Source of the DNA: a virus
IMG/VR virus record: IMGVR_UViG_3300042547_000031
Coordinates: 1 to 32,023 of that record
Direction: 5' to 3' (one strand)
DNA length: 32,023 bases
The notes beneath the pieces are model-generated. The model did no database searches. It saw nothing but the letters and a program-made list of their open reading frames with translations, and was not told the origin of the DNA. The position numbers and the translations under genes are program-made. Of this stretch, positions 1 through 32,023 are shown one piece after another; positions within the stretch are counted from its first letter, which is position 1, and each line of letters opens with the position of its first letter.

Positions 1-156
1 TATCAGCACCACCAGCAGCTTTAACCGTATCAGCACCACCAGCAGCTTTAACCGTATCAGCACCACCAGCAGCTTTAACCGTATCAGCACCACCAGCAGC
101 TTTAACCGTATCAGCACCACCAGCAGCTTTAACCGTATCAGCACCACCAGCAGCGG
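1..156 (-). repeat. 27-base tandem repeat, about 5.7 perfect copies
   Basis: A 27-base unit (plus-strand start TATCAGCACCACCAGCAG) is repeated with no mismatches from base 1, five full copies plus 18 bases of a sixth. It is in frame and encodes the nonapeptide DTVKAAGGA on the minus strand. The window begins inside the array, so the true copy number is unknown; an array like this is a natural assembly break. Confidence 0.97.
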
Positions 157-688
157 GTATCTGTATTCCGGCGAGCCTGAACAACTCAGTCATATCTTCT
201 GGAGTTTGTTCGCCAACACCTGTATTAATGTAATTAATAATTTCTTCGGGGGTATAGTCATACCCAACCATCTCTTTTACATAATCAGCTTTAGCTTCCC
301 CAGTTGGTAATTGCGCTGCGCGTTGAGCACCAGCAATCCCAAGAAGCGCTCTAATATCTTCTGGATCTTGCTCTCCCGCAATCTCAATAATATTCTGCTG
401 GATAGCGTCGTTACTTAACCCTGCACCTTGATAGAGCTGGTTGTACGCCGTAGCCTTATCTTTTGCAGACCCTGTACTAACTTGTTTAATAACATCTTCA
501 GCAGCTTTATCTTGAAGATATTTCCAATCTTCTTCCGCGCCAGTGTAAGTGGTGCCTAGCGCTCTATTAACAGCATCACGTATTTGAGCGTCGGTGTATC
601 CTGCACGTAACTGCGAGGCATACCATTTAATCTTGTCGCCTTCAGAACCAGCGGCAGCTATTTTTAGTGCTTCAATGTCAACAGCCAT
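1..688 (-). CDS. Partial virion/internal protein with C-terminal 9-residue tandem repeats
   Basis: The gene starts at 688 (reading MAVDIEALKIAAAG) and runs off the left edge, so the C-terminus is missing; 229 codons are visible. The N-terminal ~175 residues look helical and contain about five degenerate copies of a G-(Y/L)-(T/S)-x-x-x-I style motif (for example AGYTDAQIRDAV, AGLSNDAIQQNI, YDYTPEEIINYI), roughly one every 35 residues. After IQIPAAGGAD the protein becomes a perfect repeat of DTVKAAGGA. I do not recognise the family. Its place at the end of the tail/ejection block, two bases after the preceding gene's stop, suggests a virion or ejection protein; that is inference. It is too incomplete at its end to be sized. 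Confidence 0.75.
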   Translation of the reverse strand, partial: MAVDIEALKIAAAGSEGDKIKWYASQLRAGYTDAQIRDAVNRALGTTYTGAEEDWKYLQDKAAEDVIKQVSTGSAKDKATAYNQLYQGAGLSNDAIQQNIIEIAGEQDPEDIRALLGIAGAQRAAQLPTGEAKADYVKEMVGYDYTPEEIINYINTGVGEQTPEDMTELFRLAGIQIPAAGGADTVKAAGGADTVKAAGGADTVKAAGGADTVKAAGGADTVKAAGGAD

Positions 689-690
689 GA

Positions 691-1620
691 TTACCTCGGC
701 ATAAATTTGTTAGGGTTGATTTGAATACCCTGCTTTCTGTTACCAGTACGTGCTTCACGCACGCGATCCATCATTTCATATAAACGACTTGCACCAGCAT
801 TGGAATTACCATTGCCTAAATGACTAACAACATCTGCCGGGATCACAAACTCACCATCACTTAATGCAGCAGGGCGCTTGTTGTCGATATGTGCAGGGAC
901 TTCATCTGCCATACCATCCGTAGGACCGCCGAGGTAAAAGGGTTGAGAAATCTCTCCGCCCCCAGCAAGTGACATCAGCCCACCTTGTGCCGCAGGTTTG
1001 TACGTACTACCCTGATACGCCCGACGTGTTGAAGTTACCGGACCCTCCGCAGCAAATGACGCACCTCTAGCTTGCTCCTGAGCATCCTTGGCAGACTTAT
1101 AGGATAAGTAAGAAGCTAGCGCCCCAAGGCCGTATTTGAGTAATGTAGCTAATGTTGCAGCGGGGATACCTAATTTTTCAGCAAGGCTTTTTTCCTCTGC
1201 GGTGGGCTCTTGTTTAGGTACTTCTTTTGTCGGATCTGCGGGGTCTACAGAAGGAGAAACAGGCGCGGGTATAACAGGCGGAGGTGTGGGTGTTGTAGGT
1301 GGAGGTTCAGCGGGGGGTGGAGTAACAGGTTTTTGTGCAGTTACTTCAACTTTAGCGGGACCAGAACTTGCAAGAGAAGAAATAATACCCGCACCAGCTA
1401 AAGCCGCAGCTAAAGGTGCCGCCCATTCAGGGAACAACTTTTCAAATTCTTTTTGCGCTGCAACAACCACAGAGTCAGACCCATAAGATACAGGTGTTTG
1501 TCTGTATATGGGGTTTGTAACTTCAGATAGAGACGTGGAAAAATCAGTACCCGTATCTAAATCGGTGGGGGTTGATGGAAAAGTTAGCCCCATACCCTCC
1601 AACAATGATCCATTACTCAT
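691..1620 (-). CDS. Conserved phage virion protein with LSDGEFVIPADVVSHLG-type C-terminal motif
   Basis: This 309-residue protein has a hydrophobic alanine-rich helix near residues 67-88, a proline-rich linker at about 95-140 and a second hydrophobic segment near 155-175. The C-terminal domain contains GPTDGMADEVPAHI followed by ALSDGEFVIPADVVSHLG and a helical MMDRVREARTG end. That C-terminal block recurs in aquatic phage structural proteins, and its SDGEFV core resembles the C-terminal motif of some tape-measure proteins. I infer an internal or tail-tip virion protein, perhaps membrane-interacting during DNA ejection. The start at 1620 overlaps the upstream stop by one base (TAATG), implying coupled translation. 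Exact role unknown. Confidence 0.75.
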   Translation of the reverse strand: MSNGSLLEGMGLTFPSTPTDLDTGTDFSTSLSEVTNPIYRQTPVSYGSDSVVVAAQKEFEKLFPEWAAPLAAALAGAGIISSLASSGPAKVEVTAQKPVTPPPAEPPPTTPTPPPVIPAPVSPSVDPADPTKEVPKQEPTAEEKSLAEKLGIPAATLATLLKYGLGALASYLSYKSAKDAQEQARGASFAAEGPVTSTRRAYQGSTYKPAAQGGLMSLAGGGEISQPFYLGGPTDGMADEVPAHIDNKRPAALSDGEFVIPADVVSHLGNGNSNAGASRLYEMMDRVREARTGNRKQGIQINPNKFMPR

Positions 1621-2693
1621 TACGGCTTCCTCCCCAGAAACTCTAGGAATTTGTTAAGTGCTTCGCCCTGCTTGGGGGCTAAATCGGTTGAACCCAAAGC
1701 TTGCTGTAACCCATAAGACAGGGCTGCATTCTTGGCAGCTTCGGAAAAGTTAAACGGTCTACCAAGCGCAGCAGACGTAAGCCCAGAAGTAGCGATTGAT
1801 TTAGCGGGGGTGTACAGCGCACCTAACCCTTTATCCAAACCAGTAGCCGCACCGAGTTCGCCAAGTCCCGCACCAATAGCCCCGGATGTAGCGCCAGACT
1901 TAAATGCTTTACCCGCATCCATGTCTACGAGTTTTGCAATACCAGCGTTTAACCCCCCGCTTACCAAAGCATTAGCGCCGATATTTGCCGCCATAGCTGG
2001 AAGTCCAAGCGAAGCGATACCGCTAGCAACCGTGCCGGTTACAGGCCCAAGAAACGCACCAATCCCACCAAAAGGCAGTGAAGCAATCGAAGCAATCTTT
2101 AAGGCATTAGCTACATTCTTAGCGTCAGGATGCTCGCCTTTGTAATACTGGGGATCTCCGATAGGGACAAGTTTATCACCCATAGGCAAATACATCTGAG
2201 CCATACGCTCGCGGCTTTCACCACCTGTCTTACCGCCTACTAAAAAAGCAACTTTGCCTGATTGAATATCTTCAAGCGTTGGGTTTTTAATCTCAATCGG
2301 ATTGCCCTTAGCATCTTTCTCGGATGTACTGTAGGCTTTAGTGAAGGTGGACTTGTGTCCAAAGATATTATCTTCTGTATTAAAAGCGCCTTTTAATATG
2401 TCATAGGCTGACTTCTGTTGGGTCTGAGTTCCAGACTCGTACTCACCCGCTTCGCCAAGCGCTGCGTTCCAATTTAATGTGGGTTTTTCCTCTGAACCAA
2501 ATTCCTTCAACCCTGCAAACGGGTTGGCGTAAGATTCACCTGCGGTCCACCCCTTATCCGAAGCTGCGCCTTTGGGAGTTGTGCCATATTGCTGTTGGCG
2601 TTGGGATAAATAATCCTGCATTTGCTGCGACTGCACAAACGCATTGAACTTCGCCAGAGCTGCTTCGGGTGTGATTTGGGTCGAAGTGGTCAT
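1620..2693 (-). CDS. Glycine/alanine-rich internal virion protein (putative ejection protein)
   Basis: A 357-residue protein. The first ~190 residues are polar and charged; from about residue 195 to 340 it becomes rich in glycine, alanine and small hydrophobics (GGIGAFLGPVTGTVASGIAS and related stretches), as seen in phage proteins that insert in membranes or pack inside the capsid. I recognise no named domain. It sits between a jelly-roll-like tail protein and another amphipathic virion protein and overlaps both (4 bases upstream, 1 base downstream), consistent with an operon of internal or ejection proteins. The reverse strand of its GA-rich part gives spurious ORFs. Function is inferred from composition and position only. 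Confidence 0.65.
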   Translation of the reverse strand: MTTSTQITPEAALAKFNAFVQSQQMQDYLSQRQQQYGTTPKGAASDKGWTAGESYANPFAGLKEFGSEEKPTLNWNAALGEAGEYESGTQTQQKSAYDILKGAFNTEDNIFGHKSTFTKAYSTSEKDAKGNPIEIKNPTLEDIQSGKVAFLVGGKTGGESRERMAQMYLPMGDKLVPIGDPQYYKGEHPDAKNVANALKIASIASLPFGGIGAFLGPVTGTVASGIASLGLPAMAANIGANALVSGGLNAGIAKLVDMDAGKAFKSGATSGAIGAGLGELGAATGLDKGLGALYTPAKSIATSGLTSAALGRPFNFSEAAKNAALSYGLQQALGSTDLAPKQGEALNKFLEFLGRKP

Positions 2694-3337
2694 GTCGTGC
2701 TATCCGGTATCGCAGAGACAAACACCATAGTGGCTATAACTGAGGGGGTGGCAGGGCGTGTGGGGGAAGAAGCAGCGTTAATCTGCTCAATACTAACTGA
2801 AGTGTTATCAGTATGCCAGTACAGCTCGACGTAATCACCCGAATACAAAGGCAAAAACAAATTCAAAGCCGCAATCAAATGCCCGTCTACTCCGCCATGA
2901 CTGTTAGGGACAGAAAACCGAGAGTTAGTGTTTGGGACATTGGTGCCGTTTATTGCGGCCCAAACATCAGTGTCATGTATCTGGGAGTCTGTATTAGCAA
3001 ACTGGATACTGAATTGTAGGTTGTAAACCCCAGAGTAACGCACCGTTAGTTTTGAATTATCGACAAGCGTCACACTGTCAGCAATATCAACGACATCAAA
3101 CGTAACGGCGTAGGCGGCGGTTGTACTAACAGCAACTTGATCCGAATCACTAGACCACGCCCCAAACGGAATACTTAAATACCGCCCCCCGTCTGTACCT
3201 AGTAGTGCTGAAACGTTGTTGTTAAGTTGGTTGAAGTAGAGGCGTAAAACATTGTTGAACTGGTCATGGTATGCGCGTTCATAGCTAGCGCCTGCGGCAG
3301 GTAGGCTAGGTGGGGCGGGCTGCCTAAGTAAACTCAC
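2690..3337 (-). CDS. Jelly-roll (C1q/TNF-like) phage structural protein
   Basis: This 215-residue protein begins at GTG 3337, which overlaps the upstream stop as GTGA and has AGGA about 10 bases before it. A short N-terminal arm with RAYHDQFNNVLRLYFNQLNNN leads to a beta-rich domain with SGVYNLQFSIQFANTDSQ, DVWAAINGTNVPNTNSRFSV and LYSGDYVELYWHTDN. This order (GxYxLxFSxQF, then an NGxxVxxS strand, then a GDYVEL strand) is typical of phage C1q/TNF-like jelly-roll domains. Likely a head or tail decoration or trimeric tail accessory protein. Family-level call moderately sure; precise role unknown. Confidence 0.75.
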   Translation of the reverse strand: MSLLRQPAPPSLPAAGASYERAYHDQFNNVLRLYFNQLNNNVSALLGTDGGRYLSIPFGAWSSDSDQVAVSTTAAYAVTFDVVDIADSVTLVDNSKLTVRYSGVYNLQFSIQFANTDSQIHDTDVWAAINGTNVPNTNSRFSVPNSHGGVDGHLIAALNLFLPLYSGDYVELYWHTDNTSVSIEQINAASSPTRPATPSVIATMVFVSAIPDSTT

Positions 3338-5394
3338 CGCTGACCATCCTGTTTAATATCAATCCGTGGTGCACCAAGCTGCCACGTTGTACCCAGCCCA
3401 TCAGAGCCAACCCGCATAATCATCTGTCGTCCACGGATACGGGTATAAATAATGTTGGTGAACTGCTCAATCGTCACTGTAGAAGTACGAGCAACAGCTT
3501 TGGCGGCTTCGGTGTTAAATCCAGACCCGGAACCATTCATACCATAAAGCGTCATAGTGACTTGCGGGCTTTGGCTTGTAGATCCTTGAAATGTCAGATC
3601 CGGCACCATACGCCATACAAACCCAAAGTTCTGCCCATCGTCAATATCAAACTCAGCCGACTCGATGTAGGCTTCAATTGCGGTGGCTGTACCTGTGGCG
3701 TTATCGTCCACCCCGTATTCATGATCAACAACGTTGTAGTTGTACGTAGCTGCTTCAGGGTAGTTGCGTAGTCCCGAGTCAAGCCAAGCCGTGCGCCCCA
3801 TCGTGCCGTAATACCAAATATCTTCTGCGTAGTTGTACACAACGTACTTATCAACTACCGTGGAATTGGTAGAACAGTAAAACCACCAGACTTCGTTAAA
3901 GCCTTCGTTTGTTCCGGCAAAGATCTGATCAAGCTGCGAGACGTTAATGTCGGAAAAAACATACCGCCTTAGATCACAGCGAAGCGTCTGCACCCGCCCG
4001 TTATAGGTATAAAACTTATCAACCCCCATCCAATACACCACACCCGAAGCAACAGCCGTAGCGTTTGGCCCGACGATAGATATGTTGTCACCAAGTAACT
4101 GAGATCCCCATACAAACGGAGGGCCGAGGTACTGCAAGGAGTACAACGCCGAATCAGTCCACACCAAAACTTCTTGTCGTGTTTGAAGCTCAGAAATAAT
4201 TTGTGAACCGTGGGATAGGCGCAAACTACCTGCTTGGTTTGTGGGGGCAGGGACAAAATCAGTAACCGACTCTTGATTACCCCAACGGATCAGCATCGGG
4301 TCGAGCACTGCACTACCATAAGCTGTCGTACCAAAGAGTAGAAGAAACCGAGACGTATCCGAAACAATCATGCCATTTTGTTTTGATGGCACATCGACAA
4401 GTTCAGAAACATACACATCCGACCCAGTAGATGCGGCGTTAACCAGCGCCCCAGTAGGAGAAGCCGATATGTTTGCTGTGACCCCATCCACATTTCGCAA
4501 GTAATACGTTGTACCCGCAGTGACCCCAGAAGGCATTGTGCCTGTAGTGTTGAATTTAACCGCAGTGCCCTCGGACAATAGAACCGAAGCAAACGTAACA
4601 ACAGTGGGGGAAGCTGACGTAAAACTTACATTCCCACCAATCGAATTAAGAGCAACGCCACGAGTAGTAACACCATTGGTCGCATCCCAGTAATAGAGAG
4701 GTCCGCCCCGATACCCAAAAACTAAATCTTCACCCCAGTTCTGGGCATCCCACAACCGCAACCGCTCAGTACCGGCAACACCCGTACCCCAGCCGCCCAT
4801 ACCCCAACCACCAGAACCCCATCCAATAACAGCGCCTTGAATGGCAGGGCCAGCGTCAATCTCATATTTAGCAGTTACTGTACCCCCACCGGTAGCGGTG
4901 CTTGAAGCATTTGATGCGGCTGTGATGGTGTAAGTGTTAGTGCCTGTTACTGTGATCTGGTAGTTGCCGTTAAGCGTTAACCCTCCAACTGCTGAAGCCC
5001 CGCTGAAAGTTACAAAATCTCCGGTAGCACCCCCATGAGAAGCATCGGTTACTGTCACAACGGCTGAACCACTTGTCGTCGTAAAAGGGTTTGTTAGGGT
5101 TGCGGTTTCTCGTATGGGGGTAATGTCATTGTAGATCCCCCCACGCTCAATATAAAACTTAAGATTTGTGCCGACAGCAAGCAAGTTATCAAAGCTGAGC
5201 GTCACCCAATTCCAAAGAAACCGGCACACCCCCTGAAATGTGTATGGGGAGATACGCTGCCACCCACCAATTTTCTCAGGCGTACCCTGACGAAACCGAA
5301 CCTTTTCACTGATATACCAACCGTTTTCATTGGTATACCGAGTATTTTCTTGGTTTGTTCCGGGCTTAAAAAGTATCTTTTTGAGTGGCATCAT
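3334..5394 (-). CDS. Large tail/neck structural protein (packaged-DNA stabilisation-like)
   Basis: A 686-residue protein whose N-terminus (FKPGTNQENTRYTNENGWY, then KVRFRQGTPEKIGGWQRIS) is a hallmark of a family common in aquatic short-tailed phages, often labelled packaged-DNA stabilisation or tail protein. The core is beta-rich with many W/G/Y residues (GWGSGGWGMGGWGTG at about 191-205), suggesting a propeller-like or hub fold. Two stretches, about 100-178 and 253-333, have the look of inserted beta-sandwich or Ig-like modules (threonine, valine and glycine rich, with TAGTTYYL). The C-terminus ends in DIKQDGQR. It sits between the endolysin and the jelly-roll protein, with 4-base overlaps on both sides. 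Likely a virion tail or neck component; the exact assignment is inference. Confidence 0.75.
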   Translation of the reverse strand: MMPLKKILFKPGTNQENTRYTNENGWYISEKVRFRQGTPEKIGGWQRISPYTFQGVCRFLWNWVTLSFDNLLAVGTNLKFYIERGGIYNDITPIRETATLTNPFTTTSGSAVVTVTDASHGGATGDFVTFSGASAVGGLTLNGNYQITVTGTNTYTITAASNASSTATGGGTVTAKYEIDAGPAIQGAVIGWGSGGWGMGGWGTGVAGTERLRLWDAQNWGEDLVFGYRGGPLYYWDATNGVTTRGVALNSIGGNVSFTSASPTVVTFASVLLSEGTAVKFNTTGTMPSGVTAGTTYYLRNVDGVTANISASPTGALVNAASTGSDVYVSELVDVPSKQNGMIVSDTSRFLLLFGTTAYGSAVLDPMLIRWGNQESVTDFVPAPTNQAGSLRLSHGSQIISELQTRQEVLVWTDSALYSLQYLGPPFVWGSQLLGDNISIVGPNATAVASGVVYWMGVDKFYTYNGRVQTLRCDLRRYVFSDINVSQLDQIFAGTNEGFNEVWWFYCSTNSTVVDKYVVYNYAEDIWYYGTMGRTAWLDSGLRNYPEAATYNYNVVDHEYGVDDNATGTATAIEAYIESAEFDIDDGQNFGFVWRMVPDLTFQGSTSQSPQVTMTLYGMNGSGSGFNTEAAKAVARTSTVTIEQFTNIIYTRIRGRQMIMRVGSDGLGTTWQLGAPRIDIKQDGQR

Positions 5395-5900
5395 GCACCC
5401 CGTAGGTACAACGCTTTTTCAGCTTTGCGGCGGCGCACCAATCCCGGTAACACTTTACCCCCGCCCATAGTCCACATCATAAACGCTTCTGCTGCACCTT
5501 CATAGTCGGCACGGTTGTTCTTCATTCTTATCGTAGAACTCTGATAACGCCCAGGTCCAGCGTTGAACGCAAAACTGACCACAGCGTCGAAGCTTGACTG
5601 ACGGCCAACAAGATTAGGAGACATTCGCAAAACAGCGCGTTCAAAACGGACGAGATCATCCTCAAAAAGGCGATCAATCTCCTCCTGCGTCCAAGCACGA
5701 TTATCTTGGGCTGCAAGCGGGTAGTCCTTGCGAAGGATGCCGGTATAGCCATCTTTCCTCAATACGGGTAACTTAATCTGTTCTTGATACAAAACATGGC
5801 CGTATCCGATCGTCCAAATATGAGCAGGGCATAAGTAGGGCTTGAGGCTCTTACCTTCAAAACTGTGCATCAAGTCTATACCAGCTTGTCCTGTTTTCAT
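5391..5900 (-). CDS. Endolysin, GH24 (T4-lysozyme-like muramidase)
   Basis: This 169-residue endolysin should cleave the MurNAc-GlcNAc beta-1,4 bond of peptidoglycan. The catalytic region is FEGKSLKPYLCPAHIWTIGYGH: E15, C24 and T30 have exactly the spacing of T4 lysozyme E11-D20-T26, with cysteine in place of the aspartate, a variation known within GH24. The C-terminal lobe has AFNAGPGRYQSSTI and the terminal LPGLVRRRKAEKALY segment typical of the family. I chose ATG 5900 rather than TTG 5912: it forms an ATGA overlap with the upstream holin-like gene and gives the usual MKTGQAGIDL start. No signal peptide or signal-anchor is visible, so export should depend on the holin. Confidence 0.93.
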   Translation of the reverse strand: MKTGQAGIDLMHSFEGKSLKPYLCPAHIWTIGYGHVLYQEQIKLPVLRKDGYTGILRKDYPLAAQDNRAWTQEEIDRLFEDDLVRFERAVLRMSPNLVGRQSSFDAVVSFAFNAGPGRYQSSTIRMKNNRADYEGAAEAFMMWTMGGGKVLPGLVRRRKAEKALYLRGA

Positions 5901-6400
5901 TTCTTCTGCCAACTACGCGATCCGAACCAAAAACCAATGATGCCGCCAAGCATCGCCATTTCATCATCGGAAAAGATGATCGTACTGACCCGAATCAAGT
6001 CATCAATGTTTTGCACAAGATGCGGGTGCTGCCAGACGTAATAAGCAAGCACGGCGTTGATTGCAATGAGTTCTAAGATGAGCAAGTAAGTGACGTTAGG
6101 CCGTACCGTCCCAATGTAATTCACCACCCACTTGCTAGACTTCTCAATGATCTGCTTGTCATGGTCCAACGCCGCTACAGTCATTTGAGCATCTGTCTGC
6201 ATGGCAATCTGATCAGTGCGAATTTCTTCGACGCGTTGTTGGGCAATAAAACCTTCTTTGGCTAAGGCTAGTTCGCGCTCTGACTGCATCCTTGCAAGTT
6301 CAAGCTCATGGGCTTGATCGGCTTTGTTTTGAAAGTAATCAAGCAGTTTGGGTAAGCCTGAGATTAACAGCCCACCAAGTGTTGAGAGGAGTGAAAGCAT
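5897..6400 (-). CDS. Holin-like membrane protein (three hydrophobic segments)
   Basis: A 167-residue protein with three hydrophobic stretches: residues 1-17, about 95-123 (TYLLILELIAINAVLAYYVW) and 148-163 (AMLGGIIGFWFGSRSW). Between the first and second is a charged helical region (residues ~25-90). The layout, the RPNVTY preceding the second segment and the terminal G-x-W-F-G-S-R-S-W resemble the three-TM holins of gene transfer agents (PF11351-type). It lies directly before, and overlaps by ATGA with, the endolysin gene, which supports a role in permeabilising the inner membrane for lysis. The start has GGGG five bases upstream. Family membership is from memory of the pattern; holin function is inferred. 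Confidence 0.75.
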   Translation of the reverse strand: MLSLLSTLGGLLISGLPKLLDYFQNKADQAHELELARMQSERELALAKEGFIAQQRVEEIRTDQIAMQTDAQMTVAALDHDKQIIEKSSKWVVNYIGTVRPNVTYLLILELIAINAVLAYYVWQHPHLVQNIDDLIRVSTIIFSDDEMAMLGGIIGFWFGSRSWQKK

Positions 6401-6402
6401 GA

Positions 6403-6819
6403 TTACCCCTTGGTCGTTACGATGTCGGCACCCTTCTTAACGGTTACCTTGGAGCCTTCAACATCAACCTGCATGGGTTGCTCGGCACGGTCCAACTTGT
6501 CAAGACGGTGAATCAGATCTTTAATTACCTCAAACTCTGGCTTTTCCTGCTTAGGCGCAGTGCCTGCAATACCGTTAAGCATTTGAATCAGCGCAGTAAG
6601 TGAAGCGCCAAGCAAACCCATAACAGCGGCGATCTTTTCGCCCTCAAGGAAAAGAGATGCACCAACACCTACGATCACGATTAGGAAGATATACAGTAAG
6701 CCATCTTCGCCAATGGCTTTCCCTGCTACTTCTTTGGCCGAGTCTTGTGCTTTAAGCTCTTCAAGTCGGATCTTAGCCTGCGCTTTTAAGACTGCTAACT
6801 CGTGGGTTTTGTCATCCAT
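6403..6819 (-). CDS. Small two-TM membrane protein of the lysis cassette
   Basis: 138 residues. A charged N-terminal helix (THELAVLKAQAKIRLEELKAQ) is followed by two hydrophobic segments at about 40-57 (LLYIFLIVIVGVGASLFL) and 64-83 (AAVMGLLGASLTALIQML), then a polar tail with a short coiled-coil-like stretch. I do not recognise the family. Position two bases before the holin-like gene and three genes from the endolysin suggests a second holin, antiholin or spanin-like component; there is no lipobox cysteine, so an outer-membrane spanin is unlikely. It starts at 6819 with a TAATG overlap with the upstream adhesin gene. Confidence 0.65.
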   Translation of the reverse strand: MDDKTHELAVLKAQAKIRLEELKAQDSAKEVAGKAIGEDGLLYIFLIVIVGVGASLFLEGEKIAAVMGLLGASLTALIQMLNGIAGTAPKQEKPEFEVIKDLIHRLDKLDRAEQPMQVDVEGSKVTVKKGADIVTTKG

Positions 6820-7727
6820 TACACCACCGCCACCTTTCTAATAGCACGAACATAATTTGAGTAGCTTTTATTTGTAGCTAAAACAGCCCCATTAGAAAAA
6901 TTCTTTGTCCATGCGTAAGCGGTTGCTTGATTAGTCGATGTCCAATGAGCACTAGCGGGGAACGCTTCTGACCCACCCGATTTAAATAACGCAACTGAAG
7001 TCTGTGCTGGGGAAGAAGTTGTATAGGGCGAGCTTCGTGCAGGGACTGCGTAAGGATTAGTTGTGCCAGACCCCGTATTGTTAGATGTAGTTGTGGGTTT
7101 GAGGTTGTAGTAACAAATTTCTAATTCATAATAAGCAGGTAAATACCAATCGGTGTACCCGTTTGTAGTTAGCCCATCACAATAACCAGCGGCGGGATAT
7201 GTTGTTGGACTTACCCCCACCAAGTAAGAAGTGTTAGCCGCACCATCCACCAGTGAATTAGCGCCACCTGTAGCTGTATCGGTTGTTTTGTAATCTTGTG
7301 AAGTCTGCGTAGATTTTGGCGCAACAATTAAATAATAGAAAGGTCCGGCACCTGTACCACTATAGTCAATCATCCCGGCGTAATACCCACCGTAAATAAA
7401 CGTACCAATCGCAGGGGCTCCGCCTTCACCATCAATTGCATCTGAAGCGGAAGAAGTTTCGTTTATGCTGGAACCATAAATTAAAATATTAGAAACAGCG
7501 TCTACGCCACTAGAAGTTTCGTTAACCGCACTAGTTAATAACACCCCACCATTAAGACTATCCGCACCTGTAGCGGTTTCTGTAATAATACTTTCTTGTG
7601 TACGTAAATTAGTTATAGCGTCAACGCCTGTAGCAGCCTCAACAATAAGTCCAGAGTAAACGACGCCGCCTACACCAAAACCAAAACCCCGAGCACCTCC
7701 AGCAGCTAAACGTTGAATAACCGGCAT
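6819..7727 (-). CDS. Tail fibre/adhesin with E-x-A-x-G-x-D repeats and Lcl_C (DUF1566) C-type-lectin-like tip
   Basis: A 302-residue protein. Residues ~28-100 contain four copies of a roughly 20-residue repeat (EAATGVDAI, ETATGADSL, ETSSGVDAV, ETSSASDAI). From about 105 to the end is an Lcl_C/DUF1566-like domain: NGYTDWYLPAYYELEICYYN, then HWTSTNQATAYAW and the final YSNYVRAIRK, matching the family pattern G-x-x-D-W-x-L-P-x-x-x-E-L ... W-(S/T)-S-T ... V-R-x-(V/I)-R. Lcl_C domains adopt a C-type-lectin-like fold, also used by phage receptor-binding proteins. Two cysteines (C183, C205) lie in this domain. Most likely a receptor-binding tip protein. It shares its repeats with the 726-residue protein at 8733-10913. 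Confidence 0.8.
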   Translation of the reverse strand: MPVIQRLAAGGARGFGFGVGGVVYSGLIVEAATGVDAITNLRTQESIITETATGADSLNGGVLLTSAVNETSSGVDAVSNILIYGSSINETSSASDAIDGEGGAPAIGTFIYGGYYAGMIDYSGTGAGPFYYLIVAPKSTQTSQDYKTTDTATGGANSLVDGAANTSYLVGVSPTTYPAAGYCDGLTTNGYTDWYLPAYYELEICYYNLKPTTTSNNTGSGTTNPYAVPARSSPYTTSSPAQTSVALFKSGGSEAFPASAHWTSTNQATAYAWTKNFSNGAVLATNKSYSNYVRAIRKVAVV

Positions 7728-7734
7728 ATCAATC

Positions 7735-8724
7735 TCAGGTAAATTTAGTTTGAGAAGCTAGCACCGTAAATGTAGCCGATGCGGTTTTAATAATCGTATA
7801 TACGTAAACGTCAATACCCGAAGCATTACCTCCGGTCCAAGCAATACCGCCTTGATACTTTGGAGTGATGGTATTCCCATCAACTTGAATAACGTTGTTG
7901 TAGTAAGGTGTTGCGTTCTGTGTAGCCATCAACGCCACGGTCACACTGCGCCCCGTAGCCAAAGCCGTATTAAGCGTTGTGCCCGACGAAGCTCTGAAGT
8001 TAACGGTCCAATTAGAACCACCAGCACCGCCGGTGTAATAAATAACGGACTGCGTTGTCACATCATAATTAACAGTTGCCGGTACCACCGTAGCATTGAC
8101 CGTCACAACTTCTGACGAATTTGCAAGCACTTGAGCGAGGTTTGCCGAAGTACCAAAAAACGTTTGAAGCGCCGTAAATGTTGTGGCTGTACCGGGAGCT
8201 ACGTAATCGGTTCCGGGAGTGGCAGGGGTAACAACGGTAGAACCCGCACCTTTAATGAGCTGCCCTGCCGTGAGTGTGGCAGCAGCCTGTACACCAAGAC
8301 CCACATAATCCGTGCCATTAAACACAGCAACGAGTGAGGCACCGGGGTTAATTGTTACGCCTGTCTGACCTGTAGCTTTAACTGTTAACGTGTAAGTTGA
8401 GTCTGCGTTAATAACTTTATAGGAGCGTGATGACGCAGGGGCTATGATGGTTGAGTTAGCGTTAAGGCTTGATACCCTGATTGTGGAGTATTGAGCGCTG
8501 TTATAAACAATGTTGGTTGCGCTTGCATCCCCTTCAGTTAGGGATAATGTCAGGTCGTAGTTTGGCGAACCTGAAAAGTTTGAACCCGTCAGGTTAGTAA
8601 TCCCCGCAACCGCAATATCAATATATTGCGTCAAACCGTTATTAATGGCGTTACCCCACGAACCGACTTCAGTGTCGGTTTCGATAATGGGTAAATCAAG
8701 TAGCGAAGTTCTTGTGATAGGCAT
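7735..8724 (-). CDS. Tail fibre protein (DTDTGTWGN-type N-terminus)
   Basis: This 329-residue protein opens with ITRTSLLDLPIIETDTEVGSWGNAINNGLTQYIDIAVAG, a recurrent N-terminal head of aquatic phage tail fibres that probably attaches the fibre to the tail. A beta-rich shaft follows (YDLTLSLTEGDASATNIVYNSAQY, then NPGASLVAVFNGTDYVGLG). The C-terminal ~120 residues (VTVALMATQNATPYYNNVIQVDG, YVYTIIKTASATFTVLASQTKF) form a module I recognise from other phage fibres. GAGGTAGACC precedes the ATG, a ribosome binding site repeated exactly at 11234. Receptor specificity cannot be read from the sequence. Confidence 0.8.
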   Translation of the reverse strand: MPITRTSLLDLPIIETDTEVGSWGNAINNGLTQYIDIAVAGITNLTGSNFSGSPNYDLTLSLTEGDASATNIVYNSAQYSTIRVSSLNANSTIIAPASSRSYKVINADSTYTLTVKATGQTGVTINPGASLVAVFNGTDYVGLGVQAAATLTAGQLIKGAGSTVVTPATPGTDYVAPGTATTFTALQTFFGTSANLAQVLANSSEVVTVNATVVPATVNYDVTTQSVIYYTGGAGGSNWTVNFRASSGTTLNTALATGRSVTVALMATQNATPYYNNVIQVDGNTITPKYQGGIAWTGGNASGIDVYVYTIIKTASATFTVLASQTKFT

Positions 8725-8734
8725 GGTCTACCTC
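8721..8734 (-). repeat. 14-base direct repeat carrying ribosome binding site and start codon (copy 1)
   Basis: GAGGTAGACCATGC on the minus strand spans the Shine-Dalgarno and start codon of the fibre gene at 8724 and is identical to 11231-11244. It may mark a shared cassette boundary. Confidence 0.9.
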
Positions 8735-10913
8735 ATGACATACTGACGGGTTGCCAGTTGGACGTTTGATTCGTGTTAATTTCTTGCCAGTTTGCAACTT
8801 GAGAATCATCAATCAGCTCCCACAAGAACCGACTAAACGCTTCATCTGTAAGGGAAGCGGTCTCGGAAACAGAGACGTTAAACTCCCCACCAGCCTGCGC
8901 TGTGTCCGCGCCTTGTGCAGATTCTGAAACTGAATCAACAAAATCAGCGCGAGTCTCGATATTATCCACTGCCGCAGCAGCTTCCGCAATGATGCCGCCA
9001 ATAAGTTGCAGCACATCAATGGTGTCTGTGCCCGTCGCAGTCTCTGCAACAGCTCTATCGTATAAGAAACCAGCAGCCGTCGTGTCAGATCCCGTTGCAG
9101 ACTCAGCGATGTCGCTCTCAAAGGTTTGAGCAGGAGCAACCGCATCAGCTCCCGTAGCCGTTTCGCTAATTGCGCTTGTACCACTAAATATAGTTGCGCT
9201 TGCATCTGTACCTGCGGCTGTTTCAGTAACGTTTGCAGCTAAGGTTTGTTCACTTGCTCCGGTATCTGTACCTGTAGCTGACTCAGAAATAACGCTTTGT
9301 AAAATACGGGCGCTTGTGATTGAGTCTGTACCTGTGGCACTTTCTACTATGGCATCATCAAATACATCCCCAGCAACAATATTGTCTGAGGCGGTAGCTG
9401 TCTCACTTACGGCACCTTCAACTGTACCTCCGCTCGCTACAACATCACTGCCCGAGACTGATTCTGATATTTGCGCTGTAAACGTTTGTTCTGAGGCAAC
9501 GACGTCACTACCAGTAGCTGACTCGGCTATAACACCAACTTTAAGTTGCTCACTATCAACAGTATCAGAAGCTGTGGCGCTTTCAGTAACCGCCCCTTGG
9601 TAAGCAATCGTTGCGTCAATAACGTCAGACGCAATTGCGGCTTCTGCAATAGAAGAATCAACCGTGATCCCACTTAATACAGCGTCAGATGCCGTCGCTG
9701 TTTCTGCTGCACTGACTTCAGCGGTTAGCGTGGTTGCTATTGCGTCAGTAGCGGTTGCAGTCTCAGCTTCTTCAACATTTTGTGTAGCCAGCGTTGATAT
9801 GCTGTCTGACGCAGTAGCTGTTTCCGATACTTCGCCTGTTATACCCGTGGGGTTAAAAGTTACTGTCTGGCTGGAGTTAGCAACTGTGATGGTGTAAGTC
9901 GTGAAGCCACCGGCTGTGCTTTGGGAATATGTAACACCGCCTGAAAACGATGCCGTATACGTATCTTTGATCTTGAGGACAACAACACCCGAACCGCCGT
10001 TATTACCAACTGACGTACCGCTAACGCCGATTACACCGCCACCACCACCGCCTAACCCATTTGTTCCAGCAACGCCAACTGCGCCACCGCCACCTATACC
10101 GCCAGCGCCATTAAGTGCTGATGTAGAACCGCCTTTGCCCCCGCCGCCGCCAGCGTAGTAGTTGCCTGTAATTGCCGACAAATACCCTGGACCACCGTTT
10201 GCAGCAGTTGATGAGTTGGCTGTTACCCCGTTACCCCCAGCACCGCCCCCACCGCCACCATACGGGTACGTACTCCATCTACCATCGCCGCCGTTACCGC
10301 CTTGAGAACCCGTACCACCAGAACCTACAACACCACCTTGAGCGCAGCCGCCCCCGCCAGAACCACCGTTATTACCGTTGATAGAAGATGGGGCATTTGC
10401 CCCGCCACCATAACCGCCGCCATATGCGGTGATACTTGAAAAAACGGAGTTGCCGCCATTCGTACCGTTGTTGGTTGTATAAGGGGTTCCTGATTGGGCT
10501 GTCCCACCTGTTCCGCCAAGGCCGACTGTAAGTGTGTAAGTAGTGGCTAAACTAAATGGTTGATTGAGGGCTTCAACGACACCCCCGCCCCCACCACCAG
10601 CAGTGCCGCCTGAAGGTTGAGATCTGCCCGTAGATGCACCGCCGCCACCGACCACAAGGTAGCTAACAACAAAATCAGACCCCTCGGACGCATCAGACCC
10701 TGACGCAGATTCCGAAACGGATACGTCAATAACATTAGCGCCTTGGATTGTGTCTGAGCCTGTAGCTGTTTCTGCTAAGGCTGCTTGTGCATCGAGAAGT
10801 GTATTTAGCGTATCGGCAGCATTGGCCGACTCTTGAATTACCGCATCAATCGGCCCTGTCGTACCACTAATCGCCGAAAACGGCGAAGCTGAGAATGGGT
10901 CAAAGCCGAACAC
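8733..10913 (-). CDS. Large tail fibre/adhesin: glycine-rich domain embedded in E-x-A-x-G-x-D repeats
   Basis: A 726-residue protein. Residues ~25-80 hold three copies of the ~20-residue repeat (ESANAADTL, ETATGSDTI, ESASGSDAS). Residues ~84-314 are a glycine-rich domain beginning VSYLVVGGGG and ending SGVVVLKIKD, the form seen in phage glycine-rich adhesin domains; long GGGG runs suggest polyglycine-II helix packing like the gp38 adhesin of phage S16 (inference). Residues ~361-700 are 17 further repeats (ETATASD, ESATGTD, ETATGAD and variants). The last ~25 residues (FLWELIDDSQVANWQEINTNQTSNWQPVSMS) form a distinct tryptophan-rich end. AAGG precedes the ATG. Probably a long receptor-binding fibre. 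Confidence 0.8.
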   Translation of the reverse strand: MFGFDPFSASPFSAISGTTGPIDAVIQESANAADTLNTLLDAQAALAETATGSDTIQGANVIDVSVSESASGSDASEGSDFVVSYLVVGGGGASTGRSQPSGGTAGGGGGGVVEALNQPFSLATTYTLTVGLGGTGGTAQSGTPYTTNNGTNGGNSVFSSITAYGGGYGGGANAPSSINGNNGGSGGGGCAQGGVVGSGGTGSQGGNGGDGRWSTYPYGGGGGGAGGNGVTANSSTAANGGPGYLSAITGNYYAGGGGGKGGSTSALNGAGGIGGGGAVGVAGTNGLGGGGGGVIGVSGTSVGNNGGSGVVVLKIKDTYTASFSGGVTYSQSTAGGFTTYTITVANSSQTVTFNPTGITGEVSETATASDSISTLATQNVEEAETATATDAIATTLTAEVSAAETATASDAVLSGITVDSSIAEAAIASDVIDATIAYQGAVTESATASDTVDSEQLKVGVIAESATGSDVVASEQTFTAQISESVSGSDVVASGGTVEGAVSETATASDNIVAGDVFDDAIVESATGTDSITSARILQSVISESATGTDTGASEQTLAANVTETAAGTDASATIFSGTSAISETATGADAVAPAQTFESDIAESATGSDTTAAGFLYDRAVAETATGTDTIDVLQLIGGIIAEAAAAVDNIETRADFVDSVSESAQGADTAQAGGEFNVSVSETASLTDEAFSRFLWELIDDSQVANWQEINTNQTSNWQPVSMS
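8814..9833 (-). repeat. Seventeen-copy degenerate coding repeat (~20 residues each)
   Basis: Within the fibre gene, 17 consecutive copies of a (S/A/T)-E-(S/T)-A-(T/S)-(G/A)-(S/T/A)-D motif recur about every 20 codons. Copies are diverged at the DNA level, so this is an old protein repeat rather than a recent tandem expansion. Three more copies lie before the glycine-rich domain and four in the neighbouring protein at 6819-7727. Confidence 0.85.
9972..10664 (-). other. Glycine-rich domain coding segment
   Basis: Low-complexity, glycine-codon-rich stretch encoding residues ~84-314 of the 726-residue fibre. On the plus strand it yields proline-rich ORFs that are artefacts of the glycine codons. 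Confidence 0.85.
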
Positions 10914-10922
10914 ATTGTTGCC

Positions 10923-11234
10923 TTATATGAGCTGTGCCGTGGTGAGATTAGAAACTTGGGATGTGGTTAGGACTTCTGGGATTGTAATGGGTATTGCTTC
11001 TGAAGGCGATGTTTGCCAAGCACTCTCTACCCAAGTCTTGCCTTCGTGCTGCCAGTTCCACTGCCATCCTGCCCTGTCTTGTGGCTTAGGGTCTCTTACG
11101 ATCCATTCCCAGTTTAGCCATACTAGCTCTTTACCATCAGGGATGTCTACCGGAGGCGAAGGAGCCTGTTGCCAGCCTTCAGTACCATCTGTTTCAGTGC
11201 TTGGGATAGACCCGTTCTTTGTCCAGTATTGCAT
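10923..11234 (-). CDS. Small tryptophan-rich protein, tail-fibre associated
   Basis: 103 residues, very rich in tryptophan (MQYWTKNGSIP, WLNWEWIVRD, GWQWNWQHEGKTWVESAW). Its position between two fibre genes and its composition recall small phage tail-fibre assembly or fibre-tip proteins, but I recognise no specific family. The start at 11234 has the same GAGGTAGACC ribosome binding site as the fibre gene at 8724. The stop lies nine bases before the next gene. It may act as a fibre chaperone or capping subunit; that is inference. Confidence 0.65.
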   Translation of the reverse strand: MQYWTKNGSIPSTETDGTEGWQQAPSPPVDIPDGKELVWLNWEWIVRDPKPQDRAGWQWNWQHEGKTWVESAWQTSPSEAIPITIPEVLTTSQVSNLTTAQLI

Positions 11235-11244
11235 GGTCTACCTC
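11231..11244 (-). repeat. 14-base direct repeat carrying ribosome binding site and start codon (copy 2)
   Basis: Identical on the minus strand to 8721-8734; it spans the Shine-Dalgarno and ATG of the small tryptophan-rich gene and the last base of the upstream gene's TAG stop. Confidence 0.9.
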
Positions 11245-13490
11245 TATAGGGTTGGGAAGGCTGCTGTTGGGGTTGTTGTTACTGTGCGTACGTACCCAGG
11301 TGTAACTCTAACGTCTTGGAAGTAACCACTAAGCCAATTTTGATATGAAGTTGATGATGCGTTACGTCCAACCAAAAGATTTTGTGAAGATGTAAATGTT
11401 GGGTTTTGAGTGCTCGCTGAAGAACTTGTTCCGACTAAAGTGCCATCAATATAGAGCTTGACGTTTCCTGTTGATGTGCCGCTTCTTGTGACCGCAAAAT
11501 AATGCCAAGCATTCAAAGATACTGATAAACCCGTAACTTGCAAAACAATTGTACTGTTCAAATTTATAAAATATTCAGTTATAACTCCACCAACTATTCT
11601 AATAAACCAAGAAAATTCTGGATTAGACGTTCCAGGAACCCCACAAGACAAAATAGTTCCGTATTTTTGAGCGTCAGCGCTTCTTCCTGCGTCAATTGGA
11701 TAAACCCACGCTTCCATCGTAAAGTCACCATTTAGACTAAAAACAGGCGAACCTCTGCTTGTTAAATAGTGACCGTCCCCGCTTAAATAAATACTCCCGC
11801 TTCCCCACTTAGCAGAGATTGCTGTACTTATCTGCGCCGACCCCACCGTCTCCAGATCATTCTTGCTAGTAGCATCGTAAATACCACCGTTGGTGAAGTT
11901 GAGTAGTAGGGATGTGTTGGTGATGGCAGTGAGTGGTGCGGTAGGTGGGGTAAAGTTTCCTGTGTAGACGGCAGTGCCTTTGACAATGCGAAGATCGGAT
12001 AAATATCCATTAAGCTGTCTTGTTCCTGTTCCTGTTCTTCCTATGTAATTTGTTGCGCTATTAACAATTGATGTAGCAGATGTTCCTGATCCATCCTGCC
12101 CGCCATTGATATATAATTTAACTTGATTTGATCCTGTACCTTCACGAACAACAGCAACGTGATTCCATTGGTTTGCAACTATTGAAGCGGATGATGTTGC
12201 TATAACCGCTACCCCTGAGACTGTAAACTCTAATTTACTAGATGTGTTTACATAAAATTGATATGAATTTGTTGTCTCATCTTGAAAAATATTTGCTCCA
12301 GCAGTTGAAGTGAGATAAACCCAAGCCTCAATTGTAAAAACCCCTGTTCCAAAAGCAAAAGCAGCATTGCTTGCCGCAGTCAAATAATCCCCATTCCCAT
12401 CAAAATACCCTGACCCACCATTAGTCGCAGCAGACCACGATGCAGTGGGGTTGAATGGGGAGAAGGCGACTACGGTTGGTGAACCGTTAGGGGTGATGGT
12501 TATTGGTGTTGAACTAACATCTAAAAACCTGTTTGACTGGCACGTTAGCAATAAAGTATTTGCGTCATTTGTAAACGGAGCCGTTGGCACTGTTGATGAT
12601 CTAACAGTATTTGAAACCCGTACATTTGAAAGGTAACCGTTAATTTGGTTGCCAGCAGTGTCCTGGTAGTATCTTCCAATAACTGCTGCTGATCGGTCTA
12701 CGGATCTTGTTGTTGTTGTTGTTGCTGACGAAGTTCCGTTTATATAAATAGTCATAGCACCGCCAGAACCGGCGGCTTTTGTTGCTTGAAGAAATACCCA
12801 AGTATTTAGTGATATAGAACTTGCTGTAACAATAGTGGTATCAGCAGACCCTGAAGCATTTCCTATTGAAAACTGAATTTTGCCTGTGTTATCAAACCCA
12901 AGCATCATACCGACCCCAGTATTTGCAGCATTCCAAGTCGAAAAGACGCTGCCGTAGGTGTATGAATTTAGATATACCCATCCTTCAATAGTAAAAGCTC
13001 CTGTACCAACCGCAAAAGAGCTAGAAGATAAACTAAGGTATTGACTGCTTGCGCTAACGAATAAATTCCCCCACCCAGTCTGTGAGAACGGGCTAAACGT
13101 ACCCTGTGTCGTGTTGCCGTTGCGGGTGATTGGGAAGCCATCGGATGTGATGGTTGTGCTAGAGACCGTTTGAGACTGGCTAACTGTGTAAGTTCCTGCA
13201 CCACCGGTTGTGCCGCCTGTTTGTGCAGTAATGGTTGTGTTAGCTGTTACACCTGTGCCGGTAATCAAACATCCAACGTAAATGGTTCCTGACGTTACTG
13301 CGCTAACCGTCATGGTTGTGCCAGAAATGCTAGCCGTAAATACCGCATCACCAGCCGTACCACTATCTAAGAACAAATTGTTCTGTGCGCCATTCGTACC
13401 GTTGCCGGGAAGCAGTAGCGTTACATACTCATAAAATTGGTCTACTACACGAACAGCGCCGCTTAGTAATAACCCAAAAATACCAGCCAT
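11244..13490 (-). CDS. Tail fibre/adhesin with three LamG-like (concanavalin-type) domains
   Basis: 748 residues. Three LamG/concanavalin-like lectin domains are visible from their repeated F-T-(I/M)-E-(G/A)-W-V-Y strands: [10 protein letters not shown] near residue 165, [10 protein letters not shown] near 385 and [10 protein letters not shown] near 590. Each is followed by a W-(V/N/H)-(F/H)-(L/V/F) strand, an I-(N/D)-G hairpin and a final L-(S/V/R)-x-(V/L)-R-(V/I) strand. Such domains bind carbohydrates, so host-surface binding is likely. Residues ~51-114 look like a beta-module inserted in the linker before the first LamG: the interrupted linker (FLDS ... [15 protein letters not shown]) resembles the intact one before the second (FLD ... 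[15 protein letters not shown]). The start at 13490 follows the upstream stop by two bases. Confidence 0.85.
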
Positions 13491-13492
13491 AA

Positions 13493-13909
13493 TTAGCTCA
13501 CATTACCTGTGATGACGCACACCGTACCGCTAATAAATAACACTGTAGCTACACCTCGGGTTGCTAACGATACTGAGGCGACATCTGTATTTGTGCCTGC
13601 AATATAAGCCGTCGTAATCGTGCAGGTAACCGTCAAAGAACCGGACGTATTGTTATAAAGCGAAACCACATCGCCCGCCGAAAACGTTGCATCTGGAATT
13701 GTTATCCCTGCGGATAACGAAATAACCTTCCCAACATCAGAAGTAGCTAATGTCGTCGTGGTCGAACTAACCGGCACATTTAAAAACCCAAGCGAAAAAT
13801 TGCTGGATAAATCAGGAAGTGAAGCCGTTACGCTACTGTTTGTATTGGCGGATTGAAGCGTAGTTGTTCCCGTACCGCTTGCATTACCCGTGACTGCAAT
13901 TGAACTCAT
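13493..13909 (-). CDS. Small beta-rich tail fibre/structural protein
   Basis: 138 residues from ATG 13909. I chose this start over ATG 13921 because it has GGAGGG five bases upstream and forms an ATGA overlap with the stop of the upstream gene. The sequence is serine/threonine/valine rich and all-beta in appearance ([40 protein letters not shown], then [20 protein letters not shown]). It resembles the small beta modules at the C-termini of phage fibres, where a D-x-G-K-V-I-x-L strand is common. Its place between the LamG fibre and a conserved tail-associated protein supports a fibre or baseplate role. Function not otherwise known. Confidence 0.7.
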
Positions 13910-14262
13910 ACTTCCCTCCAAGAGGTTGTTGCTTCATCCCAGCTATACATCTTTCCATCTGTCGGCATGGGTGTGGGTGGTTCCCATTGTGCCGTGTCGT
14001 TGTTCAAAATCCAACTGGTAAAAGGCTGTGGTGGCACGAAGGCATCAATGTCCGATCTGTATGTGTAGCCAATCCCTGCGTAGTTTTTACGCATGTTGCC
14101 GTTGTAGGAGGTCTGCTTCCAAGTGCCGCCAAGAATCTTCTCAAGATGCGCTGCGCCAATATGCTCTTTTTCAACACCGGAAGCATCAGAGGTGTCTTTG
14201 TTGTCAACCACGACAACTTGTTGCACCACACCATTTTCATCAATACGGGCAAAGTGAGCCAT
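13906..14262 (-). CDS. Conserved phage protein of the MAHFA-x-(I/L)-DENxVV type
   Basis: 118 residues. The N-terminus MAHFARIDENGVVQQVVVVDN and the centre WKQTSYNGNMRKNYAGIGYTYRSDIDAFVPPQPFTSWIL are strongly conserved in cyanophage- and pelagiphage-like genomes, where the gene sits among tail-fibre genes; its function there is not established. The C-terminal part is proline- and tryptophan-rich (WEPPTPMPTDGKMYSWDE). The start is an ATG at 14262 overlapping the oxygenase stop by one base (TAATG). The fold is unknown to me; it may be a structural or fibre-associated protein. Family recognition is confident, role is not. Confidence 0.8.
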   Translation of the reverse strand: MAHFARIDENGVVQQVVVVDNKDTSDASGVEKEHIGAAHLEKILGGTWKQTSYNGNMRKNYAGIGYTYRSDIDAFVPPQPFTSWILNNDTAQWEPPTPMPTDGKMYSWDEATTSWREV

Positions 14263-14864
14263 TACGCCTCCAGCTTTAATCCAGTTAAGTCCATCTCTTC
14301 CCCGACGACACCGACTGGGAAGGTATTAAACGATAGTGAAATCCGAGTGTCATCGCCTTTGACTTCAGGAACCATGTGCGTCAGTGACGATGGAAACAAA
14401 ATCAATCTTCCTGCATAAGCCTCAAACCACCAAGACTCAGAGTTGTATGCGTTCCACTCTGACGGTGGGAACTTGATTTGTTGCCAGCCATCCTTGTAAA
14501 AGAAAATCTTGTCATCAGCGTTTGTCTGCACATAGAACACGCCTGAGATGTAACTGTTGGGATGTGCGTGTTTGTGATGGTATTGCCCAGGTTCCGAGTA
14601 ATTACACCAGCTTTGGGTCACTCGTAGGCTGACGTTGTGCTTGGGATTGACTGTACTTTTGAAGTAATCCGACACCGCATCTTCTATGAACGAACGCAGC
14701 GACGTTAGCGCAGGATCACGCAGCACAAAGTTGTTGGTAGACGTGGTGTTACCCATGTTGGGTCTTGTCTGAAGCTCACGGATGAAGAACAACTCCTCAT
14801 CGCTCAGAGGTCTACCAAGCTCTGTAAAGCCTACAGGGATGGGAAATAAGTTATGCAACTGCAC
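14262..14864 (-). CDS. 2-oxoglutarate/Fe(II)-dependent oxygenase-like protein (2OG-FeII_Oxy_5 type)
   Basis: 200 residues, starting at GTG 14864 with GAGGA eight bases upstream; the TTG at 14870 would leave only two bases. The family pattern is clear: N-terminal LHNLFPIPV, then QSWCNYSEPGQYHHKHAHPNSYISGVFYV with a histidine cluster (H96, H97, H99, H101), and C-terminal AGRLILFPSSLTHMVPEVKGDDTRISLSFN, giving distal iron ligand H163 and 2-oxoglutarate-binding R174. Members use Fe(II) and 2-oxoglutarate to hydroxylate substrates; phage substrates are mostly unknown. Lying between fibre genes, it might hydroxylate a fibre protein or surface glycan (inference). It overlaps the upstream gene by 14 bases. 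Confidence 0.88.
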   Translation of the reverse strand: MQLHNLFPIPVGFTELGRPLSDEELFFIRELQTRPNMGNTTSTNNFVLRDPALTSLRSFIEDAVSDYFKSTVNPKHNVSLRVTQSWCNYSEPGQYHHKHAHPNSYISGVFYVQTNADDKIFFYKDGWQQIKFPPSEWNAYNSESWWFEAYAGRLILFPSSLTHMVPEVKGDDTRISLSFNTFPVGVVGEEMDLTGLKLEA

Positions 14865-15105
14865 GTTCAAATTCCTCTTTTGCTATGCCCATCTCTTTCA
14901 GTTGTTCATCGGTGTAAATCGTTGGGATGCTGTCCTCAAACTCTTTGATCTTGTCAATGACCCAATACACTTCTTCAATGGAAGGGCATGGCCGTGGATC
15001 ATCCCACCGAGTAAAGACGTTGTTACTGATTTCCCATTTAGCACCTGGACGAAGCAAGTGCATAGCTGTATCAATGCCTAGAAATTTGTAAACTTTTGTA
15101 GTCAT
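14851..15105 (-). CDS. Small conserved phage protein (GAKW-x-(I/L) ... RWDDPRPCP type)
   Basis: 84 residues. The core is LGIDTAMHLLRPGAKWEISNNVFTRWDDPRPCPSIEEVYWVIDKIKEFEDSI. I recognise this RPGAKWE ... WDDPRPCP pattern from small hypothetical proteins beside tail-fibre genes in aquatic phages; no function is established. The gene begins one base after the upstream glycine-rich fibre gene and has no clear Shine-Dalgarno, so translation may be coupled. Its last codons (encoding EEFE) contain the GAGGA used to start the oxygenase gene. Confidence 0.75.
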   Translation of the reverse strand: MTTKVYKFLGIDTAMHLLRPGAKWEISNNVFTRWDDPRPCPSIEEVYWVIDKIKEFEDSIPTIYTDEQLKEMGIAKEEFERAVA

Positions 15106-15106
15106 G

Positions 15107-16879
15107 TTATTGATTGATTTTGATGATTACGATACCGGAGCCGCCTGCGCCGCCAGATTTGAAAGTTCCAGGGGGATTTTCACCACCACCGCCACCACCG
15201 CCACCGGTATTTATGGTTCCTGCTGTTCCATCAGTGCCATTTCCTCCTGCGCCTCCACCACCTGTTCCTCCAGTTCCTGCGGTGGCTGTTAACAACAATG
15301 ATCCACCACCGCCACCAGCGTAAGTTACGGACGTTCCAGTAATAGAAGATGCTGCGCCGTTACCTCCATTACCACCCGATGTGCCTGTTCCATTACCTCC
15401 AATACCTCCAGCAGCGGAAGGAGCAGCAGGAGCCGGAGTAACTATTGCACCAGCACCACCACCACCCCCAGCGCCATAATTAGGCGCACCCGAAACTCCG
15501 CTTCCTCCTGAATTACCCTGACTTGGAGAAGTTGATGGCGTGTTTCCAGCTCCAGCCGCTCCACTCCCACCATAACCACCGCCACCAGAACCCCCTGATG
15601 TTGCGTTAGAAGCTGGGTTTGAGCCACCACCACCACCGCCATACGCTTTGAACGTATTAGCTCCAGCCCCAGATGGGCTTTCTACAATCGGAGAACCCGC
15701 TATAGAAGAATCACCCCCTTTACCGCCAGCTAATGCAGAACCTCCAGCAGTGCCGGCCGCTCCTACGGTAATTGTATAATTTTGATTTTGTGTAACAGTT
15801 AAACCTGTACCAGTTCTAAATCCTCCAGCGCCGCCACCAGCACCAACACGGCCACCACCACCACCACCACCCGCAACTACAAGATAGTCAACGCTAGTAA
15901 CACCTGTCGGGCATTTCCAAGTAGTAGTGCCTTTGAACGTAAATACCGTTTGTGATGGTACGGTGTACTTGAGGATAACAATGCCGGAGCCGCCTGAACC
16001 TGCCGCACTTCCAGTAGAGCCGTTGCCAGAACCGCCACCACCGCCACCACGGTTTGCCGTGCCAGATGTTGCGCTTGTACTACCAGAGCCGCCATTTCCA
16101 CCCACACTAGAACCGCCTGTTCCGCCTGTTCCTGTTAATGACCCACCGCCTCCACCGCCTGCATAAGACAGAGTTGAGCCGCTAATACTACTTGGCGAGC
16201 CTGTTCCTCCATTACCAGTTGATCTAGCGTTTGTACCAGCTCCGCCAGCCCCTCCACCTCCTGCGGCAGTAAAAGGAGCGGCGTCTGGGCCAGAATCGGA
16301 ACCTCCGTTTGAGCCTTGTGATGGTGATACCGATGGGGTGTTTCCTGTCCCGCCTGTTGCTGATCCACTTAAAGCGGCAGCAGCCCCTCCTCCAGAACCG
16401 CCGTTTGCGCCGTTAATATTAGTATCTCTTGCACCACCTCCACCTCCACCCGCTGATTCAATAGTAGAAAATGGTGAAGGCCCAGCAATTGAAGAAACGC
16501 CGCCGCTATTTCCTCTTGCGCTAGAAGTTGGTGCTACACCGCCAGCACCAACTGTAATTGTGTAATCAGAACCCGCTGTAACAGCCAAACCTGTACCAGT
16601 TCTAAACCCGCCGGCACCTCCGCCACCATTGCCTCCGCCACTTGTGTATCGACCGCCGCTACCCCCACCAGCCACAACCAAATACTCAACCTCTGTAACA
16701 CCAGTAGGGCAAGTCCAAGTAGACGTAGCGGTAAAGGTTTGGACGACGGTGAAACCTGTGAAAGGCCAGATGCCCTGGCGCTGAGCAATAAATTGCTCCA
16801 TAAGCGACCAGACACCTTTAGCTGATGACGTTGTTGGGATATTTGCTGGGCCTATGACCCCGCCGTTACCTCGTGGCAT
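15107..16879 (-). CDS. Tail fibre/adhesin with two glycine-rich domains
   Basis: A 590-residue protein. The N-terminal ~44 residues (GGVIGPANIPTTSSAKGVWSLMEQ, then RQGIWP) look like a short attachment region. Two homologous glycine-rich domains follow, about 45-310 and 311-590. Each begins F-x-x-T-x-T-W-x-C-P-T-G-V-T-x-V-(E/D)-Y-L-V-V-A-G-G-G, has G-G-F-R-T-G-T-G-L-x-V-T ... Y-T-I-T-V-G-A in the middle, and ends G-G-S-G-I-V-I-(L/I)-K. This is an internal duplication of one module; a related module is in the 8733-10913 fibre. Such domains can form polyglycine-II brushes as in the phage S16 adhesin (inference). GGAG nine bases upstream supports the start. Confidence 0.85.
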   Translation of the reverse strand: MPRGNGGVIGPANIPTTSSAKGVWSLMEQFIAQRQGIWPFTGFTVVQTFTATSTWTCPTGVTEVEYLVVAGGGSGGRYTSGGGNGGGGAGGFRTGTGLAVTAGSDYTITVGAGGVAPTSSARGNSGGVSSIAGPSPFSTIESAGGGGGGARDTNINGANGGSGGGAAAALSGSATGGTGNTPSVSPSQGSNGGSDSGPDAAPFTAAGGGGAGGAGTNARSTGNGGTGSPSSISGSTLSYAGGGGGGSLTGTGGTGGSSVGGNGGSGSTSATSGTANRGGGGGGSGNGSTGSAAGSGGSGIVILKYTVPSQTVFTFKGTTTWKCPTGVTSVDYLVVAGGGGGGGRVGAGGGAGGFRTGTGLTVTQNQNYTITVGAAGTAGGSALAGGKGGDSSIAGSPIVESPSGAGANTFKAYGGGGGGSNPASNATSGGSGGGGYGGSGAAGAGNTPSTSPSQGNSGGSGVSGAPNYGAGGGGGAGAIVTPAPAAPSAAGGIGGNGTGTSGGNGGNGAASSITGTSVTYAGGGGGSLLLTATAGTGGTGGGGAGGNGTDGTAGTINTGGGGGGGGENPPGTFKSGGAGGSGIVIIKINQ

Positions 16880-16887
16880 AGCAACTC

Positions 16888-17262
16888 CTAGCTAATATCT
16901 TCGTAGCTGCAAACAATCTTTAAATCGCTTGCTGTGCCAGCCGTAGCACCTAGTGACGTATTTTCCTCAAGATAAACATAAGCGTCTTTATCAATCACAA
17001 CCAGCGTAGCGTCTGCTGGCACTGTAACCGTAGAAGCAATGGGTGTCGCCGTACCACCCAAAGCCGCAGCCGAGTAATAATTAATTGTGATTTCAGCGTT
17101 ACTCGTTCCATCCACGTTGGCTACATAAAGCGCATTAATCTTTAACACCTTGCCCGATGATGCAGCGTTACTAAGAATCGAAGTGGCCGAGGTTGTACTC
17201 AAATCCACCGTCACAGTCTTACCATTTATCGTGGTCGGTGATACTAAATTCGGTGCTGCCAT
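16888..17262 (-). CDS. Conserved small virion structural protein
   Basis: 124 residues, beta-rich. The pattern is NLVSPTTINGKTVTVDLS at the N-terminus, a central KVLKINALYVANVDGTSNAEITINYYS, and a C-terminal PADATLVVIDKDAYVYLEENTSLGA ... VCSYEDIS. I recognise this layout from marine phage virion proteins, where it is thought to be a tail or head-associated beta-sandwich; the exact role is not established. It is separated by three bases from the upstream fibre-like gene and eight bases from the glycine-rich fibre. GGGG is present before ATG 17262. Confidence 0.75.
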   Translation of the reverse strand: MAAPNLVSPTTINGKTVTVDLSTTSATSILSNAASSGKVLKINALYVANVDGTSNAEITINYYSAAALGGTATPIASTVTVPADATLVVIDKDAYVYLEENTSLGATAGTASDLKIVCSYEDIS

Positions 17263-17265
17263 GTT

Positions 17266-17862
17266 TTATCCCCAAATCATTGCTGGCATGATCCCGCCGC
17301 CGCTAGCTACAGGCAGTGCTCCGGGAGAAGAGTTCACAACAAGCCACTTAGCCCCCGAAGGGATAGTTACCGCATACCCCGAAGCAATCGTTACCGGACC
17401 AACCGATATACCGTTATACCCAGCCGTCAGTGTGTAGTTACTTGATATGGTTTGTTTTGACTCAAGGATCGTGGCAGATCCTGCCGCCGCAGCAGATATA
17501 GTCGTTGTGCCATTGCCGGGGGTCAGCGTAATGTTCGCCCCAGCCGTTAGCCCGTAAGCCGAACGCCCAGCGGGGTAAGTTACAAAGACGTTTTTAGTTC
17601 CGGCACCGAAGTTAACCAAGCTGCCCGAGTTACTCGATGATAGTACCGTCGTCCTACTGAGCGTGGTACCAGAGGCTGTGTACGTCCCTATCCCAACTTC
17701 CCAGTTGGAACCGGATTGGTCTGCGATAGTGTAAAAAGTAGTGTTCCCGTCCCCGATGGCGGAAAACGATTGAAACCCAGTTGCAGCACCAGCTAGGGTT
17801 ATTGTCCCCGTGCCAGTGCTGGTCGTGGTTTCCTGTACACGATCTGCGACGACAAAAGCCAT
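17266..17862 (-). CDS. Tail fibre-like protein (DRVQETTTSTGTG type)
   Basis: 198 residues. The first ~100 residues carry DRVQETTTSTGTGTITLAGAATGFQSF ... WEVGIGTYTASGTTLSRTTVLSSSNSG ... NFGAGTKNVFVTYPAGR, a well-known module at the start of many phage tail proteins. After a hinge, residues ~120-198 add a short domain with YTLTAGYNGISVGPVTIASGYAVTIPSGAKWLVV, a form found at fibre C-termini. Probably a fibre or fibre adaptor. No clear Shine-Dalgarno is seen before the ATG at 17862, which lies one base after the upstream stop, so it may rely on coupling. Confidence 0.8.
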   Translation of the reverse strand: MAFVVADRVQETTTSTGTGTITLAGAATGFQSFSAIGDGNTTFYTIADQSGSNWEVGIGTYTASGTTLSRTTVLSSSNSGSLVNFGAGTKNVFVTYPAGRSAYGLTAGANITLTPGNGTTTISAAAAGSATILESKQTISSNYTLTAGYNGISVGPVTIASGYAVTIPSGAKWLVVNSSPGALPVASGGGIMPAMIWG

Positions 17863-17863
17863 A

Positions 17864-18427
17864 TCATGCTGACAAGCTGAAGGTGTAGGTTACTTGCAAG
17901 GTATCGCCGTTAACGACCGAGCGATCACCGCCAGTGAAGTCAGATGCAGAGAACAACGTGCCCGATGTACCCGAAGCAGCACTTGCTAAGAACGCACCAC
18001 CAACCGTAGCCGAACTTGTAATGCTATACGAAGCTTTACTTGCTGAGTTCGTAACAACCGAGGGGTTAGCTGTGGTAGCCGCAGCAAACGTAGCGGCGGG
18101 GCGGTTACCGGTATAGGGGTTGATCTCAGTCCAGCCCGCATGTGAAGCTAGCGTATCGGAAGCTGCTGGCGTGTTAGAAGCCCCTGCACCATACAACCCA
18201 ATATACCAAGCGGTGATACGCGAAGTAGACCCATCAAGCGCAGTGCCAGCCATATACTGAAGACCGACGTTAACTACGAGATTCTTGGACTCAGCCGTCC
18301 ACTTGAGCTTGCCATCTTTGTCATAGCACTCAAACGTAAATTTACCCATAGCGCGGGCACCTTCCGACGAAGCAGGGCGAGCAATCAACCCACTTGCGGC
18401 GACATCATTAGCTTTAGCTTGTTCCAT
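17864..18427 (-). CDS. Conserved phage structural protein
   Basis: 187 residues. A short polar N-terminus leads to FTFECYDKDGKLKWTAESKNLVVNVGLQYMAG, then AWYIGLYGAGASNTPAASDTLASHAGWTEINPY and NRPAATF, and a beta-rich threonine/serine/alanine end. The order W-x-(A/E)-x-x-x-N-L-V-x-N-x-G-L, (Y/W)-x-G-L ... S-H-x-G-W-x-E recurs in phage tail-associated proteins next to fibre genes; no specific function is known to me. AAGGA precedes ATG 18427 and the gene overlaps its upstream neighbour by one base. Likely part of the tail or fibre base. Confidence 0.75.
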   Translation of the reverse strand: MEQAKANDVAASGLIARPASSEGARAMGKFTFECYDKDGKLKWTAESKNLVVNVGLQYMAGTALDGSTSRITAWYIGLYGAGASNTPAASDTLASHAGWTEINPYTGNRPAATFAAATTANPSVVTNSASKASYSITSSATVGGAFLASAASGTSGTLFSASDFTGGDRSVVNGDTLQVTYTFSLSA

Positions 18428-18855
18428 TATGAAATCCTTAATACAGAGTCGGTTGCGCCCATCGGCGGAAAAGTAACTACAAGGTTAGAGGCAGTTTTGG
18501 TTATTGTCTGCCCGAAGTTTAAAACACAAACTGCACGATTACCATTAGTTGAATTATAAATCAATGCCCCAGCGCACGTAAGAGTAACGTTTGAAAAGGT
18601 TGCGTCGTCAAACGACCAATAACCTGTGCCGTTGGCTGCAAGAGGCGTGATGTTTGTAAGTGCAATCCCACCAGCGGTGTAATTGGTTCCACTCGCCTCA
18701 TTTGATGTTGTATAGACGGTGGTGTCCGCTCCGAGGGTGGCAGTTGCGACGTACAAGGCGAGTTTAAAAACATCCCCCGTACTCCTTGTAAAGTTGTGCA
18801 GTCCTTGGGCAACTTCAGCCTTAAAACTTGTGCACATGGTCTGAACGATTGCCAT
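18427..18855 (-). CDS. Conserved phage structural protein
   Basis: 142 residues with the pattern CTSFKAEVAQGLHNF ... FKLALYVATATLG ... YTTSNEASGTNYTAGGIALTN ... YWSFDDATFSNVTLTCAGALIYNSTNGNRAVCVLNFG. I recognise this S-F-K-x-E-(L/V)-x-x-G-x-H-N-F ... A-L-Y pattern from conserved structural proteins of aquatic phages, where it is commonly paired with the neighbouring 187-residue protein; the role is unknown. Predominantly beta, no membrane segment. It overlaps the downstream gene by one base (TAATG), and GAGAT lies just before its own start. Confidence 0.75.
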   Translation of the reverse strand: MAIVQTMCTSFKAEVAQGLHNFTRSTGDVFKLALYVATATLGADTTVYTTSNEASGTNYTAGGIALTNITPLAANGTGYWSFDDATFSNVTLTCAGALIYNSTNGNRAVCVLNFGQTITKTASNLVVTFPPMGATDSVLRIS

Positions 18856-18856
18856 A

Positions 18857-19564
18857 CTATCTCACTGGATACCGAACTTGACCAGACCTGTAGGCGTCCT
18901 GACGATCCATACCATCACCAAGGCGTTTAGCAAGCGTCATAGCTTCATCGTACTTTGACTGCAAAATATTTGTAATTTCTGTCTCGGCTTTAATGAAGAA
19001 ATACCCCTCACGCAGGGCACCATATAACAATGCCGTATCAAAGTTTTCGCTAAGCCACGTCGTACCCGCCGTCACAATAGATTCTGGGTAGTAATAATAA
19101 TGAAGCTCGACGTTGTAGCTTGCATCAGGTGTTGGCCCAAGAATAAAACTTAATTCGTTTGTAACCGTCTGGCTAACGACATAGGGACCAAAAATAGCGT
19201 AATGCCGTGGGCGTCCTGTATTTCCCGACCCTGTGGGTATAGGGTAGGCTTCACGAATAAAGTTAACGTCTTTGTTAAGTAAGTAGTGATACCGCCCATC
19301 AGTATCGATAACCGCCAAGCTATAAGGCGCAAGAAAGTCATCAGGGCAAGTTAAATAGGGGTTATTGGCAGAAGTACCGCCCAATACATTCTTTCTTAAC
19401 GATGGGAACTGCACTGAGTTATAAATGCGCTGCTCGGCCTGCTGGACAAACGTAGCAAGCTGATCGTCAGAACTCCACACCGTGCCGGAGTCTGTCATGT
19501 TTATCGTCGGGAAGTCGTTTTCGACGTACCCTCGGATCGCAGTTTTTAACTCAGCGTAGTTCAC
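18857..19564 (-). CDS. Head-tail adaptor (SU10 adaptor-like)
   Basis: 235 residues, starting at GTG 19564 in a GTGA overlap with the upstream stop. N-terminal helices (YAELKTAIRGYVEND, then LATFVQQAEQRIYNSVQFPSLRKN) are followed by a beta region with YLTCPDDFLAPYSLAVIDTDGRYHYLLNKDVNFI and GRPRHYAIFG, then FILGPTPDASYNVELHYYYYPE, WLSENFDTALLYGALREGYFFIKAE and a C-terminal helix. This order matches the phage SU10-type adaptor proteins that bind beneath the portal and connect it to the tail in short-tailed phages. The call is from pattern memory; position next to neck proteins agrees. Confidence 0.8.
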   Translation of the reverse strand: MNYAELKTAIRGYVENDFPTINMTDSGTVWSSDDQLATFVQQAEQRIYNSVQFPSLRKNVLGGTSANNPYLTCPDDFLAPYSLAVIDTDGRYHYLLNKDVNFIREAYPIPTGSGNTGRPRHYAIFGPYVVSQTVTNELSFILGPTPDASYNVELHYYYYPESIVTAGTTWLSENFDTALLYGALREGYFFIKAETEITNILQSKYDEAMTLAKRLGDGMDRQDAYRSGQVRYPVR

Positions 19565-19824
19565 GCCATTGGACCCCGGCTCATAACACCTTTAGTGGCA
19601 GCACCCGCACCACGCATCTTAATACCCGAAGTTTTCACCTCGTTGTTGACTCGTTTGGTTTTATTGCCAATCGTCATGTCAACGGTATCAACTGCACTAC
19701 GATCAGGGCCAGAACCAGGGTTAGCTTCAACCTTGGTCTTCTTGCCTTTCATCGTGTGAGGCTCAGCGTAAGTTGACGCAGGGCCAACTTCTTTACCGCC
19801 TTTTTTCATGCTGTAGCTAGCCAT
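19561..19824 (-). CDS. Small basic virion-region protein ending in GAATKGVMSRGPMA
   Basis: 87 residues, highly basic and low in hydrophobics (SMKKGGKEVGPASTYAEPHTMKGKKTK, and a C-terminal GIKMRGAGAATKGVMSRGPMA). The R-G-x-G-A-A-T-K-G-x-(M/L)-S-R-G-P-M-A tail is a recurrent signature of small proteins in aquatic phage head/neck clusters; function unknown. It probably binds nucleic acid or the inner capsid face, but that is inference from charge. It overlaps the adaptor gene by GTGA and the 59-residue gene by TAATG, so translation is tightly coupled. Confidence 0.75.
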   Translation of the reverse strand: MASYSMKKGGKEVGPASTYAEPHTMKGKKTKVEANPGSGPDRSAVDTVDMTIGNKTKRVNNEVKTSGIKMRGAGAATKGVMSRGPMA

Positions 19825-20003
19825 TACCGCATCCCCTGATTACGGGCGCGAGCCATATTTCGACCCATCTTCCGCATGTCCATACCCGTCGGACCACCCT
19901 TCTTGAGTTTAGTCAGTGGGGCACCTTTATGCTTGGCTTTCTCATGCTTGTGCACTGCACCAGCAATCATCTTTTTGTCTTGCGCTAAATCTTTCTTATC
20001 CAT
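19824..20003 (-). CDS. 59-residue basic protein (HEKAKHKGAPLTKLKKGG type)
   Basis: A small gene of 59 residues starting at ATG 20003. AGGAG lies eight bases upstream. The product runs MDKKDLAQDKKMIAGAVHKH, then EKAKHKGAPLTKLKKGGPTG, and ends with MDMRKMGRNMARARNQGMR. It is rich in lysine, arginine, histidine and methionine, with no hydrophobic core. The H-x-x-A-x-H-x-G-x-P-L-T-K-L-K-K-G-G and G-R-N-(M/L)-A-(R/K) patterns are ones I recognise from small phage head-cluster proteins. It shares a TAATG junction with the next gene. Reading frame and context make it very likely real; the function is unknown. Confidence 0.82.
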   Translation of the reverse strand: MDKKDLAQDKKMIAGAVHKHEKAKHKGAPLTKLKKGGPTGMDMRKMGRNMARARNQGMR

Positions 20004-20012
20004 TATGGACTC

Positions 20013-20441
20013 CTAAGAAACGGTAACTGAATTAACAGCCCCAACTCCAATCAAATCATTTGGCGTAAGCCCTGTATCAAACCACCGCGCCCCACCAACA
20101 GGATACCAGCCCCATTGTATAACTCGACTGCCACCTAATGGAACCCCATTCTCGTCTTGGCTTGAGTCGTTATTGACAGGCTCAATTCTTAACCCATTAA
20201 CACCCGATTGATAATACGAGTTGGAATCAACTCTGGGATTACGGATAGCTTGTGGGTCATAAACCGGATACATACCAAGCTGCAATTGCGGCTGATCTGG
20301 TTCCCAACACTCAGGACAGACAAGAATATTGACGTTCTTGGTTTTGATGACGAGGGATTTAAGTTGTTTCAGTTTAAAGCGAAAGTTACACCTATCGCAT
20401 TGCGCGATGGCATATTTACCCGCTGCAAACTGATTGGGCAT
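20013..20441 (-). CDS. Small protein with a four-cysteine zinc-ribbon-like motif
   Basis: 142 residues. C15-x-x-C18 and C42-x-x-C45 (AQCDRCNFRF ... ILVCPECW) are spaced like a zinc ribbon or rubredoxin-type knuckle. The rest is beta/coil rich (QLQLGMYPVYDPQAIRNPRVDS, then SRVIQWGWYPVGGARWFDTG). I recognise it as a conserved small protein of the neck cluster in aquatic phages; the role is not established. Metal binding is a reasonable inference from the cysteines. GGGAG lies before ATG 20441, which overlaps the upstream stop by one base. Likely a neck or head-completion component. Confidence 0.75.
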   Translation of the reverse strand: MPNQFAAGKYAIAQCDRCNFRFKLKQLKSLVIKTKNVNILVCPECWEPDQPQLQLGMYPVYDPQAIRNPRVDSNSYYQSGVNGLRIEPVNNDSSQDENGVPLGGSRVIQWGWYPVGGARWFDTGLTPNDLIGVGAVNSVTVS

Positions 20442-21205
20442 TAGAAGCTCCCGGTGTTACCCAAATACATCCTACGAGGCACAAACCGAACTGCTGCCTT
20501 TTCACGATCTTCACCAGCAGCAAAATTCCACTGCTCTTCGTAAGCAGCCTTAAGCATCTGAAGCCGCTCTAACCCTTCAGGAATCTTCTGCGCGATGTAA
20601 TACGCCAATCCTGCTGTGATGCAAGGCAGAAATCTAAACGGCATATCTTGAGTTTGAATCCCATCGCCAGCGTTCTGAACGCGGCGCATTCGCCAGTAGA
20701 CTACTTGATAATAGGGCGCGGCTTCGGTACCTTGGTCAGGTACGGGCCAAACTGTGAATTGGGGGTAGGCTGTTGCAGATGGAGAATAGCTGCTGGTGGC
20801 GGGGTAGGTCGCTCCAGAGTTCCTGCTGATGTAAATCTGTATCGGTCGTGCTTGAGAAAGTTTGTTTGGGATTGTGGCGTAGGTGGATACACTAATCCGG
20901 GTAAGTGTGAGGTCAGCTTGCGTAGAGGCATTACCGGCTCCCGTTCTTATAACGTGCTCAAGCAAGTCAATGGTGTCGTTCGGTAAATCGTACGTCGCAG
21001 TGCCCTGTACCAAATTCTTCGTGCCCTGCTCAATCGTCCACATATTGATGCCACGATTTGCCCACTCAATGGTTAGCAGGTTCATCGAACGACGTGCAGT
21101 ACGCAAGTCGTAACCCGAGCGCATCTCCCGACCAGCCCTCTCAAAGGCTTCCTCGGCTATATCCGTAAACTCAAGATTAAAGTCGGTTGAACCGCTAGTG
21201 GTCAT
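20441..21205 (-). CDS. Neck / tail-tube-like structural protein
   Basis: 254 residues. Signature stretches are IAEEAFERAGREMRSGYDLRTARRSMNLLTIEWANRGINMWTIEQ, TYDLPNDTIDLLEHVIRTG, RISVSTYATIPNKLSQARPIQIYISR, the PQFTVWPVPDQ strand, and MPFRFLPCITAGLAYYIAQKIPEGLERLQMLKAAYEEQ. This family lies beside the adaptor in marine short-tailed phages and resembles, in helix-beta-helix order, the T7 gp11 (tail tubular A) type of neck ring. I call it a neck or head-tail joining protein with moderate confidence. The start at 21205 forms an ATGA overlap with the upstream gene. Confidence 0.75.
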   Translation of the reverse strand: MTTSGSTDFNLEFTDIAEEAFERAGREMRSGYDLRTARRSMNLLTIEWANRGINMWTIEQGTKNLVQGTATYDLPNDTIDLLEHVIRTGAGNASTQADLTLTRISVSTYATIPNKLSQARPIQIYISRNSGATYPATSSYSPSATAYPQFTVWPVPDQGTEAAPYYQVVYWRMRRVQNAGDGIQTQDMPFRFLPCITAGLAYYIAQKIPEGLERLQMLKAAYEEQWNFAAGEDREKAAVRFVPRRMYLGNTGSF

Positions 21206-21435
21206 CTAAATCTCGCAGTCTTAGCGGCAATTTTTGCCGGTTGTTTAACAAACTGCTTACCTGCGCTTTTTCCAGCTCGTTTTGCCTTTGTCGTTGCAGC
21301 GTATTCTGAAGGTGTAAGAGACTTAATTGCCGCCTCCGGGAGGTATCGTTCGCCAGTTTTGCTAGACGGTTTACCACTTTTTGTCCGCCATTTCTGATCC
21401 CCCCAATCCTTCAAACTCTGCTGCGGCGCTTTCAA
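21202..21435 (-). CDS. Small basic conserved protein (GERYLPEAA ... EYAATT type)
   Basis: 77 residues, strongly basic: SLKDWGDQKWRTKSGKPSSK, GERYLPEAAIKSLTPSEYAATT, then a lysine/alanine-rich tail. The pattern W-x-x-K-S-G-K-P-S ... G-E-R-Y-L-P ... E-Y-A-x-T-T-x-A-K-R is one I recognise from small phage proteins that accompany the DUF5872-like neighbour. No enzymatic motif. It overlaps both neighbours by four bases (ATGA). The recurring pairing suggests a joint role, perhaps nucleic-acid binding in the head; this is inference. Confidence 0.75.
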   Translation of the reverse strand: MKAPQQSLKDWGDQKWRTKSGKPSSKTGERYLPEAAIKSLTPSEYAATTKAKRAGKSAGKQFVKQPAKIAAKTARFR

Positions 21436-21707
21436 TCTCGGTAGCCCCCACCTGCGGCTTTATACTTCTTAGCTACAAGCTGTGCTTTCCTCGCGGACCA
21501 TTGCCCTGCACCTGTGCCATGAGTGGCTGCGGCTTTAACCTGAGACACAATCTTCTTGCGAAGTTCAGGTTTAGTGTAATTACCCGCAGCATTCACTTTG
21601 CCACCTTCAGCGTACTGAGTGAAATCAGTATCATCCCGCCTCGCTTTACGCTTGGCAGTAGGCATTTTAGAGGGCGAAATCGCCCCCATCCCGCGAGATG
21701 CCATCAT
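21432..21707 (-). CDS. Small basic protein with DUF5872-like WSARKAQ domain
   Basis: 91 residues from ATG 21707. A longer in-frame version starting at 21809 would add a sequence made by reading the upstream gene in the wrong frame, so I reject it; 21707 lies one base past the upstream TGA. The protein carries AEGGKVNAAGNYTKPELRKKIVSQVKAAATHGTGAGQWSARKAQLVAKKYKAAGGGYRD, matching the G-N-Y-T-K-P-x-L-R-x-x-(I/L) ... G-x-W-S-A-R-K-A-Q pattern of DUF5872-type proteins. Similar domains occur across marine phages and some bacteria; function is not established to my knowledge. Likely DNA-binding by composition. Confidence 0.78.
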   Translation of the reverse strand: MMASRGMGAISPSKMPTAKRKARRDDTDFTQYAEGGKVNAAGNYTKPELRKKIVSQVKAAATHGTGAGQWSARKAQLVAKKYKAAGGGYRD

Positions 21708-21708
21708 C

Positions 21709-21990
21709 TCAGCAAGCCTTACCGCCGTAGGCCATTTTCTTAACCTTACCGCCACCAGCCATCTTAATCTGCGTACCTTTGGTTTTACCTTTAGTAGCAA
21801 TACCATCACGACTAGGCGCTGCGGTCTTCACTGCACCCATTTTTGTGGGGGCTACGCCACCACCTTTAGCCATCTTTTTCATCGTAAATTCCTTTCCAAC
21901 GGATTGAGAGACACCTACTTTTTTAGCAAACTTCGGGTTGTGGGCCACCGCTTGCATGAACTTCTCTTGCTTTGCGCTAACTGCTGGCAT
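21709..21990 (-). CDS. Small basic protein with DUF3008-like MPAVSxKQEKFM start
   Basis: 93 residues. It opens MPAVSAKQEKFMQAVAHNPKFAKKVGVSQSVGKEF, the pattern of DUF3008-like small proteins (M-P-A-x-S-x-x-Q-x-x-(F/L)-M), followed by a very lysine/glycine-rich tail with four methionine-lysine steps (MKKMAKGGGV, KMAGGGKVKKMAYGGKAC). No membrane segment. It joins the preceding gene by TAATG and the next by a one-base gap. It probably acts with the neighbouring basic proteins; function unknown. Confidence 0.78.
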   Translation of the reverse strand: MPAVSAKQEKFMQAVAHNPKFAKKVGVSQSVGKEFTMKKMAKGGGVAPTKMGAVKTAAPSRDGIATKGKTKGTQIKMAGGGKVKKMAYGGKAC

Positions 21991-22244
21991 TACTGTTTCC
22001 CTTTAGCAAGCGCATCAATCTTAGCTTCAAGCCTTTCAAAGCCTGAATCAAACCGCTCCATAATCTTTTCAAGGTCTGCACGAACTTCTGCGCGAGTGAT
22101 GTGATCACGGGCAATTTCTTCACGGGTACGGTTTAGCAGAATTTGAATCCGCTTCTGTTCATCTGAGGATTGTTTCAGCATGAACATCACCAAGCCCACT
22201 AAAAACGACGTGATTAGATTCCAAACCAGAGCGCCTGTTTCCAT
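21990..22244 (-). CDS. Small single-pass membrane protein with cytoplasmic coiled coil
   Basis: 84 residues. One hydrophobic segment at residues ~7-23 (VWNLITSFLVGLVMFML) is followed by a charged helical region (QKRIQILLNRTREEIARDHITRAEVRADLEKIMERFDSGFERLEAKIDAL) with heptad-like leucine and isoleucine spacing. I do not recognise a named family. A membrane protein within the basic-protein cluster is unusual in position; it could be an anti-holin, a superinfection-exclusion factor or a head-cluster passenger. Each is speculation. The start overlaps no gene; it is four bases after the upstream stop. Confidence 0.68.
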   Translation of the reverse strand: METGALVWNLITSFLVGLVMFMLKQSSDEQKRIQILLNRTREEIARDHITRAEVRADLEKIMERFDSGFERLEAKIDALAKGKQ

Positions 22245-22247
22245 GAC

Positions 22248-22502
22248 TTAACACTTCCAAGCCCTTAACGATTTGTTGATGCGGCTGTTAGGGTCGTTGG
22301 CTGTTTTAGCACTCGTAAGTTTCTTCTTCATGCCTGACATCCGGGCACAGAATGACTTTTTACGGGCACCACCTTCCGGCTGTGGAGGTTTGAGTCCGGG
22401 TTTCCCCGGATTCGCTGCGTTATAAGAAGCTCTGCCTTTGGCGTTGAGTCCGCCTTTTTCAGATTTACCTTCTTTCCTCTGCCACGCCGGAGATTTAGCC
22501 AT
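22248..22502 (-). CDS. Small basic conserved protein (KGRASYN ... FCARMSGMK type)
   Basis: 84 residues. The pattern WQRKEGKSEKGGLNAKGRASYN, LKPPQPEGGARKKSFCARMSGMKKKL and NDPNSRINKSLRAWKC is strongly conserved in small proteins of aquatic phages (DUF6321-like, as I recall). Two cysteines (C52 and the C-terminal C84) flank a basic helix. No catalytic signature. It is one of the most recognisable members of the small-basic cluster; the role is unknown. It overlaps the upstream gene by 8 bases. Confidence 0.8.
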   Translation of the reverse strand: MAKSPAWQRKEGKSEKGGLNAKGRASYNAANPGKPGLKPPQPEGGARKKSFCARMSGMKKKLTSAKTANDPNSRINKSLRAWKC

Positions 22503-22770
22503 AGAACACCGTCACTTTTGCATTTGACAGTGTTGCGTACGCGCTAGTAATACAGCGTACACCTTCGGCAGGGATAATAACGTTGAAGGTCTCTCCGCCA
22601 GCGATTGTGTTGATGGTAAACACCGTCGTACCGCCCGACCCACCATCTTTAACAACCACGCTACCGGCAGAAGCCCCCGGTTCAACAACCAACCCGCGAA
22701 CACGGGTTGGATACGCGCTAATATCCCCAGAAGCTGCTAGTGAAACAGCTTTTACGTCCGTTTGCATCAT
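22495..22770 (-). CDS. Small conserved beta-rich virion-region protein
   Basis: 91 residues: QTDVKAVSLAASGDISAYPTRVRGLVVEPGASAGSVVVKDGGSGGTTVF, then FNVIIPAEGVRCITSAYATLSNAKVTVFYG. The M-Q-T-D-V-K-A start and the final (V/I)-T-V-F-Y-G strand recur in small conserved phage proteins near the head genes; the compact all-beta sequence suggests a small sandwich, perhaps a decoration or neck protein. AAGGAG seven bases before ATG 22770 (an ATGATG start) supports the first methionine. Function not established. Confidence 0.75.
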   Translation of the reverse strand: MMQTDVKAVSLAASGDISAYPTRVRGLVVEPGASAGSVVVKDGGSGGTTVFTINTIAGGETFNVIIPAEGVRCITSAYATLSNAKVTVFYG

Positions 22771-22785
22771 GGCGATGCTCCTTCA

Positions 22786-23286
22786 TTAGACGTTTTGCTG
22801 ACCGAGGTATGGATCAGTGACGTAGTAGAAAATTTCACCCGTGATGTTGCCACCTGTGGGGGCGTCACCTGTCGTACCGCCGCCAGTGATTTTGACCATC
22901 TGGGTAGCAGACATAATGGTGTTCAGATCATCCCCTGCGGTAGCAGAAGCGAAATCGATAACCAGCTTGCCCGTGGTAGCAACAGCAGCGGCAACAAGTC
23001 CGTTGTCGTCAGAAACTGTCGTATCAGAGTAGCCAATCCAGCCCATATCAAACGTGGGAGTCGTGCCACCTGTTGCAGCGCACAAAGCATTAATTTGAGT
23101 AACAACAGCACCAGCCGGGAGAATAACCGGGGCAGTGTTGGTAGAAGAAACTTGAACGGCTACGCTATTTGCAGAAGCGCCAGAGATATAAAACTCGGCA
23201 ACCATGAGAGGGGTGCCACAGTAAGCGGTGCGAGTCTGATCACCACCGCCCGAACGCCAAATCGATTGGGTTGTTGAAACTGCCAT
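22786..23286 (-). CDS. Conserved virion structural protein, first gene after the 23.3 kb promoter
   Basis: 166 residues, mostly beta and small residues: TQSIWRSGGGDQTRTAYCGTPLMVAEFYISGASANSVAVQVSS, FDMGWIGYSDTTVSDDNGLVAAAVATTGKLVIDFASAT and a C-terminal GGNITGEIFYYVTDPYLGQ. I do not recognise a named family, though its position directly after the capsid module suggests a head decoration or completion protein. It is the first gene downstream of the promoter at 23371-23399 and of the structured leader; AAGGAA lies six bases before ATG 23286. Its expression is therefore probably set by that leader. Confidence 0.7.
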   Translation of the reverse strand: MAVSTTQSIWRSGGGDQTRTAYCGTPLMVAEFYISGASANSVAVQVSSTNTAPVILPAGAVVTQINALCAATGGTTPTFDMGWIGYSDTTVSDDNGLVAAAVATTGKLVIDFASATAGDDLNTIMSATQMVKITGGGTTGDAPTGGNITGEIFYYVTDPYLGQQNV

Positions 23287-23364
23287 GATAATTCCTTATG
23301 CACAAGTCGCTTGCTAATCGGTGCATCGTCTGCTGGGACAGTTTAGCAAGCTGGTTTCCCAGAT
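23287..23364 (-). promoter_or_regulatory. Structured 5' leader with predicted pseudoknot before the ribosome binding site
   Basis: Read on the minus strand, the ~78-base leader contains a CUGG-GAAA-CCAG hairpin (GNRA-type loop) ending at 23351; a 9-base perfect stem GCTTGCTAA (23351-23343) with TTAGCAAGC (23317-23309); and ATGCAC (23326-23321) within that stem's loop, complementary to GTGCAT (23303-23298), which abuts the AAGGA ribosome binding site (23297-23293). The order stem1-5', stem2-5', stem1-3', stem2-3' is that of an H-type pseudoknot. An alternative CTGGGA/TCCCAG pairing (23361-23356 with 23338-23333) would exclude the first hairpin. Complementarity is seen directly; folding and regulation are inferred. 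Confidence 0.5.
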
Positions 23365-23370
23365 AGCCTG

Positions 23371-23399
23371 TTTATATCAGGTTGTTGATGCGGGGTCAA
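23371..23399 (-). promoter_or_regulatory. Sigma70-type promoter for the neck/tail operon
   Basis: Minus strand: -35 TTGACC at 23399-23394, a 17-base spacer, and -10 TATAAA at 23376-23371. Each hexamer matches consensus at five of six positions. The predicted start is near 23364, about 78 bases before ATG 23286. It lies just downstream of the capsid-gene terminator. Confidence 0.75.
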
Positions 23400-23430
23400 T
23401 AGTGATTATTAAGACTTAGATACAGGAAAT

Positions 23431-23444
23431 GTTGTACGTACAAC
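23431..23444. repeat. 14-base perfect palindrome GTTGTACGTACAAC
   Basis: A perfect 14-base inverted repeat about 32 bases upstream of the -35 box and touching the end of the terminator's T-tract. It could be an operator, but could also be incidental; no binding protein is known in the window. Confidence 0.5.
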
Positions 23445-23472
23445 CAAAAAGAAAAGCCGCCTTGCGGCGGCT
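23443..23472 (-). terminator. Intrinsic terminator after the major capsid gene
   Basis: Minus strand: a 7-base perfect stem AGCCGCC/GGCGGCT (23472-23466 with 23461-23455) with a GCAA loop, followed by TTTTCTTTTT. It lies about 30 bases past the capsid stop and just before the downstream promoter, separating head and tail transcription. Confidence 0.88.
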
Positions 23473-23502
23473 CCTCCAAACCAAGATAACTACTTGATTT
23501 TA

Positions 23503-24411
23503 TTAGGCTCCTTGCGAACCGTAGATACCTAACGGATCACTCACGCCGAAGCTGTAGCGCTCTCTCGCCTTGTATCTGACGTTCCCCGTATCAAAGTCAC
23601 CATCCATTGAATTTTGTAACGGTGTGCGTACAAAATGCTTCAGGCCGTTAGGAACATCGGTCGTCAGGAACCAAGCGTTGGTATCGGTCAAGAAGTGGTT
23701 AACCGTATAACCCTCGGGGATCGAGCCGTTGTTCTTCAGGGCGTTGATGTCGTTGTCGTTAGTACCGACACGGAGTTCGGTTTCCAACAGGCGGGTTGCC
23801 ACGAACATCAAAGCAGGAGGAACGATAAGCTTGCGGGGTTTAGCAGCGATCAAAAGCCCACGTTCATCAGTCCACGCAGCGATCTGAATCACTGCATTTT
23901 CCAACGAGGTTTCGTTAAGATCCACGCCCGTAGCGGTCGTGTTGCTGTTAGTGCCACCAGAAACCAGCGGATGTGCTGTGGAGAACAAAGTCTGACCATC
24001 ACCGTAAGTTACGGTAGAAGCCCAACCGTTGTTCAGAACCGCAGCAGCTTTAACCTGCTTGGTATAAGCCATCGACCGTGCAAGTGCCTTGGTATAACGA
24101 GCCGACAAGCTGTCGTACAGGTTATCTTCAATCGCTTCTTCAGTGATTGAGAAGCCATAAGCAATGGTCTCGTGCGTATAACGTGCGGTCCAAGCTTCCT
24201 GCGCGTTGTCATAAGCAATTGCGCTACCTTCGTTTTTAACCGGGGCAGCACTAAAGCCTGACAGCTTGGTTTCCTCTTCAAACGAGCGCTCGGAAGATTC
24301 AGTTTCGTAAATCTCTTTGTGCTCTTCGCCATACTTCGCATACTCCAAACCGAACAATGCGTTCAGGCCGGGGAGCAGCTCTTTCAATAGTTGTGCGCGT
24401 GAAATAGCCAT
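23503..24411 (-). CDS. Major capsid protein (HK97-fold)
   Basis: 302 residues. The N-terminus (QLLKELLPGLNALFGLEYAKYGEEHKEIYE) and the segment SSERSFEEETKLSGFSAAPVKNEGSAIAYDNAQEAWTARYTHETIAYGFSITEEAIEDNLYDSLSARY follow the pattern of HK97-fold major capsid proteins in marine and freshwater short-tailed phages; the latter part (IAYGFSITEEAIEDN) would be the spine helix and P-domain. The C-terminal part has PRKLIVPPALMFVATRLLETELRVG and ends with YSFGVSDPLGIYGSQGA. It is followed directly by a strong intrinsic terminator, usual for the most abundant late product, and is preceded by the scaffold and accessory genes. GGGGA precedes the ATG. Confidence 0.9.
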   Translation of the reverse strand: MAISRAQLLKELLPGLNALFGLEYAKYGEEHKEIYETESSERSFEEETKLSGFSAAPVKNEGSAIAYDNAQEAWTARYTHETIAYGFSITEEAIEDNLYDSLSARYTKALARSMAYTKQVKAAAVLNNGWASTVTYGDGQTLFSTAHPLVSGGTNSNTTATGVDLNETSLENAVIQIAAWTDERGLLIAAKPRKLIVPPALMFVATRLLETELRVGTNDNDINALKNNGSIPEGYTVNHFLTDTNAWFLTTDVPNGLKHFVRTPLQNSMDGDFDTGNVRYKARERYSFGVSDPLGIYGSQGA

Positions 24412-24424
24412 TTATGTTCCCCTA

Positions 24425-25084
24425 TTACAGTCCGGTTGGGTTGTAGTAGGCATGACCACCGAGGAAAGTAGAACCGCTAATGTTCGGTGCATTGAACTTA
24501 ACGATAGCTTCCGGGTAGTAAACAGTGCCACTATAGGTAAATGCCGTATCCGGCACCAGATCAACAATACGGATCGGCAACGAAGCCGTCACGTCTGCCG
24601 AACTCAACAAGATAGCCTGCTGAGAATCGTTGCTTGTGGTATTGAGGGTGTTAGCCACCAAAGCCACATTGTTGTTGATGTTGCTATAAGTCAAACCAGA
24701 AGTTGTCGAAACAACTGTGGTGCCGGTAACTACGGCAACTTGGAACAACTGATCTGGGTCTTCACAAACAAAGGCGGTGATAAAGGTGTTTGCCTTTACC
24801 GAAGTACCGCTGATCCATGCTTGTGAGAAGGTCGGTTGACCGGTTACAGACGAAACAAACTGACAGCCTAGAAAGACGCCAGCAAAGCCTGTTGCAGGTG
24901 CAGCCGTTGTCGAAGTCGAAACCGCGATGGTACCGTCGTTAACGAAAATAACGGGGTCACCAAAACCAATGCTTGCGGCACCGGATGCGATACGACGCTG
25001 ACGAGTAGCACCGGCAAAGACCTGACCACCGATCAAATTGATCGGCTTTAGCCCATAAGGGGCTGAAACAGTCGGGTAAGCCAT
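24425..25084 (-). CDS. Capsid-associated decoration-like protein
   Basis: 219 residues. Pattern: APYGLKPINLIGGQVFAGATRQRRIASGAASIGFGDPVIFVNDGTIAVS, GVFLGCQFVSS, TFITAFVCEDPDQLFQV and a C-terminal FLGGHAYYNPTGL. I recognise this A-P-Y-G-(L/F)-x-P-(I/V)-N ... G-D-P-V ... D-G-T-I pattern from proteins adjacent to the capsid gene in aquatic phages, where it is probably a head decoration or minor capsid protein. All-beta, with a long central stretch. AAGGAG nine bases before ATG 25084. Confidence 0.75.
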   Translation of the reverse strand: MAYPTVSAPYGLKPINLIGGQVFAGATRQRRIASGAASIGFGDPVIFVNDGTIAVSTSTTAAPATGFAGVFLGCQFVSSVTGQPTFSQAWISGTSVKANTFITAFVCEDPDQLFQVAVVTGTTVVSTTSGLTYSNINNNVALVANTLNTTSNDSQQAILLSSADVTASLPIRIVDLVPDTAFTYSGTVYYPEAIVKFNAPNISGSTFLGGHAYYNPTGL

Positions 25085-25090
25085 TTGGAA

Positions 25091-25573
25091 TTACTCCTTG
25101 GATTGTTGATTACCGCGCCCAAATGAAACCGAGGTTTTACGCTCTGAAAACAGAGGCATCCGTGGATCATTCTCGCGCATGAAGTTGTTGTCTACAGAAC
25201 GCATCTGTGCATCGGCCTGCTGTTGATAATAAGCATTCCGTTGGTCAACGAATTCTGTTGGGGTTTTACACAGCATCAAACCACCCACCACGATATTGTC
25301 CTTAAATCGGGCGTTATCGTTATCGAGATAACCAGAAATCTCAGGATGATCTTCAGCTCTGACAGGCTCCCAGCCTTCACGTAGCTTGGTTGAAACATTA
25401 CGAGGGTCCGATTGGCCCATCATTGAAACGCGAATCCAACGATATTTATACCCAGGCTCAGGTGCGGGGTCAGGCAGTAACGTGGGGGGTGCCCAGCTAC
25501 GAGGACGCTCAACTTTGTCACGGGTTGTTGCTTCACGATTTGAACGGGTATCTGCTAATTTATTCTCAGCCAT
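25091..25573 (-). CDS. Conserved head-cluster protein (KYRWIRVSMMGQSDPRNVS type)
   Basis: 160 residues. Polar N-terminus, then KYRWIRVSMMGQSDPRNVSTKLREGWEPVRAEDHPEISGY, and GGLMLCKTPTEFVDQRNAYYQQQADAQMRSVDNNFMRENDPRMPLF. The W-I-R-V-x-x-x-G-x-x-D-x-x-N-(V/I)-x-x-(K/R)-(L/M)-R-E-G-W pattern recurs between scaffold and capsid genes in aquatic phages; the function is not established, but a head-assembly role is likely. It ends 6 bases before the decoration-like gene and overlaps the scaffold stop by 8 bases. AAGGA lies before the ATG. Confidence 0.75.
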   Translation of the reverse strand: MAENKLADTRSNREATTRDKVERPRSWAPPTLLPDPAPEPGYKYRWIRVSMMGQSDPRNVSTKLREGWEPVRAEDHPEISGYLDNDNARFKDNIVVGGLMLCKTPTEFVDQRNAYYQQQADAQMRSVDNNFMRENDPRMPLFSERKTSVSFGRGNQQSKE

Positions 25574-26489
25574 TTGTCATTCCTTCCGCCACTTTCCTGG
25601 CATATAAATCAAGAGGTATCTTCAACTTCTTAGCTAGTGCAACCTGCGTTTGCGTCAACGTGATTTTTTTCGGGGCAACGTTTCTGCTTGCGGGGGCTAC
25701 AACATTACTGCTCGTCCGTTTCGATTTCTCCTCTAACCCAGGGAAATTTTCGGGGAACTTCTCACGGATACGAGAATTTACTCGCTCGTAATATTCATCT
25801 GAAGTTGGATCAACTCCAGACTTAACTAGCTTCTCATGCAACCCCAAAGCAAAGCTAGTCATTTCCTCATCGTTCCCAAACCACTGATTTTGTTGCTGCC
25901 ATGCAAGTGCTTTTGGGTCTGCCCGAGGAGTTTCTGGGGCGGTTCGCGGTGCTATGTTTACAGGATTTTCGCGTTCTTGTAAAGGGGCGGGTTTAAAATT
26001 AGTAACACGCTCAAGTTTTAGTTTAGCGGTAGTTAATTCTTCCTGCGCTGCAAGAATAGCGTCGGCATCGAAAGATTCATACGCTTCTTTATACTTCTTC
26101 CGTGCCTGATCTAACGCCAACTCTGCATTCTGCTTAGCTGTACCAACCAACAGCGAATTATTTGAATTTAAATCGGTCTTAAGCCGTTTGTTCTCTTCAA
26201 TAATCTGCTGAGCAAACTTTAGTGCTTCTTCGCGCTCACGTAATGCGGCTTCTTTAGCCCGACGTTCATCGTGGTACCCATGCGACAACTTCTTAATACG
26301 CTTCTGTACGCTTTCGTCATATTTAGAAAGTTCATCGTCGGTAACTTCCCCAACAGGTTCGGGTAGTGCTTTACGCCCTTTATCAGGATCGGGTGTGTCG
26401 TCAACTACCTCGATTTCAAATTCGACGTCACCCTTAGCTTCTTGTTTGGCATCCTGCTCGTCGGGAAATTTAAATTCGGTTTTTTCCAT
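25566..26489 (-). CDS. Scaffolding-like protein
   Basis: 307 residues, acidic N-terminus (DEQDAKQEAKGDVEFEIEVVDD), long coiled-coil core (about 75-175: RRAKEAALREREEALKFAQQIIEENKRLKTD), proline-rich linker, then a basic C-terminus (KKITLTQTQVALAKKLKIPLDLYARKVAEG). Acidic start, central coiled coil and basic capsid-binding end are the layout of phage scaffolding proteins that guide procapsid assembly and then leave. Its place between portal and capsid genes fits. No protease active site is seen. GAGG precedes ATG 26489. Confidence 0.8.
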   Translation of the reverse strand: MEKTEFKFPDEQDAKQEAKGDVEFEIEVVDDTPDPDKGRKALPEPVGEVTDDELSKYDESVQKRIKKLSHGYHDERRAKEAALREREEALKFAQQIIEENKRLKTDLNSNNSLLVGTAKQNAELALDQARKKYKEAYESFDADAILAAQEELTTAKLKLERVTNFKPAPLQERENPVNIAPRTAPETPRADPKALAWQQQNQWFGNDEEMTSFALGLHEKLVKSGVDPTSDEYYERVNSRIREKFPENFPGLEEKSKRTSSNVVAPASRNVAPKKITLTQTQVALAKKLKIPLDLYARKVAEGMTNG

Positions 26490-26497
26490 ACATCACC

Positions 26498-26875
26498 TCA
26501 CGCACGTTGAATGCCACGGGGATCTTCCACCACAGCCTCAACGGAATCATCGTTAATAATCCGAAACTCTCGATCATGAATCTTCAAACGAGTTCCAGTG
26601 TTGGCACGAGTGACGATAAAGTCCCCCGGTTTACACCAAGCGCCTGTGGGGAAACGGTTTTGATCCGCGTACGCCATATCACCTAGCGCGACTACAAACA
26701 GCACGTTGCTTAATAGCTCTTCATGCTTCACAGTTACATCAGCCTTGACGATCCCACTATCAAACTTATTCTCGATATTGGGTAGCGTGCAAAGGATTTT
26801 GTACCCCTTAACAATCGGTAACTGCTTGGCTCTTTGCTGAACATCCGCAATAACAGCATCTGCTGCTTCAGTCAT
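26498..26875 (-). CDS. GroES-like (Cpn10-fold) protein beside the portal
   Basis: 125 residues from ATG 26875 (GAGGA eight bases upstream; the ORF can be extended to TTG 26902 but has no ribosome binding site there). The body follows GroES: GYKILCTLPNIENKFDSGIVKADVTV (compare the GroES mobile loop G-G-I-V-L, here G41-I-V-K44), LFVVALGDMAY (the V-L-A-V-G strand), CKPGDFIVTRANTGTRLKI (the V-G-D-x-V strand) and FRIINDDSVEAVVEDP at the end. T4 gp31 shows phages can encode a co-chaperonin for capsid folding; this one may serve capsid folding or be a structural derivative. The fold assignment is from the pattern only. Confidence 0.72.
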   Translation of the reverse strand: MTEAADAVIADVQQRAKQLPIVKGYKILCTLPNIENKFDSGIVKADVTVKHEELLSNVLFVVALGDMAYADQNRFPTGAWCKPGDFIVTRANTGTRLKIHDREFRIINDDSVEAVVEDPRGIQRA

Positions 26876-27071
26876 TTTCAAATTCCTCATATCGTTGCAC
26901 AAGGTCTTGTACTTCCATCTTTGCTAGGCGCAGACCTTGGATAACGCCACACAAATGCTTATATTCAGCAAAATCTTTTGCGCTGTTACTCACCAAGGAG
27001 TCTTTTATGGACTCCTCGCGCTCGATGAGTTTTTTAACCAGATGATCCAGCATCTGTTTTTCGTAGGTCAT
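26868..27071 (-). CDS. Small helical protein of the portal operon
   Basis: 67 residues, largely helical: LDHLVKKLIEREESIKDSLVSNSAKDFAEYKHLCGVIQGLRLAKMEVQDLVQRYEEFEND. The E-Y-K-x-L-C-G-V-I-x-G-L segment is a pattern I know from small proteins immediately after portal genes in aquatic phages; no function is known. It overlaps the portal stop by ATGA and its end by 8 bases with the GroES-like gene, and the GAGGAATTTGAA encoding its EEFE supplies the next gene's ribosome binding site. Possibly a portal-associated chaperone or connector subunit. Confidence 0.75.
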   Translation of the reverse strand: MTYEKQMLDHLVKKLIEREESIKDSLVSNSAKDFAEYKHLCGVIQGLRLAKMEVQDLVQRYEEFEND

Positions 27072-29452
27072 CTCCCAGAGCCCTTCATACGTGTTTTAAA
27101 CAGATCAGCTTGAATCTTTAGCTGGTTTTGTTGATTCTGGTTTTGAAGTTTTATGCCTTCTTTCTGCGCATCCACAGCAATACGCTGTTGCTCAACATTT
27201 AACCGCTTCTCAGCAATCTGGGCATCAATAGCGTCTTTCTGTGCTTTACGCTGCTGTTCTGCGGCCTTAATCTGTAAATCTTGAGCCTGGAGCTGCACCA
27301 ACGGATCTTGCGCAATCTGCTGGGCTTGTTGTTGCGCTGCTTCACTCTGATGAATCTGTAAGACCTGCTGTGCAGCCTGAGCCACATAACGCGCCATCGC
27401 ATACTCTTCAGGTTCAGAGAGTTGTTGGTCGGGTGTGGGTAACGGCAAGCCAATACGCTGCTCAATCTCTTGGCGATATTGAAACCCTAAGTGCTCGGCA
27501 ACGTGCGCCATCATTGCTGCTTGCAACTGTTGACCTATGGGGTTTTGCCCAATCATCTGAGCAATCTTTGGGTCTTGCAAAAAGGACATGTGCGTCGTGA
27601 TATGCGCTTGGTGATCCTGATAGATAAACGCCTTCATAGGCGTACCCTTAAGTGCATCCATGTTCTCAGACACGGGGTCTTTGGGCTTCTGGTCATCAGG
27701 CAGGGGTACTAGTTTGTCGGCGTTAGGAATACCCAGCACATCGAGCATCTGTCTGTGTAAACGGGGTAAATCGTATAACTGAGGTGCCCCTTGCGCTAGC
27801 TGCAACGCAGCCTGATACTGCACAACTCGCTGAGCCATTGTCGAGGCGTTGGGGTCTGACACAGGGATAACTTCCACAATGTCGTAGTCCTCAGCCTTAA
27901 CCTGCGGGGTGCCATCCTGTGGCACGTAGCTGTAATCAGGGGAGGTGTATTCCCTGATAATCTCTTTGAGCAGCCTGAATTCTTCTTTCATCGCTGCATG
28001 GATGCGAGCCTGTACAGCACCCATCGTCTTTAACTGCCGCTCAAGCAGTGCCAGCGTCGTACCCACCGGAGCCTGACTCGACATATCGCTGATCTTCATA
28101 TCAGCCATACCACTGAGCCGTCGCGCTTCTTCAGTGATCTGATTCAGTAGTGCTAGCAGCGTAGCACTGGGTTCTTTGTAAGGAAGCGGCAGGATGTTGT
28201 CCCTGATTGCACCCCCTGGCACATCGACATCTCGCCATTCACCCGGAGCGATGGGCGTGTCATCACCTTTAATTCTGAGTCCACGAGACTTCAAACCACC
28301 GGGAAGATTAGAAAGTGATCCTGCATCCACCAACTGACGGATCAGCATGGTGCCTGCTGTGGCGTAGCCACCGATAATATGGATCAACCCAAAACCATAA
28401 GCACCGAAGCCGGGGATGTACATATAGTGTACGAAGTGCTGGCGAGCTAGTTTGCGAGAGTCGTCTTCCCTATAATTCCTGCGAATTGCCAGAACTTTAT
28501 TAGTGCCTTTATCAATCGTAATGACGTAGGGTAGTGGCAGTTCCTCCTCATACCCCGGCAAGTCATACTCAATATGCACCTCGCATATCTGATACCGCTC
28601 ATCTTTAGTCTGCTCAATACCTTCTTTCTGAGCTTTAGCCTTCTCAATATCCGTTTGCGTTGCTAGCGGCTCACCAAGATCCACATCCCGATAAAACCCA
28701 CTAACCTGCAACCGTTTAATATCATTCTTTGTCTTACGCATGATGTGCGTAAGTCGGTCGGTGCGGCGTATGTTAGTTACGCCATAAGGGAGGATGACAT
28801 CCTCAGCAGGTACATAGAATGAAACTTGGCGCTCTAATGACGGGTCGTAGTAGACCTTTTTAAATGACGAGCCAGCTAATGCAACGCCCCATAATGCGCG
28901 TTCATGTTCTGATCGATATTCAGGCATTTTATCGGTTAACTGATAATTCATATCAGCCTTCACGCGCTTACCTGCTTCTTCAATATCAGGGGTAAACTGC
29001 CCAATAATCTGCGTCTTTACAGGCCCAGCCGCAGGGAATGTCTCCATAATAGACTCGCTCTGGAAGCGAATCGCTGCTTCAGTCAGCAGTGTAGAGAACA
29101 CCCCACAGGCACCGTCCCAAGGCTCAGTCACCTCGTCATAACGTAGGCCCAGCACATCCAGACCTTTAACATAGGTATCAACCCAATCTTTACGGCTGTT
29201 GAGGTCTGACTCAACCATTTCCATAATGTCACCTGCAATCTTTTGCAGGTCGCTCTCGCTCATGAATTCGGCTAAGTTAGAGTCAAACTCCTCAGCTTTT
29301 TCCTCTTCTTCAGGCATTAAATCGATCTCAACCCCGTCGATACCAATAGCAACACCTTCGGGGTTCACAATCTCAATCTCAATGGGCGCTTCCTCAGTCG
29401 CTAGCGCTTCGATGCCCTCGGGCATCCCGTACATCGCCTTATCAATAGCCAT
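27068..29452 (-). CDS. Portal protein
   Basis: 794 residues, usual for large portals of this phage type. The N-terminal ~45 residues are acidic; then DLQKIAGDIMEMVESDLNSRKDWVDTYVKGLDVLGLRYDEVTEPWDGACGVFSTLLTEAAIRFQSESIMETFPAAG, a family hallmark. A middle region holds YHYMYIPGFGAYGFGLIHIIGGYATAGTMLIRQLVDAGSLSNLPGGLKSRGLRI-like sequence (the wing and stem) and SSQAPVGTTLALLERQLKTMGAVQARIHAAMKEEFRLLKEII. The last ~110 residues are a glutamine-rich coiled coil, probably the portal barrel. It follows the large terminase gene, as usual. The portal forms the DNA entry channel and packaging motor base. TAGGA precedes ATG 29452. Confidence 0.92.
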   Translation of the reverse strand: MAIDKAMYGMPEGIEALATEEAPIEIEIVNPEGVAIGIDGVEIDLMPEEEEKAEEFDSNLAEFMSESDLQKIAGDIMEMVESDLNSRKDWVDTYVKGLDVLGLRYDEVTEPWDGACGVFSTLLTEAAIRFQSESIMETFPAAGPVKTQIIGQFTPDIEEAGKRVKADMNYQLTDKMPEYRSEHERALWGVALAGSSFKKVYYDPSLERQVSFYVPAEDVILPYGVTNIRRTDRLTHIMRKTKNDIKRLQVSGFYRDVDLGEPLATQTDIEKAKAQKEGIEQTKDERYQICEVHIEYDLPGYEEELPLPYVITIDKGTNKVLAIRRNYREDDSRKLARQHFVHYMYIPGFGAYGFGLIHIIGGYATAGTMLIRQLVDAGSLSNLPGGLKSRGLRIKGDDTPIAPGEWRDVDVPGGAIRDNILPLPYKEPSATLLALLNQITEEARRLSGMADMKISDMSSQAPVGTTLALLERQLKTMGAVQARIHAAMKEEFRLLKEIIREYTSPDYSYVPQDGTPQVKAEDYDIVEVIPVSDPNASTMAQRVVQYQAALQLAQGAPQLYDLPRLHRQMLDVLGIPNADKLVPLPDDQKPKDPVSENMDALKGTPMKAFIYQDHQAHITTHMSFLQDPKIAQMIGQNPIGQQLQAAMMAHVAEHLGFQYRQEIEQRIGLPLPTPDQQLSEPEEYAMARYVAQAAQQVLQIHQSEAAQQQAQQIAQDPLVQLQAQDLQIKAAEQQRKAQKDAIDAQIAEKRLNVEQQRIAVDAQKEGIKLQNQNQQNQLKIQADLFKTRMKGSGR

Positions 29453-29460
29453 GATCTGTC

Positions 29461-30999
29461 CTAACCTAAGTAATAACCGCGTTTCTGCCCACGGAAGCCT
29501 TTAAAGTATCGAATATCGTCAGGCTCGTCGCTTGGCAATGAAATAAATCCACCCTGCCTGAACCGCAGCAGCGCCTGTGTCATCGTATCCACGTAGTCAT
29601 CATGTTCCCCCACCGGAAATGCAGCGACTTCTTCAACGACTTCCCGAGCCCAGCGTGTGTCAGGCGCCCAGACTTTACCACTGGCAAACATATCTGCCAC
29701 AGCATTAACACGCACGTGCTTATCGTTCCCTCTTGATGGGCTGAACTCCTGTATAGGGACACTCATGCGAAACAATTCTTGAATGAGCGGGGCACCTGCG
29801 GCTTTCTTTTCAATGAGCACAATATCTGGCTCATACTCTTTATACATTTCTATTGCACGTTTTTTTAAATCGGGAAAATTTAATCGTGCTTTAAACGCAT
29901 CAATTAAAATAATGTTAGGCGAACCGCCATCTTCGTCGTTATACCAAACCCCCCATGTTGTACAGGCAGTATAATCCGAAGAGTTTTTAGTTTCATGCGC
30001 CGTATCCCACGACTGAATAATAAATTCACAACGTGGTGGGTCTTCGTTAGGCCACACTTTCCACATATTACGTTGAATAACCGCAGCCGCATCGCTTGTG
30101 GGCTGCTGCATATATTGGGCCTGCCAATATCGCGGGTCCATACCCGCACGTTTTGATTTTAATTGTTCAAGAGGCCACTGCTCAGGCCATAAACTTTTTT
30201 CATTATCTTCATTTTCATTTAATATAGCGGGTAATTCAACAATATCCCACTCATCAGAATCTGGATTTTTGGCTTGATAATCAATTAAACGCCCTGTTAA
30301 ATCAATTAAACTCCAGCGCGTCATAATAACTATTATTGCGCCCCCCGGCATTAAGCGTTGTAGTGGGCCTGTCTGAAACCATGACCATGCCTGATCAAAT
30401 GTCAGGCGTGAATTAGCCTTTATATCCTGTTCAGAATGAGGATCGTCAATAACAAACAGATCAGCACCACGCCCAGCCAGAGCGCCGCCAACGCCAACAG
30501 CATAATATTGACCTCCAGCTCCGGTAGACCATTTTCCGGCAGCTTTTTGGTCTTCTGCGAGGGCTGTTTTTGGAAAAACTTCCTGATATTCATCAGCGTC
30601 CACCAAATTTTTAACTCGTCTACCGAAATCTTCCGATAAAGACGCAGTGTGCGTCCCCATAATAATCTTTTTATCAGGAAACTGTCCTAAAAACCAAGCT
30701 GGAAACAGGTAGCTTGAAAACTCAGACTTGCCCATACGTGGGGCGATATTAATAATGACTCGTTTTTTACGTCCTGCAACTACATCTTCAAATATTTTTG
30801 CCAGTTTTCTATGGTGTGCGCCTTCTTTAAAGCCCGGATATACGTGATGCGCAAATGCTAATAATGAAGTTTTAGATTTTTTGAGTGATTTACGCCTATC
30901 AAACTCATCAAGCAGCGTTAATACCTCCATCTTTTCTTCAGATGGCATCAACGGCAGCACTTTACGCAGTGCTTCTGCTTCGTGATCACTCAGATTCAC
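29461..30999 (-). CDS. terL: Terminase large subunit (packaging ATPase/nuclease)
   Basis: 512 residues. The ATPase has Walker A APRMGKSE (86-93), Walker B LFVIDD (181-186) and a coupling motif VIMTRWS (224-230). The nuclease domain has D332 (QSWDTAHETK), E397 (VLIEKKAAG) and D467/D468/D471 (EHDDYVD), fitting an RNase H-like metal site. It translocates DNA into the procapsid through the portal and cuts the concatemer. It begins at GTG 30999 with GGAG seven bases upstream and overlaps terS by 14 bases. The end (GFRGQKRGYYLG) is close to the portal gene, eight bases away. Confident family assignment. Confidence 0.96.
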   Translation of the reverse strand: MNLSDHEAEALRKVLPLMPSEEKMEVLTLLDEFDRRKSLKKSKTSLLAFAHHVYPGFKEGAHHRKLAKIFEDVVAGRKKRVIINIAPRMGKSEFSSYLFPAWFLGQFPDKKIIMGTHTASLSEDFGRRVKNLVDADEYQEVFPKTALAEDQKAAGKWSTGAGGQYYAVGVGGALAGRGADLFVIDDPHSEQDIKANSRLTFDQAWSWFQTGPLQRLMPGGAIIVIMTRWSLIDLTGRLIDYQAKNPDSDEWDIVELPAILNENEDNEKSLWPEQWPLEQLKSKRAGMDPRYWQAQYMQQPTSDAAAVIQRNMWKVWPNEDPPRCEFIIQSWDTAHETKNSSDYTACTTWGVWYNDEDGGSPNIILIDAFKARLNFPDLKKRAIEMYKEYEPDIVLIEKKAAGAPLIQELFRMSVPIQEFSPSRGNDKHVRVNAVADMFASGKVWAPDTRWAREVVEEVAAFPVGEHDDYVDTMTQALLRFRQGGFISLPSDEPDDIRYFKGFRGQKRGYYLG

Positions 31000-31543
31000 T
31001 AGGCTTCTCCGTCGCAGTTACCTCAATAGCGCCCATATATTTACCAAGCTTAGCTTTAATCTTGGCTTCAATCTCTTCATCCGTTAGCTCAGTTTTCTTA
31101 ACCTCCACGCGTTCCGTAAATAGCGCGACTTCGGTGACTTTACCTAGCATCTCTAGGGCTTTTAACCGATAGCGTGGGTCAGGGTGCTCTGTATCTTCTA
31201 ATATTTTTGCAACCGCGTACCCCCTCATCTGCCGCGCTTGTTCAACAAACGCCCAGTCATACGCCGTTAGCATCCCAACAAGCCGTCGTACTGCTTCTGG
31301 CGTGGTGTTTGCCATTAACTGCTGCTTTACTTTTTCAGCAGGGGCACCAGCAGCCATAGCAGTAAACGCTAGTTGCGCATTCTTCTTGCTAGCGTTCTCT
31401 TCAACCTCTTCATCAGACGCTGCGCCAATCGACTCTAAAAAGTCAGCCGTATTAACTTGTGCGTTTAATAACTGTTGAGGCGTTGCTTTGTCCACCGGGA
31501 CTGCCGATGGAGGGTCATCATAAATAATTAGATGTTCAAACAT
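30986..31543 (-). CDS. terS: Terminase small subunit
   Basis: 185 residues. The helical pattern AQMRGYAVAKILEDTEHPDPRYRLKALEMLGKVTEVALFTERVEVKK is the core seen in terminase small subunits of aquatic short-tailed phages, where an L-x-x-L-G-K-x-x-x-V-x-L-F-T-E motif is conserved. The N-terminal region is acidic with an Ala-rich stretch, the C-terminus charged. It should recognise the packaging site and load TerL, which overlaps it by 14 bases. The start at 31543 has no good Shine-Dalgarno (a pyrimidine-rich stretch precedes it); a real start downstream cannot be excluded. It is the first gene of the leftward late operon. Confidence 0.82.
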   Translation of the reverse strand: MFEHLIIYDDPPSAVPVDKATPQQLLNAQVNTADFLESIGAASDEEVEENASKKNAQLAFTAMAAGAPAEKVKQQLMANTTPEAVRRLVGMLTAYDWAFVEQARQMRGYAVAKILEDTEHPDPRYRLKALEMLGKVTEVALFTERVEVKKTELTDEEIEAKIKAKLGKYMGAIEVTATEKPSESE

Positions 31544-31629
31544 ACTGAGGGAAAGGGGGCACCTCGGTTTAAGTTAGCGTAGAGTAATGTTTTATTGACG
31601 TTTGTGCAATGGGTGCGTATATTAACGGT
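31544..31629. other. Gap between terS and the plus-strand RNA unit
   Basis: No protein gene. It holds the plus-strand promoter at 31595-31623 and a pyrimidine-rich leader just before terS on the minus strand. No convincing minus-strand sigma70 promoter for the late operon is visible here or further right, so terS may rely on a different promoter type or on read-through from outside the window. Confidence 0.6.
31595..31623 (+). promoter_or_regulatory. Sigma70-type promoter, plus strand
   Basis: -35 TTGACG (31595-31600), a 17-base spacer, and -10 TATATT (31618-31623): five of six matches in each hexamer with ideal spacing. The predicted start is G31630, at the foot of a hairpin. All protein genes in the window run the other way. 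Confidence 0.65.
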
Positions 31630-31642
31630 GTAGCTTGTCCAT
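31622..31642 (-). CDS. Possible six-residue leader peptide (MDKLHR)
   Basis: On the minus strand, a perfect AAGGAG (31655-31650) lies seven bases before ATG 31642, which opens a six-codon frame MDKLHR ending at TAA. The start codon sits in the loop of the GTAGCT/AGCTAC hairpin. It may be a leader peptide of the late transcript, or coincidence, since the same bases form the plus-strand small RNA. No minus-strand promoter is visible. Low confidence. Confidence 0.25.
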   Translation of the reverse strand: MDKLHR

Positions 31643-31709
31643 AGCTACTCTCCTTGTTGTATGGGTTATGACGACCTTCCCTTATCCCGGCGCAATGCCG
31701 GGATTTTTT
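31630..31709 (+). ncRNA. Candidate ~80-nucleotide small RNA (unit 1)
   Basis: A plus-strand unit bounded by a sigma70-type promoter and an intrinsic terminator. The RNA would begin with a perfect 6-base stem GTAGCT/AGCTAC (31630-31635 and 31643-31648), then a CTCTCCTTG linker with anti-Shine-Dalgarno character, a weaker GTTGT/ACGAC hairpin (31656-31660 with 31671-31675), then the terminator stem. It is antisense to the DNA upstream of terS, including a perfect AAGGAG on the opposite strand. Boundaries are predicted from sequence; expression is unproven. It might instead be a leader of rightward transcription that is attenuated. Confidence 0.5.
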
Positions 31710-31710
31710 G
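31685..31710 (+). terminator. Intrinsic terminator of plus-strand unit 1
   Basis: Plus strand: TCCCGGC (31685-31691), loop GCAAT, GCCGGGA (31697-31703), then six T. The T-tract is on the plus strand only, so it stops rightward transcription. Confidence 0.85.
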
Positions 31711-31930
31711 TGTACGTATGTCAAATATTTGACATTATGCAGGGGAATTTTTGTAGATTTTTTGTGGGGTTGGAAGCGGAGTAAAACTTTGTAAAAAATA
31801 TGTGGTGTTGGAGACAAATAGTGTCCATAACCACGCCGCTACATTGCTCACATCTGGGGGGATACGGGTACAGTGGGGTTGCAAAACGGCAAAAGTGCTT
31901 AACCCCCTGGGAGTTCTCAGAAACACGTTA
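31711..31930. other. Non-coding stretch between the two plus-strand units
   Basis: No credible gene; ORFs here lack ribosome binding sites and known protein patterns. It contains the 18-base palindrome (31718-31735), an AT-rich stretch, and an imperfect GGGGTT (31875-31880) / AACCCC (31901-31906) inverted repeat that could be a further regulatory structure. Confidence 0.6.
31718..31735. promoter_or_regulatory. 18-base perfect palindrome, candidate operator
   Basis: ATGTCAAATATTTGACAT is its own reverse complement over 18 bases, the size and symmetry of a dimeric repressor or regulator site. Each arm contains TTGACA, which could serve as a -35 element on either strand, though no matching -10 is clear. 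It lies eight bases after the unit 1 T-tract. Confidence 0.6.
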
Positions 31931-31939
31931 TGGTATAAT
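31931..31939 (+). promoter_or_regulatory. Extended -10 promoter, plus strand
   Basis: TGGTATAAT: a perfect TATAAT (31934-31939) with the upstream TGn of an extended -10 promoter, which can work without a -35; none is seen. The predicted start is A31946. Confidence 0.55.
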
Positions 31940-31945
31940 ATAGTC

Positions 31946-32002
31946 ATGGTTGGGAGTTGCTCAGCCATACGTTGCCACGCCGTTCGCGTGGCTTTTTGTT
32001 TT
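31946..32002 (+). ncRNA. Candidate ~57-nucleotide small RNA (unit 2)
   Basis: A plus-strand unit that starts at the foot of a 9-pair hairpin (31946-31954 with 31960-31968, two G-U pairs, loop AGUUG), continues with a short linker and ends in a strong terminator stem. Layout matches unit 1: promoter, hairpin at the first base, linker, terminator, with the start seven bases after the -10. Expression is unproven; it could also be the attenuated leader of a rightward operon outside the window. Confidence 0.45.
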
Positions 32003-32003
32003 G
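31974..32003 (+). terminator. Intrinsic terminator of plus-strand unit 2
   Basis: Plus strand: GCCACGC (31974-31980), loop CGTTC, GCGTGGC (31986-31992), then TTTTTGTTTT. It would stop rightward transcription about 20 bases before the window ends. Confidence 0.85.
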
Positions 32004-32023
32004 TGCGACAGCGAGAGTGCGAG

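Follow-up and report, generated by a model that had tools for sequence, protein, structure and literature searches.

A promoter, a hairpin and a terminator stand close together in front of the terminase genes of this virus, and the question raised by the locus is whether they make up an independent RNA gene and which mRNAs such an RNA would address. In the window (the whole stretch of DNA analysed, a virus record of 32,023 nucleotides, or 32 kb), the identified genes all lie on the minus strand and are late genes, with terS and terL first. The terminase small subunit gene terS (30986..31543, minus strand; PHROG 51, E 7e-4) is the first gene of the late operon and divergent from the RNA unit, and the TerL gene (29461-30999, minus strand; phrog_38, E 3e-103) adjoins it. 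The original prediction had seen here a stand-alone small regulatory RNA made against the late operon. As a class of element, such an RNA is strongly supported by the conservation and coevolution described below; the candidate targets turned out to be others.

Architecture of the predicted sRNA unit

The unit (31595-31709, plus strand) begins with a predicted promoter, in which the -35 hexamer TTGACG (31595..31600) and the -10 hexamer TATATT (31618..31623) are separated by a spacer of 17 nt, as seen in a motif scan and in the alignment of relatives. TTGAC is invariant in the close family and a TTG-type -35 is found in most distant relatives. Folding and alignment place a 6-bp stem-loop (SL1), GUAGCU(UGUCCAU)AGCUAC (31630..31648), with its first base 7 nt past the -10, and this base, at about 31630, is the predicted transcript start. 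The SL1 loop carries UCCAU, the complement of an AUGGA start. It is followed by the single-stranded linker UCUCCUUG (31649..31656), whose seed is complementary to AAGGAGA and in which TCTCCT is invariant in the close family, by an optional stem-loop 2 (31654..31674) that is supported by folding and varies among relatives, and by an intrinsic terminator detected by folding, scan and alignment, ATCCCGGC-GCAAU-GCCGGGAT plus T6 (31684..31709, stem 31684-31704), with a T-run on the plus-strand side only. Promoter, hairpin and terminator are thus where the original prediction had put them, and its remark that they leave no room for a protein agrees with what is predicted from sequence: the unit with its own promoter and intrinsic terminator contains no coding sequence and no ORF conserved among relatives.

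The predicted RNA of ~80 nt folds better than 199/200 dinucleotide shuffles (z -2.8), and across relatives its predicted length is mostly 67-103 nt, shorter values being misassigned starts. Its units end in a T6-8 tail, a U-rich tail together with an internal U/A-rich site being a feature of Hfq-type sRNAs. No Rfam 15 family matches the window at gathering score. In a 3-kb stretch, five matches to the promoter pattern were found against 4.8 expected, the sRNA promoter being the best of them, together with seven terminator-like sites against 2.9 expected. Since the sRNA promoter is not above chance by pattern count, conservation is the real evidence for the unit.

Conservation in uncultured relatives

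Viral contigs were scanned with TerL and with a hairpin-linker pattern, and ~30 of them (33 by the pattern scan) share the unit at a constant position, nearly all with the complete series of promoter, hairpin, UCUCC and terminator. The conserved blocks in the close-family alignment are TTGAC, the -10, GTAGC...TCCAT...GCTAC, TCTCCT and the terminator stem with its T-run, and the stretch from linker to terminator differs in length and sequence among members. The SL1 loop changes in length among relatives with the GTAGC/GCTAC stem kept, and an extra U on the 5' side of SL1 is matched by an A on the 3' side in most such sequences.

Conservation of promoter and terminator in homologous phages, by which the original prediction would stand or fall, extends well beyond the close family. 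Uncultured relatives whose TerL is 68-100% identical provided 61 distinct units with this architecture, placed upstream of terS, and all 61 contain CTCC(T/C) because CTCC plus a T-run was the motif used to extract them. Relatives with TerL identity of 68-76% have promoter, 5' hairpin, single-stranded CTCC(T/C) and T6-8 terminator at the corresponding position, TTG-type -35 elements and strong T6-8 terminators being typical of distant units. TCTCC lies shortly 5' of a T6+ run at this position in 25/25 long records. Four loci (L055-L058) have a unit that escaped the extraction pattern, and some others stop too early to judge.

Stem sequences are unrelated between clades, and still the CTCC core of the linker is unpaired in the predicted folds, with a mean unpaired probability of 0.90 over the 61 units, in line with the earlier claim of a linker complementary to Shine-Dalgarno sequences (UCUCCUU with AAGGAGA). 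Over 21 linker clusters, SL1 segments are on average more stably folded than their dinucleotide shuffles (mean z -2.0). Covariation, which had been proposed as a check, was found for one stem of clade h: compensatory changes in the equivalent of stem-loop 2 amount to 10 double-changed cells against 3.3 in shuffles (0/500), whereas SL1 of this clade is invariant and, having no variation, is silent on covariation.

Outside this group, the hairpin-linker pattern gave 13 matches in bacterial genomes, judged to be chance because promoter and terminator are absent from them, and a DNA search of INPHARED gave no match. In the cultured relative DSL-LC04 (TerL ~50%) no unit was apparent by eye in two intergenic regions, and in the cultured relatives HTVC027P, HTVC023P and Pag-Yong1 (TerL ~50%) the gene order around terL differs. 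The phages carrying the sRNA unit are described here as a family of uncultured aquatic phages.

Linker matches to early ribosome-binding sites

The unit had been described as lying opposite all genes, which holds inside the window and fails beyond it: in longer relatives a long plus-strand operon begins just past the right edge, and the description is an effect of that edge. This operon encodes DNA polymerase A, an SNF2 helicase and many small proteins, with a probable nuclease recognized by eye, and given its polymerase and helicase genes it was taken as the early/replication operon. The sRNA is co-directional with it and located at the head of the late operon. The early operon of the window itself lies beyond the end of the record, and the early-gene comparisons rest on relatives; for L001, which is 99.8% identical to the window, ~3.7 kb of early operon is available, with a moderate energy of -16.3 kcal/mol at the best site.

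The complement of linker plus SL1 reads AAGGAG-AGTAGCT-ATGGACA, and a pattern search found AAGGAGAGTA..ATGG at several genes of the plus-strand operon of relatives. Start regions with GGAGAGT occur at 25/167 right-operon genes of the close family, against 1/26 late genes there and 0/191 genes in four distant relatives, orthologous genes being counted more than once. The sequences AAGGAGAGTAATCATGG and AAGGAGAAGCAAATG are also early ribosome-binding sites (RBSs) of relatives. The linker of G014 has AAGGAGAAGCAAATG as its complement, to which four early RBSs, GGAGAAGCAAATG, are identical except for the outermost base, so that linker and early sites of this type, as compared here, are near-exact antisense and among the best cases. 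The linker complement of G019/G025, AGGGAGAAAGCAA, is found beside early genes with AGGAGAAAGCAATG, and the G002/G006-type antisense GGAGAGTAGC is the RBS of a DUF2201 (VWA-like) gene and, in G006, of a DUF3150 gene too, both sites ranking among the best sRNA matches in G006. CAT precedes CTCC by 5-8 nt in 8/21 linker clusters against 1.5 expected; five of these eight come from one clade, which leaves four independent lineages. Pairing at late gene 25084, suggested by the original prediction, finds little to build on, the site 5' of this gene, AAGGAGTAATTCC, having only the generic AAGGAG in common with the sRNA target.

Coevolution of linker and early start regions

A first energy ranking with the full 5' part of the sRNA was swamped by long nonspecific duplexes, and register-based and swap tests were therefore used instead. 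In the swap test, duplex energies of the linker of each group were obtained for its own and for foreign start regions, row and column means were subtracted, and the pairing of linkers to groups was permuted. Gene starts were picked by a GGAG rule, which places weak-SD genes outside the test. Looser clustering thresholds left 1-3 linker groups and no usable test, because CTCC is common to all linkers.

Early start regions prefer their own linker when 11 groups are compared (p=2e-4). With 14 linker clusters, 0/200,000 permutations reach the observed value, and the same result (0/200,000) was obtained for 11 deep clades, where 11/11 favour their own linker and the mean energy at early sites is -15.3 kcal/mol for own against -13.6 kcal/mol for foreign pairs. 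Restricting the early start regions to the bases 5' of the AUG does not abolish the signal (p=5e-5, the lowest value that this run could give). In contrast, late start regions show no own-linker preference (p=0.92 for 11 groups, 0.83 for 14 clusters and 0.93 for 11 clades; 0.79-0.99 over all tests). The comparison of linker and start regions by duplex energy, another check proposed beforehand, thus came out in favour of the early genes of relatives and against late genes, and the late operon is not supported as target.

Control segments (the neighbouring 22 nt, the 5' part of SL1, and reversed or reverse-complement linkers) were not significant (p 0.06-0.36), whereas one set of flank-shuffled linkers still gave p=0.027, which indicates a small contribution of base composition. 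In a ranking against flank-shuffled linkers, groups a1, a2, b, d and g place their own linker within the top 2%, c, d26 and h within the top 10-13%, and f within the top 19%; for clades e and i the own linker was no better than the shuffled ones (ranks 179/200 and 96/200), suggesting that extended pairing is possibly dispensable in some clades. Extended pairing is strong in some clades and weak in others. As far as these comparisons reach, seed and early targets change together in evolution.

Proposed mechanism and alternative explanations

The reading that we favour, with a probability of about 0.7, is that of a trans-acting phage sRNA which prevents ribosomes from initiating on several early-operon mRNAs of the same phage. 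A sigma70-type promoter and a terminator of its own would give an RNA of ~80 nt here, in which the UCUCCUU toehold, exposed 3' of SL1, would capture the Shine-Dalgarno sequence of phage mRNAs. Pairing would then spread into the spacer and, in several clades, into the AUG by way of the SL1 loop or 3' arm, which carries the complement of the RBS spacer and often of the AUG. The targets would be several genes of the divergent early operon sharing a phage-specific extended RBS consensus (e.g. AAGGAGAGTA..ATGG in the close family), and the pairing would block 30S binding and lower the translation of many early genes together, plausibly as phage genome copies rise and the late phase begins. Transcription of the sRNA, repression rather than activation, and the early-to-late timing are steps that we infer. 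The function is a well-supported prediction from sequence, whereas the architecture, its conservation, the predicted exposure of the toehold and the coevolution of linker and early RBSs are shown by the comparisons. A single conserved RNA gene seems to reach many early genes by way of an RBS that they share and that coevolves with it; if this is true, RNA-based shut-off of early genes with a simple toehold design would operate across an uncultured aquatic phage group. In the broader form of this idea, one sRNA would control much of the early operon at translation, and the phage-private extended RBS, serving as an 'address', would drift together with the sRNA, giving each phage of a widespread uncultured lineage its own translational regulon; for this broader form we see even odds.

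A real sRNA could instead have host mRNAs as main targets in a general anti-SD shut-off, with the likeness to early RBSs being secondary. UCUCCUU could pair with many Shine-Dalgarno sequences, and in clades e and i the extended match to the phage's early genes does not exceed that of shuffled linkers; nevertheless, host targeting does not predict that the linkers of 11 clades prefer their own early genes and show no such preference for late ones, and we consider it unlikely as the main function, although host-directed anti-SD activity may coexist with phage targeting. Because unit and early operon point the same way and a second promoter-hairpin(-terminator) unit follows 300 nt further on, it could also be supposed that the divergent early operon is transcribed from the unit as from an attenuated promoter placed upstream, where an antiterminator or regulator permits read-through, similarly to the pR'-tR' segment of lambda. 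This leaves the single-stranded UCUCC and the coevolution of linker and early RBSs unexplained, and a conserved extended -10 promoter that belongs to the early operon itself lies farther downstream, which makes such an arrangement quite unlikely.

Two further explanations turn to the minus strand or to the locus itself. The complement of linker plus SL1 given above could be read as the RBS and start of a leader peptide before terS, the plus-strand features being incidental; in clades a, d, g and k it has the form of a textbook RBS followed by ATG, and a similar hairpin is predicted for minus-strand RNA. This candidate was rejected as very unlikely, given an ORF of 1-68 codons (6 here, one, ATG-TAA, in L061, and 8, 13, 34, 38 and 68 in relatives), frame shifts caused by changes of SL1 loop length 3' of the ATG that are not multiples of three, and the absence of any start codon in many clades. 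In addition, the units consistently have their T-runs and promoter on the plus strand, and stems of the L007 type (GTAGC/GCTGC) contain a G-U pair that is preserved in plus-strand RNA only. Highly improbable, finally, is that the position is what matters, the unit being a cis-antisense of the terS leader or a terminase DNA element that resembles early RBSs as a side effect of an inverted early-RBS copy. The unit does stand directly before terS, and a late mRNA starting to its right would hold the full sRNA complement, but a cis-antisense partner needs neither a conserved UCUCC nor coevolution with early genes kilobases away, and stem sequences are replaced freely from clade to clade. With regard to an RNA of the OOP/sar type, the unit is found upstream of terS on the opposite strand and late starts lack own-specific pairing; a cis role on late mRNA would depend on where the late promoter lies.

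Comparison with known regulatory RNAs

Known phage sRNAs mostly act on one neighbouring gene or on a host mRNA. P22 sar and sas and lambda OOP are short, independently terminated phage RNAs that pair with phage mRNA and control development, and bacterial multi-target sRNAs of the RsaE/RoxS type have single-stranded, C-rich anti-SD seeds that occlude several Shine-Dalgarno sequences. The trans-acting sRNA proposed here resembles sar/sas and OOP in being, by prediction, short, phage-encoded and provided with its own terminator, and unlike these cis-encoded RNAs, each opposite one target, it has many predicted targets, kilobases away and on the same strand. It shares with RsaE/RoxS a C/U-rich exposed seed and differs from them in being phage-encoded, with phage early mRNAs as predicted targets.

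A 2025 review of phage sRNAs (PMC12197685), in its available portions, distinguishes cis-antisense RNAs from trans RNAs acting on host or phage targets, covers OOP and sas, and presents VpdS (phage VP882) and PreS (lambda) as trans-acting independent phage sRNAs, both Hfq-linked, VpdS as a regulator of host and phage RNA levels and PreS as one of host dnaN. Like these two, the sRNA described here is a phage-encoded, independent unit with predicted trans action; unlike them, as portrayed in those portions, its linker coevolves with the shared RBS consensus of its own early operon. The main text of the HTVC027P transcriptome paper (PMC12753301) makes no mention of sRNA, antisense or intergenic RNA. 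In the literature searched, whose coverage fell short of preprints and most subscription papers, no sRNA directed at the shared RBS of a phage's own early genes was found, and within that reach the wiring is provisionally new.

Other features around the unit

Just 3' of the terminator there is a perfect 16-bp palindrome, TGTCAAATATTTGACA (31719..31734, plus strand; expected 0.01 by chance), which is kept in relatives, in many of them as TGTCAAA..TTTGACA beside T-rich stretches, and which is a possible operator of a phage or host regulator. G-rich conserved blocks also occur between the sRNA unit and the early operon. The second unit (31933..31992, plus strand), identified by scan and alignment, consists of an extended -10 TGGTATAAT, a hairpin AUGGUUGGGAGUUGCUCAGCCAU and a terminator at 31974-31992 (GCCACGC-stem plus T5); members of the close family conserve it to a high degree, and analogous units, with the terminator present or absent, precede the first early gene in distant relatives. 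It is probably the leader of the divergent early operon, with an attenuator. In one relative (L005, from G001), the alignment reveals a tandem repeat of the unit GTTTAGGCGTTGCGTG at ~5120-5230, where it separates the sRNA unit from the early leader.

In clade h (L020, L027, L032 etc.) an inverted repeat lies inside the spacer of the sRNA promoter (GCGCCC-GAGTT-GGGCGC in L020), which suggests that this promoter may be regulated. The -10 region of the sRNA promoter is nearly palindromic in distant relatives (e.g. TGTACA, GTATAC), the start of terS lies near the divergent sRNA promoter (31544-31600 in the window, and similarly in relatives), and in several clades terS lacks a Shine-Dalgarno sequence at the usual distance; a bidirectional promoter and a terS mRNA with a short leader are possible on this basis. 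In the right operon of G002/G003/G006, a conserved early cluster at ~+4 to +8.5 kb from the sRNA contains genes for a possible AAA ATPase, a DUF3150 protein and a DUF2201 VWA-like/metallopeptidase-like protein.
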